In this document: positions 1 to 64,000 of the stretch, piece after piece | How positions within the stretch are numbered: position 1 is the stretch's first letter | Layout: each line of letters opens with the position of its first letter | Source of the DNA: Sphingomonas sp. 28-66-16 | GTDB lineage: Bacteria; Pseudomonadota; Alphaproteobacteria; Sphingomonadales; Sphingomonadaceae | DNA: 64,000 nt | NCBI GenBank assembly: GCA_002281485.1 | Contig: NCGF01000014.1 | Location: 1 to 64,000 of the forward strand | Reading direction: 5' to 3' | The notes under the pieces: model-generated | What the model saw: only the letters and a program-made list of their open reading frames with translations | Told to the model about the DNA's origin: nothing | The model's database searches: none | Made by a program: the position numbers and the translations under genes

Positions 1-1060
<1,060 letters not shown>

Positions 1061-1069
1061 GTGATCTAG

Positions 1070-1195
1070 CCCTCTCCCTGCTGGGGAGAGGGTTGGGTGA
1101 GGGGCGGCTCGGCCCGCTAGGGCACCTCACCCTCACCAACTCCGACTAGGCGGCCCAGCCGCCAAGTCTGCGTATCCTCTCCCTCAAGGGAGAGG
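1070..1195. repeat. Palindromic CCCTCTCCC-type hairpins between atpA and atpG
   Basis: The 149-base gap between atpA and atpG contains two near-identical hairpins. In the first, CCCTCTCCC (1070-1078) pairs with GGGAGAGGG (1084-1092). In the second, CCTCTCCC (1176-1183) pairs with GGGAGAGG (1188-1195). Between them GGTGAGGGGC and CACCTCACCC can also pair. Related hairpins occur at 3688-3789 and 18842-18865. No U-tract follows, so these look like a dispersed repeat rather than intrinsic terminators. Confidence 0.7.
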
Positions 1196-1209
1196 GAGAG
1201 AAAGGTACG

Positions 1210-3673
<2,464 letters not shown>

Positions 3674-3687
3674 TGGCTTGAAGCGGG

Positions 3688-3789
3688 CTCCCCTTCAGGG
3701 GAGTTCAAGGTCGACCAAGAGGGGAAGTACGGGGCAGCGCGCTGCTTCGCGACCCCTCTCCCCGACCCTCTCTCCTGATGGGAAGAGGG
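3688..3789. repeat. Hairpin repeats between atpD and atpC
   Basis: The 132-base gap between atpD and atpC holds a perfect small hairpin (CTCCCC 3688-3693, loop TTCA, GGGGAG 3698-3703) and an imperfect one (CCCTCTCTCC 3766-3775 with GGGAAGAGGG 3780-3789). The sequences belong to the same CCCTCTCCC family as the atpA-atpG gap. The AGGGAGAAGGAAAGAAG that ends the repeat also supplies the purine-rich ribosome-binding region of atpC. Confidence 0.6.
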
Positions 3790-3805
3790 AGAAGGAAAGA
3801 AGAAA

Positions 3806-4057
3806 ATGCTGCACTTCGAACTCGTCACGCCTGAAAAGCTCGTCCGCAGCGAGGACGTCTACATGGTCGTCGTCCCCGGCAGCGAAGGCGATTTCGGGGT
3901 GCTGCACGGCCATGCGCCGGTGATGTCGACCGTTAGGGACGGGGCGCTTCATATCTACAAGACCGATAAGTCCGAGCCCGAGATGCTGCCGATCAAGGGC
4001 GGCTTTGCCGAGGTCAACGAGCGCGGGCTGACCGTGCTCGCCGAACAGGCCGGCTAA
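3806..4057 (+). CDS. atpC: ATP synthase F1 subunit epsilon, short form
   Basis: Epsilon subunit, which joins gamma to the c-ring. The product is 83 residues and covers only the N-terminal beta-sandwich domain: [20 protein letters not shown], the [14 protein letters not shown] segment, and [18 protein letters not shown]. Most bacterial epsilon subunits are about 130-140 residues and carry a C-terminal two-helix domain that can inhibit ATP hydrolysis. That domain is absent, with a stop at 4055-4057 and no continuation in another frame before cpaF. Short epsilons are known in alphaproteobacteria, so this is likely the natural form. It ends the atp operon. Confidence 0.93.
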
Positions 4058-4140
4058 TCGCGCTGGCGGTCGCCGCTTGGTTAGGAAATTATAAAAGCTT
4101 CAGCCGTATCGCTATCCTCAGCTATGGGGATTTTACGGCA

Positions 4141-5682
4141 ATGAGCGCATTTGGGCGACGCAGCGGAACCGCTAATGGTGCGCCCCCCGCCCGGCCCGCC
4201 TTTGGCGTCGCGCGGCCGATGCAGGGCGGCGGCCCGGCACGCCCCGGCGATCTCGACGGCGGCGAACAATTTCCGCCGATCGCGAGCCCTGCCCCGACAA
4301 CGGGCGGCGACGAGCAAGCTTATGCGGGCACGATGCCCGGCGGCACCAGCGACGCGCTCGCGCGGCTCGCCGAACGCCAGGCTTCGTCGGGCGAGGCCGG
4401 CCAGTCGAAGATGGAGGGGTTCGAAACCTCGATCCACAAGATCAAGGAACAGGTGCTGCCGCGCCTGCTCGAACGCGTCGATCCCGAAGCCGCCGCGACG
4501 CTGAACAAGGACGAACTGGCCGAGGAATTCCGCCCGATCATCGGCGAAGTGCTCGCCGAGCTGAAGCTGACGCTCAACCGCCGCGAACAGTTCGCGCTCG
4601 AAAAGGTGCTGGTCGACGAGTTGCTCGGCCTCGGACCGCTCGAAGAGCTGCTCGCCGATCCGAACATCTCGGACATCATGGTCAACGGCCCCGAGCAGAC
4701 CTATATCGAACGCAAGGGCAAGCTCGAGCTCGCCAACATCCAGTTCCGCGACGAGGAACATCTGTTCCAGATCGCGCAGCGCATCTGCAACTCGGTCGGC
4801 CGCCGCGTCGATCAGACGACGCCGCTCGCCGATGCCCGACTCAAGGACGGCAGCCGCGTCAACGTCATCGTGCCGCCGCTGTCGCTGCGCGGCACCGCCA
4901 TCTCGATTCGCAAATTCTCCGCCAAGCCGATCACGCTCGACATGATGGCCGGATTTGGCTCGATGAGCCCCAAAATGGCGACCGCGCTCAAGATCGCCGG
5001 CGCGTGCCGCTTCAACGTCGTCATTTCGGGCGGTACCGGCTCGGGCAAGACGACGATGCTCAACGCGCTGTCGAAGATGATCGACCCCGGCGAGCGCGTG
5101 CTGACGATCGAGGACGCCGCCGAGCTCCGGTTGCAGCAGCCGCACTGGCTGCCGCTCGAAACGCGTCCACCCAACCTCGAAGGCCAGGGCGAAATCAGCA
5201 TTCGCGATCTCGTCAAGAACGCGCTGCGCATGCGGCCGGACCGGATCATCCTGGGCGAAATCCGCGGCAGCGAATGCTTCGATCTGCTCGCCGCGATGAA
5301 TACCGGCCATGACGGCTCGATGTGTACGCTCCACTCCAACAGCCCCCGCGAGGCGCTGGCGCGAATGGAGAATATGGTGATGATGTCGGACATCAAGGTG
5401 CCCAAGGAGGCGATCAGCCGCCAGATCGCCGATTCGATCGACCTGATCATCCAGGTGAAGCGTCTGCGCGACGGTTCGCGCCGCGTGACGAACATCACCG
5501 AGGTGATCGGTATGGAAGGCCCGGTGATCGTCACGCAGGAACTGTTCAAGTTCGAATATCTCGACGAAAGCGCCGACGGCAAGATCGTCGGCGAATATCG
5601 CTCGATGGGCCTGCGCCCCTATACGCTTGAGAAAGCACGGCAATATGGCTTCGATCAGGCCTATCTCGAGGCCACGCTCTGA
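4141..5682 (+). CDS. cpaF: CpaF/TadA-type secretion ATPase
   Basis: Hexameric ATPase of the type IV (Tad) pilus / type II secretion superfamily, which powers pilin assembly at the inner membrane. The 513-residue protein has a disordered Pro/Gly/Ala-rich first ~90 residues, an N-terminal domain (LGLGPLEELLADPNISDIMVNG is recognisable in pieces), the Walker A motif GGTGSGKTT near residues 297-305, the aspartate-box region, the Walker B segment RIILGEIRG and the His-box region (TGHDGSMCTLHSNSPREAL). Tad ATPases normally sit in a cpa/tad cluster, but here no neighbour is a pilus gene: atpC lies upstream and a protease downstream. Family assignment is firm; the partner machine is unknown. Confidence 0.9.
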   Translation: MSAFGRRSGTANGAPPARPAFGVARPMQGGGPARPGDLDGGEQFPPIASPAPTTGGDEQAYAGTMPGGTSDALARLAERQASSGEAGQSKMEGFETSIHKIKEQVLPRLLERVDPEAAATLNKDELAEEFRPIIGEVLAELKLTLNRREQFALEKVLVDELLGLGPLEELLADPNISDIMVNGPEQTYIERKGKLELANIQFRDEEHLFQIAQRICNSVGRRVDQTTPLADARLKDGSRVNVIVPPLSLRGTAISIRKFSAKPITLDMMAGFGSMSPKMATALKIAGACRFNVVISGGTGSGKTTMLNALSKMIDPGERVLTIEDAAELRLQQPHWLPLETRPPNLEGQGEISIRDLVKNALRMRPDRIILGEIRGSECFDLLAAMNTGHDGSMCTLHSNSPREALARMENMVMMSDIKVPKEAISRQIADSIDLIIQVKRLRDGSRRVTNITEVIGMEGPVIVTQELFKFEYLDESADGKIVGEYRSMGLRPYTLEKARQYGFDQAYLEATL

Positions 5683-5769
5683 GCGTTCGGCGGTCGATTA
5701 GCGTCACATTGGCACGCAAGATGGTTAGCGCGGTTTAATCCATCGACGCTTCGGCGTACCACCCTGGTC

Positions 5770-6942
5770 ATGCGTTTGCTGCTGGCCTTTCTTGCGCTCT
5801 TTCTGGTCGCGGCGCTGCCGTTGCCGGGGACATCATCGTCGACGCTGGCGCCCGATACCGAGGCCCGCTGGGTGCCGTTCGATCTGACCCCGGGCAACCA
5901 GATCCGGTTCGACCTGACGATCGACGGGCGGCCGGCGGTGGCGATTCTCGACACCGGCGTCAGCGCCTCGGTCGTCTCGCGCGCCTTTGCCGCAAATGCC
6001 CGGTTGCGGGTGCAGCCGCGCGGCAGCGCGACCGCGATCGGCGGGGCAGTTGCGATCGGCTGGACGACGACGCACGATATCGCCTTTGGCGGGCTCGTCA
6101 GGCGCGGCGGTGGCCTGACCGTCACCAGCCTGCCCGCCAGCGCGACGTTGAGCGACCGTCCGGTCGACATGCTGGTCGGGCATGATCTGATCGATGGCTA
6201 TGCCCTCGACATCGACTATGCCGCATCGCGTTTTCGCCTGCTGCCTTCGGGACGGCTGCCGTTTCGCGGTGCCAGCGCCCCGCTGGCGGTGTCGCCTGAA
6301 CAGAATCTCTACGTCACCCAGCTGACCCTTGGCGGTCGCCGGCTGCAACCGGTGGTGGTCGATACCGGCGACGGTTCGTCGATCACGCTGTCGCAGCAGG
6401 CATGGCGTTCGACCCGGCTGGCGCCGATGCCGATGACGACGACGATCGCCTATGGCATCGGCGGCGCGCAAATCACCGAGCTCGCGATCGTCGACGCGCT
6501 GTCGGTCGGCCGGCTGGGAGCCGAAAAGGTCGAGCTGCGGATCGAACCGAATGGCGGCTTTTCGCAATCGATCGGCGCGGCGGGGCGGATCGGTTCGGGT
6601 TTTCTCCAGCGTTACCGCGTGCTGATCGATCCGGGCGCCGGCCACATCGTGTTCAGCGAGCCGACGCAGCCCGAGGCAGGGCCGCTGCGATCGACCAGCG
6701 GTATCCTCGCCCGCACCGAAAAGGATCGGCTGCGGGTGCTCCACGTGATGCGCGGCAGCCCCGCCGAGAGCGGCGGCTGGCGCAGCGGCGAGACGATCTG
6801 TTCGATCGACGGCACCGCGATCGGATCGAGCTATGCAACGAGTCGCGCGGCGGGATGGTCGGTCGATCGCCCCGGCAGGGTCGTCGCGCTCGGCCTGTGC
6901 GACGGGGTCACCCGCCGCCTGACACTCCAGCGATTCTATTGA
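5770..6942 (+). CDS. Exported pepsin/retropepsin-like aspartyl protease with PDZ-like tail
   Basis: Probable exported aspartyl protease. An N-terminal hydrophobic signal (MRLLLAFLALFLVAALPLPG) is followed by two half-domains, each with an active-site style motif: ILDTGVSAS with Asp61, and VVDTGDGSS with Asp198. The spacing of about 137 residues fits a two-lobed single-chain enzyme such as the bacterial aspartyl protease families with a retropepsin-like fold. The last ~90 residues (RVLHVMRGSPAESGGWRSGE, then TICSIDG) look like a PDZ domain. Total length is 390 residues. The substrate is unknown. It lies 87 bases after cpaF, perhaps under its own promoter. Confidence 0.78.
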   Translation: MRLLLAFLALFLVAALPLPGTSSSTLAPDTEARWVPFDLTPGNQIRFDLTIDGRPAVAILDTGVSASVVSRAFAANARLRVQPRGSATAIGGAVAIGWTTTHDIAFGGLVRRGGGLTVTSLPASATLSDRPVDMLVGHDLIDGYALDIDYAASRFRLLPSGRLPFRGASAPLAVSPEQNLYVTQLTLGGRRLQPVVVDTGDGSSITLSQQAWRSTRLAPMPMTTTIAYGIGGAQITELAIVDALSVGRLGAEKVELRIEPNGGFSQSIGAAGRIGSGFLQRYRVLIDPGAGHIVFSEPTQPEAGPLRSTSGILARTEKDRLRVLHVMRGSPAESGGWRSGETICSIDGTAIGSSYATSRAAGWSVDRPGRVVALGLCDGVTRRLTLQRFY

Positions 6943-6984
6943 CCCATCCGCGGCGACAGGCGCCCCGCCACGGCAACCCGCGGC

Positions 6985-7170
6985 TCAGGCGTTGAGCGCG
7001 AGCGTCGTCAATATGGCCGCGCCGATCAGCGAAAAGACCAGCACGGTCGGCCAATCGATGATCCCGATCGCATCGGGATCGTGACGCCGGAGCCGGCGCC
7101 GATCCTGCCAGCCGCTCAGCAGGGCCAGCAGCACGCAAACCGAAACGCCCGCCCAAAGCCCGGCTTGCAT
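6985..7170 (-). CDS. Small two-helix membrane protein
   Basis: Short gene for a 61-residue protein with two hydrophobic helices (AGLWAGVSVCVLLALLSGW and WPTVLVFSLIGAAILTTLAL) separated by a charged loop (QDRRRLRRHDPDAIG). The frame stays open further upstream, but the ATG at 7170 is preferred because AAGGGGATC sits at good spacing before it and the extended residues are low-complexity Arg-rich. It is divergent from the exported methyltransferase-like gene, 56 bases away. I do not recognise a family. The coding call rests on the amphipathic pattern and the ribosome site. Confidence 0.55.
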   Translation of the reverse strand: MQAGLWAGVSVCVLLALLSGWQDRRRLRRHDPDAIGIIDWPTVLVFSLIGAAILTTLALNA

Positions 7171-7226
7171 CGTCTTGATCCCCTTGCCAAAGATGCCACG
7201 CCAAGTCCTTTCCCCAAGGAGTAGAG

Positions 7227-8033
7227 ATGCGCCATCCCCTTTATGCGACCAGCGCCGCGATTGTCGGCCTCGCCCTGTCGGTCGGCGCCTATGCTGCTGC
7301 CGTCGCACCCGGCCCGGCGCTGATCGCGGCCGTCAAGGCGCCGAGCCGGACGGCCGCCAATCGCGCGCGAGACCGTTACCGCCACCCGGCGGAGACGCTC
7401 GCGTTTTTCGGGGTCAGGCCGACCGACACGGTCGTCGAGATCTGGCCGAGCGGCGGCTGGTACACCGAAGTGCTTGCCCCCTATCTCCACAAGAGCGGCA
7501 CGCTCTATGCAGCGGCGCCGAGCGAGACGGCACGCAAGGGCGTCCAGCAACTGATGACGGCCAATCCAGCGATCTACGGCAAGATCAAATTTGCCAGCTT
7601 TCCCTCGATCGACGCCGCCGATCGCGTCCCCGCGGGCACCGCCGATGTCGTGGTCACCTTCCGCAACGTCCATAATTGGAGCTTTGGGGCGACCGACCAG
7701 ACCCAGGCAGCGTTCGACCAGATGTTTGCCATGCTCAAGCCCGGCGGCACGCTCGGCGTGGTCGAGCATCATCTGCCCGAGAACGCAAAAGGGATCGACG
7801 AGGCCAAGAGCGGCTACATGAAGCGATCGTCGGTGCTCGCGCATGCCACCCGCGCGGGATTCAAATTTGCCGGGGAAAGCGCGGTCAACGCCAATCCGAA
7901 GGATACGCACGATTATCCCAAGGGCGTCTGGACGCTGCCCCCCAATTATGCCGCCAAGGATGCCGACAGGACGCGCTATGCCGCGATCGGCGAAAGCGAC
8001 CGGATGACGCTGAAATTCGTCAAGCCAAGATAA
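7227..8033 (+). CDS. Exported SAM-methyltransferase-fold protein
   Basis: A 268-residue protein with a signal-like N-terminus (MRHPLYATSAAIVGLALSVGAYA) and a class I methyltransferase fold. The motif I region is VVEIWPSGGWYTEVLAPYL (residues 69-87), and later strands read DVVVTFRNVHNW and MLKPGGTLGVVEHH. It resembles the group of predicted methyltransferases with a signal sequence (COG4798-like, from memory). The normal glycine-rich ExGxGxG is altered to EIWPSGGW, which is typical of that group as I recall it. Export is odd for a SAM-dependent enzyme. The AGGAG at 7217-7221 is a good ribosome site. It is followed within 5 bases by a membrane protein gene, suggesting an operon. Confidence 0.75.
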   Translation: MRHPLYATSAAIVGLALSVGAYAAAVAPGPALIAAVKAPSRTAANRARDRYRHPAETLAFFGVRPTDTVVEIWPSGGWYTEVLAPYLHKSGTLYAAAPSETARKGVQQLMTANPAIYGKIKFASFPSIDAADRVPAGTADVVVTFRNVHNWSFGATDQTQAAFDQMFAMLKPGGTLGVVEHHLPENAKGIDEAKSGYMKRSSVLAHATRAGFKFAGESAVNANPKDTHDYPKGVWTLPPNYAAKDADRTRYAAIGESDRMTLKFVKPR

Positions 8034-8038
8034 GCGTG

Positions 8039-8602
8039 ATGAGTGACGGCAAGCCAAAGGCGACCGGCCTGTGGGCGCGGATCGTTGGACCGGCGACGAG
8101 CCGAGGCGAAACGGCGGCGATCCTGGCCATGATGGCGCTGAGCGTGCCGCTGGCTGCCGGCGCCGTGATCGCGTCGGGTACCGTCGGCTGGCGATGGTGG
8201 CAGTGGCTGATCGTGCTGCTGCTGGCCGCCGACCTCGGCGGCGGCGTGGTCGCCAACGCGCTGCCGGCCACCAAGCGCTGGTACCACGCCCCCTGGGTGC
8301 CCGAATGGCGCCACCTTTCCTTTGCCGTCATCCATCTGCATCTGCCGCTGATGGCGTTGCTGGTGCCCGAAGCGATGCCGCTCCAGGCGGCGTGGCTGGG
8401 CTATGCCTGGATGATAGGCGGCGCCGCGGCGCTGATCGCGATACCGGCACGGTGGCGGCTCGCCGCGGCGTTCGTGCTGACTTTGGCGGGGACGACGCTG
8501 ATGGCCCGGCTGGTCCCGCTCGACAGCGCTGTGGGATGGATGCCGCTCGCGCTGATGCTCAAGATCCTTGCCGGCCATTTGATCGGTCCGGCAAGGGCCT
8601 GA
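8039..8602 (+). CDS. Multi-spanning membrane protein of unknown function
   Basis: A 187-residue integral membrane protein with about five hydrophobic helices. Recognisable segments are AAILAMMALSVPLAAGAVIA, WWQWLIVLLLAADLGGGVV, LHLPLMALLVPEAMPL, WMIGGAAALIAIPARW and MPLALMLKILAGHLI. The motif KRWYHAPWVPEWRHLSFAVIH (residues ~80-100, quoted in part) looks like a conserved polar patch between helices. The ATG at 8039 is chosen over the adjacent GTG at 8036. It starts 5 bases after the exported methyltransferase stop, so the two are probably cotranscribed, and it converges on phaR with adjacent stops. I do not recognise the family. Confidence 0.65.
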   Translation: MSDGKPKATGLWARIVGPATSRGETAAILAMMALSVPLAAGAVIASGTVGWRWWQWLIVLLLAADLGGGVVANALPATKRWYHAPWVPEWRHLSFAVIHLHLPLMALLVPEAMPLQAAWLGYAWMIGGAAALIAIPARWRLAAAFVLTLAGTTLMARLVPLDSAVGWMPLALMLKILAGHLIGPARA

Positions 8603-8603
8603 C

Positions 8604-9146
8604 CTATTTGCCGAGCTGCTCGATCTTTTCGTGCAAGCGGCTGAGCTCTTCCTTGAGCGCCGCGATCTCGTCATCCTTGTGGGCGACGGTATCGGGCGCG
8701 TTGCCGGGCTTGAAGGCAGCGGTCGCCGCTTCGAACATCGCCATGTTGCGCTTGGCGATCTCGGCGAAGGGCGAATGCGCAAACGCCCCCTCGACCGCCG
8801 ACTTGAACTGCGCCTGGTTGCGGCGGAAGCCTTCCATCGACGCTTCGAGATAGCCCGGCACCATCGCCTGCATCGAATCGCCATACATCGCGATCAGCTG
8901 GCGCAGGAAATTCACCGGCAGCATCGTCTGGCCGCGCGATTCCTCTTCCATGATGATCTGGGTGAGCACATTATGGGTGATGTCGTCTTCGGTCTTGGCG
9001 TCGACGACCTTGAAGTCGCGCCCCTCCCGGGTCATCGCGGCAAGATGCTCGAGCGTGATGTAGGACGACGTCTCGGTATTGTAGAGCCGCCGGTTGGCGT
9101 ACTTCTTGATGATGACGACGCCGTCAACAGCAGCTGATTTCTTCAT
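8604..9146 (-). CDS. phaR: Polyhydroxyalkanoate synthesis repressor PhaR
   Basis: DNA- and PHA-binding repressor controlling storage-granule genes, especially the phasin gene. The 180-residue protein shows the family's N-terminal DNA-binding region (VVIIKKYANRRLYNTETSSY, then ITLEHLAAM and DFKVVDAKTEDDITHNVLTQII), then the PHB accumulation regulatory domain (EEESRGQTMLPVNFLRQLI, GDSMQAMVPGYLEASM). It ends in a coiled coil (DDEIAALKEELSRLHEKIEQLG). The start at 9146 gives the standard MKK N-terminus. It is divergent from a PhaC-like gene beginning 32 bases away, so the shared control region is very short. Confidence 0.93.
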   Translation of the reverse strand: MKKSAAVDGVVIIKKYANRRLYNTETSSYITLEHLAAMTREGRDFKVVDAKTEDDITHNVLTQIIMEEESRGQTMLPVNFLRQLIAMYGDSMQAMVPGYLEASMEGFRRNQAQFKSAVEGAFAHSPFAEIAKRNMAMFEAATAAFKPGNAPDTVAHKDDEIAALKEELSRLHEKIEQLGK

Positions 9147-9178
9147 TGGACCGAATTCTTCATGGGGGTTTCTCGCGC

Positions 9179-10249
9179 GTGTCTGACCAAGCCATAACAC
9201 CGTTTCATGCGGCACTGCAACACGGCCCGCGCCCGTTGCCGCTGTTTCTCGACATGCTGCGCAGCGAAACTGCAGCATCGCCGGCGCGGCAGCGGCTCGC
9301 GCTTGCCGGGCTCGCCGCCTATCAGAACGCCGATCGCGGCGGACGCCGGCGGCTCGGGCGCGTCCGCAACCGGCGCGGCCGCGCGATGCTGCGCGATTAT
9401 GGCGGCGCGGGCCAGCCGGTGCTCTTCATCCCCTCGTTGATCAATCCGCCCTTCATCCTCGATCTCACCCGCCGGCAATCGCTGCTCCGCTGGCTGGCGG
9501 CGCGCGGGGTTCGGACCTTGCTGCTCGACTGGGGGACGCCGGCGGCGGGCGACCACGCGATGGATATCGGTGATCACGTCGACCGCCTGCTCGTGCCGCT
9601 GATCCGCAAGCTCGAGTCGCCGCCGATCCTCGTCGGCTATTGCCTGGGCGGCACGATCGCCGCTGCCGCCGCCTGCCTGACGCCGGTGGCCGGGCTGGCG
9701 ATGATCGCGGCGCCGTGGCATTTCGCCGGCTTCGGCGACGCCGCCCGCGCCCGGATCGCGGCGCTGTGGGCGCGCGCACGGCCCGTATGCGAGGCGATGG
9801 GGCTGGTGCCGATGGAGGTGCTGCAGACGGGCTTCTGGCAGCTCGATCCGGCGCGGACGATCGCCAAATATGAGGCGTTCGCATCGATGCCGCCCGACAG
9901 CGACGCTGCGCGCAGCTTCGTCGCGCTCGAGGATTGGGCCAATGCCGGCGCGCCGCTGACCTTTGCGGCCGGCCGTGCGCTGTTCGAGGATTTCATCGCC
10001 GAGGACCTGCCCGGCAGCGGGCGCTGGCGGATCGGCGACACGACGATCGATCCCTTCGCCCTCGCCTGCCCGACGATCGATTTCGTCTCGATGAGTGACC
10101 GGATCGTGCCCGCCGCGAGCGCCGCGCGGTTCAGCGATTGCCGCGAACTCGGCGCGGGCCATGTCGGCATGGTGGTCGGCAGCCGCGCCCGTACCCAGCT
10201 CTGGTCGCCGCTTGCCGACTGGATAAGCGGCGTCGAGGAGGCTAGATAG
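9179..10249 (+). CDS. Short PhaC-like alpha/beta hydrolase (PHA synthase or depolymerase family)
   Basis: An alpha/beta hydrolase of 356 residues resembling poly(3-hydroxyalkanoate) synthases. The N-terminal signature [16 protein letters not shown] matches the strand-loop conserved in PhaC. The nucleophile box is GYCLGGT, with Cys155 in place of serine, as in PHA synthases. Asp307 (SMSDRIVP) and His328 (GAGHVGM) complete a Cys-Asp-His triad. Length and triad spacing are closest to class III PhaC, but no phaE lies nearby. Intracellular PHA depolymerases also use a Cys triad, so direction of reaction is uncertain. The GTG at 9179 is preferred; a TTG at 9146 would overlap phaR. A thiolase gene follows. 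Confidence 0.75.
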
Positions 10250-10302
10250 GCGCGCATCCCATTCCACCCTCTCATTCTATGCCACGGGCAAGGAGTCATC
10301 CC

Positions 10303-11478
10303 ATGACCGACATCGTCATCACCGCCGCCAAGCGCACGCCCGTGGGCAGTTTCCTCGGCGCCTTCGCCGCGACTCCCGCGCACGAGCTGGGGCGGATCGC
10401 GATCGAGGCGGCGCTCGCCCAGGCCGGGGTGCGCGGCGACGAGGTCTCCGAGGTGATCATGGGCCAGGTGCTCACCGCCGCCCAGGGCCAGAACCCCGCG
10501 CGCCAGGCGTCGATGGCCGCCGGCGTGCCGCGCGAGGTGCCCGCCTGGGGCGTCAACCAGGTCTGCGGATCGGGCCTGCGCGCGGTCGCGCTCGCTTATC
10601 AGGCGATCGCCAGCGGCGACGCGACGGTGATGGTCGCCGGCGGGCAGGAATCGATGTCGATGAGCAACCACGCGCAAAGCCTGCGCGGCGGCACCAAGAT
10701 GGGCGACGTCAGCCTGGTCGACACGATGATCAAGGACGGGCTGACCGACGTGTTCAACGGCTATCACATGGGCATCACCGCCGAAAATCTCGCCGAGCAA
10801 TATCAGATCACGCGCGAGGAACAGGATGTGTTCTCGGTGCGCTCGCAGAACCGCGCCGAGGCGGCACGCGCGGCCGGCAAGTTCAAGGACGAGATCGCCC
10901 CCGTCACGATCAAGGGACGCAAGGGCGACACGATCGTCGCCGATGACGAATATATCCGCGCCGGCGCGACGCTCGACGGCGTCGCCGGACTCCGCCCCGC
11001 CTTCAAGAAGGACGGCACGGTGACGGCGGCCAACGCCTCGGGCCTGAACGATGGCGCCGCCGCACTCGTCGTCATGTCGCGCGCCGAAGCCGAGCGGCGC
11101 GGCGCCCCGATCCTCGCGCGGATCGCGAGCTGGGCGTCGGCGGGGGTCGATCCGTCGATCATGGGGATCGGCCCCGTCCCGGCGAGCCGCCGCGCGCTTG
11201 AGAAGGCGGGCTGGACGATCGCCGATCTCGATCTGATCGAAGCCAACGAGGCCTTTGCGGCACAGGCGCTGTCGGTCGGCAAGGAGCTCGGCTGGGACGC
11301 CGACAAGGTCAACGTCAACGGCGGTGCGATCGCGATCGGCCACCCGATCGGCGCCTCGGGCGCGCGCGTACTGACGACCTTGATCTATGAAATGGCGCGC
11401 CGCGACGCCAAGAAGGGCCTGGCGACCCTGTGCATCGGGGGCGGCATGGGTATCGCGATGTGCATCGAGCGCGATTGA
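10303..11478 (+). CDS. phaA: Acetyl-CoA acetyltransferase (thiolase)
   Basis: Biosynthetic-type thiolase condensing two acetyl-CoA to acetoacetyl-CoA, the first step toward polyhydroxybutyrate. It can also run in reverse in fatty-acid or amino-acid breakdown. The 391-residue length is standard. Visible active-site parts are [11 protein letters not shown] with acylated Cys88, [18 protein letters not shown] with the catalytic His, and the C-terminal [13 protein letters not shown] with the second Cys. The ATG at 10303 follows AAGGAG (10290-10295). Its place after the PhaC-like gene and opposite phaR argues for a role in PHA metabolism, hence the phaA name; atoB would be an equally valid label on sequence alone. 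Confidence 0.92.
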
Positions 11479-11660
11479 TGCGCGAACGCGATCCGGCAGC
11501 CGGATCGACAAGTGTTGCGCCGAAGCCACGAATCGCGAAATTCGTTGGGGGGGCGCAACCTTTTTCGGAAATTTACTTGCGCTGAACGAAGTGCATCGCT
11601 CTCCTAGCGTCAATAGGTCTCCAAGCCGAGGCCTGTTGGGGCATATAACAGGGACAAGCG

Positions 11661-14600
11661 ATGAAGATTTCAGCATTTTGGGGTGCAACGGCACTCGCGT
11701 CTATGACGATGGTCGCGCCGGGAATCGCTGCGGCAGCAGCGCCCGCCGCCGCGCCGGCGCCAGCAGCAGCCGATGGTCAGTCGACGACGGCAAATGACGA
11801 AGCGAGCGACGACCAAAGTATCGTGGTCACGGGGTCGCGCCTCAACAATCGTCCGAACATTGAATCGGCCGTGCCGATCACGTCGCTCAGTTCCGAGGAA
11901 CTGCTCTCGCGCGGCACGGTCTCGGTCGGCGATCTGCTGAACCAGCTGCCGCAGCTGCGCGGGACCTTCAATCAGGCGAACTCGACGCGCTTCATCGGCA
12001 CTGCAGGCATCAGCGCGCTCGATCTTCGCGGTCTGGGTACCGCGCGGACCCTCGTGTTGCTTGACGGTCGCCGGATCGTGACGGCGACGCCGGGCGTCAA
12101 CCGGCCCGACGTCAACATCGTACCGGCCGACCTGATCGAACGCACCGACATTGTCACCGGTGGTAACTCGGCCGTTTACGGTTCGGACGCCGTCGCTGGC
12201 GTGGTGAATTTCGTGCTCAAGGACAATTTTGAGGGCATTCGAGTTCGCGCGCAGGGCGGCATCTCGTCACGGGGCGATCGTGGCTCATATTTTGCGTCGA
12301 TCACGTCGGGCGTTAACTTTGCCGAAGGTCGCGGCAACATCGTGTTCGCCGGCGAATATGCCAATCAAGACACGCTGACGAACCTCGAACGCGACGGCCA
12401 GACCGGCGCGCTCAGCGGCCGGAGCCAGTTCAACGCCGTCCAGAATACCGGCGCTCAGCTTAATCCCTCGGGCGGCCCGATCCGCACCGGATCGGAGTCA
12501 GCGCTGGGCGATGGCATTCCGGACACGGCGTTTCTGCGCAATGTCTTCAACAACAACATTTCGGAAGGTGGGCTTTTCACGGCCGCCTGCCCGACCGTGG
12601 CGGCGACCGGCGAGAGCACGGCGGCGTTCAATGCCCGCCGTGCGGCTGCCTGTTCTGGCCTGCCCAACATTGGCAGTTCCAATGCCCTGTCACAGTTCGG
12701 CACCACCTATGTGTTCCGCCCCGACGGCAGCCTGGTCGCCAATCGTTGCGTCCAGGATCTGCGGCCGTTCGGCTCGAGCAACTGTATAGGCGGCGAAGGG
12801 TCGACGCTGCGTCGGACCGGGTTCCTTGTCCCAGGCCTCGAGCGCAAGTCGTTCTTCTTCAAGGGCCATTATGAAATCTCGCCGGCGCTGGTGCCCTATT
12901 TCGAAGCCCAGTACGTCCGGATCGATGCCAATCAGGAAGGTCAGCCGACCTTTTTCAACAACTCGTTCAGCATCAACAACCCGTTCCTGACGACGCAGGC
13001 GCGCAATACGCTGGTCTCGGCGCTGGCACCCGGCGCAACCAGCTTCTCCGCGTTTCGCTTCAATATCGATTTCGGCGGTCGCGGCGAACAGCATCGCCGC
13101 GAAAACTACCGGGCGGTCGTCGGTCTACGCGGCACGTTCAACGACGATTGGCGCTACGACGTCTCGTTCAACTACGGCTATCTCTCGACCTATTACGAGA
13201 CGCAGGGCAACGTCGACATCGCCAAGTATAGCAGGTCGATCAACGCCGTTCGCAACGCGGCCGGCCAGATCGTCTGCGCCGTCAACGCCGTCACGGTCAC
13301 CGACGCGGCCTGCGTGCCCGTCAATCTGTTTGGTGATGGCCAGGTCAGTGCGGCTGCGCTGAACTATTTCGGCTACACCTCGTCGCGCGTCCAGCGCGCG
13401 AACCTCTATGATATTTCGGGCTTCATAAAGGGCGATCTCTCGCAGCTCTTCGAGCTTCCCGGCGGACCGGTGTCTTTCGTCCTCGGCGGCGAATATCGGG
13501 TCGAGACTGCGTATGCAGCCTATGATCCGTTCACGTCGGCAGGAAACACGTTCCTCAATTCAATCCCTGACTTCCGACCCCCGACGCAGAAAGTCGCCGA
13601 AGGTTTTGGCGAAATCAACATCCCGCTGCTCAAGGATCTGCCTTTTGCGCGTGAACTGAGCTTCAATGCGGCTGGTCGCGTGTCGAACTACAATATCGGC
13701 GCCACTGGTACCGTCGTCGCGTACAACTTCAGCGGCATCTGGGCGCCGGTTCGCGATCTGCGGATTCGGGCAGGTTGGGCCCGGTCCATCCGCGCACCTA
13801 CCCAGAGCGATCTGTTCGCGCCGCAGAGCCAGACCTTCCTGAACGGTCTCGTCGATCCCTGCGGCCAGCAGAATATCAACAACAACCCGAACCGCGTCCG
13901 CAACTGCGCGGCGGCGGGCGTGCCGACCACACAGACGTTCAACGGCACGACCGAACCCTTCTCGAACCGCCCCTCGTCCGGGATTTCGGGGTTCAACGGC
14001 AGCAACCCGCTGCTCCAGGCTGAGCGCAGCGACAGCTTGACTGTCGGTGCGGTGTTCCAGCCGCGTTTCCTGCCGGGATTGCAGATCACGGTCGATTACT
14101 ACCGGATCAAGGTTGCCAATGCGATCAACTCGCTGGCGGCTCAGACGATCATCAACCAGTGCTATGACAGCCCTGGCGGGATCGCCAATCCGTTCTGCGC
14201 GTCGATCTTCCGTAACCCGAACGGTACGTTCCGTGGCCAGAGCGACGTGCAGCACGGAGGAACCGCGGTTTCGCTGACGACGACCGGCCCGTCGTTCATC
14301 TCGGGACCGTTCAACTATGCCCAGAACGTCACCAGCGGCATCGACGCCGACATCAGCTATCGGACCAACCTGTTCAGCGACTGGAAGCTGGCGCTGCGCG
14401 GCATTCTGACGCGTACCTTCGATCGTCGGAACTTCACCGACATCAACGATCCGACCTTCGCCATTCGGCAGCTCGGCACGTTGGGCGACCCCGAAATCCA
14501 GGGAACGCTGTCGGCGAACGTATCGAACAAGGTCCTGAATTTCGGCTACCGGTTCCGGTACATCGGGGGCACGACGGTCTCGACGAGCTATGAGACGCAG

Positions 14601-14837
14601 AATTCGTTCCAGGGTCGTCCGCCTACCAATCCCGACGCCTTCCCGTTCGCCTTCTATCCGGACATCACCTATTCGGATCTCCGGGTCGATATTACGCCAA
14701 CGGGTAAGTACAAATTCTATGCCGGGGTGGACAACGTGTTCGATCAGCTGCCGCCCTATGACTTGCTCGGCACCGAGAGCGGTGGCTATGATCCGACCGG
14801 TCGCTTCTTCTATGCGGGCGTCGAACTAAAGTTCTAG
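11661..14837 (+). CDS. TonB-dependent outer-membrane receptor
   Basis: Large outer-membrane active transporter of 1058 residues. It starts with a signal peptide (MKISAFWGATALASMTMVAP and following Ala-rich stretch), then a TonB-box-like segment DQSIVVTGSR (51-60), a plug domain (DLLNQLPQLRG, LDLRGLGTARTLVLLDGRR, GGNSAVYGSDAVAGVVNF), and a long beta-barrel rich in alternating aromatic strands. It ends in FYAGVELKF, a classic outer-membrane sorting signature. Sphingomonads carry many such receptors for oligosaccharides, peptides or iron complexes; the substrate here cannot be read from sequence. It is monocistronic, with a strong terminator downstream. Confidence 0.95.
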   Translation: MKISAFWGATALASMTMVAPGIAAAAAPAAAPAPAAADGQSTTANDEASDDQSIVVTGSRLNNRPNIESAVPITSLSSEELLSRGTVSVGDLLNQLPQLRGTFNQANSTRFIGTAGISALDLRGLGTARTLVLLDGRRIVTATPGVNRPDVNIVPADLIERTDIVTGGNSAVYGSDAVAGVVNFVLKDNFEGIRVRAQGGISSRGDRGSYFASITSGVNFAEGRGNIVFAGEYANQDTLTNLERDGQTGALSGRSQFNAVQNTGAQLNPSGGPIRTGSESALGDGIPDTAFLRNVFNNNISEGGLFTAACPTVAATGESTAAFNARRAAACSGLPNIGSSNALSQFGTTYVFRPDGSLVANRCVQDLRPFGSSNCIGGEGSTLRRTGFLVPGLERKSFFFKGHYEISPALVPYFEAQYVRIDANQEGQPTFFNNSFSINNPFLTTQARNTLVSALAPGATSFSAFRFNIDFGGRGEQHRRENYRAVVGLRGTFNDDWRYDVSFNYGYLSTYYETQGNVDIAKYSRSINAVRNAAGQIVCAVNAVTVTDAACVPVNLFGDGQVSAAALNYFGYTSSRVQRANLYDISGFIKGDLSQLFELPGGPVSFVLGGEYRVETAYAAYDPFTSAGNTFLNSIPDFRPPTQKVAEGFGEINIPLLKDLPFARELSFNAAGRVSNYNIGATGTVVAYNFSGIWAPVRDLRIRAGWARSIRAPTQSDLFAPQSQTFLNGLVDPCGQQNINNNPNRVRNCAAAGVPTTQTFNGTTEPFSNRPSSGISGFNGSNPLLQAERSDSLTVGAVFQPRFLPGLQITVDYYRIKVANAINSLAAQTIINQCYDSPGGIANPFCASIFRNPNGTFRGQSDVQHGGTAVSLTTTGPSFISGPFNYAQNVTSGIDADISYRTNLFSDWKLALRGILTRTFDRRNFTDINDPTFAIRQLGTLGDPEIQGTLSANVSNKVLNFGYRFRYIGGTTVSTSYETQNSFQGRPPTNPDAFPFAFYPDITYSDLRVDITPTGKYKFYAGVDNVFDQLPPYDLLGTESGGYDPTGRFFYAGVELKF

Positions 14838-14861
14838 TCATCGACGATCGTAGTGATGAGA

Positions 14862-14889
14862 GGGCCCTCCTTCGGGAGGGCCCTTTTTT
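14862..14889 (+). terminator. Intrinsic terminator after the TonB receptor
   Basis: A perfect 9-base-pair stem (GGGCCCTCC 14862-14870, loop TTCG, GGAGGGCCC 14875-14883) is followed by six T residues at 14884-14889. It starts 25 bases after the receptor stop codon and is the clearest intrinsic terminator in the window. Confidence 0.93.
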
Positions 14890-15036
14890 CATACCCTTTT
14901 CAGATCGACGTTGTTGGCTGGCGGCAGCGCCCCGCCCCGACCCGGCCGCGTTCCTGGTCACCGATGCCCGAGATGCGGCGTCCCGCGAACGGGCACCGAC
15001 CACGATCCGCCGTCCACCGACGACGGCCTGGTCGTA

Positions 15037-16107
15037 TCAGTCCGGCCCGTCTACATCCGGTTCGGAGGGCGACGACATCCAGCGGCGATCGAGACGTGCT
15101 CCGAGGCCCGTCAGCAGCTCATATTGTGACAGACCGCTACACGCTGCTGCCCGGGGCAGCGCGTAATCGAGCGTCACCCAATCCCCCTCGGCGAGCGAGG
15201 GCAGCGAGTCGGCCCCAACCGCGACCAGATCCATCGACACGCGCCCAAGCACCGGCAGCGGGTGGCCAGCGGCGTGCGCCGTCCCTCTGGCCGAGAAGCC
15301 GCGCCAATAGCCGTCGGCATAGCCGATGTTGAGGATCGCGACCTCGATGTCGGCGGGGGCGCGATAGATGGCATTGTAGCCAATGGTTTCGCCGGCGCGC
15401 ACGCGGCGGCGCTGAAGCACCTGCGCCTCGGGGGTCGCGACCTGGCTGATCAATCCGGCAAATTCACCGCGCGGGACGCCGCCGTAGAGCGCGAGGCCGG
15501 GCCGCGTCAGATCGAACAGATATTCGGCGCCAAGCGCGATCCCGGCCGAATTGGCGAGACTCAGCCGGCGCGCCGAAGTGCGTCCCTCGAGCCCCGCAAG
15601 GCGCGCACGTTGCACGGCGTTCATCGGCGACTCTTCGTCGGCGCTCGCGAGATGGCTCATCAGCGTCTCGATGACGAGCCCGTCGAGCAGCCCCGCCTCG
15701 ACCTCTTCGACCGCGACGCCGAGCCGGTTCATGCCGGTGTCGACCATGACGTCGCACGGCGCCCCGCCTGCCTGTTGCCAGCGCGCGACCTGCGCCGCCG
15801 AATTGAGCACCGGGCGGGCGATGCCGGTGGTCGCGACGGGCATGTCTTCGGGACGGACCCCGTGGAGGACCGATACCGGCAGCCCGAGCGGCGCCAGCTG
15901 CTCGGCCTCGGCCCAGGTCGCGACGAAAAAGTCCCGGCACCCGGCAGCAGCGAGCCGTGTGGCGACGGCAGTCGCGCCCAATCCATAGCCGTCGGCCTTC
16001 ACCGCCGCGCCGCAGGCGGCAGCACCACTCATGGCCGCGAGCGTTCGCCAGTTGCGGACGAGGGCGGCGCCGTCGAGGCGCAGGCGGAGCGGAGCAGCAG
16101 TCATCAT
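15037..16107 (-). CDS. alr: Alanine racemase
   Basis: PLP-dependent racemase converting L-alanine to D-alanine for peptidoglycan. The 356-residue protein has the PLP-lysine motif AAVKADGYGLG (Lys37), the VDTGMNRLGV segment, the ETIGYNAIY region that carries the catalytic Tyr of the second chain, and the C-terminal domain motif GRVSMDLVAVG. Two adjacent ATGs (16107, 16104) are possible starts; either gives the family N-terminus. It follows an MHS transporter gene by 31 bases on the same strand and may be cotranscribed with it. Confidence 0.94.
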   Translation of the reverse strand: MMTAAPLRLRLDGAALVRNWRTLAAMSGAAACGAAVKADGYGLGATAVATRLAAAGCRDFFVATWAEAEQLAPLGLPVSVLHGVRPEDMPVATTGIARPVLNSAAQVARWQQAGGAPCDVMVDTGMNRLGVAVEEVEAGLLDGLVIETLMSHLASADEESPMNAVQRARLAGLEGRTSARRLSLANSAGIALGAEYLFDLTRPGLALYGGVPRGEFAGLISQVATPEAQVLQRRRVRAGETIGYNAIYRAPADIEVAILNIGYADGYWRGFSARGTAHAAGHPLPVLGRVSMDLVAVGADSLPSLAEGDWVTLDYALPRAAACSGLSQYELLTGLGARLDRRWMSSPSEPDVDGPD

Positions 16108-16138
16108 GGCGCGCGTTACGGCCCCGGCGCGATCGATG

Positions 16139-17743
16139 CTAGCCCCGTACCGCTTTCCCGGGCTTCTCATCCTGGTGCCATACCAGCGTCACCACCAGTG
16201 CCATCGCCACCACCCCCATCGTGTACCACAGACCGCCATAGGGATTGCCCGAGCGCGCGACGATATACTGGCTGATGAAGGGCAGGAAACCGCCGAAATA
16301 GCCCGTGCCGATATGATAGGGAATCGACATCGAGCTGTAGCGGATGCGGGCGGGGAACATTTCGGCGAGGAGCGCGGCGACGGGCCCATAGGTGATGCCT
16401 GCCAGCGCGCTGAGCGTGATGATCGCGGCGAGAATGATCGCGATATTGCCCGGCGACGGAATCACCTTGCCGAGTTCATAGCCATTGGCCGCGAGCGTGG
16501 CATCGAGCGCCGCCGGGCTGGTATCCTCAACCGTGACGCCGCCGATGGTGACCACCGTCGCCGGGGCGGGCACCGATTGATAGGCCACCCCCTTTTTGGA
16601 GAAATAATCGAGCAGCTTGCCGCACTCGTCGGCCTGTTCCTTGGCGAAGGGACTATAGTGGCAATCGGGACCCGACACGATCACCGGGGCGCGCTTGGCG
16701 GCGAGCGCCAGACCGGGATTGGCCGCGCTGCCGATCACCCAGAAGATCGGGAACAGCATGATCAGCGTCAATGCATAGCCGAGAACGATCGGCAATTTGC
16801 GGCCGATCCGGTCCGAGAGCCAGCCGAACAGGACGAACCAGAAGAGCCCCGCCGCGGCGCCGACGCCGACGATCAGCTGTGCGGTCGTTTCCTCGACGCG
16901 CATCGTCGCCTGGAGGAACGAGAGAACGGTGAACATCGCGGTGTACCAGATGACGGTCAGCCCGGCGGCGATGCCGAACAGCGCGACGAACAGACGGCGC
17001 AGATTGCCTGGATAGGTGAAGCTTTCGACGAACGGGTTGGCGGCGGTCTCGCCGGCTTCCTTCATCTTCCTGAAGACCGGGCTTTCCGAGAGCTTGAGGC
17101 GCATCCACAGCGACACCGCGAGCAGCAGCAGCGAGAACAGAAACGGCGTGCGCCACGCCCAGGCATCCCAGCTTTCGGGGCTGAAGGCCGATTTGGCGAT
17201 CAGCACCACCGCCAGCGACAGGATGAACCCGCCCGCGACGCTCGCCTGGATGAAGCTGGTATAATAGCCGCTGCGGCCCGGCGGGGCATGTTCGGCGACA
17301 TAGATCGCGGCGCCGCCATATTCGCCGCCCAGCGCCAGCCCCTGCAGGATGCGCAGCAGGATGATGATCGCCGGCGCGGCGAGGCCGATCGAGGCGGCCG
17401 AGGGCACGAGGCCCACCCCCGCGGTCGCCAACCCCATCAGCGTAATCGTCACGAGAAAGGTGTATTTTCGCCCCAGCCGATCACCCAGAAAGCCGAACAG
17501 CACGGCGCCGAGCGGGCGAAACCCGAAGCCGATGGCAAAGCCGGCCCAGGCGAGCAAGGTCTGGACGGTCTCGTTCCCCGCCGGGAAAAAGGTGCGCCCG
17601 ATGATGCCGGACGCGGCGAGCGTGCCGTAGATGAAGAAATCATACCATTCGAAGATCGTGCCGAGCGACGAGGCGGTGATGACGAGCTGGATGTCCTTGC
17701 GGCTCGGCTCGTTCGCCTGATGGTCGGCTAGTGCAGTCGCCAC
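16139..17743 (-). CDS. MFS transporter, metabolite:H+ symporter (MHS) family
   Basis: Inner-membrane secondary transporter of 534 residues with 12 expected helices. Family signs are GTIFEWYDFFIYGTLA at the N-terminus, the loop motif GFLGDRLGRKYTF, GLALGGEYGGAAIYVAEHAP and the second GWLSDRIGRK. MHS proteins such as ProP or KgtP are usually 430-500 residues. This one carries an insertion of about 75 residues between late helices (around residues 350-425) with two Cys (PDCHYSP, DECGK), predicted extracytoplasmic; a related insertion is common in one MHS subgroup as I recall. The start is GTG at 17743 after GGGGGAAG. Substrate is probably a small organic acid or osmolyte, but unproven. Confidence 0.9.
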   Translation of the reverse strand: MATALADHQANEPSRKDIQLVITASSLGTIFEWYDFFIYGTLAASGIIGRTFFPAGNETVQTLLAWAGFAIGFGFRPLGAVLFGFLGDRLGRKYTFLVTITLMGLATAGVGLVPSAASIGLAAPAIIILLRILQGLALGGEYGGAAIYVAEHAPPGRSGYYTSFIQASVAGGFILSLAVVLIAKSAFSPESWDAWAWRTPFLFSLLLLAVSLWMRLKLSESPVFRKMKEAGETAANPFVESFTYPGNLRRLFVALFGIAAGLTVIWYTAMFTVLSFLQATMRVEETTAQLIVGVGAAAGLFWFVLFGWLSDRIGRKLPIVLGYALTLIMLFPIFWVIGSAANPGLALAAKRAPVIVSGPDCHYSPFAKEQADECGKLLDYFSKKGVAYQSVPAPATVVTIGGVTVEDTSPAALDATLAANGYELGKVIPSPGNIAIILAAIITLSALAGITYGPVAALLAEMFPARIRYSSMSIPYHIGTGYFGGFLPFISQYIVARSGNPYGGLWYTMGVVAMALVVTLVWHQDEKPGKAVRG

Positions 17744-17840
17744 GATCTTCCCCCGGACCGGTTCTACGCGTTACCCCGTCGTTCCGCTCGCGCCGAGCTT
17801 GCCGCCTCGCTGTCCTTCTGTTCGGCAATCGACAAGAAAG

Positions 17841-17878
17841 GCAGGGCTTCGACAAGCTCGGCCCCAACGGGCCTCGAG
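17841..17878. repeat. Copy of a CTTCGACAAGCTCGGCCCC-type dispersed motif
   Basis: The 195-base gap between the MHS transporter and mmsB has no convincing gene. It contains GGGCTTCGACAAGCTCGGCC, of a kind seen scattered between genes in sphingomonad genomes (from memory). A diverged copy, CCCTTCGACAGGCTCGGGGC, lies at 28647-28666 between the phosphatase and the beta-helix gene. Confidence 0.4.
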
Positions 17879-17938
17879 GTTCCGACGCTTTCGTGACGAC
17901 ACTAAACGCTTTGCCCGAACACGCAATCCGTCGGCGGG

Positions 17939-18823
17939 TCAGTCCTTCGCGGCGAGCATGCGGATGATCCCCGAAAAGTCCGCCCCGCCCTGCCCCTGAT
18001 CGGCATAGGCCTGATAGAGTTCGGCGGCGCGCGCGCCCATCGGGGTTTCGGCGCCGGCGTCTTGCGCCGCTTCCATCGCGAGCTTCAGATCCTTGAGCAT
18101 CAGCGCGACCGCGAAGCCGCCCTGATAGTCATGATCGGCGGGGGTTTCGGGGCCGACGCCCGGCAGCGGGCAATAGCTCGTCATCGACCAGTTCTGGCCC
18201 GACGACACCGAGCTGATGTCGAAGAATTTCTGCGGATCGAGGCCGAGCTGTTCAGCGAGCAGGAACGCCTCGCTGGTCGCGATCATCGACGCCCCGAGCA
18301 GCATGTTGTTGCAGATCTTGGCGGCCTGGCCGGCGCCATTGTCGCCGGCGTGGATGACGGCCTTGCCCATTTGCGCGAGCACCCGCTCGGCGCGCTCGAA
18401 ACCGCTATCGCTGCCGCCGACCATGAAGGTGAGCGTGCCGGCCTGGGCAGCGGCGATCCCGCCCGATACCGGCGCATCGACCGCGACGAGCCCCTTGGCG
18501 TGCGCGGCTTCGGCGATCCGCCTGGCGGTCGCGACGTCGATCGTCGAACAGTCGATCAGCAACGTGCCGGGCCCGGCGACATCGAACACCGCCTCGCCAT
18601 AGACGGCCTCGACATGCTTGCCTGCGGGCAGCATCGTCACCACGATCTCGGCGCCCTCGATCGCGGCCTGGGCGCTGTCGCACGACAGGCAGCCCGCCGC
18701 CTTGGCCCGATCGAGCGCGTCGGGCGACAGATCGAAGGCGCGGACGTCATGCCCGGCCTTGGCGAGATTCGCGGCCATGCCGCCGCCCATATTGCCGAGC
18801 CCGATGAATGCGATGCTGGTCAT
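17939..18823 (-). CDS. mmsB: 3-hydroxyisobutyrate dehydrogenase
   Basis: NAD-dependent oxidation of 3-hydroxyisobutyrate to methylmalonate semialdehyde in valine breakdown. The 294-residue protein has the N-terminal Rossmann motif FIGLGNMGGGMAANLAKAGH, the substrate-binding DAPVSGG (117-123), and the catalytic-lysine region GAGQAAKICNNM with Lys169. It is the last gene of a leftward operon with enoyl-CoA hydratase, 3-hydroxyisobutyryl-CoA hydrolase and acyl-CoA dehydrogenase, which together cover isobutyryl-CoA to methylmalonate semialdehyde. The following enzyme, MmsA, is not in the window. Confidence 0.93.
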   Translation of the reverse strand: MTSIAFIGLGNMGGGMAANLAKAGHDVRAFDLSPDALDRAKAAGCLSCDSAQAAIEGAEIVVTMLPAGKHVEAVYGEAVFDVAGPGTLLIDCSTIDVATARRIAEAAHAKGLVAVDAPVSGGIAAAQAGTLTFMVGGSDSGFERAERVLAQMGKAVIHAGDNGAGQAAKICNNMLLGASMIATSEAFLLAEQLGLDPQKFFDISSVSSGQNWSMTSYCPLPGVGPETPADHDYQGGFAVALMLKDLKLAMEAAQDAGAETPMGARAAELYQAYADQGQGGADFSGIIRMLAAKD

Positions 18824-18841
18824 TAAACTCTCCTGGTCAGG

Positions 18842-18865
18842 CCCTCTTCCCCGAAGGGGAGAGGG
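18842..18865. repeat. CCCTCTTCCCC hairpin upstream of mmsB
   Basis: CCCTCTTCCCC (18842-18852) and GGGGAGAGGG (18856-18865) form a hairpin with one bulged base in the 48-base gap between the enoyl-CoA hydratase and mmsB genes. It is the same repeat family as in the atp operon. Confidence 0.6.
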
Positions 18866-18871
18866 TGAGCA

Positions 18872-19648
18872 CTACTTGCCCGTCCACACCCCCGGGCGCT
18901 TCTCGACAAAGGCGGCCATGCCTTCTTTCTGGTCCGTGGTGCCGAACAGACCGTGGAACAGCCGCCGTTCGAACAGCACCCCCTGGGTGAGCCCCGTCTC
19001 GAACGCCATATTGACCATTTCCTTGTTCGCCTTGACCGCCAGCGGCGCCATGCCAGCGATCGTGGCTGCCGTCTTCACCGCCTCGTCGATCAGGTCTGCG
19101 GCCGGGACGATGCGACTGACGAGGCCCGCGCGCTCGGCTTCCTCGGCGCCCATCATCCGCCCGGTCAGGCACATTTCCATCGCCTTGGCCTTGCCGACTG
19201 CTTTCGCCAGCCGCTGCGACCCGCCCATGCCGGGCGACACCGCGAGCTTGATCTCGGGCTGGCCGAACTTGGCGGTATCGGCGGCGAGGATGAAATCGCA
19301 CATCATCGCGACCTCGCAGCCGCCGCCGAGCGCATAGCCGGCGACTGCAGCGATGATCGGCTTGCGGGTGGCAGTTACCCGGTCATAGCCGGCGAAGTGG
19401 TTGGTGCCGAACATCTCGGCAAAGCCCATCGCCTGCATTTCCTTGATGTCGGCCCCCGCCGCGAACGCCTTTTCGGAGCCGGTCAGCACCGCGCAGCCCT
19501 GCGACGGATCGGCATCGAACGCCTCGAGCGCGGTAATCAGTTCGGCGAGCACCTGGCTGTTGAGCGCATTGAGCGCCTGCGGCCGGTTGAGCGTGATAAG
19601 TGTCACGGCGCCGCGCTGTTCGATGAGAAGGGTTTCGTAGCTGGGCAT
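18872..19648 (-). CDS. Enoyl-CoA hydratase (crotonase family)
   Basis: Hydrates an enoyl-CoA, here most likely methacrylyl-CoA to 3-hydroxyisobutyryl-CoA. The 258-residue length and sequence are those of short-chain enoyl-CoA hydratases: [11 protein letters not shown], the oxyanion-hole segment [10 protein letters not shown], and [19 protein letters not shown] with both catalytic glutamates present (Glu112 and Glu132 in GQPEI). The ATG at 19648 is chosen because it gives the family N-terminus, while the open frame upstream runs through an inverted repeat. A general role in fatty-acid oxidation is also possible, but the operon points to valine catabolism. Confidence 0.92.
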
Positions 19649-19663
19649 ATCTTTCTCTCTTTC

Positions 19664-19743
19664 GTCACCCCGGGCTTGACCCGGGGTCCCGCTTCTTCTC
19701 GCCGCCCAAGGGTAGCGGGACCCCGGCTCAAGGCCGGGGCGAC
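19664..19743. repeat. Inverted repeat with CCCCGGGCTTGACCCGGGG-type arms
   Basis: An 80-base element fills the gap between two catabolic genes. Its left arm (GTCACCCCGGGCTTGACCCG, continuing to GGTCCCGCT) is largely complementary to its right arm (AGCGGGACCCCGGCTCAAGG, continuing to CCGGGGCGAC), with a ~20-base loop. The first 16 bases (CGTCACCCCGGGCTTG) recur exactly at 28578-28593. This looks like a dispersed intergenic repeat able to form a long RNA hairpin within the operon. Confidence 0.75.
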
Positions 19744-19755
19744 GCGGGAAGGTGG

Positions 19756-20826
19756 TCAATCGTGTGGCGTCCACGCCTCCGCATCGGACAGCGGCGCGAA
19801 AATCTGGTCGATGACGTGCGGGGTGACGCCTTCGGGCGTTGGCGGATTCCACTTCGGCGCATTGTCCTTGTCAATGATCACCGCGCGCACGCCTTCAAGG
19901 AAATCATGTCGCTGCACGACATGCGCGCCGACCGCATATTCCTGCCTCATCTCATCGGTGAAATCCTGCATCAGCACCCCTTCGTGAAGCAGGCGGAGCG
20001 AGACCTTCATCGTCTGCGGCGATTTGGTGCGAAGTAATTTCAATTGCGCCTGCGCCCAGTCGCCGGGATCGGCCTCCAGCGTGGCGAACACCTCTTCGAG
20101 CTTGTCCGACGCGAAGAGCCGGTCGATCTCGTCAGCGACGGCGAGTATCGTCGCCGCGGGGGGCGCGACCGACAGATCATCGAGAATGGCATCGATCGAT
20201 CGCGGATCGGCAATGATCCGGGCCTTGGCCTCGTCGAGCGATGCACTCGGCAGATAATGGGTCGCGAGCCCGAGCGCGAGGCACTCCGCCCCGTCGAGCC
20301 GGTGGCCGGTCAACGCCAGAAACTGCCCCATCCGCCCCCCCAGCCGCGACAGATACCAGCCACCGCCGACATCGGGGAACAGGCCGATCCCCGTTTCCGG
20401 CATCGCGAGCCGGGTATTCTCGGTCGCGACGCGGTATCGGCACGGCAGCGAGATGCCGACACCCCCGCCCATCGTGATCCCATCCATGAAGGCGACGGTC
20501 GGCTTCACGTAAGTGAACAGCTTGTGGTTCATCCGATATTCGGTGTGGAAGAAGGCGCGCGCCGCGACGCCGTCCTTCGCGCCGCTTTCCGCGAGCATGC
20601 GGATATCGCCGCCCGCGCAGAAGCCGCGAGATTTTCTGGGGTCGCCGTCCAGCGACGGGGCATGATCGATCAGCACGGCGGCGACTGCAAGATCGAGCCG
20701 CCACGCTTCGAGCGCGTCGAGCATCGCCGCGCACATCGCGGTGGTAAGCGCGTGGATGGCGCCGGGCCGGTTGAGCCGGATGCGGGCAACGTCGCCTTGG
20801 ATCGAGGTCAGAACGTCGTCAGTCAT
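19756..20826 (-). CDS. 3-hydroxyisobutyryl-CoA hydrolase
   Basis: Crotonase-superfamily thioesterase releasing free 3-hydroxyisobutyrate from its CoA ester in valine catabolism. At 356 residues it has the length of HIBCH-type enzymes rather than of hydratases (about 260). Diagnostic pieces are [57 protein letters not shown] and [20 protein letters not shown]. The glutamate in AMPETGIG corresponds to the catalytic residue of the family. It is 10 bases downstream of the acyl-CoA dehydrogenase gene, so cotranscription is near certain. Confidence 0.93.
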
Positions 20827-20836
20827 GAAATCCTCA

Positions 20837-21979
20837 TCACTGCCGGGTCAACTCCCGCCCGACGATCATCCGCATCACCTGATTGGTCCCCTCCAGGATC
20901 GAATGCACGCGCAGGTCGCGCCAGAAGCGTTCGATCGGATAGTCCATCAGATAGCCGTAGCCGCCATGCAGCTGCAGCGCGCGGTCGACCACGGCCGAGC
21001 CGGTATCGGTCGCCAGCCGCTTCGCCATTGCCGCGAACCTGGTCTTGTCGGGGGCGTTCGCCGTCACCTTGGCGGCGGCCATGTAAAGCAAGGCGCGTGC
21101 TGCCTCGAGCTCGGTCGCCATGTCGGCGAGCATGAATTGGGTGTTCTGGAAATCGCTGATCGCGGTGCCGAACTGCTTGCGGTCGCGGGTATAGCCGATC
21201 GCCTCGTCCAGACAGCGCTGCGCCCCGCCGAGCGAGCACGCGCCGATATTGAGCCGACCGCCGTCGAGCCCCATCATCGCGATCCGGAACCCCTCCCCCT
21301 CGCCACCGACGCGGTTGGCGACGGGGACGCGGACCTCCTCGAGGATCACCTGGCGGGTTGGCTGCGAATGCCAGCCGAGCTTGCGCTCGTTCGCGCCGAA
21401 CGACACGCCGGGCATGTCCTTTTCGATGACGAGGCAGCTGATACCCTTCGGCCCGTCCTCGCCGGTGCGGACCATCGTGACGTAAACGTCATTCTCGCCC
21501 GCGCCCGAGATGAACTGCTTGGTGCCGGTGACGACATAATGATCGCCGTCCAGCACCGCGCGGGTCTTGAGCGCCGCCGCGTCGGAGCCGCTGCCGGGCT
21601 CGGTCAGGCAGTAGCTGGCGATCGTCTCCATCGTCACCAGACCGGGCAGATACTTGCCCTTGACCTCGGCCGAGCCGAACCGGTCGATCATCCACGCGGC
21701 CATGTTGTGGATCGAGATGAACGCGCTGGTCGAGGGGCAGCCATAGGCCATCGCTTCCATGATCAGCGCCGCCTCCAGCCGCCCGAGATTGATCCCGCCA
21801 GACTCTTCCGAGACGTAGATCGCCGCAAAGCCAAGTTCGGCCGCTTCCTTGATCGTATCGCGCGGGAAAATATGCTTTTCGTCCCACTCGCCGGCAAAGG
21901 GCGTGATCCGATCGGCGGTGAACTTGCGCGCCAGATCCTGGATCTCGCGCTGGTCGTCGGTGAGGTCGAACTGGGTCAT
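20837..21979 (-). CDS. Acyl-CoA dehydrogenase (probable isobutyryl-CoA dehydrogenase)
   Basis: FAD enzyme oxidising an acyl-CoA; the operon suggests isobutyryl-CoA to methacrylyl-CoA. The 380-residue protein has the standard three-domain layout: N-terminal helices (FDLTDDQREIQDLARKFTAD), the FAD-binding segment SYCLTEPGSGSDAAALKTRA, and the C-terminal helices with QLHGGYGYLMDYPIERFWRD. The catalytic base is the Glu of SILEGTNQVMRM. The ATG at 21979 is chosen as the family start. It is the first gene of the leftward four-gene valine module and is divergent from a membrane AraC regulator 91 bases away. Confidence 0.93.
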   Translation of the reverse strand: MTQFDLTDDQREIQDLARKFTADRITPFAGEWDEKHIFPRDTIKEAAELGFAAIYVSEESGGINLGRLEAALIMEAMAYGCPSTSAFISIHNMAAWMIDRFGSAEVKGKYLPGLVTMETIASYCLTEPGSGSDAAALKTRAVLDGDHYVVTGTKQFISGAGENDVYVTMVRTGEDGPKGISCLVIEKDMPGVSFGANERKLGWHSQPTRQVILEEVRVPVANRVGGEGEGFRIAMMGLDGGRLNIGACSLGGAQRCLDEAIGYTRDRKQFGTAISDFQNTQFMLADMATELEAARALLYMAAAKVTANAPDKTRFAAMAKRLATDTGSAVVDRALQLHGGYGYLMDYPIERFWRDLRVHSILEGTNQVMRMIVGRELTRQ

Positions 21980-22013
21980 GCAACGCGCTCTAACGCGGCC
22001 GGGCACCGATTCC

Positions 22014-22047
22014 CAGCACGCTTTGTGCTGCGGTGGACGGGCCGTCC
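22014..22047. promoter_or_regulatory. Two adjacent dyads in the acyl-CoA dehydrogenase/AraC divergent gap
   Basis: The 91-base divergent region contains CAGCAC-N5-GTGCTG (22014-22030, perfect arms) and, 4 bases on, GGACGG-N1-CCGTCC (22035-22047, perfect arms). These are candidate operator or hairpin sequences for one or both divergent units. No binding protein is identified. Confidence 0.35.
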
Positions 22048-22070
22048 GGCCCAAGCCATAACACGCGGCC

Positions 22071-23120
22071 ATGGACCGGCTCATCCTGATCGACAGCGCG
22101 ATGCGTCTGCTGACGATCGGCCAGCTGGTGCTGATCGCCCTCGTCATCGGGCGGGGCCGCGCGCCGGTGCGACTCCGGATCGCGACGGTCGCGCTGCTGT
22201 TCTGCATCTGCGCCTACAGCATGATCGCCACGCCGATCCAGCTCGGAACCGCGGGGCCGGTTTGGGCGGCCATCCAGCTCGCCGCGCAGGCGACGCCGAT
22301 GCTGCTTTGGGTGTTTGCGCACCTGCTGTTCGAACGTCCGCTCGACCGTCGACTGGTGACGGGCGGGGCGATCATCGTGGTCAGTTGCTGGATCGGGTTC
22401 GGGGTCGCCGGCCCGGTCGCGAGCAATCTGGGCCTGTGGCTGGGCGCCCTCCAGCGCGGCACATCGCTGGCAATGGTGGCGCACGCGATGCTGATCGCGC
22501 TCGGCGAACGCGGCGACGACCTGATCGAGAAGCGCCGACGGCTGCGCGTCGGATTCGTCGTCGTCGTCGGGGTGCTGGCGGTGATGGTGATGGTGATCGA
22601 GATGATCTTCGGCTTTCGCCACACCAGCGCGATCGTCACGCTGCCCCAGGCCGCCGCGATCCTGATCGGAACGATGGCGCTGGGATCGGCGCTGCTGCAG
22701 AGCGATCCCGACATTCTGTTCGCGCCCGTCGTCACTGGCGACGAGCCACCCGCCCCGTCGCTCTCGCCGTCGGACCATGTCCTGAAACAGAAGCTCGATG
22801 CAGTGATGGCGGGCGGCATCCACCGCGAACCGGGGCTCAGCATCGGGGTGTTGGCAGAGCGGCTCGGCACCCCCGAGCACCGGCTGCGTGCGCTGATCAA
22901 CCAGCGGCTGGGCTATCGCAACTTCTCGGCTTTTCTCAATCATCACCGAATCGGCGACGCGAAGGCGATGCTCGCCGATCCGGCGCATGTCGACCTGCCG
23001 ATCCTGACGATCGCCATGGATCTGGGTTATGGCAGTCCGGCGCCGTTCAACCGTGCCTTTCGCGAGGATACCGGGCAGGCGCCGAGCGATTTCCGGCGTG
23101 CGCGCATCGTGCGGAATTGA
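22071..23120 (+). CDS. Membrane-anchored AraC-family transcription regulator (copy 1)
   Basis: A 349-residue protein. About 215 residues of membrane domain with six or seven hydrophobic segments (for example LLTIGQLVLIALVIG, GFVVVVGVLAVMVMVIEMIFG, AAAILIGTMALGSALL) are followed by a C-terminal AraC-type DNA-binding domain (about 245-345). That domain contains SIGVLAERLGTPEHRLRALI, NFSAFLNHHRIGDAKAML and the signature ILTIAMDLGYGSPAPFNRAF. The sensed signal is unknown. A sterol-desaturase-family gene follows 104 bases downstream on the same strand. A clearly related regulator/desaturase pair lies at 30767-32768. Confidence 0.85.
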   Translation: MDRLILIDSAMRLLTIGQLVLIALVIGRGRAPVRLRIATVALLFCICAYSMIATPIQLGTAGPVWAAIQLAAQATPMLLWVFAHLLFERPLDRRLVTGGAIIVVSCWIGFGVAGPVASNLGLWLGALQRGTSLAMVAHAMLIALGERGDDLIEKRRRLRVGFVVVVGVLAVMVMVIEMIFGFRHTSAIVTLPQAAAILIGTMALGSALLQSDPDILFAPVVTGDEPPAPSLSPSDHVLKQKLDAVMAGGIHREPGLSIGVLAERLGTPEHRLRALINQRLGYRNFSAFLNHHRIGDAKAMLADPAHVDLPILTIAMDLGYGSPAPFNRAFREDTGQAPSDFRRARIVRN

Positions 23121-23224
23121 ATATTGCTGATCGATTCCGGAATCGATCATGTTTTTCCGGGAGAACGGCGCGCGCGCCTTCCGTTTCCGGCACGATCGTC
23201 GGGTAGATACAACGGAGCGTCGCG

Positions 23225-24046
23225 ATGTCGCCATTGTCTTCCCTGCCCCCGGTCCTGCTGACCATCGCCAACGAAATCCGCTGGGCGGTGCAGATCGAGT
23301 TCGAACGCTATTTGATCGGCGCGGCGGGCGTGGCCATCTTGTATTGGCTGATCCGGCGATGGATCGAGCATCGCCGCATCCAGACCATCAAGGCAAGCAT
23401 CGCCGATCGGCGGCGCGAGTTCCGCCAGTCGGTCGAGACGATTCTGGTCTTCTCGCTCGTCAACCTGCTCACCTTTGCGATGTTCGAGGCGGGCTGGCTG
23501 CCGGTGGCGCATGGTGAGCCGATCCTCGGGATACTGCTCGCCCAGATCGTCGCGATGGTGATCATGCACGATGCCTGGTTCTACTGGATGCACCGCACGC
23601 TGCACCTGAAGGCGCTGTTCCGCCGCGCCCATGCCGCGCATCACCTGAGCCGCACGCCGACCAGCTGGGCCGCGTACAGCTTCGCGCCGATCGAGGCGAT
23701 ATTCGAGAGCATCTATGTCCCGGTGATGTTCGTCATCGTCAGCCATGTCGCGCCGATGCAGCCCTGGGCGATCTTCGTCTTCCTGGGCCACCAGATCGCC
23801 CGCAACGCGATCGGCCATTCGGGGTTCGAGCTGGCGTGGCCGGGGTTCACCCGTTCGCCGCTGACCGGCTGGCTGACGACGACGACGCACCATGATCTGC
23901 ACCACACCGAGGGTCGCTATAACTTCGGGCTCTATTTCACCTGGTGGGACCGGATGATGGGAACCGAGCACCCGAAATATCACGAGAAGTTCGAGCGGGT
24001 CGTCGGGCGCCGCTCGCTGGCCCGTTCGCCCGCCGAGACGGCGTAG
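23225..24046 (+). CDS. Sterol desaturase / fatty acid hydroxylase family protein (copy 1)
   Basis: Integral-membrane di-iron oxygenase of the fatty acid hydroxylase superfamily, 273 residues with about four hydrophobic helices. The iron-binding histidine clusters are present: HRTLH (123-127), HAAHH (136-140), and THHDLHH (221-227), plus His115. The tail NFGLYFTWWDRMMGTEHPKY is nearly identical to that of copy 2. Substrates in this family include sterols, fatty acids, carotenoids and alkylglycerols, and the sequence alone does not decide. The start at 23225 has a CGGAGCG ribosome site. It probably acts with, or is controlled by, the preceding membrane AraC regulator. Confidence 0.88.
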   Translation: MSPLSSLPPVLLTIANEIRWAVQIEFERYLIGAAGVAILYWLIRRWIEHRRIQTIKASIADRRREFRQSVETILVFSLVNLLTFAMFEAGWLPVAHGEPILGILLAQIVAMVIMHDAWFYWMHRTLHLKALFRRAHAAHHLSRTPTSWAAYSFAPIEAIFESIYVPVMFVIVSHVAPMQPWAIFVFLGHQIARNAIGHSGFELAWPGFTRSPLTGWLTTTTHHDLHHTEGRYNFGLYFTWWDRMMGTEHPKYHEKFERVVGRRSLARSPAETA

Positions 24047-24242
24047 CCAGCGTCGCGGCGCGCGCGACAACCAGACGCCGGCGCCTGCGCCCGCCGGTCT
24101 GTGCGCCCCATATTGGGCAGTCGAGCCCGCCTCCGGTCTGCCGGTTGTTAACCGCCCGAACCTTACCCCGGATTCGCCGGCGTCAATCGCGACGCCGTGC
24201 GCTCCCTTTGGGGGCGCGCGCGTCCACAGTGAGGAACAAGGG

Positions 24243-24683
24243 ATGAATATCAGCCGGTTGATTACCGACCATGATCGCATCGATCGAATCGTCGTGGGAC
24301 TTGCCTCGATCGTCGATAGCCCCGTGCCCGCACCGGCTGGCGCATCTTCAAAGCTTGCCGAGCTCGCCGAAGCGCTGACCGAACATCTCGGCCACGAGGA
24401 CAGCTTCATCTATCCGGCGATCATCGCCGGCGACAAGACCGTCTTTTCGACCGCCGCCACCGATTTCGTCCGCCAGTTCGAGGCGTTGCGGCGCGACTGG
24501 GACAACTATCTGCACGCCTGGACGTCCGCCGGAATCGCGCTGGCATGGCCTGATTTCTGCCGCGAAACGCAGGCGATGATGATCCGGCTCGCGGCGCGGG
24601 TCCGGGCAGAAAACGAGCTGCTATACATGACTGCGCTGCAGCAGGGCGTGATCACCCTGAAGGACATCAGAGCCGCCGCCTAA
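24243..24683 (+). CDS. Hemerythrin-like domain protein
   Basis: A 146-residue all-helical protein resembling hemerythrin/HHE cation-binding proteins. It has an N-terminal TDHDRIDRIV (His10), the second-helix motif EHLGHEDSFIYPAI with histidines and a glutamate in iron-ligand positions, and a last helix AENELLYMTALQQG. The later histidine pair of classical hemerythrins is not clear (one His in WDNYLHAW), so metal content is uncertain. No signal peptide is visible, so it is likely cytoplasmic. The start is well supported by GAGGAACAAGGG just before ATG. The 196-base gap upstream shows nothing else. Confidence 0.75.
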   Translation: MNISRLITDHDRIDRIVVGLASIVDSPVPAPAGASSKLAELAEALTEHLGHEDSFIYPAIIAGDKTVFSTAATDFVRQFEALRRDWDNYLHAWTSAGIALAWPDFCRETQAMMIRLAARVRAENELLYMTALQQGVITLKDIRAAA

Positions 24684-24702
24684 GCCGGGCCGCGCGGAAA
24701 GC

Positions 24703-26772
24703 TCACCCGCCGGCAAGGTCGCTCAGCATCCCCGGCGTGAGCACCTGCGGCAGCACCTCGGGCTCGCTCGCACCCGGCTTGTAGAACAGATACAGCGGCA
24801 CGCCGGCACGATTGTGCTGCTCGATGAAACGACCGAGCTTGGGGTCGCCGTCGGTCCAGTCGCCGACCATCACCGCGACATTGTGTTTGGCGAAGGCTGC
24901 CTTCACCTGATCGGTGTCGATCGCGATGCGTTCGTTGACCTTGCACGTCAGGCACCAATCGGCGGTGAAATAGGCGAACACCGGCTGGCCGTTCGCCCGC
25001 GCCCGGGCGAGCTTTTCCTCGCTGAAAGCTGCCTTGTTGTCGGCAGCGAGCGCCGCCGCCCCGGCAGCGCCCTTCGGCACCGCGCGGACGATGCTGGCGG
25101 TTGCCCCGGTCACCGCGAGCAGCGCGATCACGCTCAGCCAGTGCGCCGACAGACCCTTGTGCTGACGCTTGCCGACGACGAACAGCACGATCGCGACCCC
25201 CAGTGCGCCGATCAGCCCGAGCGTGATGCCGTTGGTGCCGGCTTCACCGCCCAGCACCCAGGCGAGCCAGATCGCGGTCAGCCCCATCGGGATGGCGAGT
25301 ACCTGGCGGAACGTCTCCATCCAGGCGCCGGGCTTGGGCAGCGCTCGGCGCAGCGACGGCACGAAGCCGATCAGCAGGAACGGGATCGCCAGCCCGAAGC
25401 CGAGCCCGAAGAACACCGCCATCGCCGCCGCTGCCGGCAGCACCAGCGCCGCGCCGAGCGCAGCGCCCATGAACGGCCCGGTGCACGGCGTGGCGATGAC
25501 CGCCGCAAGCGCGCCGGTGGCGAACGCGCCGCTCGCGCCGCTCGCCGAATCGACGAAGCGCGGGGTCGGGATTTCGAACAGGCCCGCCAGATTGAGCGTC
25601 AGCGCGACCACCAGCAGCAATAGCACGACGATCGTCGCGGGGCTTTGCAGCTGGAACGCCCAGCCGACCGCCGCGCCGCCCGCCCTGAGCGCGAGGATCG
25701 TCGCCCCCAGCCCCATGATCACCGTCAGCACCCCGCCGGTATAGGCGAGCGCCTCCTTGCGCGCCTCGCGCTCGTCGACCGAGCCTTTGGCGAGGCTGAG
25801 TGCCTTGAGGCTCAGGATCGGGAAGACGCAAGGCATGATGTTGAGGATGAGCCCGCCGAGCATCGCCCCGCCGAGCGCGATCAGCGTTGCGAGCAGAATG
25901 CCGCCGCCGGGGGCCAACGCGGCATCGCCCGACCGGCCCGCCGCCGCCGCGACGATGCCCGGTGCTGCCGAGACGGTGACCCCCCGAATCGCGCCGATCC
26001 GCAGCACGCCCGCGAGCGGGCCTTCGCCCGGCTTGAGCGCGGCGGTCTCGATCACCAGCCGGTCGCCGTCGCGCGTCACCGTCTGCGGCGCGGCGTAATC
26101 GATCAGCCCCTGGGTGATTGGGAAAAAATAAGCTTTGTCGAGCGGCGCCGTCGCCGGATAGGGGATTGCAAGCCGCAGCGTCTTGCCGTCGACCTGATAG
26201 GTCGCGGCCATGCCGATCGGCTTGGGCAGCGCCTGGCGATAACCGTCGAACTGGGCGCGGCGCTCGGGGGAGATGCCGCCATCGCCGATCGTCAGCGCGA
26301 GCGACAGATCGGCCGCCTCGGGGACGCAGATTTCTTCGGTACAGACGAGATAATTGGCGCGCAATTTGATCGGCAGTGTGGTCCCTGGCGCGAGGCCGGT
26401 GGGCAATTTGAGGTTCAGCAACAGCGTATAATGTTGTTCGAACACGTAATTCATCAGCCCGGCGATCAGCAGGGTGGTCGGCACCGGATAGGCGGGATCG
26501 CTAACCGTGACGCCCACAGGCAGCGTCCAGGCGAGCTTCGCCGGAAAGCCGGCGTCGCCCGGATTCTGCCAATAGCCGTGCCAGCCGGGCTGCGGCGTGA
26601 CGTCATAAGCCAGCGTCACGGTGCTGCCGGCAGCGGGGGTATCGGACTCGGCGATCAGCCGGGTCGCGAGGTGCGGCCCCTTCGAATAGGGATCAGGCGC
26701 CTGCGCCGCGAGCGGCGACAGGCCGGCCAGCGCCAGCAGCAACGTCACAATGGCGAAACTCAACGCGCGCAT
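24703..26772 (-). CDS. dsbD: Protein-disulfide reductase, DsbD family
   Basis: Inner-membrane protein that moves reducing equivalents from cytoplasmic thioredoxin to periplasmic proteins. The 689-residue product has a signal peptide (MRALSFAIVTLLLALAGL), then a periplasmic N-domain with the cysteine pair in YLVCTEEICVPEA. A central membrane domain with eight or so helices carries the redox cysteines in NIMPCVFPILSLKAL and IATPCTGPFMGAAL. The C-terminal thioredoxin-like domain has FTADWCLTCKVNE. The large N-domain suits a ScsB-like subgroup. The start at 26772 gives the signal peptide. It is divergent from the phosphatase gene. Confidence 0.9.
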   Translation of the reverse strand: MRALSFAIVTLLLALAGLSPLAAQAPDPYSKGPHLATRLIAESDTPAAGSTVTLAYDVTPQPGWHGYWQNPGDAGFPAKLAWTLPVGVTVSDPAYPVPTTLLIAGLMNYVFEQHYTLLLNLKLPTGLAPGTTLPIKLRANYLVCTEEICVPEAADLSLALTIGDGGISPERRAQFDGYRQALPKPIGMAATYQVDGKTLRLAIPYPATAPLDKAYFFPITQGLIDYAAPQTVTRDGDRLVIETAALKPGEGPLAGVLRIGAIRGVTVSAAPGIVAAAAGRSGDAALAPGGGILLATLIALGGAMLGGLILNIMPCVFPILSLKALSLAKGSVDEREARKEALAYTGGVLTVIMGLGATILALRAGGAAVGWAFQLQSPATIVVLLLLVVALTLNLAGLFEIPTPRFVDSASGASGAFATGALAAVIATPCTGPFMGAALGAALVLPAAAAMAVFFGLGFGLAIPFLLIGFVPSLRRALPKPGAWMETFRQVLAIPMGLTAIWLAWVLGGEAGTNGITLGLIGALGVAIVLFVVGKRQHKGLSAHWLSVIALLAVTGATASIVRAVPKGAAGAAALAADNKAAFSEEKLARARANGQPVFAYFTADWCLTCKVNERIAIDTDQVKAAFAKHNVAVMVGDWTDGDPKLGRFIEQHNRAGVPLYLFYKPGASEPEVLPQVLTPGMLSDLAGG

Positions 26773-26851
26773 TCGGCAGTCCTTGTCTAATGCCCCTGGC
26801 CGGTCGATAGCCGGAACCCGGGCGCGGTGCACCCACCTCGGGAGATGATCG

Positions 26852-28513
26852 ATGAAGAAGATTGCCACGATATTCGCGAGCGCGCTCGTGCTGGTTACAC
26901 CGGCGGCCCAGGCGCAGGACGCCCCCGCACCGGTAAACGCCGCGGCGGCACCCGCACCGGCCGCGGCGCCCAAATTGATCGTGACGATCTCGGTCGACCA
27001 GTTCTCGGCCGATCTCTTCGCCGAATATCGCAATCATTTCACCGGGGGCTTTGCAAGGTTGCTGCAGGGCGTGGTGTTCCCCTCGGGCTATCAGAGCCAT
27101 GCCGCCACCGAAACCTGCCCCGGCCATTCGACGATCCTGACCGGCATGCACCCTGCGCGCACCGGCATCATCGCCAACAACTGGATCGACCTGACCACTG
27201 CGCGCGCCGACAAGACGGTCTATTGCGCCGAGGACGAGGGCGTTCCCGGCAGCACTTCGTCGGCGTACACCGTTTCCGACAAGCATCTGCTGGTGCCGAC
27301 ACTCGGTGAGCGCATGAAGGCGGTCAATCCGGCGAGCCGCGTCGTCTCGGTCGCCGGCAAGGACCGCGCGGCGGTGATGATGGGCGGGCACCGGGTCGAC
27401 GAGCTCTGGTGGTGGGACGGCAAGAAATTCGCAAGCTATGCCGGACGCCCGACGCCAGCGATCGTCGATCGCGCCAACACCGCGCTGACCGCCCAGATCG
27501 CGCAAGGCCAGCCGGCACTGGAGGAGCCGGCCTTCTGCAAGGCGCATGACCGCGCGGTCGATATCGGCGCGGGCAAGACCGTCGGCACGGGGCGCTTCGA
27601 GCGCAAGCCCGGCGACGCGCGCGGCTTCCGCGCCTCGCCCGAATTCGACGGCGCGGTGTTCGCGATCGCCGCCGGGCTGATCCGCGACATGAAGCTCGGC
27701 CAGGGCAGCGCGCCCGATCTGATTGCGATCGGCGCCTCGGCGACCGACTATGTCGGCCACACCTATGGCACCGAAGGCAGCGAAATGTGCCTTCAGCTCG
27801 CCGAGCTCGACAAGTCGATGGGCGATTTCTTCGCCACGCTCGACGGCCTGGGGATCGATTACGAGGTGGTGCTGACCGCCGATCATGGCGGACATGACCT
27901 GCCCGAACGCAACCGCGAACATGCCGCCCCCGGCGCCGCGCGGATCGACCCCGCGCTCAACCCGCGCCAGATCGGCGAGAAGATCGCCGCCAAGCTCAAG
28001 CTCGGCGGCCAGATTCTCTATGGCGACCCGATCGGCGACGTCTGGATCGACCCCAAGCTGACCCCCGCCCAGCGCACCGCCGTGCTGCGCGAGGCGCTCG
28101 CGCTGTACCGCGCGCATCCGCAGATCGCCGCCGCCTTCTCGCGCGCCGAGATCGAGGCGACACCCGCGGCGACCGGTCCCGCCGAAACCTGGAGTCTGAT
28201 CGAGCGCGCGAAAGCGAGCTTCAATCCTGCGCATTCGGGCGACATCGTCATCGCGCTCAAGCCGCGCATCACCCCGATCGCCAGCCCGCTCGGCGGCTAT
28301 GTCGCGACCCACGGCTCGTTCTGGGATTATGACCGGCGCGTGCCGATCCTGTTCTGGCGCAAGGGCATCGTGCCGTTCGAGCAGCCGCTGAGCGTCGAGA
28401 CGGTCGACATCGCGCCGACGCTCGCCGCGACGATCGGGCTGCCGCTCGGCGCCCCCGCAATGGATGGGCGCTGCCTCGATCTGGACTCGGGGCCGGGATC
28501 GACCTGCCGGTAG
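26852..28513 (+). CDS. Exported alkaline phosphatase, PhoK/PafA type
   Basis: Secreted or periplasmic phosphomonoesterase of the alkaline phosphatase superfamily, 553 residues. The signal peptide MKKIATIFASALVLVTPAAQ is followed by an Ala/Pro linker. Metal and active-site motifs are SVDQFSADL (Asp49), TETCPGHSTILTG with Thr88 as the probable nucleophile, LTADHGGHDLPE, and YVATHGSFWDYDRRVPILFW. The threonine nucleophile in a TCPGH context is that of the sphingomonad enzyme PhoK and of PafA rather than the serine of PhoA. A GGGAG ribosome site precedes the ATG. No Pho box could be confirmed by eye in the short upstream gap. Confidence 0.88.
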   Translation: MKKIATIFASALVLVTPAAQAQDAPAPVNAAAAPAPAAAPKLIVTISVDQFSADLFAEYRNHFTGGFARLLQGVVFPSGYQSHAATETCPGHSTILTGMHPARTGIIANNWIDLTTARADKTVYCAEDEGVPGSTSSAYTVSDKHLLVPTLGERMKAVNPASRVVSVAGKDRAAVMMGGHRVDELWWWDGKKFASYAGRPTPAIVDRANTALTAQIAQGQPALEEPAFCKAHDRAVDIGAGKTVGTGRFERKPGDARGFRASPEFDGAVFAIAAGLIRDMKLGQGSAPDLIAIGASATDYVGHTYGTEGSEMCLQLAELDKSMGDFFATLDGLGIDYEVVLTADHGGHDLPERNREHAAPGAARIDPALNPRQIGEKIAAKLKLGGQILYGDPIGDVWIDPKLTPAQRTAVLREALALYRAHPQIAAAFSRAEIEATPAATGPAETWSLIERAKASFNPAHSGDIVIALKPRITPIASPLGGYVATHGSFWDYDRRVPILFWRKGIVPFEQPLSVETVDIAPTLAATIGLPLGAPAMDGRCLDLDSGPGSTCR

Positions 28514-28577
28514 GGGGTTGCCCGGTGCCGGCGACCAGACCCACATGCCGTTCGGGCTGAGCCTTTCAACCTTTTTC

Positions 28578-28670
28578 CGTCACCCCGGGCTTGGTTCGAT
28601 CACAGACGGGTAGCGTCGCGGGCCCAGACTGGAACAGAAAAACAGCCCTTCGACAGGCTCGGGGCAGATG
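28578..28670. repeat. Gap with two truncated dispersed repeats
   Basis: The 183-base gap between the phosphatase and the beta-helix gene holds no gene. It contains CGTCACCCCGGGCTTG (28578-28593), an exact copy of one arm end of the 19664-19743 inverted repeat. It also has CCCTTCGACAGGCTCGGGGC (28647-28666), related to the motif at 17841-17878. Both look like fragments of common intergenic repeats. Confidence 0.5.
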
Positions 28671-28696
28671 GAAGTTGGGATAGTGGGCGATGCCAC

Positions 28697-29629
28697 TCAG
28701 CGCAGCTCGAACGGCCGCACGCCCTTGCCGAGCTGGTTCGCGCCCACCGCCAACCGATCGTGGCTGACGTCGGCGACGAAGGCCGGGCTGTGGGTCTGGC
28801 CGGGGGCGAGCGTCGCGACATTGGCTTCGACGCGCAGGCCCGTCGCGGGATATTTGCGCTGCTCGGCCGAGACGACGATGAATCCCGTCCAATTCTCCTT
28901 GTCGGGGCCCTGGACGAAGGTGTTGCGCGCGATCAGCCCGGTTGCGCCTTCGGGCAGATCGATCATGTAATTGGTCTTGTGCCCGCTCGTGTCGTCGAAG
29001 CTGTTGTCGGTGATCGACACGTTGGGGACGCGCAGCTTGACATAATGGCCGCCGCGCCCGCGCTCGAAGCGCGAATTGGTGATCGTCACCTTGCCCTGGC
29101 TGGCGAGATACACCGAATGCGCGCAATCGGGGGTTTCGTCGCACTGACCGAGCCCGGCGAAGGTCGAGCGATCGATCGTCACTACCTGCGCGCCCGAGGT
29201 GCCGCCGAGGATGCCCTCCTGGCTATCGAGGAACATCGCGTTGCGCACCGTGAGATCGCCGATCTCGATGCGGATGCCGGCGCCATTGCCGTCGCCGACG
29301 CGGATGTTGCGGAAGATGATCCCGTCGACCACCGATCCCTCGCCGCGCAGCACCAGCGCCGCCTTGCCCTCGCAGGCGACGCCGTCGAAGATCACGCTGC
29401 CCGGCTGGACCGCCTTGAAAGTGATGTGCCCTGCCTGCTGGATCGCGCACTGGCGATAGGTGCCCGGCGCGATCAGGATCGTCGCATCGCGCCCGCGGAC
29501 CGACATCAGCGCGTCGTCGAGCTGGGCAAAGCCCTGCCCGGTTTCCTGGACGGTGAAGGGCGCGCGCACATTCTGCGCGGCGGCGGGCACGGTGAGCGCC
29601 AGGGCGACGATCGGTAGGGCGAAACGCAT
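28697..29629 (-). CDS. Exported right-handed parallel beta-helix protein
   Basis: A 310-residue exported protein (signal MRFALPIVALALTVPAAAQ) built of short repeated strands typical of right-handed beta-helices, as in pectate lyases and NosD-like proteins. Recognisable rungs include ILIAPGTYRQCAIQ, ITFKAVQPGSVIFDGVAC, IIFRNIRVGDGNGAGIRIE, VTITNSRFERG and VSITDNSFDDTSG. The APGTY segment near the first rung is a common feature of the family. No lyase catalytic residues can be assigned with confidence. It may bind or cleave a polysaccharide. It is divergent from an RSL-like lectin gene 131 bases away. Confidence 0.75.
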   Translation of the reverse strand: MRFALPIVALALTVPAAAQNVRAPFTVQETGQGFAQLDDALMSVRGRDATILIAPGTYRQCAIQQAGHITFKAVQPGSVIFDGVACEGKAALVLRGEGSVVDGIIFRNIRVGDGNGAGIRIEIGDLTVRNAMFLDSQEGILGGTSGAQVVTIDRSTFAGLGQCDETPDCAHSVYLASQGKVTITNSRFERGRGGHYVKLRVPNVSITDNSFDDTSGHKTNYMIDLPEGATGLIARNTFVQGPDKENWTGFIVVSAEQRKYPATGLRVEANVATLAPGQTHSPAFVADVSHDRLAVGANQLGKGVRPFELR

Positions 29630-29760
29630 CGGGCAGGCCTCCAGAGATAGCCCCAGATGCGCGCCAATTGCGCGTGTGTGAAGGCTAATTGAGGGTTAAC
29701 AATCGCGCGTCGATCGCGACCGATCGACCCGATGCGCGCGCCCCGATCCGGAGAATTCGA

Positions 29761-30060
29761 ATGGCCGAAGACAATGCCGCCTTCCCCATCACCACCGCGG
29801 CGGTGAACTGGTATGATGGCAGCGGGCAGTTGCATATCCGGGTCTATTCGAGCGACGGCTATACCGTCACCGAGCGCTGCGCCGACGGCCAGGGCTGGAC
29901 CGACGGCGCGTTCAAGCAGCCGGGATCGCAGGTATCGGCGACGGCATGGACCGCATCGGACGGCGCCCATATCCGCGTCTATTGCACCGCCAACGACGGC
30001 ACCACCGAATGGTGCGCCGACCCCGACACCGCCTGGACCAAGGGCAGTTATACGGATTAG
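29761..30060 (+). CDS. Two-repeat fucose-lectin-like protein (RSL type)
   Basis: A 99-residue protein made of two similar blades: HIRVYSSDGYTVTERCADGQ continuing to GWTDGAF, and HIRVYCTANDGTTEWCADPD continuing to TAWTKGSY. This is the pattern of RSL, the fucose-binding lectin of Ralstonia solanacearum, whose trimer forms a six-bladed propeller related to the fungal AAL family. RSL residues Arg17, Glu28 and Ala40 (site one) and Arg62 and Glu73 (site two) correspond to Arg27, Glu38, Ala50, Arg72 and Glu83. The second Trp of each blade is kept (Trp46, Trp92), but the Trp after Cys is Ala in both (Ala41, Ala86). No signal peptide is seen. The ATG at 29761 gives the RSL-like length. Confidence 0.88.
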   Translation: MAEDNAAFPITTAAVNWYDGSGQLHIRVYSSDGYTVTERCADGQGWTDGAFKQPGSQVSATAWTASDGAHIRVYCTANDGTTEWCADPDTAWTKGSYTD

Positions 30061-30340
30061 GGCTTGGGGGGTGATGGATTCTGCGATTTGGGGTTTTGCC
30101 CTAAACCGCGCTTGGGGCTTGGTCTTGGTTCCGCCCCGCAACCTCCCAAAATCGAGAGCCCGGCTCGGGGCAGTTTCACATGCTGGCCGCCGCCAGATTG
30201 TTGCTTACCGGCCATGCGACAATCAGGATCAGCTTCTAGGCCTTGTTGCTAAGGCTTTGGCTGGCCGCAGCGGACTGGCCCAGGTCTGTCCCGCTCCGAT
30301 TACCGGGGCGGGACAGCCGGCGGGCTTGGCAGGAATTGGC

Positions 30341-30718
30341 TCAGGCCGCTCGGGCGTACCGAGCCGTCTGGCAAAACACCAAGATGCACACCTTCATCTC
30401 GACGACGCGCGGCGACATTAACCGAAGCGTCGCGGGCAATAGCCGCTTTCCGTCGTGATAAGTGCCACGCCAACGATTGGGCCCGTCGAGCGTGATGTCA
30501 GACAACACGATTCCGTCGTCGACTCGTCCTGGCTGGCCATTGGCCCTGCGGGCAAGGCCGGTGGCACAGAGTCGCGCAGGCCCCTGGTTGCAGGGCTCGA
30601 TTCGGGCGGCACCGGGCCCGTTAATCTCGGTCCAGATGCCGAGCAACGGGGAGTGACTGGTCATCGGCACGGCATCGCTCAGAGCCGCCGTCATCAGCAT
30701 CAACTTGGAAATCCACAT
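30341..30718 (-). CDS. DUF2147-like secreted protein
   Basis: A 125-residue protein with a short hydrophobic N-terminus (MWISKLMLMTAALSDAVP). The layout resembles DUF2147 proteins, which have an early GxW motif (GIWTEINGPGAARIEPC), a central ILSDI-like strand (GIVLSDITLDGPNRWRGTYH) and a C-terminal Cys-rich end (VVEMKVCILVFCQTARY). Function of the family is unknown. The AAAGGAA before ATG supports the start. It is 48 bases downstream of the second desaturase gene on the same strand. The 280 bases to its left (30061-30340) show no gene. Confidence 0.6.
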   Translation of the reverse strand: MWISKLMLMTAALSDAVPMTSHSPLLGIWTEINGPGAARIEPCNQGPARLCATGLARRANGQPGRVDDGIVLSDITLDGPNRWRGTYHDGKRLLPATLRLMSPRVVEMKVCILVFCQTARYARAA

Positions 30719-30766
30719 GGTCGGTTCCTTTCAGTGTTCAGGTTGGTTTTTTGGGGATCGGAAAGA

Positions 30767-31573
30767 TCAGGCCGCAGCAGTTGCGGCATTCGGGTTGGTA
30801 GACGGTCGCCGGACGGCGGCCGCGAAGTGGTGATGGTAGTCGGGGTGTTCAGTGCCCATCCAACGGTCCCACCAGGTGAAATAGAGGCCGAAGTTCCAGC
30901 CGATCTTGCCGTGGTGCAGGTCGTGGTGCGTGGTCGTCGTCATCCAGTCGAACAGCGGGCGGCCATCGCGCCGCGTCGGCATGACCTCAATTCCGCAGTG
31001 AAGAAGCGTGTTGCGGATGATTTGATGCAGCACGAACAGGTCGACAACGACCCAGGAGGTCGGCACGATCAGCACCCAGAGCGGGACAAAACTGCCCATC
31101 AGGACGGCCTCCCCCCAATCGAAGCTATAGGCTGTGAAGGGCGATGGATTGTTGCTGAGGTGATGGCGACGATGCACCCAGCGAAACAGACCGCGTATGT
31201 GCGACAGCCTGTGCGCCCAGTAGAAATAGGCGTCGTGGGCGACGATCATCAGCATCAGGCTGGCCCAGAACCAGATCGGCCCCCATGTCGCGGCGATCTG
31301 GCTGCCCTTCCACCAACCGAGATGGTGCGCGACCGTTACCGCGAGCGAGACGGTGGAAAATACCGCGATCGACCGTAACGAGTAGAGAAACTCCTTGCGA
31401 AGTTGTCGACCGGGCGGGCGCTGTTGGCGGATGCGACGATTGGCGAGCGGCCGCGCCAGCCCATACCAGAGCAGCAACCAGAAACTCGTGGCGAAGATGA
31501 CATAACGAATGACATCGCCGAGCATGAGCAGCACCCAGTGCGGCCCCAGCGATGCAAGATAGTCCAACGACAT
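30767..31573 (-). CDS. Sterol desaturase / fatty acid hydroxylase family protein (copy 2)
   Basis: A 268-residue membrane di-iron oxygenase paralogous to the protein at 23225-24046. Histidine clusters are HRLSH (121-125), HRRHH (134-138) and THHDLHH (215-221), plus His113 in VAHDAYFYWAH. Both copies end with TTTTHHDLHH followed a few residues later by NFGLYFTWWDR and MGTEHPxYH. Four hydrophobic segments are visible. It lies 118 bases downstream of a membrane AraC gene on the same strand, as copy 1 does. The substrate is unknown; the two copies could act on different lipids or under different signals. Confidence 0.88.
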   Translation of the reverse strand: MSLDYLASLGPHWVLLMLGDVIRYVIFATSFWLLLWYGLARPLANRRIRQQRPPGRQLRKEFLYSLRSIAVFSTVSLAVTVAHHLGWWKGSQIAATWGPIWFWASLMLMIVAHDAYFYWAHRLSHIRGLFRWVHRRHHLSNNPSPFTAYSFDWGEAVLMGSFVPLWVLIVPTSWVVVDLFVLHQIIRNTLLHCGIEVMPTRRDGRPLFDWMTTTTHHDLHHGKIGWNFGLYFTWWDRWMGTEHPDYHHHFAAAVRRPSTNPNAATAAA

Positions 31574-31691
31574 GTGCGAACCCTCCTTTGTTCAGGCGGG
31601 GCGCTCTTCGCTGCTCGGGGCGGCGATCGTCTCGCCGATATAGCGGAAATGCTGGCTGATTCCGAAATCGGCGAGGGTTTTCACGAATCGA

Positions 31692-32768
31692 CTAGGCGTA
31701 ATTCATCGCCAGACGTCGAAATTCGGTTGGCGTCACCCCGGTCGCCTCACGGAAGGCGCGGTTGAAGGGGCCAAGCGAGCCGAATCCGAGATCGAAGGCA
31801 ATGCTCGCGACGTTACGCGCTGCGTTGGCCGGATCGCTCAGCACCGCGCGCGCCTCGGCGATGCGGCGTTGGTTGACGAAGCTGGCGAAGTTGCGATGCC
31901 CGAGCTGGTCGTTGATCAATCGCCGCAGCCGGTGCTCGGGCAAGCCGACGGCCTTGGCGAGATCGCCGATCGTCAGGCCCTCGCGCCGCCACAGCGCATC
32001 GATATCCATCGCCCGTTGCAATCGATCGAGCCAGATGCCGCTGTCGTCGAGCGTGCGCGATTCGGCCGGCGCAGAACGCCCACCACCCGCGACGCCGAAC
32101 AGCGCCGGTCGTGCCTCAAGCAGCACCGCCACCCCGGCGATGCCCAGCATCGCCTGGATCGACGCGTTGGCGAATTCATACCAGCCAGCGTGAATGCCCA
32201 GCGTCTGGCCGATCTGGGCCAGGCTCAGCACCATCGAAAAGGTAGCGATCAGCACCAGAAACGGCACGCGAAGGCGCCGTCGCGCCTCGACCAAGTCGTT
32301 GCGGCCCGACTGCACGATTACCACCAGCGCGTGCAGCGCGAGCAGCAGGCCGACCACATTGTGCAGCGTCCATATCGACGGCGCAGACGCTCGCGGGCCA
32401 TATTGGCCGACCAACCCGATCAAGGTGAGCGAGGCCGCAGGTGCGGCGCTCGCCACCGTCAGCGATCGATCCTCGAACAAAGTGACCGCGAACAGCCAGA
32501 AATAGCCTGCGCTACCGATCTGAATCAGCCAGAGCAGAAGCTGAACCGGCCCGAGCAAATTCTCGATGGCGCGAACGCCATTGAGCGTGAAGCAGATATT
32601 GCTGATGACGAACAACAACGTCGCTACCCGCAAGCCGCGGTCATCAGCGCTGCGCGCGAGCGATATGCCAAGGCCTAACTGGGCACCAACTGCCATTCCG
32701 CGAAACAGCAGGTCAAGAAGTTCCCATGGTCCCACCGGTTTCCACGCTCCCACGGCCGTCACGGTCAT
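31692..32768 (-). CDS. Membrane-anchored AraC-family transcription regulator (copy 2)
   Basis: A 358-residue homologue of the regulator at 22071-23120. Seven or so N-terminal hydrophobic segments (GMAVGAQLGLGISLA, LLLWLIQIGSAGYFWLFAV, VGLLLALHALVVIVQ and others) precede a C-terminal AraC domain containing TIGDLAKAVGLPEHRLRRLI, NFASFVNQRRIAEARAVL and SIAFDLGFGSLGPFNRAFRE. Comparison with copy 1 over the DNA-binding domain shows the same spacing and many identical residues, notably HRLR-LIN and PFNRAFRE. The ATG at 32768 is chosen because residues farther upstream are the antisense of metH. The signal sensed is unknown. Confidence 0.85.
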   Translation of the reverse strand: MTVTAVGAWKPVGPWELLDLLFRGMAVGAQLGLGISLARSADDRGLRVATLLFVISNICFTLNGVRAIENLLGPVQLLLWLIQIGSAGYFWLFAVTLFEDRSLTVASAAPAASLTLIGLVGQYGPRASAPSIWTLHNVVGLLLALHALVVIVQSGRNDLVEARRRLRVPFLVLIATFSMVLSLAQIGQTLGIHAGWYEFANASIQAMLGIAGVAVLLEARPALFGVAGGGRSAPAESRTLDDSGIWLDRLQRAMDIDALWRREGLTIGDLAKAVGLPEHRLRRLINDQLGHRNFASFVNQRRIAEARAVLSDPANAARNVASIAFDLGFGSLGPFNRAFREATGVTPTEFRRLAMNYA

Positions 32769-32807
32769 TCTATTCGCGGGGCGGCGGAATTGCCAAGGCT
32801 CTCCCGC

Positions 32808-32833
32808 CTGCCCCCGCCGATCGGCGGGGGCAG
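32808..32833 (-). terminator. Perfect palindrome after metH, possible terminator
   Basis: A 26-base perfect palindrome with half-site CTGCCCCCGCCGA lies 9 bases beyond the metH stop and 39 bases before the AraC copy 2 start. It can form a very stable hairpin at the end of the metH transcript. No U-tract follows on the minus strand, so its strength as an intrinsic terminator is uncertain. Confidence 0.5.
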
Positions 32834-32842
32834 CGGCGCGGC

Positions 32843-35446
32843 TCAATCGAGGTTCGGGCGCAGCCAGCGCTCCGCCGTCGCCAGATCGACGCCGCGCCGC
32901 GCAGCATAATCGGCGACCTGATCGGGCCCGATCCGGGCCACGCCGAAATATTCGGCTTGCGGGTGGCCGAAGTAGAAGCCGCTGACGGCGGCGGTCGGCA
33001 GCATCGCGAAGCTCTCGGTGAGCGACACGCCGGTCGCATGGTGCGCGTCGAGCAGTTTGAACAGGATCGGCTTGAGGCTGTGATCGGGGCAGGCCGGATA
33101 GCCCGGCGCAGGGCGGATGCCGAAATATTGCTCCTTGATCAGCGCCTCGGTCGTCAATTGCTCGTGCTCGGCATAGCCCCAGAGCGCGGTGCGGACATAT
33201 TTGTGGAGCCGCTCGGCAAAGGCTTCGGCAAAGCGATCGGCGAGCGCCTTGAGCAGGATATCCGAATAATCGTCCATGCCCGCCTTGAAGCGCGCCAGAT
33301 GCGGTTCGATGCCGTGGATGCTGACCGCAAAGCCGCCGATCCAGTCGCCGTCGGGGCTCACGAAATCGGCGAGGCACATGCTCGCCTTGCCCTCGCGCTT
33401 GGCGATCTGCTGGCGCAGGAACGGCAGGCGGACGTGATCCTCATTGTCGAGATGAATGACGACATCGTCGCCCTCGCGCGCGCACGGCCATAACCCGCAC
33501 ACGCCGCGCGCGGTCAGCCATTTTTCGTCGATGATCCTGTCGAGCATCTTCTGCGCATCGGCGAACAGGCTCGACGCGCTTTCGCCGACGACCGGATCGG
33601 TGAGGATCGCGGGGTAGTTGCCCGCGAGTTCCCACGCGCGGAAAAAGGGCGTCCAGTCGAAATACTGGCTGAGATCGCGCAGATCCCAATCGGGAAAGCG
33701 GTGGACGCCGGGCAGGATCGGGCGCGGCGGCTTCAGCCGCATATCGGCTTCGAAGGCGTTGTCGCGCGCGGCCTCGAGCGACAGCAGCGCGTTCTGCGGC
33801 TTGCCAGCCCGGGCGGCGCGGACGGCTTCATATTCATCGGCGGTCTTCTGGACGAACTCGTCGCGGATCGTGTCGCTGACGAGCGTCGAAGCGACGCCGA
33901 CCGCGCGGCTGGCGTCGAGGACATGGACGACGGGCCCGTCATAGGCGGGCGCGATGCGCAGCGCCGTGTGGACCTTCGAGGTCGTCGCGCCGCCGATCAG
34001 CAGCGGCATCGTCATGCCGGCGCGCTTCATCTCCTCGGCCACCGTCACCATCTCGTCGAGCGAGGGGGTGATCAGGCCGCTGAGGCCGATCATGTCGGCG
34101 TCATTCTCGTTGGCGGCCTTCAGGATATCCGACCAGGGCACCATCACCCCCATGTCGACGACGTCGAAGCCGTTGCACTGGAGCACGACGCCGACGATGT
34201 TCTTGCCGATATCATGGACGTCGCCCTTGACCGTCGCCATGATGATCTTGCCCTTGCCGCGCGCGCCGGGCTCCTTTGCCGCCTCGATATAGGGGAGCAG
34301 ATGCGCGACCGCCTTTTTCATCACGCGCGCCGATTTGACGACCTGCGGGAGAAACATCTTGCCCGAACCGAACAGGTCGCCGACGACGTTCATCCCGTCC
34401 ATCAGCGGGCCTTCGATCACCTCGATCGGGCGCGCGTGATTCTGGCGGGCTTCCTCGGTATCGTCGACGACGTACATGTCGATGCCCTTGACGAGAGCAT
34501 GTTCGAGCCGCTTGTTGACCGGCCAGCCGCGCCACTCCTCGGCGGCCTTTTCGGCGACGGCATCGGTGCCCCGGAATTTCTCGGCTAGCGTGATGAGGTT
34601 GTCGGTCGCGTCGTCGCGGCGGTCCCAGATGACGTCCTCGCATGCTTCGCGCAGCGCCGGGTCGATGTCGTCATAGATGTCGAGCTGGCCGGCATTGACG
34701 ATCGCCATGTCGAGACCGGCGGGGATCGCATGATAGAGGAACACGCTGTGCATCGCGCGGCGGACGGGCTCGTTGCCGCGGAACGAGAAGCTCAGGTTCG
34801 ACAAGCCGCCTGAGATATGGACGTGCGGGCACCGCGCCTTGATCTCGCGGCACGCCTCGATGAAATCGATCGCGTAGCGGCGATGCTCGTCGATCCCGGT
34901 CGCGACCGCGAAGATGTTGGGATCGAAGATGATGTCTTCGGGCGGGAAGCCGATGCCGGTGAGCAGCTTGTAGGCGCGCTCGCAAATCTCGACCTTGCGC
35001 GCCTTGGTGTCGGCCTGGCCGACCTCGTCGAACGCCATCACGACGACGGCGGCGCCGTACGCCATCACCTTGCGCGCCTGGTCGAGGAACTGCGCCTCGC
35101 CTTCCTTCATGCTGATCGAATTGACGATCGGCTTGCCGCTGACGCATTTCAGCCCGGCCTCGATGACCGACCATTTCGACGAATCGATCATGAACGGGAT
35201 GCGCGCGATATCGGGTTCGGCGGCGATCAGCTTCAGGAAGGTCGTCATCGCGTGGTGCGCGTCGAGCAGCCCCTCGTCCATGTTGACGTCGAGGATCTGT
35301 GCGCCGTTCTCGACCTGCTGGCGGGCGACCTCGACGGCGCGCGGATAATCGCCCGCCATGATCAGCTTCTTGAACGCGGCCGAACCGGTGACGTTGGTGC
35401 GTTCGCCGATATTGACGAAATTGGTGGAGGCGGGAGTGGAAGCCAA
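32843..35446 (-). CDS. metH: Methionine synthase, folate/cobalamin/activation part
   Basis: C-terminal two-thirds of cobalamin-dependent methionine synthase as a separate 867-residue protein. In order it has the methyltetrahydrofolate-binding barrel ([45 protein letters not shown]). The B12-binding module follows with the [11 protein letters not shown] motif near residue 412 and [11 protein letters not shown], then the SAM-binding reactivation domain with [15 protein letters not shown]. The homocysteine-binding domain is missing and is encoded by the gene just upstream (35551-36600). Two-gene MetH is usual in sphingomonads as I recall. It is likely the last gene of the sahR-metF-metH operon. 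Confidence 0.94.
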
Positions 35447-35550
35447 GATATTTTCCTAATCGTCGCCCGGAGAAAGCCGGGGTCTTTGCGTGTCAAGCGC
35501 GCCCTTGCGGCACGGGACGCCGGCGTTCGCCGGGAACGGACGAACGCCTG

Positions 35551-36600
35551 TTACGCCGCCATCGTCATCGGCTCCAGCCCCGCGAGCCGGGTCATCACCG
35601 GCGGCACCGGCACCGCGCGGCCCGGCAGCCCCGCCACCGCGCGCGCCATCGCCGCGATATGCGCCGGGGTCGAGCCGCAGCAGCCGCCGAGTATATTGAC
35701 CTGCCCCGCCTCGGCCCATTCCTTGACGAGCGCGGCGGTTTCATCGGGCATTTCGTCATATTCGCCGAGCTCGTTGGGCAGGCCGGCATTGGGATAGACC
35801 ATGATCAGCGTATCGGCGATGCCGGCAAGCGTCTTGACGTGAGGGCGCAATTGCTGCGCGCCGAACGAACAGTTGAGCCCGATCGTCACCGGTCGCGCGT
35901 GCCGCACCGCATGCCAGAACGCCTCGACGGTGTGGCCCGACAGGTTACGGCCCGACAGATCGGTGAGGGTCATCGACAGCATGATGGGAATGTCTCGCCC
36001 CAGCTTCTCGCCCGCTTCGATCACCGCCATGATCCCGGCCTTGGCGTTGAGCGTGTCGAACACGGTCTCGATCAGGATGAAATCGGCCCCGCCCTCGACC
36101 AGCGCGAGCACCTGTTCGAGATAGACGTCCTTGAGATAATCGAAGTCGATCTCGCGAAAGCCGGGATCGTTGACGTCGGGGCTGAGCGACAGCGTCTTGT
36201 TGGTCGGCCCGATCGCGCCGGCGACGAAGCGCTGGCGGCCATCCCTGGCGGCATAGTCATCGGCGAGCCGGCGCGCGATCTGCGCCGAAGCGATGTTGAT
36301 CTCGCGTACCAGCCCCTCGGCGCCGTAATCGGCCTGGCTGATCACATTGGCACTGAAGGTATTGGTCGAGACGATGTCCGATCCGGCATCGAGATAGGCG
36401 CGGGTGATCGTCTCGGGCACTTCGGGCTTGGTGAGGGCGAGGATATCGTTGTTGCCCTTCTGGTCCCTGGCGAGCTTCAGGTCGCCGGCATAATCGGCCT
36501 CGACGAGCTTCCAGTTCTGGATCTCGGTGCCGAACGCGCCGTCGGTGAGCAGGATGCGCTGGGCGGCGGCGGCGAGGAGTTGGTCACGGGCAGTCATCAT
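35551..36600 (-). CDS. metH: Methionine synthase, homocysteine-binding part
   Basis: Homocysteine S-methyltransferase domain as a separate protein of 350 residues, N-terminal portion of a split MetH. Signs are ILLTDGAFGTEIQNWKL, IVSTNTFSAN, FILIETVFDTLNAKAGI and the zinc ligands Cys in GLNCSFGAQQL and the pair in NILGGCCGSTPAHI. It must work with the 867-residue partner encoded 104 bases downstream. Two consecutive ATGs occur; AAGGAACC fits the second (36597) slightly better. Upstream metF ends 47 bases away on the same strand. The alternative, a stand-alone betaine- or SMM-dependent enzyme, is unlikely given the neighbour. Confidence 0.93.
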   Translation of the reverse strand: MMTARDQLLAAAAQRILLTDGAFGTEIQNWKLVEADYAGDLKLARDQKGNNDILALTKPEVPETITRAYLDAGSDIVSTNTFSANVISQADYGAEGLVREINIASAQIARRLADDYAARDGRQRFVAGAIGPTNKTLSLSPDVNDPGFREIDFDYLKDVYLEQVLALVEGGADFILIETVFDTLNAKAGIMAVIEAGEKLGRDIPIMLSMTLTDLSGRNLSGHTVEAFWHAVRHARPVTIGLNCSFGAQQLRPHVKTLAGIADTLIMVYPNAGLPNELGEYDEMPDETAALVKEWAEAGQVNILGGCCGSTPAHIAAMARAVAGLPGRAVPVPPVMTRLAGLEPMTMAA

Positions 36601-36647
36601 TGGTTCCTTCCGAAGCCCCGCCCCTGAAGGAGCGGTGCCTGATTGGG

Positions 36648-37595
36648 TTAGGCCGCCGCGACGGCCGGTGCCGCTGCGGGCTTCGCCCGCAAGCCGAGCA
36701 AATGGCAGATCGCAAAACTCAGCTCGGCCCGGTTGAGCGTGTAGAAATGGAAATGGCGCACGCCGCCGGCATAAAGCTTGCGGCACATCTCGGCCGCGAG
36801 CGTGGCGGCAACGAGCTGACGCGCCGGGGGATGATCGTCGAGGCCCTCGAACAGGCGGTCCATCCACGCCGGAATCTCCGCACCGCACATCCCGGCGAAC
36901 TTGCGCGTCTGGGCGACGTTGGAGACCGGCAGGATCCCGGGCACGATTTCGGCACCGATTCCGGCGGCCGCGGCGCGATCCCGAAACCGGAAATAGGCTT
37001 CGGGTGAAAAGAAGAACTGGGTGATCGCCCGGTTGGCGCCGGCATCCATCTTGCGCTTGAGGTTGTCGATATCGGCGACCGCATCGGCAGAATCGGGATG
37101 AAGCTCGGGATAGGCCGCCACCGATATCTCGAACGGGTGAAGCTTGCGCAGGCCGGCGACCAGCGCGGCGGCATTCTCATAGCCTGCCGGGTGCGGGACG
37201 AAGCGCGCGCCGGCGACCGGCGGATCGCCGCGCAGCGCGACGATGTGGCGCACGCCTGCCTGCCAATAGGCATCGGCGACGGCATCGATCTCGTCGCGGC
37301 TCGCATCGACGCAGGTCAGATGCGCCGCCGCCGCCATGCTGGTCTCGCGCTGGATCCGCGCGACACTCGCGTGGGTCCGCTCGCGAGTCGAGCCCCCGGC
37401 GCCATAAGTGACCGACACGAAGCGCGGGCCCAGCGGCTCGAGCGTCTTGATCGCTTCCCACAGCGCCTCTTCCATCTTCTCGGTCTTGGGCGGGAAAAAT
37501 TCGAAGCTGACGACCGAATCGCCGGCGAGATCCGCAAACAAGGGGGCTTCGAGCGCACGGCGCGCCTCTTCGAGCTGCGAAACAGAAATCATCAT
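36648..37595 (-). CDS. metF: Methylenetetrahydrofolate reductase
   Basis: Reduces 5,10-methylene-THF to 5-methyl-THF, the methyl donor for MetH. The 315-residue flavoprotein barrel shows SFEFFPPKTEKMEEALWEAI, VSVTYGAGGSTRERT, AHLTCVDASRDEI, HIVALRGDPP and ITQFFFSPEAYFRF, all standard for the family. Its ATG at 37595 overlaps the stop of the upstream regulator gene as ATGA, indicating translational coupling; an ATG one codon later (37592) is an alternative. With the split metH genes it makes a complete homocysteine-remethylation operon. Confidence 0.95.
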   Translation of the reverse strand: MMISVSQLEEARRALEAPLFADLAGDSVVSFEFFPPKTEKMEEALWEAIKTLEPLGPRFVSVTYGAGGSTRERTHASVARIQRETSMAAAAHLTCVDASRDEIDAVADAYWQAGVRHIVALRGDPPVAGARFVPHPAGYENAAALVAGLRKLHPFEISVAAYPELHPDSADAVADIDNLKRKMDAGANRAITQFFFSPEAYFRFRDRAAAAGIGAEIVPGILPVSNVAQTRKFAGMCGAEIPAWMDRLFEGLDDHPPARQLVAATLAAEMCRKLYAGGVRHFHFYTLNRAELSFAICHLLGLRAKPAAAPAVAAA

Positions 37596-38563
37596 GCCGC
37601 CTTCACCTTCTGATCGATATCGTCTTGTCCTGCGCCGAGCTTGCGGCCGAGCCACAGCTTGACCGTCAGCGCACTGCCTTCGAGGGTTTCGATCCGCGCC
37701 GGGGCGAGCCCCGCCGCCTCGAACCAGCCGATCACCTGCTCATCCGAAAAGCCGAGCCTGGTATGGGCATCGCGCGCGCGCAATTCTTCGCGATCATGCG
37801 GCGCGAAATCGGCGATCAGCAGCCTGCCGCCGCGATCGAGCACGCGCGCCGCCTCTGCGATCGCTGCGCCGGGCTGTTGCGCGAAGTGGAGGACATGATG
37901 GAGGATCGCCGCATCGGCGGCGCCATCGGCCATCGGCAGCGCATAGAGATCGGCCTGGCGAAGTTCGGTGCGTTCGAGTCCGCGCTCGGCGAGCTTGGCG
38001 CGCGCAAGGCGGAGCATTTCCGAGCTTCGATCGATCCCGAGCGACTGCGCCGCCTGGGGACCGAACAATTCGAGCATCCGTCCCGTGCCCGTGCCGATAT
38101 CGATCAGCTGACCGATCGGCGAATCGCCGAGCACGCGCTTCATCGCGGCTTCGACCTCGCTCTCGGCGACATGCAACGACCGGATTGCGTCCCACTGGCC
38201 GGCATTGGCCTCGAACCAGGCGTTGGCGGCTGCCGCGCGATCGGCCCGCACCGCCGCGAGCCGCGCAGCATCGGCGACGGTCCAATGATCCGACTCACGG
38301 GTCACCCACGCTTCGAACGCCGCGAGCACCGGCGCCACCAACGCGCCGTCGCCGAGCGCCACGAACACCCAGCTGCCCTCCTTGCGGCGCTCGGCAAGCC
38401 CGGCATCGCACAGGATCTTGACGTGGCGCGAGACGCGGGGCTGGCTTTGGCCGAGCACCTGCGCCAGTTCGCCGACCGAGAGCTCCATCGACTGGAGCAG
38501 CGCCATGATCCGCAATCGGGTCGCATCGGCGAGCGCGCGAAATATTTCCAGGGCCAGGTTCAT
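37592..38563 (-). CDS. ArsR-family regulator fused to a methyltransferase domain (SahR-like)
   Basis: A 323-residue fusion. Residues ~1-90 form an ArsR winged helix (FRALADATRLRIMALLQSME, LSVGELAQVLGQSQPRVSRH, VKILCDAGLAERRKEGSWVF), without the metal-binding cysteines of ArsR or SmtB. Residues ~130-310 form a class I methyltransferase fold (LIDIGTGTGRMLELFGP, AAILHHVLHFAQQPG, RLLIADFAPHDRE). This architecture and the metF/metH context match SahR, described as an S-adenosylhomocysteine-responsive repressor of methionine-cycle genes in proteobacteria. The fold would then bind SAH as a signal rather than catalyse. A perfect palindrome lies 10 bases upstream of its start, so autoregulation is likely. 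Confidence 0.85.
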   Translation of the reverse strand: MNLALEIFRALADATRLRIMALLQSMELSVGELAQVLGQSQPRVSRHVKILCDAGLAERRKEGSWVFVALGDGALVAPVLAAFEAWVTRESDHWTVADAARLAAVRADRAAAANAWFEANAGQWDAIRSLHVAESEVEAAMKRVLGDSPIGQLIDIGTGTGRMLELFGPQAAQSLGIDRSSEMLRLARAKLAERGLERTELRQADLYALPMADGAADAAILHHVLHFAQQPGAAIAEAARVLDRGGRLLIADFAPHDREELRARDAHTRLGFSDEQVIGWFEAAGLAPARIETLEGSALTVKLWLGRKLGAGQDDIDQKVKAA

Positions 38564-38572
38564 GCCATCAAG

Positions 38573-38592
38573 ATATAAAGATATCTTTATAT
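38573..38592. promoter_or_regulatory. Probable SahR operator: perfect 20-bp palindrome
   Basis: The sequence ATATAAAGAT followed directly by its reverse complement ATCTTTATAT forms a perfect 20-bp palindrome, strikingly AT-rich in a GC-rich genome. It ends 9 bases before the regulator's start codon and resembles the published SahR-type motif (from memory). It would place the regulator, metF and both metH genes under one control. Confidence 0.8.
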
Positions 38593-38695
38593 GCCGTCAA
38601 TGACTGGTGTCGGGTGTTGATGGCATTGCGTCGACAGGGCGGCTTCCCTAGCTTGGCGCTTCACGCTTTCAGTCGAACCACGAAGGATCAATGCC

Positions 38696-38968
38696 ATGAA
38701 AAAGGTCGCCCTCCTGTCGCTCGCCGGGGTCGCGGGGCTGTCGCTTGCGGCTTGCAGCCCGACCGCGAAGAACGAGACTGCCGAGGCCGGGGAAGCGATT
38801 GCCGCCGATGCCAACGCCTCGATCAGCGAGGCAGTCAACGACGTCGATGCAGCCAGCGACCGCGCTTTCGGCGCCGCCGAGGCGACGATCGACAACGCCG
38901 GCGCAGCGATCGACAATGCGACCGACGGCACGACCGGCAATGGTTCGGGCGCGGTCATCGAAGAGTGA
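38696..38968 (+). CDS. Small lipoprotein, helical
   Basis: A 90-residue lipoprotein with signal MKKVALLSLAGVAGLSLAAC and lipobox LAAC (lipidated Cys20). The rest is a low-complexity, acidic, Ala/Asp/Asn-rich stretch with heptad-like repeats (AADANASISEAVNDVDAASD, ATIDNAGAAIDNATD) suggesting a long amphipathic helix. AAGGATC precedes the ATG. A second short lipoprotein gene begins one base after its stop. I do not recognise a named family; function unknown, location probably the periplasmic face of a membrane. Confidence 0.75.
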   Translation: MKKVALLSLAGVAGLSLAACSPTAKNETAEAGEAIAADANASISEAVNDVDAASDRAFGAAEATIDNAGAAIDNATDGTTGNGSGAVIEE

Positions 38969-38969
38969 C

Positions 38970-39173
38970 ATGACCGGCAAAAGACCGCTCCTCATGGCGA
39001 TGATCGTCGCCCTGCCCCTGCTGCTGGCGGCTTGCGGCGGTCGCGATACCGATTCGAGCGGCGCGACCGCAAGCGAAGCGCGCCAGCTCAACGACGCAGC
39101 GGCCATGCTCGACGACCAAAGCGTATCGGCGAATGCCGTGATCGCCAACGACCAGGAACCCGACCACCCATGA
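38970..39173 (+). CDS. Very small lipoprotein
   Basis: A 67-residue lipoprotein with signal MTGKRPLLMAMIVALPLLLAAC and lipobox LLAAC (Cys22), leaving a mature part of 46 residues that is acidic and rich in Ala, Asp and Ser (ATASEARQLNDAAAMLDDQS). It starts 1 base after the preceding lipoprotein stop and its own stop overlaps the start of the aldo/keto reductase gene (ATGA). The tight packing supports all three as one transcription unit. Function unknown. Confidence 0.7.
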   Translation: MTGKRPLLMAMIVALPLLLAACGGRDTDSSGATASEARQLNDAAAMLDDQSVSANAVIANDQEPDHP

Positions 39174-40120
39174 CGACCCTTCGCCGCCTCGGCAGCACTG
39201 ATCTGAACATTGCCCCGCTCGTTCTGGGGGGAAATGTTTTCGGCTGGACCGCCGATCAGGCAAGGAGCTTCGCGATCCTCGATGCCTTTGTCGACGGCGG
39301 CGGGACGATGATCGATACTGCCGACGTCTATTCGGCGTGGGCGCCAGGCCATCGGGGCGGCGAATCGGAAACGGTGATCGGCGCCTGGCTGAAGGCGTCG
39401 GGCAAGCGCGATCAGGTGTTGATCGCCACCAAGGTGGGCATGCTGCCCGGCGAGGGCGGCGCCAAGCTTGCCCCCGCGCGGATCGCTGCGGCTTGCGACG
39501 CCTCGCTCGAGCGGCTCGGCGTCGACACGATCGACCTTTATTTCGCGCATCAGGACGATGAGGACGTGACTCAGGAGGCCGCGCTCGAAGCCTTTGGCCG
39601 GCTGGTCGATTCGGGCAAGATTCGCGTCGTCGGCGCGTCGAATTTCCATGCCGCCCGGCTGAAATCGGCGCTCGACCTCGCGCGTACCCATGATCTGCCG
39701 CATTATCATGTGCTCCAGCCCGAATATAACCTCGTCAGCCGACACAAATTCGAGGGCGAACTCCAGAATCTGTGCGTCGAGCACAATATCGGCGTGGTGC
39801 CCTATTTCGGACTCGCCTCCGGCTTCCTCACCGGCAAATATCGGTCGAGCGACGACCTGGGCAAGAGCGTGCGCGGCAGTCGGGTGGCCGCGCTGCTGGA
39901 AGGCAACGGGCTGGCCGTGCTTGCGGCGATGGACGATATTGCCGATGAAACCGGCGCCACGCTCGCGCAGATTGCGCTTGCCTGGCTTGCGGCGCAGGCC
40001 GGCGTCACCGCGCCGATCGCGAGCGCGACCAGCGTCGCCCAGCTTCAGGAACTGCTGGGATCGATGACGCTCGAGCTGTCACGCGATCAACTCGACCGGC
40101 TCACTGCTGCCGGCGCCTGA
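39170..40120 (+). CDS. Aldo/keto reductase
   Basis: NADPH-dependent oxidoreductase of the aldo/keto reductase superfamily, 316 residues, TIM-barrel. It begins LRRLGSTDLNIAPLVLGGNV, followed by the catalytic-Asp segment MIDTADVYSAW with Tyr four or five residues on, ATKVGM for the catalytic Lys, and DTIDLYFAHQDDEDV with the His. The N-terminus and the FGLASGFLTGKYR segment match the YajO/YghZ-like group. Start overlaps the lipoprotein stop. The physiological substrate cannot be told from sequence. Confidence 0.9.
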   Translation: MTTLRRLGSTDLNIAPLVLGGNVFGWTADQARSFAILDAFVDGGGTMIDTADVYSAWAPGHRGGESETVIGAWLKASGKRDQVLIATKVGMLPGEGGAKLAPARIAAACDASLERLGVDTIDLYFAHQDDEDVTQEAALEAFGRLVDSGKIRVVGASNFHAARLKSALDLARTHDLPHYHVLQPEYNLVSRHKFEGELQNLCVEHNIGVVPYFGLASGFLTGKYRSSDDLGKSVRGSRVAALLEGNGLAVLAAMDDIADETGATLAQIALAWLAAQAGVTAPIASATSVAQLQELLGSMTLELSRDQLDRLTAAGA

Positions 40121-40132
40121 GCGCCGACGGCA

Positions 40133-40426
40133 TCAGTCGCGCGGCAGTTCCCTGATTTCGACGGTGCCGCCGCCTTCGAAAACGGGATTGCCGACCAGAA
40201 ACGCCCGGGCTGCGGCGAGATCGGATGCCTCAATCCGGATGAACCCGGTGAGATGATCGCTGGCGGGGCCGGCGACGCCGCTCCTGCGATACGCCCTGCC
40301 CTCACCGATCGAACTGCCGCCGACGAAGACGCCACTGGCGTGAAGCATCGCGAAATACGCCTCCCACGCGCCCGGCGACGGATCGTCGTCATTGTCGTCG
40401 TGCATCAGCAGAATGAAGTCGGCCAC
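40133..40426 (-). CDS. YciI/DGPF-domain protein
   Basis: A 97-residue protein of the YCII-related (DGPF) family, a small ferredoxin-like fold often found near ECF sigma factors. Visible pieces are FILLMHDDNDDDPSPGAWEAY, LHASGVFVGGSSIG, GFIRIEASDLAAARAFLVGN and GGTVEIRELP at the end, matching the family's sigma-factor-associated branch. The start is a GTG at 40426, preceded by CAGGAAGATCATGCC; no ATG is in frame close by. No sigma factor gene is adjacent. It converges on the aldo/keto reductase gene. Confidence 0.78.
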   Translation of the reverse strand: MADFILLMHDDNDDDPSPGAWEAYFAMLHASGVFVGGSSIGEGRAYRRSGVAGPASDHLTGFIRIEASDLAAARAFLVGNPVFEGGGTVEIRELPRD

Positions 40427-40461
40427 GGCATGATCTTCCTGTAGAACCGGCGGCAGCCTGG

Positions 40462-40902
40462 TCAGTTGTCCATGTCGAGGTCGATCTCGCGCACCCGCCG
40501 GCGCTGGCGGGCCCCGTCGACAAGCGTGCGCAATTCCTCCCGGATCGCCCGCGCGCGCGGTATGTCCGCCAGGATCAAGTCGCCATCGCCGGTCGTGAGA
40601 TCGCTCGACTTGATCGTGATCGCGCCGATATCGGCCCATTGGTTCAGCAGCGAATAGGTCACGCTGACGTCCTTGACGCGGTACAGCTCGATTTCATCGG
40701 TCTTCTTGTTGAAGATGCCGGTCTGGATGATCAGCCGCTCGTCGGTCAGCTCATAGTGCGTCGCGACGTTCCGGAACCAGCGCAGCGCCGCGATAACGAG
40801 CCCGACGCCGACCAGGCACAACAACAGCGTGCCCCAGCCGGCGAGGCTGCCGACCAGCCAGCGACTGGTGCTCGATCGAAAGCGCGTGATCGACTTTTCC
40901 AT
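40462..40902 (-). CDS. PH-domain (bPH2-like) membrane protein
   Basis: A 146-residue protein with one or two hydrophobic segments (LVGSLAGWGTLLLCLVGVGLVIAALRWF), followed by a bacterial pleckstrin-homology-like domain. The typical motif is YELTDERLIIQTGIFNKKTD, then EIELYRVKDVSVTYSLLNQW and GAITIKSSD. This is the YdbS/YdbT (DUF304) type. Proteins of this kind sit in the inner membrane and have no firmly known role. The first ~15 residues are basic. It is followed on the same strand by the YciI-like gene 35 bases away. Confidence 0.82.
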   Translation of the reverse strand: MEKSITRFRSSTSRWLVGSLAGWGTLLLCLVGVGLVIAALRWFRNVATHYELTDERLIIQTGIFNKKTDEIELYRVKDVSVTYSLLNQWADIGAITIKSSDLTTGDGDLILADIPRARAIREELRTLVDGARQRRRVREIDLDMDN

Positions 40903-40992
40903 GATGCTCTCCTCGCGCCGCCGTCGTCGACATCATAGCGCACACCCCCCTGCTCCGCAGCCAAAAGATAAATCTTGCGCATTTTCACAAAA

Positions 40993-41010
40993 GTGACATT
41001 CTTGTGTCAC
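40993..41010. promoter_or_regulatory. Dyad GTGACA-N6-TGTCAC upstream of the TPR gene
   Basis: Perfect 6-base inverted arms GTGACA (40993-40998) and TGTCAC (41005-41010) with a 6-base spacer lie about 50 bases before the TPR gene start and about 90 bases before the divergent PH-domain gene. The surrounding sequence is AT-rich (ATTTTCACAAAA, CACAAAACTGAAA), as expected for a promoter region. The arms recall TGTCA-type operators; no regulator is identified. Confidence 0.4.
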
Positions 41011-41059
41011 AAAACTGAAACCTTCCCAGCCGGGCGGGTGGTGAAAAGGAGAAGGAACG

Positions 41060-41419
41060 ATGCGCACCACGATATGCGCGCTGCTTGCCGGCAGCATGAT
41101 CATCATGGCGACGCCGGTCTGGGCGAGCCAGGACGATCGCAATGGCTATCAGCAGATCAAGCAGGGCGATCTCGTCGCCGCCGAAGCGATCATCAATCGC
41201 GAGCGCCGGCTCTTCGCGGGCGACCCCGATTTGATGCTCAATCTCGCGACGGTCTATCAGCGGACCAATCGTCTTCGCGAGGCTCGCGGCCTTTATCTGC
41301 AGATCCTCAGCAGGCCCGACGAGCAAATGATGATCGGCAGCGACAGCTACGCGTCGGCGCACGCGCTCGCGCGGGCGGCACTGACGCGGCTCGACGGCGC
41401 GCAGATCACGTCGCGATAG
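41060..41419 (+). CDS. Small exported TPR-like protein
   Basis: A 119-residue protein with signal peptide MRTTICALLAGSMIIMATPVWA and a mature part resembling two or three tetratricopeptide helices. Readable stretches are NGYQQIKQGDLVAAEAIINR, DPDLMLNLATVYQRTNRLRE and ARGLYLQILSRPDEQMMIGS. AAAAGGAGAAGGAACG is a strong ribosome site just before the ATG. Likely a periplasmic protein-interaction module. No partner is evident; the divergent neighbour is the PH-domain protein and the convergent one is ferredoxin-NADP reductase. Confidence 0.8.
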   Translation: MRTTICALLAGSMIIMATPVWASQDDRNGYQQIKQGDLVAAEAIINRERRLFAGDPDLMLNLATVYQRTNRLREARGLYLQILSRPDEQMMIGSDSYASAHALARAALTRLDGAQITSR

Positions 41420-41489
41420 GCCGGGACGACGAGGATGACGACGAGGGGACCGGTCGCGCGCTGCCGGCCCCCGCGAGCCGACCATCGGG

Positions 41490-42245
41490 TCAGCCGACGA
41501 AGGCGCGCTCCAGCACATAGCTGCCCGGATGCGACATCGCGCCTTCCGTAAAGCCCATGTCATCGAGCAGCGCCGCGGTTTCCTTGATCATCGCCATCGA
41601 ACCACACAGCATCACGCGATCGATTGCGGGATCGAGCGGATAGCTGCCGTCGCGGAGACGATCGGTAATGCGCCGGCAATCGCCCGATGACGCGCCGTTC
41701 ACCCGCGTGGCAACCCAATCATAATGGAGCTTGAGGGCAGCTTCCTCCGATACCAGCGGATCGTCGGCGAGCTTGCTGTCGAGCAGCTCGCGATAGGCGA
41801 GGTCTTCGAGGTTGCGCACGGTGTGCTGGACGGTGACCTTGTCGAACCGCGCATAGACATCGGGATCGCGGATCAGGCTCATCCACGGAGCAAGCCCCGT
41901 CCCGGTACCGATCATATGCAGATTCTTGCCCGGCAGAAGCGCATCGAGCACCAGACTGCCCACCGCCTTGACGCCCAGCAGCAGATCGTCGCCGGGCTTG
42001 ATGTGCTGGAGCCGCGAGGTCAGCGGGCCGTCCGGCACGATGATGCTGAGGAATTCGAGTTCCTCGGCATAATGTTGCGAAGCCATCGAATAGGCGCGCA
42101 GCAACGGCTTGCCGTCGACCGGGAGGCCGAGCATCACGAACTGGCCACTGAGAAAGCGAAAACTCGCCGGCCGGGACACGGTGAAGGAAAACAGCCCGTC
42201 ATTCCAACGGTGCACGCTCAAGATCTTTTCGACTGTACTCTGCAT
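41490..42245 (-). CDS. fpr: Ferredoxin--NADP reductase
   Basis: FAD flavoprotein passing electrons between NADPH and ferredoxin or flavodoxin, 251 residues, the bacterial Fpr subclass. The FAD motif RAYSMAS is at residues 50-56, followed by the phosphate-binding LQHIKPGDDLLLG. The NADP motif is MIGTGTGLAPW (111-121), then VMLCGSMAMIKET and a C-terminal YVLERAFVG tail typical of the subclass. In other bacteria it is tied to oxidative-stress defence and iron-sulfur supply. It appears monocistronic. Confidence 0.94.
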   Translation of the reverse strand: MQSTVEKILSVHRWNDGLFSFTVSRPASFRFLSGQFVMLGLPVDGKPLLRAYSMASQHYAEELEFLSIIVPDGPLTSRLQHIKPGDDLLLGVKAVGSLVLDALLPGKNLHMIGTGTGLAPWMSLIRDPDVYARFDKVTVQHTVRNLEDLAYRELLDSKLADDPLVSEEAALKLHYDWVATRVNGASSGDCRRITDRLRDGSYPLDPAIDRVMLCGSMAMIKETAALLDDMGFTEGAMSHPGSYVLERAFVG

Positions 42246-42386
42246 TCGACGTCCCGAAGTAATGGCCTGTGTCGCGCGGCCTTACAGCTTGCCGCGCCGT
42301 TCAAGTCCAGTGCTGATTGCTAGGGCCGGCAACAGCCCCGCTTTCAGGCCCCGCCGGCCAGCGAGACTGGACAGGACTCGAAAGCG

Positions 42387-42416
42387 AACGGCCCGGGGCG
42401 CGCGCACCGGGCCGTT
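42387..42416 (-). terminator. Hairpin between aceA and fpr
   Basis: Perfect 10-bp arms AACGGCCCGG (42387-42396) and CCGGGCCGTT (42407-42416) with a 10-base loop lie about 57 bases beyond the isocitrate lyase stop on the minus strand. The following U-tract is weak (TCGCTTTCG), so it is a probable but not perfect terminator for aceA. Confidence 0.55.
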
Positions 42417-42472
42417 GCCATGCCACACATTGCTGTCCGGCTTTTCCTATCTGGTCCGGCGCGCGGCGCCGG

Positions 42473-44068
42473 TCAAGCAGCGAACTGGTTCATCGTATTG
42501 TGCGCGCCACCGGCCTTGAGCGCTGCTTCGCCGGCGAAATATTCCTTGTGATCGTCGCCGATGTCGGAGCCCGACATGTTCTGGTGCTTCACACAGGCGA
42601 TACCTTCGCGGATTTCCTTGCGCTGCACGCCTTTCACATAGCCGAGCATCGCCTGCTCGCCGAAATATTCCCTGGCGAGATTGTCGGTCGACAGCGCGGC
42701 GGTGTGATAGGTCGGCAGCGTGATCAGGTGATGGAAGATGCCGGCGCGGGCGGCGGCATCCTTCTGGAAGGTGCGGATTCGCTCATCGGCTTCATCGGCG
42801 AGCGCGGTGCCGTCATAATCGACGCTCATCAGCTTCGCGCGATCATAGGCCGAGACGTCCTTGCCCTCACCTGCCCAGGCGTCGAACACCTGCTGGCGGA
42901 AATTGAGCGTCCAGTTGAAGCTGGGGCTGTTGTTATAGACGAGCTTGGCGTTCGGGATCACCTCACGGATGCGGTCGACCATCCCGGCGATTTGTTCGAT
43001 GTGGGGCTTTTCGGTCTCGATCCAGAGCAGGTCGGCACCATTTTGCAGCGACGTGATGCAATCGAGTACGCAGCGATCCTCGCCCGACCCGGCGCGGAAC
43101 TGGAACAGGTTCGACGGCAACCGCTTGGGACGCAGCAGCTTGCCGTCGCGATTAAGGATGACGTCGCCGTTGCGGGCGGTCGACGGATCGATCTCCTCGC
43201 AATCGAGGAAGCTGTTATACTGGTCACCGAGATCGCCCGGCTCTTTGGAGACGGCGATCTGCTTGGTCAGCCCGGCGCCGAGCGAATCGGTGCGGGTGAC
43301 GATGATACCGTCCTCGACGCCCAATTCCAGGAACGCGTAACGGCAGGCGCGCACCTTTGCGAGGAAGTCCTCGTGCGGCACGGTGACCTTGCCGTCCTGA
43401 TGCCCGCACTGCTTTTCGTCGGACACCTGGTTCTCGATCTGCAGCGCGCAGGCGCCGGCCTCGATCATCTTCTTGGCGAGCAGATAGGTGGCTTCCGCAT
43501 TGCCAAAGCCGGCATCGATATCGGCGATGATCGGCACGACATGGGTTTCGTAATTGTCGATCGCGTTTAGCAGGCGCTGCTCCTCGACCTGGTTGCCGGT
43601 TGCGCGTGCCTTGTCGAGATCACGGAACATCATGCCGAGTTCACGCGAATCGGCCTGGCGCAGGAAGGTGTAGAGCTCCTCGATCAGCGCGGGGACGCTG
43701 GTCTTCTCGTGCATCGACTGATCGGGCAGCGGACCGAAATCGGAGCGCAGTGCTGCGACCATCCAGCCCGATAGATAAAGATAACGGCGCTTGGTCGAGC
43801 CGAAATGCTTCTTGATGCTGATCATCTTCTGCTGGCCGATGAAGCCGTGCCAGCAGCCGAGCGACTGGGTGTAATTGGCCGGATCGGCGTCGTACGCCGC
43901 CATGTCCTCGCGCATGATCTTCGCGGTGTAGCGCGCGATATCGAGTCCGGTCAGGAAACGGTTCTGCGCCCGCATCCGCGCCACGCTTTCCGCGCTGATG
44001 CCGTCCCAGGTCCCCTGTTGGCGCTGGATCAGGCCTGCGGTGGTTGCGATATCGGTCTGGTAGGTCAT
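42473..44068 (-). CDS. aceA: Isocitrate lyase
   Basis: Glyoxylate-shunt enzyme splitting isocitrate into succinate and glyoxylate, used for growth on acetate and fatty acids. At 531 residues it belongs to the longer bacterial subgroup, with the active-site loop present as SDEKQCGHQDGK (KQCGH in place of the KKCGH of E. coli AceA). Other conserved pieces are SGWMVAALRSDFG, VPIIADIDAGFGNAEATYLL, YNNSPSFNWTLNF and YVKGVQRKEIREG. The ATG at 44068 is the family start, since upstream in-frame residues are not conserved in appearance. tpiA lies 118 bases upstream on the same strand. Malate synthase is not in the window. Confidence 0.95.
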   Translation of the reverse strand: MTYQTDIATTAGLIQRQQGTWDGISAESVARMRAQNRFLTGLDIARYTAKIMREDMAAYDADPANYTQSLGCWHGFIGQQKMISIKKHFGSTKRRYLYLSGWMVAALRSDFGPLPDQSMHEKTSVPALIEELYTFLRQADSRELGMMFRDLDKARATGNQVEEQRLLNAIDNYETHVVPIIADIDAGFGNAEATYLLAKKMIEAGACALQIENQVSDEKQCGHQDGKVTVPHEDFLAKVRACRYAFLELGVEDGIIVTRTDSLGAGLTKQIAVSKEPGDLGDQYNSFLDCEEIDPSTARNGDVILNRDGKLLRPKRLPSNLFQFRAGSGEDRCVLDCITSLQNGADLLWIETEKPHIEQIAGMVDRIREVIPNAKLVYNNSPSFNWTLNFRQQVFDAWAGEGKDVSAYDRAKLMSVDYDGTALADEADERIRTFQKDAAARAGIFHHLITLPTYHTAALSTDNLAREYFGEQAMLGYVKGVQRKEIREGIACVKHQNMSGSDIGDDHKEYFAGEAALKAGGAHNTMNQFAA

Positions 44069-44186
44069 GAGCTTGCGCCTTGCATCGAGAGGTGATGGTC
44101 GCGCTGTAGCGTAATTGACAGCCCACCAGCCGATCCAAGACATAGTTATGCGGTTCAGCTGTGAATTTGGTGATCCGGCTAATGTG

Positions 44187-44951
44187 TTATTGTGTATTAT
44201 TTACTAGACGCGCCGCGTCCGCCGCGCTGATGATCGGCACGAACTTCGCCGCCGTCAGGCTCGCGCCGCCGACCAGCGCGCCATCGACATTCGCCGCGCC
44301 AAGCAGGCCGGCCGCATTTTCGGCGGTGACCGATCCGCCATAGAGCAGCCGAACGTCGTTGGCCGGCGCGCCGATCAGCCGCGCGAGCTTGGCGCGGATC
44401 GCTGCGTGCATCGCGATGACATCGCCGACGCTGGCAACCCGGCCAGTGCCGATCGCCCAGATCGGCTCATAGGCGATCGCCAGCCAATCGGGCGCCGCGC
44501 CGGCAGGCAGCGACCCGGCAAGCTGCGCGGTCACGACTTCCTCGGCAGCCCCGGCGTCGCGCTGCGCGAGCGTCTCGCCGACGCACAGGATCGCCTCGAG
44601 CCCGTGACGCTGCGCCGCTTCGGCCTTGGCCTTCACCTCGGCATCGGTTTCGCCCTGATCGGCGCGGCGTTCGCTGTGGCCGACGATCGTGAACCGCGCG
44701 CCAGCCTCGCGCGCCATCGCCGCCGAGATACAGCCGGTGTGGGGACCGCTGTCGGCCGCCGCGACGTCCTGTGCGCCGATCATCAGGCCGAGCGCACGGC
44801 TGACGGCAGGGGCGATCAGCGTCGCGGGGACGGCAACGCCGACATCGACACCGGGCGACTCAGCCGCTGCGTCGGCGATCGCATCGAGCTCGGCGAGCGC
44901 GGCGAGATTGCCATTCATCTTCCAGTTTCCCGCGATCAGCTTGCGCCGCAT
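44187..44951 (-). CDS. tpiA: Triosephosphate isomerase
   Basis: Interconverts dihydroxyacetone phosphate and glyceraldehyde 3-phosphate. The 254-residue TIM barrel has the substrate lysine in LIAGNWKMNGNL, the catalytic histidine in IVGHSERR, the catalytic glutamate in AIAYEPIWAIGTG with the following mobile loop, and the phosphate-binding YGGSVTAENAAGLLGA and GALVGGASL. It is divergent from the ppiD-like foldase gene, with 142 bases between starts. Confidence 0.96.
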   Translation of the reverse strand: MRRKLIAGNWKMNGNLAALAELDAIADAAAESPGVDVGVAVPATLIAPAVSRALGLMIGAQDVAAADSGPHTGCISAAMAREAGARFTIVGHSERRADQGETDAEVKAKAEAAQRHGLEAILCVGETLAQRDAGAAEEVVTAQLAGSLPAGAAPDWLAIAYEPIWAIGTGRVASVGDVIAMHAAIRAKLARLIGAPANDVRLLYGGSVTAENAAGLLGAANVDGALVGGASLTAAKFVPIISAADAARLVNNTQ

Positions 44952-45093
44952 CCTGCTCTCACCTCATTGATTGGCCGTCCCCCGCAGCGATAGCGATGCC
45001 ACCGAGCCGCACAAGCTTGAAGCGTCGGCCAAGCGCCCCTAAAGCGTGGCGACTTTTCGCCCTTGCTACTCTCAACGATCGGCCCGTCTCCGC

Positions 45094-47034
45094 ATGCTGA
45101 CCTTCATTCGCCGGCTCATCAATTCGCGCACCGGCGTGATCTTCGCCTTCGTGCTGCTCGGCACGATTGCAGTCGCCTTTGCCGTCGGCGACGTGACCGG
45201 CATCCGCTCGAACGGGAGCGGCAGCGCGAGCGGTAGCCGCGCCGTGACGGTCGGCAAGAGCGCGATCAGCGTCGACGAGTTGAAGAAGCGGGTGCAGGAC
45301 GAGATGGAGTCGTTCCGGCAGCAGCGACCGACGCTGACGATGCAGGACTTCCTCGAGGGCGGCGGTTTCGAAGGCACGCTCGAACGCTACATCAACACGA
45401 TCGCGCTCGATCAGTTTGCCCAGGCGCAAGGCATGGTCGTCTCCAAACAGGTCGTCGACAGCCAGATCGCGAGCATCCCGGGGCTGCAAGGGCCCGATGG
45501 CAAATTCAGCCAGACGATTTACGAGCGCCTGCTTGCGCAGCGCAAGCTGACCGACGCGCAGGTCCGGACCGAAGTGGCGCGCAGCGTGCTGACCGATCAG
45601 TTGACACTGCCGACCGTCGGCGCGAGCCAGGTGCCGAACCAGCTGGCGACACCTTATGCTTCGCTGCTGCTCGAAAAGCGTACCGGGCTTGCCGGCTTCG
45701 TGCCGACGCGGGCGATGGGCGCCGGCGCGGTACCGACCGACGCCGAGATCTCGACCTTCTACACCCGCAATATCGCGCGCTACACGATCCCGGAGCGGCG
45801 CGTGATCCGCTATGCGATCGTGACGCCCGATCAGGTCAAGGCCGGCGCCACGCCGACCGAGAGCGAGATCGCCAAGGCTTATCAGCAACAGGCGGCGCGC
45901 TTCGCCGCAACCGAAAAACGCTCGCTGTCGCAGGTCGTGATCGGCGACAAGGCCGCCGCCGACGCCCTGGTCGCCAAGGTAAAGGCGGGAACGCCGATCG
46001 ACGCCGCTGCCAAGGCGATCGGGCTGGATGCCGCCAAGATCAACGACGTCGATGCCAAGAGCTATGCGACCCAGACCTCTCCCGAGATCGCGGCGCAGGT
46101 GTTCAAGGCCGATCGCGGCGCGGTGATCGGCCCGATCAAGGCGCCGCTCGGCTGGTCGGTCGTTCAGGTCGGCTCGATCGCGCAGATCGCTGCGAAGACG
46201 CTCGATCAGGCGCGCCCTGAACTCGTCAAGGAACTGACCGCCGAAAAGACCGCCAAGGCGATGGCCGATCTGCGCGCGACGATCGAGGACGCGATCAACG
46301 ACAAGTCGACGCTTGCCGAGATCGCCTCCGACCGCAAGCTGCAGGTGGCGACGACCAATCCGGTGATTGCCGATGGCCGTGATCCGACCAATCCGACGCC
46401 GCCCGACCCCAAGCTCGCGCCGATCGTCGCCGCCGGCTTTGCCGCCGAAACCGGCGACGATCCGCAGCTCGTGCCGTTCGGCACCGACGACGGGTTTGCG
46501 GTGGTCGCGCTCGACCGCGTGGTCGCGCCGGCCGCGCCCCCGAAAGCCGAGCTGCGCGATGTGCTGATGCGCGATTTCACGATCGATCGCGCGCGCCGCG
46601 CCGCGCGCAAGGTCGCCGCCGAGATCGTCGCCAAGGTCAACAAGGGCACCCCGCTCAAGGACGCGCTCGCGCAGGCAAGCGTCAAGCTGCCCGGCACCCA
46701 GCCGCTGGCCGCGACCCGCGCGAGCCTGGCCGCCAATCCCAATGGCGCGCCCCCGGCGCTCGCGCTGATGTTCAGCATGGTCAAGAAAACCGCCAAGCTG
46801 CTCGAGGCGCCCGAGCAGGGCGGCTGGCTGATCATCTATCTCGATACGGTCGAAGAGCGCGACGCCTCGGGCAATCCGCAGATCATCAACGCGATGCGCG
46901 CCGATCTCGGCAAGACGATCGGCCGCGAATATGTCCAGCAATTCACCGAGGCGGTGCGGCGATCGGTCGGCGTGACCAAGAACGATGCCGCGATCGCCAA
47001 GGCGCGCGCGGACCTGTCCGGCGCGCAGCGCTGA
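45094..47034 (+). CDS. PpiD/SurA-type peptidyl-prolyl isomerase, membrane anchored
   Basis: Periplasmic folding factor of 646 residues with one N-terminal membrane anchor (about residues 11-31, TGVIFAFVLLGTIAVAFAVG). A SurA_N-like chaperone region follows (AISVDELKKRVQDEMESFRQ and on to LERYINTIALDQFAQAQGM). A parvulin-like domain around residues 240-370 (EIAKAYQQQAARFAATEKRS, GPIKAPLGWSVVQVGSI) comes next, then a second C-terminal chaperone region. Layout matches PpiD, which helps newly exported outer-membrane proteins leave the translocon. The ATG at 45094 is chosen because it gives the PpiD-like MLTFIRRLINSRTG start. trpE begins 8 bases after its stop. Confidence 0.88.
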   Translation: MLTFIRRLINSRTGVIFAFVLLGTIAVAFAVGDVTGIRSNGSGSASGSRAVTVGKSAISVDELKKRVQDEMESFRQQRPTLTMQDFLEGGGFEGTLERYINTIALDQFAQAQGMVVSKQVVDSQIASIPGLQGPDGKFSQTIYERLLAQRKLTDAQVRTEVARSVLTDQLTLPTVGASQVPNQLATPYASLLLEKRTGLAGFVPTRAMGAGAVPTDAEISTFYTRNIARYTIPERRVIRYAIVTPDQVKAGATPTESEIAKAYQQQAARFAATEKRSLSQVVIGDKAAADALVAKVKAGTPIDAAAKAIGLDAAKINDVDAKSYATQTSPEIAAQVFKADRGAVIGPIKAPLGWSVVQVGSIAQIAAKTLDQARPELVKELTAEKTAKAMADLRATIEDAINDKSTLAEIASDRKLQVATTNPVIADGRDPTNPTPPDPKLAPIVAAGFAAETGDDPQLVPFGTDDGFAVVALDRVVAPAAPPKAELRDVLMRDFTIDRARRAARKVAAEIVAKVNKGTPLKDALAQASVKLPGTQPLAATRASLAANPNGAPPALALMFSMVKKTAKLLEAPEQGGWLIIYLDTVEERDASGNPQIINAMRADLGKTIGREYVQQFTEAVRRSVGVTKNDAAIAKARADLSGAQR

Positions 47035-47042
47035 GCCAGGCG

Positions 47043-48548
47043 GTGATCGACGGGCTTGAAGCGGCCACGGCGGCGCTTGCGGCGGGGCGGCCGGCCCTGC
47101 TCTGGCAGCGTCAGATCGCCGACACCGAAACGCCGGTCGCCGCCGCGCTCAAGCTGATCGAGCCCGGGCGTGGCGATTTCCTGCTCGAATCGGTCGAGGG
47201 CGGCGCGGTGCGCGGGCGCCACAGCCTGATCGGCCTCGCCCCCGATCTGGTCTTTCGCGCCAACGGGCCCGCCGCCGCGATCAACCGCCGCTGGCTGCGC
47301 GACCGCGACGCGTTCGAGCCCTGCCCCGCGCCGACGCTGGCGGCGCTGCGCGGTCTCGTCGCCGATTGCCTGATGGAGGTGCCCGCCGCGCTGCCGCGGG
47401 CGCTCGCCTGTCTGGTCGGCTATTTCGGCTATGAGACCGTCGGTCTGGTCGAGCGGCTGCCGCGACCGCCAGCCAATGCGCTCGACCTGCCCGACATGAT
47501 GTTCGTGCGCCCGACGGTGATCCTGATCTTCGATCGGCTCGCCGATGCGCTGTTCCTCGTCGCGCCGGTGTGGCCCGATGCCGCGCGCGCGCCGAACGCC
47601 ATTGTCGGCGAGGCGATCGAGCGGATCGAGACGACCGCCGCCCGGCTGGCGACTGCGCCGCTGCCGGCGCCGGTCCGGGCCGAGCCGATCGCGGTCGAGC
47701 TCGCGCCGGTGCTCGCGCCGGGCCGCTATGGCGAGATGGTGGCGCGGGCGAAGGACTATATCGTCGCGGGAGACATTTTTCAGGTCGTGCTCGCGCAGCG
47801 TTTCACCGCGCCCTTCGCGCTGCCGCCGTTCGAGCTTTATCGCGCACTGCGGCGGATCAATCCCTCGCCGTTCCTCTATCATCTCGATCTGCCGGGCTTC
47901 GCGCTGACCGGATCGAGCCCCGAAATACTGGTGCGGGTGCGCGACGGCGACATCACCATCCGCCCGATCGCGGGCACCCGACCGCGCGGCAAGACCGCCG
48001 CCGAGGACGAGGCCAATCGCGCGAGCCTGCTCGCCGACCCCAAGGAGCGCGCCGAGCATCTGATGCTGCTCGATCTCGGCCGCAACGACACCGGCCGCGT
48101 CGCCGAGGCCGGCAGCGTTCGGGTAACCGACAGCTATACCGTCGAATTCTACAGCCATGTCATGCACATCGTCTCGAACGTCGTCGGTCGGCTCGGCGCG
48201 AAGCACGACGCGATCGACGCGCTGCTCGCGGGGTTTCCGGCGGGGACCGTCTCGGGCGCGCCGAAAGTGCGTGCGTGCGAGATCATTGCCGAACTCGAGC
48301 CCGAGACGCGCGGTGCCTATGCCGGCGGCGTCGGCTATTTTTCACCCGACGGATCGATGGATTCGTGCATCGTGCTGCGGACGGCGGTGGTGAAGGACGG
48401 CGTGATGCACGTCCAGGCCGGCGCCGGCATCGTCGCCGACAGCGACCCTGCCTATGAGCAGCGCGAGTGCGAGGCCAAAGCCGGCGCACTGCTCGCCGCC
48501 GCGCGCGAAGCGATCAGGGCAGCGGCCGCGACCGGCTTCGGACAGTAA
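47043..48548 (+). CDS. trpE: Anthranilate synthase component I
   Basis: Converts chorismate to anthranilate using ammonia from TrpG, the first step of tryptophan synthesis. The 501-residue protein has the N-terminal feedback-site region LLESVEGGAVRGRHSLIG and the chorismate-binding domain motifs GDIFQVVLAQRF, NPSPFLYHLDLPGFALTGSS, IAGTRPRGKTAAED, LDLGRNDTGRVA, FPAGTVSGAPKVRA and AGAGIVADSDPAYE. The start is GTG, 8 bases after the ppiD-like gene, so expression is probably from that promoter. The partner trpG lies 1.7 kb downstream after two unrelated genes. Confidence 0.95.
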   Translation: MIDGLEAATAALAAGRPALLWQRQIADTETPVAAALKLIEPGRGDFLLESVEGGAVRGRHSLIGLAPDLVFRANGPAAAINRRWLRDRDAFEPCPAPTLAALRGLVADCLMEVPAALPRALACLVGYFGYETVGLVERLPRPPANALDLPDMMFVRPTVILIFDRLADALFLVAPVWPDAARAPNAIVGEAIERIETTAARLATAPLPAPVRAEPIAVELAPVLAPGRYGEMVARAKDYIVAGDIFQVVLAQRFTAPFALPPFELYRALRRINPSPFLYHLDLPGFALTGSSPEILVRVRDGDITIRPIAGTRPRGKTAAEDEANRASLLADPKERAEHLMLLDLGRNDTGRVAEAGSVRVTDSYTVEFYSHVMHIVSNVVGRLGAKHDAIDALLAGFPAGTVSGAPKVRACEIIAELEPETRGAYAGGVGYFSPDGSMDSCIVLRTAVVKDGVMHVQAGAGIVADSDPAYEQRECEAKAGALLAAAREAIRAAAATGFGQ

Positions 48549-48585
48549 TCAAGCCCCTGGCTGATCAAATCTGATGGGAAACGGC

Positions 48586-48990
48586 TCAGGGCGCCTCGGG
48601 GCCGCCCGACGCCTGCGCCTTGCGCTCGGCGGCCCAGCGCTGGATCAGCTGCTGAGTGCAACCGGACTGGCCGCCGGTGCCGGTCGGCGAGCAGGTATCG
48701 GGCAGCCCGCCGGCGACACGGCCGACTTCGTCGATCGTCGCAGCGCGGTTCACCCAGCTCTGGTTGGCGGGCGGAATCGGCCGATCACGCAGCGCCTTGG
48801 GGATGCGATAGGGGTCCTCGAGCGGCGAACAGACGACGATTTCGTCACCGGTCGCCTCGGGGCAGCGCTCGCCGACCTTGAGCAGCACGCTGCGAATACG
48901 CGTCGGCGGGGCCCCCTTCTCGGTCTGGTCCTGCGCCGACGCGGCAGCGGGCAAGGCGAGCAGCGCGGCAATGAGAAAGGGGCGAAGCAT
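48586..48990 (-). CDS. Small exported protein of unknown function
   Basis: A 134-residue exported protein with signal MLRPFLIAALLALPAAASAQ. The mature part has four cysteines (GERCPEATGDEIVVCS, DTCSPTGTGGQSGCTQQLIQ), which could form two disulfides, and a polar C-terminus. GERCP followed by DEIVVC-PLEDPYRIP is a pattern I have seen in sphingomonad hypothetical proteins, but I cannot name a family. GGAGAG precedes the ATG at 48990; an ATG four codons earlier is less likely. It sits on the opposite strand inside the trp region. Confidence 0.72.
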   Translation of the reverse strand: MLRPFLIAALLALPAAASAQDQTEKGAPPTRIRSVLLKVGERCPEATGDEIVVCSPLEDPYRIPKALRDRPIPPANQSWVNRAATIDEVGRVAGGLPDTCSPTGTGGQSGCTQQLIQRWAAERKAQASGGPEAP

Positions 48991-49126
48991 GATGCTCTCC
49001 AATGGTCGAAGCGAGACTTGTCATGTCGGGGCTTTCGCCCAGCTGAACAAGGGGTTCCTCGTGCCGCGCCAAGCCTCTGTCGGCAATTGCTTGACCCGCC
49101 CCGCCCGGCTGGTAGCGTCGCTGCCC

Positions 49127-50209
49127 ATGATCCGCCTGCTCCTCGCGCTGTTCGCGTTCGCCGTCACCCCCGCCCTCGCCGCGCCCTGGCCGACCAGCGA
49201 GGGCAATGTCGAGCTGCGCGACGTGCGATTCGGTTCGGGTGAGACGCTGCCGATGGTGCGGATGCACTATACGACGCTCGGAACGCCGCACCGCGATGCC
49301 CGGGGGCAGATCGACAATGCGGTGATGGTGCTGCACGGCACCGGCGGGTCGGGCAAGAACTTCCTCGTGCCGCAATTCGCCGACGAGTTGTACGGCCCCG
49401 GCGCGCCGTTCGACATCACGACGACCTATGTCATCCTGCCGGACAATTTCGGCCATGGCGGATCGACCAAGCCGAGCGACGGGCTGAAGGCAGCATTCCC
49501 GCATTATGACTATGACGACATGGTGATGCTCCAGCACCGCATGCTCGTCGAAGGGCTTGGCGTCACCAGGCTCAGGCTGATCCTCGGCACCTCGATGGGC
49601 TGCATGCACGCGTTCGTCTGGGGCGAGACCTATCCGGGCTTTGCCGAGCGGCTGGCGCCCTTTGCCTGCAACCCCGTCGCGCTCGCCGGGCGCAACCGGA
49701 TGTGGCGCAAGATGGCGATCGACGCGATCAAGGCCGATCCGGCGTGGCAGGGCGGCACCTATACCACCCCGCCCGCCGCCGGCATTCGCACCGCCGCCGA
49801 TCTGCTGATCCTCGCCGGGATCAATCCGATCGCCGCCCAGACGCTTTGGCCGACCCGCGCCGCGACCGAGGCGGCGCTCGATCAGGCGTTCGATCGGGCG
49901 AGCAGGCTCGACGCCAATGACGCGATTTATTACCTCGACGCTTCGCGCAACTATGATCCCTCGGCGCTGCTCGAACGCATCACCGTGCCGGTGCTGTGGA
50001 TCAATTCGGCCGATGACTTCATCAATCCCCCCGACCTGGGCTTCGCCGAGCCCGCCACCAAGCGGATGCCGCGCGCGCGCTTCATCCTGATCCCGGCCAG
50101 CGCCGACACCAAGGGTCATGGTACCCACACCTGGGCCAAATTCTGGAAGGCCGATCTCGCCCGGCTCCTCGCCGAGCCGGCCCTTCCCCCGACGGCGCCC
50201 GCCCGCTAA
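49127..50209 (+). CDS. Exported alpha/beta hydrolase, homoserine acetyltransferase-like
   Basis: A 360-residue protein with signal peptide [20 protein letters not shown] and an alpha/beta hydrolase domain related to the homoserine O-acetyltransferase (MetX) family. The oxyanion strand is [13 protein letters not shown], the nucleophile elbow is [11 protein letters not shown] with Ser156, the acid is in [10 protein letters not shown] and the histidine in GHGTHTW. Because it is exported, a role in methionine synthesis is improbable; it is more likely a secreted esterase or related acyl-transfer enzyme. It lies 11 bases before trpG on the same strand, so trpG may be read from its promoter. Confidence 0.82.
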
Positions 50210-50220
50210 GGGCGGCCTCC

Positions 50221-50817
50221 ATGATCCTCGTCATCGACAATTATGACAGCTTTACCTGGAACCTCGTCCATTATCTGATGGAGCTGGGCGCCGAGGTGCA
50301 AGTGGTGCGCAACGATGCGCTGACCGCCGCCGACGCGCTGGCGAGCAACGCCCATGCCTTTCTGATCTCGCCCGGCCCGAAGACCCCCAACGAGGCCGGC
50401 ATCTCGCTCGATCTGGTCGCCGCCTGTGCCGAGGCGCGCAAGCCGTTGCTCGGCGTGTGCCTCGGCCATCAGGCAATCGGCCAGCATTTCGGCGGGGTGG
50501 TGGCGCGCGGCGGCCTCATGCATGGCAAGACGTCGCCCGTGCGGCACGATGGCAGCGGACTGTTCGCCGACCTGCCCTCCCCCTTCACCGCCACCCGCTA
50601 TCACTCGCTGATCGTCGAAAACATTCCGGCCGATCTCATCGTCAACGCCACCGCCGATGACGGTTCGGTGATGGGGTTTCGCCACGCGGCGCTGCCGATT
50701 CACGGCGTCCAGTTCCACCCCGAAAGCATCGCCACCGAGCATGGCCATGCGATGCTCGCCAATTTCATGGCGCTTGCGGGGCTGGAGCCCAAGGCGCTGA
50801 CAAGGGCGCTGGCGTGA
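50221..50817 (+). CDS. trpG: Anthranilate synthase component II (glutamine amidotransferase)
   Basis: Supplies ammonia from glutamine to TrpE. It is a 198-residue class I glutamine amidotransferase. Visible are the N-terminal [18 protein letters not shown], the oxyanion segment [11 protein letters not shown], the nucleophile [13 protein letters not shown] with Cys80, and the His-Glu pair in [14 protein letters not shown]. Its TGA overlaps the GTG start of trpD. It could also serve folate synthesis (PabA), as many bacteria share one subunit, but the trp neighbours make tryptophan the primary role. Confidence 0.95.
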
Positions 50818-51809
50818 CCGTCCTCGTGTCGCTGCCCGATCCGGCCCGCCCGCTCGACCGCGAGGCGGCAGCGCAGGCCTTTGCCGACATCCTCGACGCG
50901 CGCACCAGCGAGGCGGCGGTCGCCGATTTCCTGATCGGGCTCACCCAGCGCGGCGAGACCGCCACCGAGATCGCCGAGGCGGCGCGCGCGCTGCGGGCAA
51001 GGCTGATCCCGATCGAGGCGCCTGAAGGAGCGATCGATGTCTGCGGGACCGGCGGCGACGGCCATCACACCCTCAACGTCTCGACCGCGGTCTCGCTGAT
51101 CGTCGCGGCGTGCGGCGTGCCGGTCGCCAAGCATGGCAACCGCGCCGCCTCGAGCAAGGCCGGCGCCGCCGACACGCTCGAGGCGCTTGGCCTCGATATG
51201 GAGCGCGCGGGGCAATCCGCCGAGGCCACGCTGCGCGATCTGGGAATCGCGTTTCTGTTTGCGGCCAATCACCATCCGGCGATGCGGCGCATCACCCCGA
51301 TCCGGCGCCGGATCGGCAAGCGGACGATCTTCAACCTGATGGGGCCGCTCGCCAATCCGGCGCGCGTCACCCGCCAGCTGATCGGCATCGCCCGGCCCGA
51401 TTACGCGCCGGTCTATGCAAGCGCGCTCGAACAGCTCGGGACCGAAGCAGCGGTGGTCGTGTCGGGCGAGGAAGGGCTCGATGAACTGTCGGGCGCCGGC
51501 CCGAGCATCGCCGTCAGCGTCGGCCGCTTTGCGATCGCGCCGAGCATCACCCCCGAAGACGCCGGCCTGCCGCGCCATCCGATCGCCGCGATCCGGGGCG
51601 GCGACCCCGCCTATAACGCGGCCGCGCTGCGCCGCTTGCTGAAAGGCGAGACCGGCGCCTATCGCGACGCCGCATTGCTCAATGCCGCAGCGTGCCTGAT
51701 GCTCGCCGACCGGGCCGCCACGCTCACCGAAGGGGTCGAGGAGGCGCGCGAGGTGCTCGACAACGGCCTTGCCAACGCGCTGCTCGACTGCTGGATCGCT
51801 TACCGATGA
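50814..51809 (+). CDS. trpD: Anthranilate phosphoribosyltransferase
   Basis: Transfers phosphoribose from PRPP to anthranilate. The 331-residue protein shows [20 protein letters not shown] (PRPP site), [42 protein letters not shown] and [19 protein letters not shown], all diagnostic. The GTG start overlaps the trpG stop (GTGA) and the end overlaps trpC by four bases, giving a fully coupled trpG-trpD-trpC-moaC series. Confidence 0.95.
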
Positions 51810-52591
51810 CCACCATTCTCAACCGTATCCTCGAAACCAAGCGCGCCGATGTCGCCGCGCGCAAGGCCTTCGTCTCGCTGGGCGATCTCGATGCCCAGAT
51901 CGCCGAGCAGACCGCGCCACGCGGCTTTCATGAAGCGCTGGTCGCGCGGGCGGCGGATGGATTCGGCCTGATTGCCGAGATCAAGAAGGCGAGTCCCTCC
52001 AAGGGCTTGATCCGCGAAAATTTCGACCCGCCGGCGCATGCTCGTGCCTATCAGGCGGGCGGGGCAGCGTGCCTGTCGGTGCTGACCGACGAACATTGGT
52101 TCGAGGGATCGGACGCCTATCTCACGGCAGCGCGCCTTGCCTGCACGCTGCCGGTGATCCGTAAGGACTTCATGATCGATCCCTGGCAGGTACCCGAATC
52201 GCGCGCGATCGGCGCCGATGCGATCCTGTTGATCGCGGCAGCACTTGACGACGGCGTGATGGCCGAGATCGAGGCGGCGGCGATCGACTGCGGGATGGAT
52301 GTGCTGGTCGAAGTCCATGACGCCCGCGAACTCGACCGCGCGCTGCGGCTCAAGACGCGGCTGATCGGGGTCAACAACCGCAATCTGCATGATTTCACGG
52401 TCGATTTCCGGCGCAGCTACGAACTGGTGTCGAAAGCGCCCAAGGACTGCACCTTCGTCGCCGAAAGCGGGCTTTCGACGCATGCCGATCTCGCGGCCAT
52501 GGCCGACAAGGGCGTGCGCTGTTTCCTGGTCGGCGAAGCGCTGATGCGCGCCGACGATATCGAGACGGCGACGCGGACGTTGCTCGGATGA
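51806..52591 (+). CDS. trpC: Indole-3-glycerol-phosphate synthase
   Basis: Closes the indole ring of tryptophan from CdRP. The 261-residue stand-alone TIM barrel has [18 protein letters not shown], the catalytic lysine region [59 protein letters not shown] and [16 protein letters not shown]. No PRA isomerase (TrpF) is fused, unlike E. coli TrpC. The ATG overlaps the trpD stop (ATGA), and the stop overlaps the moaC start in the same manner. Confidence 0.95.
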
Positions 52592-53061
52592 GCCGGCTGA
52601 CCCACCTCGATGCCGAGGGGGCTGCCCACATGGTCGATGTCGGCGCCAAGCGCGAGACGCTGCGCGAAGCCGTCGCGACCGGTCGGATCGAGATGAGCGC
52701 CGAGGCGGCAACCGCGATCCGCGACGGGCTGGTCAAAAAGGGCGATGTGCTCGCGGTTGCCCGGGTTGCCGGGATCATGGCCGCCAAGCGGACCAGCGAC
52801 CTGATCCCGCTGTGCCATCCGTTGCCACTGTCACGCGTCGCCATCGACCTTGCGCTCGACGCCCGGGGAGTCACCGCCACCGCGACCTGCGCCTGCACCG
52901 GACAGACCGGCGTCGAAATGGAAGCGCTCACCGCCGTCTCTGTGGCGCTGCTGACGGTGTATGACATGGCGAAAGCAATCGACAAGGGTATGACGATCGG
53001 CGCGGTGCGGCTGCTCCACAAGACCGGCGGCAAATCGGGCGACTGGCACGCCGAGGCCTGA
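52588..53061 (+). CDS. moaC: Cyclic pyranopterin monophosphate synthase
   Basis: Second enzyme of molybdenum cofactor synthesis, acting after MoaA on the rearranged GTP derivative. The 157-residue protein has [40 protein letters not shown] with CHPLPLSRV, and [20 protein letters not shown] followed by MAKAIDKGM, which are the family's active-site segments. It is translationally coupled to trpC. moeA, the later insertion enzyme, lies 1 kb further on, past the oppositely oriented L,D-transpeptidase gene. Confidence 0.95.
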
Positions 53062-53081
53062 TTCAACGCGAAAGCGCGTCG

Positions 53082-53897
53082 CTAGCCCGCGCTGATCGCG
53101 GCGCCGACGTCGACCATCTTGCCGCGCGTGACGATCACCCTGTCGCCGAGCTTGACCGCTGCGAACAGCTGCTTCGCGAACGGCGTCGGCACGCCGATGC
53201 AGCCGTGCGTCATGAACCCTTCGGCGACCGACGTGCCGTGGATGCTGATGCCGTCGTTGGTGAGCCGCAGCATATAAGGCATCTTCGCATCATAGAGATT
53301 GGAGACATGGTCGGCGTCTTTCTGGGTAATCGGAAACACGCCGAGCGGGGTCGGCTTGTCATCGCCGCCATAAAGGATTGCCGAGGTGCCGATCTCAAAG
53401 CCGTCGCGAAACACCGACAGCGTCTGCGCGGCGAGATCGACCGTGATCATGATCGTCCCTGTCGCCGGCGCGCCACGCTCGTCCCAGTAATGATCGCCGA
53501 GATGGAGCGGCCCCTCGATCGGCAGGATGTGCTTGATCACATAGGCCGAACCGCTCGTTGGCGCCGGTTCTGCCGGCGCGGGCGATGCCTGGCTGGCGAC
53601 AGCTGGCGAGGCTGCTTGCGACGGGGTCACCGCGGCAGGCGATACGTCAGGCGCTGAAACCTGAATTTCGGTGGCCCGAAGCGGCGGCGACGGCGGTGCT
53701 GCGGGCGCTGCATCGGCCGGCGATACGGGCGGTCTTGCCCGCAACGCGCCGCTGGCCAAAACCAGGACCGCCACGGCCAAAAGCACCGTGAGGCTCATCA
53801 TCCCGATAACCTGCCCGCCAAGTTTTGCCCGTCTCATGCAGCGAAGGGGTAGCCAAAATTCGCCCGCGCGCCACCCCCTGCGATCGGCGCGTTTCAT
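53082..53897 (-). CDS. L,D-transpeptidase (YkuD domain)
   Basis: Periplasmic enzyme forming 3-3 peptidoglycan crosslinks or attaching proteins to peptidoglycan. After a membrane anchor (about residues 31-50) and a Pro/Ala/Ser-rich linker (55-115), the catalytic YkuD domain ends in SIHGTSVAEGF with His220 and MTHGCIGVPTP with His231 and Cys233, the HGT...HGC motif of the family. The length is 271 residues from the ATG at 53897; the ATG at 53837 would remove a basic leader of 20 residues and neither has a good ribosome site. Its gene sits opposite to and between moaC and moeA. Confidence 0.9.
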   Translation of the reverse strand: MKRADRRGWRAGEFWLPLRCMRRAKLGGQVIGMMSLTVLLAVAVLVLASGALRARPPVSPADAAPAAPPSPPLRATEIQVSAPDVSPAAVTPSQAASPAVASQASPAPAEPAPTSGSAYVIKHILPIEGPLHLGDHYWDERGAPATGTIMITVDLAAQTLSVFRDGFEIGTSAILYGGDDKPTPLGVFPITQKDADHVSNLYDAKMPYMLRLTNDGISIHGTSVAEGFMTHGCIGVPTPFAKQLFAAVKLGDRVIVTRGKMVDVGAAISAG

Positions 53898-54036
53898 CGC
53901 AGGACAGTCGCCCCGACCATTAAGATTTCACGGGGCGACCGTGGTCGGCGGGGGTCTCCGCTTGATCGCCACCGGTGCTGATATATGGGTGGATCGGGAT
54001 GAAGAGGCAGCGACTGACAGCATCGAAGGGCAGACG

Positions 54037-55233
54037 ATGACGGACACGGTCGCAGGCCTGATGCCGGTCGCCGAGGCGCAGGCACGGTTGCTCGCCGATG
54101 CGCCGATCGTGGCCACCGAGATGCTGTCGATAGAGTCGGCGGCGGGTCGCTGGGCGGCGCGCGACATCGCGGCGCTGCGGACTCAGCCCGTTAACGATCT
54201 TTCGGCCATGGACGGCTATGCGATCCGCTTCGCCGATCTGCCCGGCCCCTTCGGCGTGATCGGCGAAAGCGCCGCGGGGCATGGCTTCGACGGCCAAGTC
54301 GGCCCCGGCCAGGCGGTCCGCATCTTTACCGGCGCGGCGATGCCGGCGGGCGCCGACACGGTGATGGTCCAGGAGGAAGTGCGCCGCGACGATGCACGCG
54401 CTACCCTCACCGGCGAGGGGCCGGCCTCGATCGGACAAAATGTCCGGCGCCAGGGGCTCGACTTCGCCCAAGGCGCGACGCTGATCGCCAAGGGCGATCG
54501 CCTGACCCCCGCCAGGATCGCGCTCGCCGCCACCGCCGGACACGGATCGTTGCAGGTCAACCGGCGGGTGCGAGTGGCGATCGTCGCGACCGGCGACGAA
54601 CTGGTCGCCCCCGGCGCCCCGCTCGTCGGTGCGCAACTGCCCGAATCCAACGGGGTGATGCTCGCCGCGCTGCTCGCCGATCTGCCCGTCGAGCTGATCA
54701 ACCTCGGCATCTTGCCCGACCGGATCGAAGCGCTGACATCGGCCTTTGCTGCGATCGACGCCGATATCCTCGTCACGACCGGGGGCGCCTCGGTCGGCGA
54801 TCATGATCTTGTCCGCCCGGCGCTGATCGCCGCTGGCGGCGCGATCGATTTCTGGCGGATCGCGCTGCGCCCGGGCAAGCCGATGATGGCCGGCACGCTC
54901 GGGCGGGCGATCGTGCTCGGCCTGCCCGGCAACCCGGTTTCGGCGTTCGTTACGGCGCATCTGTTCCTGCGCCCGCTGATCGCCGCGATGGGCGGCGCCG
55001 CCGATCCGCTGCCGCGGTCCCTCCAAGCTATCCTCGGCGCCCCCCTTCCCGCCAACGGCCCGCGCCAGGATTATCTGCGTGGCCGCACCGAGCAAGGTCG
55101 AGTCGTCCCGGCGGCGATTCAGGACAGTTCGATGCTGCTGACGCTCGCGCGATCGGACTGTCTGATCGTCCGTGCGCCGCATGCCGCGCCCGCCCAGGCG
55201 GGCGACTCGGCGGAAATCCATCCCTTCGCTTGA
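54037..55233 (+). CDS. moeA: Molybdopterin molybdenumtransferase
   Basis: Inserts molybdate into adenylylated molybdopterin. The 398-residue protein has VNDLSAMDGYAIRFADLPG, IFTGAAMPAGADTVMVQEEV, GQNVRRQGLDFAQG, VAIVATGDELVAPG, LVTTGGASVGDHDLVRPAL, and RPGKPMMAGTLGRAIVLGLPGNPVSAF in pieces, covering domains I-III plus a C-terminal domain. The frame is open upstream to 53671, but ATG 54037 gives the family start (MTDTVAGLMPVAEAQARLL). lexA follows 55 bases on. Confidence 0.94.
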   Translation: MTDTVAGLMPVAEAQARLLADAPIVATEMLSIESAAGRWAARDIAALRTQPVNDLSAMDGYAIRFADLPGPFGVIGESAAGHGFDGQVGPGQAVRIFTGAAMPAGADTVMVQEEVRRDDARATLTGEGPASIGQNVRRQGLDFAQGATLIAKGDRLTPARIALAATAGHGSLQVNRRVRVAIVATGDELVAPGAPLVGAQLPESNGVMLAALLADLPVELINLGILPDRIEALTSAFAAIDADILVTTGGASVGDHDLVRPALIAAGGAIDFWRIALRPGKPMMAGTLGRAIVLGLPGNPVSAFVTAHLFLRPLIAAMGGAADPLPRSLQAILGAPLPANGPRQDYLRGRTEQGRVVPAAIQDSSMLLTLARSDCLIVRAPHAAPAQAGDSAEIHPFA

Positions 55234-55257
55234 CTTCACCAGAACGGTTGCCTAAAC

Positions 55258-55272
55258 GTTCGTCGTCTGTTC
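55258..55272 (+). promoter_or_regulatory. LexA (SOS) box upstream of lexA
   Basis: GTTC (55258-55261), seven bases GTCGTCT, then GTTC (55269-55272): a perfect match to the direct-repeat SOS box GTTC-N7-GTTC used by alphaproteobacterial LexA. It lies 17 bases before the lexA start codon, as expected for autorepression. Confidence 0.92.
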
Positions 55273-55288
55273 TGGACGGAGGAACATC

Positions 55289-55966
55289 ATGCTCACGCGC
55301 AAGCAGCACGAGCTTATCTGCTTCATCAACGATCGCCTGGGCGAGACCGGCGTTTCGCCCTCGTTCGAGGAAATGAAGGACGCGCTCGACCTCAAATCGA
55401 AGTCGGGGGTGCACCGGCTGATCAGCGCGCTCGAGGAGCGCAAGTTCCTGCGGCGGCTCCCCAACCGCGCGCGCGCGCTCGAGGTGTTGCGGATGCCCGA
55501 CCGCCCCGAAACCGGCCGTTCGGCTTCGCCCAAGTCATCCCCGCTGCCCGCCAACATCAGGCCGGTGCCGCAGCCCGCCAACGACGTGATCGAAATCCCG
55601 CTCCATGGCCGGATCGCCGCCGGTGTGCCGATCGAGGCGTTCGAGGATTCGGCGATGCTCGCGGTGCCCGCCGCCTTGCTTGGCAGTGGCGATCATTACG
55701 CGCTCGAGGTGGCCGGCGATTCGATGGTGGATGCCGGCATTCTCGACGGTGACTATGCGCTGATCCGGCGGACCGACGTCGCCCGCGACGGCGAGATCGT
55801 CGTCGCGCTGATCGAGGACAGCGAGGCGACGCTCAAATATTTCCGCCGCGAGGGGGCGATGATCCGGCTCGATCCGGCCAACCGCGCTTATGATCCCCAG
55901 CGTTATGATCCGCGCCAGGTACGCGTCCAGGGGAAGCTCGCCGGATTGCTCCGCCGCTACGATTGA
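55289..55966 (+). CDS. lexA: LexA repressor
   Basis: SOS-response repressor of 225 residues. The winged-helix N-domain ([56 protein letters not shown]) has the Phe/Glu-containing recognition region of alphaproteobacterial LexA. The C-domain has the self-cleavage site Ala111-Gly112 (GRIAAGVP), catalytic Ser145 ([10 protein letters not shown]) and Lys183 (EATLKYF). GGAGGAACATC is the ribosome site. A matching SOS box lies directly upstream. Its last 134 bases overlap the 3' end of the convergent comEC gene. Confidence 0.96.
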
Positions 55967-58130
55967 CCTCGATCAGCGGCGGCGCCCGCCACGGATGGGC
56001 GTCGCCGGGTCGGGCGACGGTGGTGACCGTGCCGGTGGCCAAGGTGATCGCAACCCCGCCGGTCCGCGCGAGCACGGGGCGATCGAGCTTGAGCCAGCGC
56101 GGCACGCAGCGACGCGGCAGCCAGCGCTCGCTGATGACGATATCGGCCCCCCGACAGGCGGCGATCAGCTCGGCCGCCGGCATGCGATAGGCACTGCGGG
56201 TGGCGAGGATGCGCCAGCGTCGCCCCGCCGCAACCCGATCGACGAGGCAGAGATCGGCGCTGCAGCGCGCATTGCGCTGATCGGCCAGCAGCGAGGGCTC
56301 GCCGTCGACTCCGCCATTCTCGGCGAGCATCGCCCGTGTATAGTCACCCGCGCGGTCGCGGAGCATGGCGATCCCCCCATCGGCGGCGCGGACGCCGATG
56401 TGACGGCCATCGCCCGTCACCAGCAGATCGGGCGACGCGACACGCGCCGCCATGATCGCCCCGGTCGTCAAGGGGAGCAGGCCGAGCGCACGCCACCGCG
56501 TGCGCCACAGGCCGAGCCACAGCCCACCGAGCACGATCAGGCCAAAGGCGCCGCCGCCCATCGTCGGCAGCGTCGCCACCGCCCCCGGCGCTTCGCCGAC
56601 CCGGTGTGCGATCCATAGCAGCAGCATGAGCGATCGTTCGAGCAGCCACCAGAACGGCCACGCGAGTCCGATCGGATCGAGCACCAGCGCCAGCCCCTCG
56701 ATCGGCATCACGACGAAGGTGGTGAGCGGGATTGCGACGATGTTCGCGATCGCGCCGTACAGCCCGGCCTTGTGAAAATGGAACAGCGCGATCGGCGAAA
56801 GTGCGGCTTCGACGAGGATGCCGGTGAGGAGCAACGACGCGAGCCCGCGCAGCACCGCGCGGCCCCGCCCCTCTTCGCGCGCCGCAAACCACGCCTTGAC
56901 GCGCGGCTGTTCGTGGAGTGCGATGATCGCGGCGACGGCGGCGAACGACAGCTGGAAACTCGGGCCGACCAGGGCCTCTGGCCAGAACAGCAGGACGATC
57001 ACCGCCCCGGTCGCGACCAGCCGCAGCGTCACCGCCTCGCGCCCGATCGCCAGCGCGACGAGCACCAGGAGCGCGGCGACGCAGGATCGCACCGTCGGCA
57101 CCTCGGCGCCCGTGAGCAACGTATAGCCGATCGCGGCGACCGCCGCCGCCCCGGCCGCGATCAGCCGGAGCGGCAGATGCAGCGCCAGCCACGGGCTGAG
57201 CGCCAGCAGCCGCAGCAGCAGCACCATCACCCCGCCGACGACGGCGGTGATGTGCAGGCCGCTCACCGACAGCAGATGGGCGAGCCCCGCGCGGCGCATC
57301 GCCTCGGCATCGTCGATCGGGATCGCGCCCTGATCGCCGGTGGCAAGCGCGGTGGCGATCCCGCCAGCGCCGCCGGGCAGGTGGCGCTGAATATGCGCCG
57401 CCAGCCGTGTCCGCAGCCCGCCCGAATCACGCATGCCTGGTGCGATGACTTCGACCGGACCGAACCCGCGCCCGGTGGCGCCGATCGCGCCGAACCAGGC
57501 GACCCGCGCGAAATCATAGGCACCGGGCACCGATGGCCCCGGCGGCGGCATCAGCCGGGCGCCGAGGCGAATCACCGCCTGACGCCCGAGGCCGGCGGGC
57601 ATGTCGGCAGCGGTGAGGTTGACCCGGATGTGCGGGGGCAGCGCTGCAGGCCGGCGGGCGTCCCCCTGATCGAGCAGCCGCAGCGGGGCCAGCCGCAAGC
57701 GATAGAGGTCACGCGCCGGCAGCGGTTCGATCCGCTCGACCCGCGCCTCGAAACGGACGATGGCAGGCCGACCGAGCACGGGCGCGGCCACCGACTCGGC
57801 CTTGGACCAGATCATCGCGAGCCCGCCTGCGACTGCGAGTGCCGCCATTGCCGTGACCCGGCTCGCGCGCGCGCCGCGATCCATCGCCAACGCGCCCGCC
57901 GCCAGCGCGCCTGCGACGAACAGCGCCCCCGCCCACGCCTGCCGATCGGGCAGCACGAACCAGAGAGAGATGCCGCCGCCGAGCATCACCGGCAGCCACA
58001 GAAACAGCTGCTCGCGTTCGGCCTCGAGCCAATGTTCGAGACGGTCGAAGACGCGCGCGCGCCATTGCCGCACCGCGATTTGAAGCCGCGCGGGGCTCGT
58101 GCTAGGGGCGGGCGCGGCTGAACTGGCCAT
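55833..58130 (-). CDS. comEC: ComEC/Rec2 family DNA-uptake channel protein
   Basis: Inner-membrane channel for single-stranded DNA in natural transformation, or a relative without that role. The 765-residue protein has N-terminal helices, a soluble OB-like domain (residues ~105-225, [20 protein letters not shown]), and the Competence membrane domain with [40 protein letters not shown] and [18 protein letters not shown]. The C-terminal part (~600 on) is DUF4131/beta-lactamase-like in position, but I see no HxHxDH metal motif. The ATG at 58130 is chosen. The last ~45 codons are antisense to lexA, so the true C-terminus may be poorly conserved. Confidence 0.9.
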
Positions 58131-58188
58131 CGTTATCAAAGTCTGGGAGCAGCCGCATTTTGGCGCAAGTTCTGAAATCGGGGCGTTC

Positions 58189-59610
58189 GTGACCGATACG
58201 TCCACCACGTCTGCCGTCGTGACGCGCTTTGCGCCCTCGCCGACCGGATTTCTGCATATCGGCGGCGCCCGGACCGCCTTGTTCAACTGGCTGTTCGCCC
58301 GCCATCACGGCGGCAAGTTTCTGCTCCGGATCGAAGACACCGATCGCGCCCGATCGACCCAGGCGGCGATCGACGCGATCATCGACGGGATGAGCTGGCT
58401 CGGGCTCGACTGGGATGGCGAGGCGATCTTTCAGTTCGCGCGCGCAGCGCGCCACGCCGAAGTCGCGGATCAGATGCTGGCGGCGGGCCATGCCTATAAA
58501 TGCTTCGCCACACCCGAAGAGCTCGCCGCGTTGCGGGCCTCGCAGCAAGCGGCGAAACAGCCGATGCGCTATGACGGACGGTGGCGCGACCGCGATCCGG
58601 CCGAGGGCGGCGACAGGCCCTTCGTCGTCCGGCTGAAAGCCCCGAAGGAAGGCGCCACGACGATCCACGATCGTGTCCAGGGCGAGGTTACCGTCCAGAA
58701 TGCCGAGCTCGACGATTTCGTGCTACTGCGCTCCGACGGTACACCGACCTATATGCTCGCCGTGGTGGTCGACGATCACGACATGGGGGTGACGCACGTC
58801 ATCCGCGGCGACGATCATCTCAACAACGCCTTTCGCCAGTTGCCGATCATCAAGGCGATGGACTGGCCCGAGCCGATCTACGCGCATGTCCCGATGATCC
58901 ACGGATCGGACGGCGGCAAGCTCTCGAAGCGCCACGGCGCGGTCGGGGTGGATGCCTATCGCGACGAGCTCGGTATCCTGCCCGAAGCGCTCGACAATTA
59001 TTTGCTGCGGCTCGGTTGGGGCCACGGCGACGACGAGATCATCAGCCGCGCGCAGGCGATCCAGTGGTTCGATTTGGCGGCGATCGGAAAATCACCGTCA
59101 CGGTTCGATTTGAAGAAACTGGAGAACCTCAACGGTCATTATATCCGGCTTGCCGATGACGATCGGCTGGCGGCTTTGGTGGCGGGCCGGATCGCCGATA
59201 TCGACGCCGCCGCGCTCGGCCTGCTCACCCGCGCGATGCCCGTGCTGAAGGCGCGCGCAGCCAATCTGAACGAGCTCGCCGAGGGCGCCGCGTTCCTGTT
59301 CGCGCAGCGCCCGATCGCTATCGACCCCGCCGCCGCCACGCTTTTGGACGGCGAGGCACCGTCGTTGCTCGAGCACCTCCACGCCGCGCTTGACGCCATC
59401 GACGGCTGGGATACGGAGAGCCTCGAAAGCGCCGTCCGGGGAGTAGCGGAGGCGGCGGGCGTCAAGCTCGGCATGGTCGCGCAGCCACTGCGCGCTGCGC
59501 TGACCGGACGAAAGACATCGCCCGGGATTTTCGACGTGCTGACATTGCTCGGGCGCGACGAAAGCCTGGGCCGGATTGCCGACCGGATTCCCGCGGCGGC
59601 GCAACGCTGA
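58189..59610 (+). CDS. gltX: Glutamate--tRNA ligase
   Basis: Charges tRNA-Glu (and in many alphaproteobacteria tRNA-Gln for amidation). The 473-residue class I synthetase has the HIGH-type motif in [20 protein letters not shown] (residues ~13-32) and the KMSKS-type motif as [16 protein letters not shown] (~242-257), with [20 protein letters not shown] between. A GTG at 58189 is used because it gives the normal N-terminus; the extended frame upstream overlaps the comEC start region and has no ribosome site. gltA follows 16 bases later. Confidence 0.95.
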
Positions 59611-59626
59611 ACAGAAGGACCAGACC

Positions 59627-60910
59627 ATGACCGATACCGCCAAGCTGACCGTCGACGGCGCCGATCACGATTACCAGGTCGTGTCGGGCAGCGTGGGGCC
59701 GCAGGTCATCGATATCCGCAAACTCTATGCACAGACCGGCAAGTTCACCTTCGACCCCGGCTTCACCTCGACCGCGAGCTGCGAATCGGGGCTGACTTAT
59801 ATCGACGGCGACGAGGGGGTGCTGCTGCACCGCGGCTATCCGATCGGGCAGCTCGCCGAACAGTCGAGCTTCATGGAGGTGTCCTACCTGCTGCTCAACG
59901 GCGAACTGCCGAGCAGCGACGAGCTGAGCAAGTTCACCTACACCATCTCGCGCCATACGATGCTGCACGAACAGCTGATGACCTTTTATCGCGGGTTTCG
60001 GCGGGACGCGCACCCGATGGCGATCATGTGCGGTGTCGTCGGCGCGCTCAGCGCCTTTTACCACGATTCGACCGACATCACCGATCCGTACCAGCGGATG
60101 GTCGCGAGCCACCGGCTGATCGCGAAGATGCCGACAATCGCGGCAGCGGCCTATAAATATTCGGTCGGTCAGCCCTTCCTCTACCCCGACAACTCGCTGT
60201 CCTACACGGGCAATTTCCTGCGGATGACCTTCGGCGTTCCTGCCGAGCCCTATGTCGTCAACCCGGTGGTCGAAACGGCGCTCGACCGGATCTTCATCTT
60301 GCACGCCGATCACGAGCAGAACGCGTCGACCTCGACCGTGCGGCTCGCCGGCTCCTCGGGCGCCAACCCGTTCGCATGCATCGCGGCCGGCATCGCCTGC
60401 CTGTGGGGCCCGGCGCATGGCGGCGCCAACGAGGCCGCGCTCAATATGCTGCGCGAGATCGGCACGCCGGCGCGCATCCCCGAATATATCGCGCGCGCCA
60501 AGGACAAGAACGATCCGTTCCGCCTGATGGGCTTCGGCCACCGGGTCTACAAGAATTACGATCCGCGCGCGACGGTGATGCAGCAGACGGTGCGCGAGGT
60601 TCTCGGCGAACTCGGCGTCACCGATCCGATCTTCGACGTCGCGCTCCAGCTCGAGGAAATGGCGCTCAACGATCCCTATTTCATCGAGAAAAAGCTGTTC
60701 CCCAACGTCGATTTCTATTCGGGCGTGATCCTGTCGGCGATTGGATTCCCGACGACGATGTTCACCGCCCTGTTCGCGCTCGCGCGCACCGTCGGCTGGG
60801 TCGCGCAGTGGAACGAGATGATCGCCGATCCCGAGCAGAAGATCGGCCGCCCGCGCCAGCTCTACACCGGCCCGACGCAGCGCGACTACGCCCCGATCAG
60901 CGCGCGCTGA
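59627..60910 (+). CDS. gltA: Citrate synthase
   Basis: Condenses acetyl-CoA and oxaloacetate at the entry to the TCA cycle. The 427-residue type II (NADH-sensitive class, hexameric) enzyme shows [40 protein letters not shown], catalytic His in [20 protein letters not shown], His in [15 protein letters not shown] and Asp in [28 protein letters not shown] precedes the ATG at 59627. With isocitrate lyase elsewhere in the window it links acetyl-CoA use to both TCA and glyoxylate routes. It converges on the histidine-kinase-like gene. Confidence 0.96.
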
Positions 60911-60929
60911 CGGCGCGCGCCGCGCGCGC

Positions 60930-62315
60930 CTATTCGCGATAGGGCAGCGTCAGCACGAAGCGCGCGCCCTGCCCGGGCGCGCTGTCGACGGTGACGTCGC
61001 CGCCCATCGCGCGCGCCAGACGGCGGGCGATGTAGAGCCCGAGGCCGCTGCCACCGGGCTCGCTGGTGTCGACGCGTTCGAATTTTTCGAAGATGCGTGC
61101 CTGATCCTCGATCGCGATCCCGCGTCCCTGATCGGCGACGACGACGGCGGCCATCGGTCCGTCGCGCTCGGCGCGGATCCAGACCATGGCTTCGTCGGGC
61201 GAATAGCGCACGGCATTGCCGATCAGATTGACCAGAATCTGGAGCGTCCGGCGGAACTCGCCCGTTGCGGGCAAGGCCTCGTCGAGCGGCGGCCGGTCGA
61301 TCCGGACGTTGGCCGCGGCGGCGCGCACCTGCAGCAAGCCGGCGGCGCGGCGCGCGATATCGGCAAGGTCGATCGGCTCGGCCGCAACGACGAAATCAGG
61401 CCGCTCGATCGCCTGCAGATCGACGAGATCGTCGACCAGGCCGAGCAGATGGCGCCCGGCCGTCGCGATATCGGCGGCGTAGTCGGCATAGTCCTGCCGC
61501 AATGGCCCTTCGGCCTTGGCGTTGATGCTGTCGGCATTGGCGATGATCCGCCCCAGCGGCGCGCGCAGCGCGCGATCGAGCCGTTCGCTGAACGCCTCGG
61601 GCAGCCCGGACCGCGTGACCGCCACCCCGGTGGTCGCCGGCTTGTCGACCGGATCGACCATCAACGTCGCCCCGACAAGCCCCGCGAAACCGCCACTGGC
61701 ATTGAGCCGCGGCGTCGCCGACAGCAGCACCGGACGACCGGTTTCACGGATCATCGCGGGCTGATCGTCGAAGCGTTGCCGCATCGCCAGCGCGCCGAGG
61801 ATCGGGAACATGCCGGTATCGGCTTCACCGAGGATGAAGAGCCGGGTCAGCGGCTGCCCGAGCAACGCCTGGCTGTCAAAGCCGTGCCGTGCGCCGGCGA
61901 TGATCGAGATCTGGGTGAGGCGCAAGGCGGCGTCGGTTTCCCATGTCCAGGCAGCGGCACTGCGCAGGAAATCGCGCGCGCGCACGTCTTCATCGGCGGT
62001 CGGCTGCCACGCGGTGCGGGTCTTCCAGCCGCTGATCGCCAGCCGGACGACATCGGCGGCTGGATCCGGCTCGGCCCGGACCCACATTTCGATATCGTCG
62101 TCACCATCTGCCGCGACGATCGAGCGCGACACGAGAATGCCGAGCCGTCGTGCCAGTCGGACGAGCGTGGCCAAGGGCGGCACCGCGATCGGTGCCCCGA
62201 TCGCGCCGCCGGCGCGCAGATTGAGATCGTGCAGCCGCAGATCGGCCTCGACCAGCCGGCCGTCATAGCCGACCACGCCGCGCACCACGGGAAGCTGCGG
62301 ATCGATCGCGTTCAT
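60930..62315 (-). CDS. Histidine-kinase-like protein lacking the usual phospho-acceptor histidine
   Basis: A 461-residue soluble protein. Residues ~115-225 look like a PAS domain (FLRSAAAWTWETDAALRLTQ), followed by a HisKA-like helix and a complete HATPase domain: N box NLIGNAVRYSP (Asn367), G1 DQGRGIA, F box IFEKFERVD and G2 GGSGLGLYIARRLARAMGG. In the H-box position where SHELRTPL is usual, the sequence reads DRALRAPL, so the histidine is Arg248. It may be a pseudokinase, an ATP-binding regulator, or use another acceptor. It overlaps the DUF2336 gene by 4 bases. No response regulator is adjacent. Confidence 0.8.
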   Translation of the reverse strand: MNAIDPQLPVVRGVVGYDGRLVEADLRLHDLNLRAGGAIGAPIAVPPLATLVRLARRLGILVSRSIVAADGDDDIEMWVRAEPDPAADVVRLAISGWKTRTAWQPTADEDVRARDFLRSAAAWTWETDAALRLTQISIIAGARHGFDSQALLGQPLTRLFILGEADTGMFPILGALAMRQRFDDQPAMIRETGRPVLLSATPRLNASGGFAGLVGATLMVDPVDKPATTGVAVTRSGLPEAFSERLDRALRAPLGRIIANADSINAKAEGPLRQDYADYAADIATAGRHLLGLVDDLVDLQAIERPDFVVAAEPIDLADIARRAAGLLQVRAAAANVRIDRPPLDEALPATGEFRRTLQILVNLIGNAVRYSPDEAMVWIRAERDGPMAAVVVADQGRGIAIEDQARIFEKFERVDTSEPGGSGLGLYIARRLARAMGGDVTVDSAPGQGARFVLTLPYRE

Positions 62316-63427
62316 GATCGCTCGGCTCTGGCCAGCGCCACCACGGCTGCCCTGAGATCAGGGTGGAGCCGGAGCGACGCCAGCGCTTCGCGCGCGTCAC
62401 CATGCGGAATTGCGGCAATCGCATCGAGCCGATCGGCGAACACCTCGACATCGCGGCGCGGATCGGCTTCGCAAAGGGCCAGCCCGATCGTCGCGATCAT
62501 CGGGCGATCGAGCCCGACAGCGCGCAGCGCCAGCCAAAGCCGGTCGGCAACGGGATCAATGACGATTTCACGCATCGTCTCATAGCCAAGACCGAGCGCA
62601 TGCGCGAGCAGCGCGATGAACAGCGACGGCCGGCGATCGCCGAGTGATTCGGCAAGCAAGCCGGGCAGTTCGTCAGCGGTCGCGGCAAGGGCCGTCGTCA
62701 ATCGCATCGCCGCCGCTTCGAGCCGTTCGCCCTCGTCGTGCGCCGCCAGGCTGCGCAGTGCCGCCTCGGTGATCGCGCGATCGAGCGTCTCTTGCGCCGG
62801 GCCGGCGCTGCCCGTCAGCTGATCGCGCAAGATCGCGGCCGTCCACCAGACCAGTCGATGATGCAATTCGGCGGGCAGATCGCTGCGCGGCGCAGTCGGT
62901 GCGTCGCCGGCGTTGTGGCGCCGCGCCTCGGCGATCATCAGCGCGGAGGCCGACGCAGCGACGATCGGGTCGCGATGGCTGGTCAGCCGCACGAGCAGGC
63001 TCGGTCGCTCGGCGGTCTCGCCGCCCGCCAGCGGCAGGGCGTCGCCGATCGCCTCCTGCTCGACCCGCGCAAGCAGTTCGCGGATCAGGCCGGCGTCCTT
63101 GATCAGACCCGATCGTTCCAGCCGATCGAGCACCGCAAGACTGCCGCTGGACAGCGCGATCGCCAGATCGGGCTCGCCGCGCCCGACGAGGAGGCGACCG
63201 CCATAATGACGCAATTCGCTTTCGATCGACGTCACGATCATCCGCAGCAGGCGCGACAGCGCGCCGCGGAGGCGTTCGTCGAGCTGCGCTTCTGCGGGCA
63301 CGAAAAAGAGATCGATCGCGGCACGGATGCGATCGTCGGCGCGCACGTCATCAGCTGCTCCGCGCGCGAGCAGGTGGCTGGCGCCAGCGTGGACACCATC
63401 GTTCATGTCGCCTTGGTCGATCGACAT
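62312..63427 (-). CDS. DUF2336 domain protein
   Basis: A 371-residue helical protein of the DUF2336 type found mainly in alphaproteobacteria. Features are an alpha-helical repeat-like body rich in Leu/Ala/Arg (DERLRGALSRLLRMIVTSIE, SELRHYGGRLLV), SLLVRLTSHRDPIVAASASA, DLPAELHHRLVWWTAAILRD and LLAHALGLGYETMREIV. The last two stretches resemble the family core. No membrane helix or signal peptide is seen. Its stop overlaps the start of the kinase-like gene (ATGA), suggesting the two proteins are made in fixed ratio and may interact. Function of the family is unknown. Confidence 0.75.
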   Translation of the reverse strand: MSIDQGDMNDGVHAGASHLLARGAADDVRADDRIRAAIDLFFVPAEAQLDERLRGALSRLLRMIVTSIESELRHYGGRLLVGRGEPDLAIALSSGSLAVLDRLERSGLIKDAGLIRELLARVEQEAIGDALPLAGGETAERPSLLVRLTSHRDPIVAASASALMIAEARRHNAGDAPTAPRSDLPAELHHRLVWWTAAILRDQLTGSAGPAQETLDRAITEAALRSLAAHDEGERLEAAAMRLTTALAATADELPGLLAESLGDRRPSLFIALLAHALGLGYETMREIVIDPVADRLWLALRAVGLDRPMIATIGLALCEADPRRDVEVFADRLDAIAAIPHGDAREALASLRLHPDLRAAVVALARAERS

Positions 63428-63437
63428 GTTTTGAGAC

Positions 63438-64000
63438 CTAGGGATTTCTCGTTAAATTCCCGCTAAGGCTTTCGCGAAGTGCTTCGATCGCCGCCGCGAG
63501 CGACGCCGTCGCATATAGCGCGGTCATCATTAGACCGGTGAGCGTTTGGCCTGCAATCGCGAAGGGCAGGAGGATCAGCGGATAGGCGATCGGCGTGCCC
63601 CACCAGGATTGGCGAATACGATCGTCGCCCCCGCGCTCGACAAAGCCGGCGATCACCACCAGCGCCACCGCGACGCTCGTCGCGCTCAGCGTGCCTTCGG
63701 AACGGCTGACCGCAATGCCGAGCGCCAGCATCGTCAGTCCCGAACCCCCGAGGATCGCGCCGCGCTGAAGGTGCACGAGCGCGGTCTCGTCGCGCATCCA
63801 GGCAAGCGCCCCCCCGATCGACAGCCCCGCCATCGCCACCAGCACGAACGGCAGGCCGAGCCAGCCCCAGCCCCATCCAGTGATGCCGATCCCCGCCGCG
63901 AGCAGCGCCGAACTGCCCGCCGCGATCGCCCAGCCGGGCACCGACCGCGCGACGATGCGCGGCAATACTAGCCGCGCCAGCGGGGCGATCAGATAACGAT
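63438..64000 (-). CDS. Membrane protein, 5' end cut by window
   Basis: The frame remains open to the end of the window, reading into RYLIAPLARLVLPRIVARSV, so the TTG at 63965 is not necessarily the start and the gene continues beyond 64000. The visible ~187 residues contain about five hydrophobic helices (WAIAAGSSALLAAGIGITGW, LGLPFVLVAMAGLSIGGALA, GAILGGSGLTMLALGIAVS, ATSVAVALVVIAGFV, LILLPFAIAGQTLTGLMMTA) and a soluble C-terminus. It ends 10 bases before the DUF2336 gene on the same strand and likely shares its transcript. I do not recognise the family from this part. Confidence 0.6.
   Translation of the reverse strand, partial: RYLIAPLARLVLPRIVARSVPGWAIAAGSSALLAAGIGITGWGWGWLGLPFVLVAMAGLSIGGALAWMRDETALVHLQRGAILGGSGLTMLALGIAVSRSEGTLSATSVAVALVVIAGFVERGGDDRIRQSWWGTPIAYPLILLPFAIAGQTLTGLMMTALYATASLAAAIEALRESLSGNLTRNP

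Follow-up and report, generated by a model that had tools for sequence, protein, structure and literature searches.

An RSL-type lectin of sphingomonads with an apparently remodelled sugar site

The window, a 64,000-nt stretch of Sphingomonas DNA, encodes a lectin of a known family, that of RSL (LecF) from Ralstonia solanacearum, whose sugar site appears, from the aligned residues, to have been remodelled throughout the sphingomonad clade. As read from 26 aligned proteins (24 distinct Sphingomonas proteins plus two from other genera), its main peculiarity is the clade-wide variability of the platform beneath the sugar over a nearly fixed triad of polar sugar contacts. In the available text of PMC3466270, an aromatic platform is seen as the chief contributor to the energy of fucose binding in the family; in the window protein, both alanine substitutions appear to have arisen naturally and the protein to have been kept.

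Membership in the RSL-type family is secure, both by sequence and by the fold of the monomer (Table 1). RSL and BambL chains are matched in HMMER alignments at E values of 2e-21 to 6e-20, the Pfam profile Fungal_lectin (PF07938) scores 43.7 bits against a cut-off of 25.3, and the NCBIfam profile Ralst_lectin (NF052355) scores 136.7 bits against a cut-off of 100, with positions 1 to 86 of its 86 covered; these matches lie far beyond chance. The preliminary description had named the protein an RSL-type lectin and proposed a profile search against the fungal fucose-specific and RSL/BambL families, and its assignment is borne out by these profiles and by the beta-propeller fold of the predicted monomer: two blades in a chain of ~90 residues, a fold that refers to the single chain only and was compared with VIA-align. 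Its two-blade motif likewise holds (IRVY at residues 26–29, TERCAD at 37–42, and W46 in blade 1; IRVY at 71–74, TEWCAD at 82–87, and W92 in blade 2), and the two halves of the protein resemble each other with a local score of 63, versus a maximum of 52 in 1000 shuffles. No N-terminal hydrophobic signal is seen in the 99-aa sequence, and neither a signal peptide nor a secretion gene was identified for the window lectin. To our knowledge, RSL and BambL likewise carry no signal peptide.

Table 1. Positions in the window of the lectin gene, its sugar-site codons, and conserved neighbours (fractions refer to the 26 aligned sphingomonad rows)
Feature	Position	Strand	Remark
RSL/BambL-type two-blade lectin gene, 99 aa	29761..30060	+	frame read from ATG
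GGAG, 7 nt 5′ of ATG, likely ribosome-binding site	29750..29753	+	inferred from sequence
Arg27 codon (RSL Arg17), intramolecular site	29839..29841	+	Arg 21/26, His 5/26
Glu38 codon (RSL Glu28)	29872..29874	+	Glu 24/26, Gln 2/26
Ala41 codon GCC, replaces RSL stacking Trp31, intermolecular site	29881..29883	+	variability rank 7/88 columns
Trp46 codon, blade 1 second Trp	29896..29898	+	26/26
Arg72 codon, blade 2	29974..29976	+	26/26
Glu83 codon, blade 2	30007..30009	+	26/26
Ala86 codon GCC, replaces RSL stacking Trp76, intramolecular site	30016..30018	+	variability rank 5/88 columns
Trp92 codon (RSL Trp81)	30034..30036	+	26/26
metH, B12-dependent methionine synthase	32843..35446	-	convergent syntenic neighbour, 2.8 kb from lectin
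metF, MTHFR family	36648..37655	-	belongs to same conserved locus

The sugar contacts of RSL provide the reference for reading these residues. According to the portion of PMC3466270 available, Arg17, Glu28, and Trp81 hydrogen-bond O3, O4, and O5 of fucose, the main chain of Ala40 contacts O2, and Pro14 and Ile59 contact the fucose methyl; position 76 belongs to the intramolecular site and position 31 to the intermolecular site, and the authors put the dispersion part of fucose binding at 7 to 8 kcal/mol. By alignment, Arg17, Glu28, Trp81, Ala40, Pro14, and Ile59 map onto Arg27, Glu38, Trp92, Ala50, Leu24, and Ala69 of the window protein. Each of its two sites has the full Arg/Glu/Trp triad (R27/E38/W92 and R72/E83/W46), and Ala41 and Ala86 lie opposite the two stacking Trp residues of RSL, as the preliminary description had it: Arg, Glu, and the second Trp are kept, and both post-Cys Trp residues are replaced by Ala. 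Both alanine codons are GCC, which differs from TGG at all three bases, so a single-base error explains neither. The Trp or Tyr platform that characterizes the high-affinity fucose sites of AAL, AFL, RSL, and BambL is absent at both Ala41 and Ala86 and, judged by this stacking aromatic, the window protein falls outside the high-affinity fucose lectins.

Across the 26 rows, Arg72, Glu83, Trp46, and Trp92 never change, and triad conservation is matched by random columns with a frequency of 0.0004. The stacking positions behave otherwise: Trp occurs at position 41 in 4 rows and at position 86 in none, so that both Trp residues are found together in 0/26 and neither in 22/26; position 86 bears an aromatic (Phe or Tyr) in 10 rows, and 15 lack an aromatic at 41 as well as at 86. 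The Ala/Ala pair is unique to the window among these rows, the other 41/86 pairs including A/F, M/F, W/F, T/M, N/S, A/S, N/N, N/A, D/Y, I/Y, A/Q, A/N, T/F, and W/S; G087, for example, carries W/F, S. gei A/F, and G1174 N/N. A random pair of columns reaches the entropy ranks of 86 and 41 (5th and 7th of 88) with a frequency of 0.011 (0.021 among the 61 columns without a hydrophobic consensus), and the set of 41 and 86 plus the methyl and O2 rim positions 24, 69, 50, and 96 gives 0.0004; these column tests are descriptive, as surface loops vary anyway, the rows share ancestry, and the choice of rim positions came from literature mapping. Within that rim, position 24 is conserved (Leu or Ile in 25/26), and only one of the 88 columns varies more than that of residue 69 (RSL Ile59). 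Columns 41 and 86 were withheld when the lectin tree was built; on it they need 11 and 12 changes, versus a median of 4 over 89 columns, though many of its forks are weak (13/24 inner branches have support under 80).

The gene, which the preliminary description had singled out as the most unusual in the window, does not stand alone in Sphingomonas: intact frames occur in 25 of 295 Sphingomonas genomes (the window's included), and every one of the 26 aligned rows is without at least one stacking Trp. At E ≤ 0.001, 26 of the 295 genomes were matched, the remaining match being a truncated relict that is interrupted by an in-frame TAA and lies just past metH (L058, at ~1501–1566 on the minus strand of contig C1 of genome G182); Sphingomonas gei ZFGT-11 is the named carrier among the matches. 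Two further genera with the lectin were found in a sample of 249 Sphingomonadaceae genomes. Broader samples added nothing firm: the class sample yielded 1/337 (the window itself) and the phylum sample 3/398 (the window, G139, and a weak match with an internal stop). The Ralst_lectin profile finds each of the 26 aligned rows at E ≤ 0.01; left out of the counts were the relict of G182, the frame of G1188 (identical to that of G1187), and the phylum match G528 (E = 7e-4, internal stop), and a lectin of Burkholderia arboris was placed in the lectin tree but stands outside the 26-row counts. No paper on such a Sphingomonas lectin was found in the literature searched, which contained few of the subscription papers.

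For 23 of the 25 Sphingomonas lectins, a convergent metH match lies at most 2.8 kb away, and in 19 of these 23 cases the distance is 16 to 241 bp; in the window, a fatty-acid-hydroxylase gene, an AraC-type regulator, and an orphan ORF lie between the two. Because of this recurrent position beside metH, recent horizontal transfer, for which the preliminary description had proposed a phylogeny, is unlikely. The lectin of G074 (L033, contig C105) adjoins metF, with no metH match in the 15 kb of sequence covered, the stretch from G1189 is too short for adjacency to be decided, and around the lectins of the two other genera (G265 and G402) a crude gene caller found no member of the metH cluster. 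In G192, one of the 23, the match near the lectin (L031, contig C48) is only a C-terminal piece of MetH (residues 814–867) at positions 5925–6086, the full metH being on contig C98. Lectin presence amounts to 6 changes on a metH tree of 65 Sphingomonas rows, and a lectin remnant downstream of metH was found in 0 of 20 lectin-less genomes (best chance match, E = 0.013). These observations fit a recent arrival less well than an old gene that has kept its place and been lost several times, or one exchanged together with metH and its surroundings. Carriage by phages was considered and rejected (no match among 50,697 phage records, and viral contig scans were also without a relative), as was carriage by plasmids (one match in 72,556 plasmid records, on a 3.5-Mb replicon of Burkholderia arboris). 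An EcfG-type promoter pattern was present in 0/26 upstream stretches. The gene divergent from the lectin in the window (28697–29629, minus strand) encodes a right-handed beta-helix protein (Pfam Beta_helix), a homologue of which is also near the lectin in G078 and G192, and a 125-aa ORF at 30341–30718 (minus strand) has no Pfam match at E ≤ 0.001 and no NCBIfam match at E ≤ 0.01.

Two sugars made by the cell were considered as ligands and set aside. Presence of gmd (TIGR01472), a marker for the cell's own fucose, shows no association with the lectin (9/25 lectin-bearing versus 12/25 lectin-less genomes; p = 0.57), and the window's own genome, at 86% completeness, yielded no gmd over the cut-off. 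For rhamnose, rmlC (TIGR01221) over the cut-off is rarer in lectin-bearing genomes, both in a hand-picked set (6/25 versus 21/25 lectin-less; p = 4e-5) and across the 295 genomes (6/25 versus 159/270 others; p = 0.0012); the metH tree, however, offers only 4 independent pairs, among which rmlC shows no trend, and the difference, being confounded by ancestry, was not kept as evidence.

We think it fairly probable that the protein is an RSL-type trimeric propeller that has kept the triad and lost the platform, and that it binds fucose weakly or takes another or a substituted sugar. The two-blade lectin would be made in the cytosol and, as in its family, three chains would join into one six-bladed propeller bearing six shallow sugar sites, in each of which the triad would hold O3, O4, and O5 as in RSL with no aromatic platform beneath the apolar face of fucose. 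Plain fucose binding would be weak because the platform is gone while the triad is kept, with a per-site affinity presumably between high micromolar and millimolar, and a glycan could be held either by several weak sites acting together or by the fit of another or a substituted sugar into the opened pocket. The preliminary description had foreseen an altered affinity, and a lowered one is the behaviour of the RSL W31A/W76A double mutant: in the text of PMC3466270 available, the single mutants W31A and W76A bind at the remaining site with submicromolar to micromolar affinity and a stoichiometry of one, and the double mutant binds fucose at 926 µM yet is purifiable by affinity chromatography. 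The protein probably still binds a glycan, given a triad that hardly changes, dN/dS values under 1, and strong variation at the stacking positions. By a crude counting method and at high dS, dN/dS between the window lectin and 25 sphingomonad relatives is 0.22 to 0.90 (median, 0.41); it is 0.03 to 0.32 in the closest pairs (e.g., G154/G1166, G192/G1189, and G1174/G1187), with other listed pairs at or below 0.63. Values below 1 fit purifying selection overall, of moderate strength. Against this reading stand the His and Gln substitutions in the intramolecular site of some relatives, the only moderate constraint, the fact that exposed loop columns vary anyway, and, as regards access to a glycan outside the cell, the failure to find a signal peptide or secretion gene. 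We infer the trimer, the weak fucose binding, the other ligand, and any biological role, the last of which may by analogy lie in attachment or biofilm: according to the accessible part of PMC11449490, Ralstonia LecF alters attachment and biofilm behaviour, and lecF mutants change attachment. A crystal structure of RSL with a xyloglucan fragment also exists, by the title of PDB 2bs6.

An unlikely alternative is relaxed constraint, under which sugar binding is being lost among the sphingomonad lectins, drift at the stacking positions goes unchecked, and the gene is disappearing. Patchy presence (25 intact genes in 295 genomes, with a relict at the same locus in G182), dN/dS values against the window that are moderate and reach 0.90, and the near loss of fucose binding by the engineered RSL equivalent (in the part of PMC3466270 available) would all agree with it, as would substitution within the triad itself. 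His replaces Arg27 in L011, L051, L052, L053, and L020, and Gln replaces Glu38 in L051 and L052, as might be expected if the intramolecular site were decaying in some members of the clade. Drift would, however, leave unexplained the four invariant triad residues, a triad significantly less variable than random columns, 25 intact frames, and the low dN/dS of the closest pairs. We regard it as quite improbable that the protein is still an ordinary fucose lectin whose lost Trp platform is made up for by another residue or a shifted loop and whose affinity remains micromolar. Simulations of RSL W76A in the PMC3466270 text available had the 76–81 loop closed over fucose, with a new hydrogen bond from Asn79; the matching loop of the window protein is one residue longer (DPDT versus DGN), Leu24, at the position of the methyl-contacting Pro14 of RSL, is nearly constant, and Phe or Tyr at 86 could serve some relatives. 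The same loop, however, failed to rescue the RSL double mutant, residue 69 at the methyl contact is among the most variable, and the accessible part of PMC5726637 gives Trp or Tyr at every tabulated site of AAL, AFL, RSL, and BambL (23 sites including symmetry copies, with an RSL row that mixes engineered mutants and the native protein). It is very improbable that the propeller scaffold now acts as a structural or protein-binding element: only the absence of the platform speaks for this, with no positive evidence, and the polar triad that contacts sugar is near-invariant.

Beyond the reading of a weakened, still glycan-binding propeller, we tentatively raise the possibility that in sphingomonads the fucose pocket of RSL has evolved into a recognition site that diversifies, in which the triad would hold a common diol while the platform (41 and 86) and rim (50, 69, and 96) change per species so that different or substituted sugars are read. 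If so, loss of the platform would also make room for ligands in which a second ring or a substituent lies against the apolar face of the sugar. In the available part of PMC3747263, the equivalent Trp of BambL, Trp74, excludes the compact Lewis conformation. The automatic label "fucose-binding lectin" (NF052355) may misstate the ligand of the sphingomonad members, and natural relatives with the pairs A/A, N/S, N/N, T/M, A/F, M/F, and W/F allow both the sufficiency of the triad in a multivalent propeller and a change of ligand to be tested.

Set against known lectins, the window protein differs from RSL (PDB 2bt9, 2bs5, and 4i6s) in having two Ala residues in place of two stacking Trp residues, ~9 extra N-terminal residues, a turn before Arg27 that is three residues longer, and a loop after Cys85 that is one longer; the trimer and fucose binding of RSL are experimental, whereas the window lectin is known from its sequence and a predicted monomer. 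BambL from Burkholderia ambifaria (PDB 3zw0 and 3zw1) has Trp and Tyr in its two site types, according to the accessible table of PMC5726637, and the window protein neither. The fungal AAL and AFL/FleA (PF07938) have six blades per chain and, in the same table, a Trp or Tyr per tabulated site, in contrast to the two blades of the window protein. The engineered RSL W31A/W76A (Wimmerova et al. 2012, PMC3466270, as far as its text was available) carries the identical pair of substitutions at the same aligned positions; it is a laboratory construct of otherwise unchanged RSL, whereas in the window protein the surrounding rim differs too.
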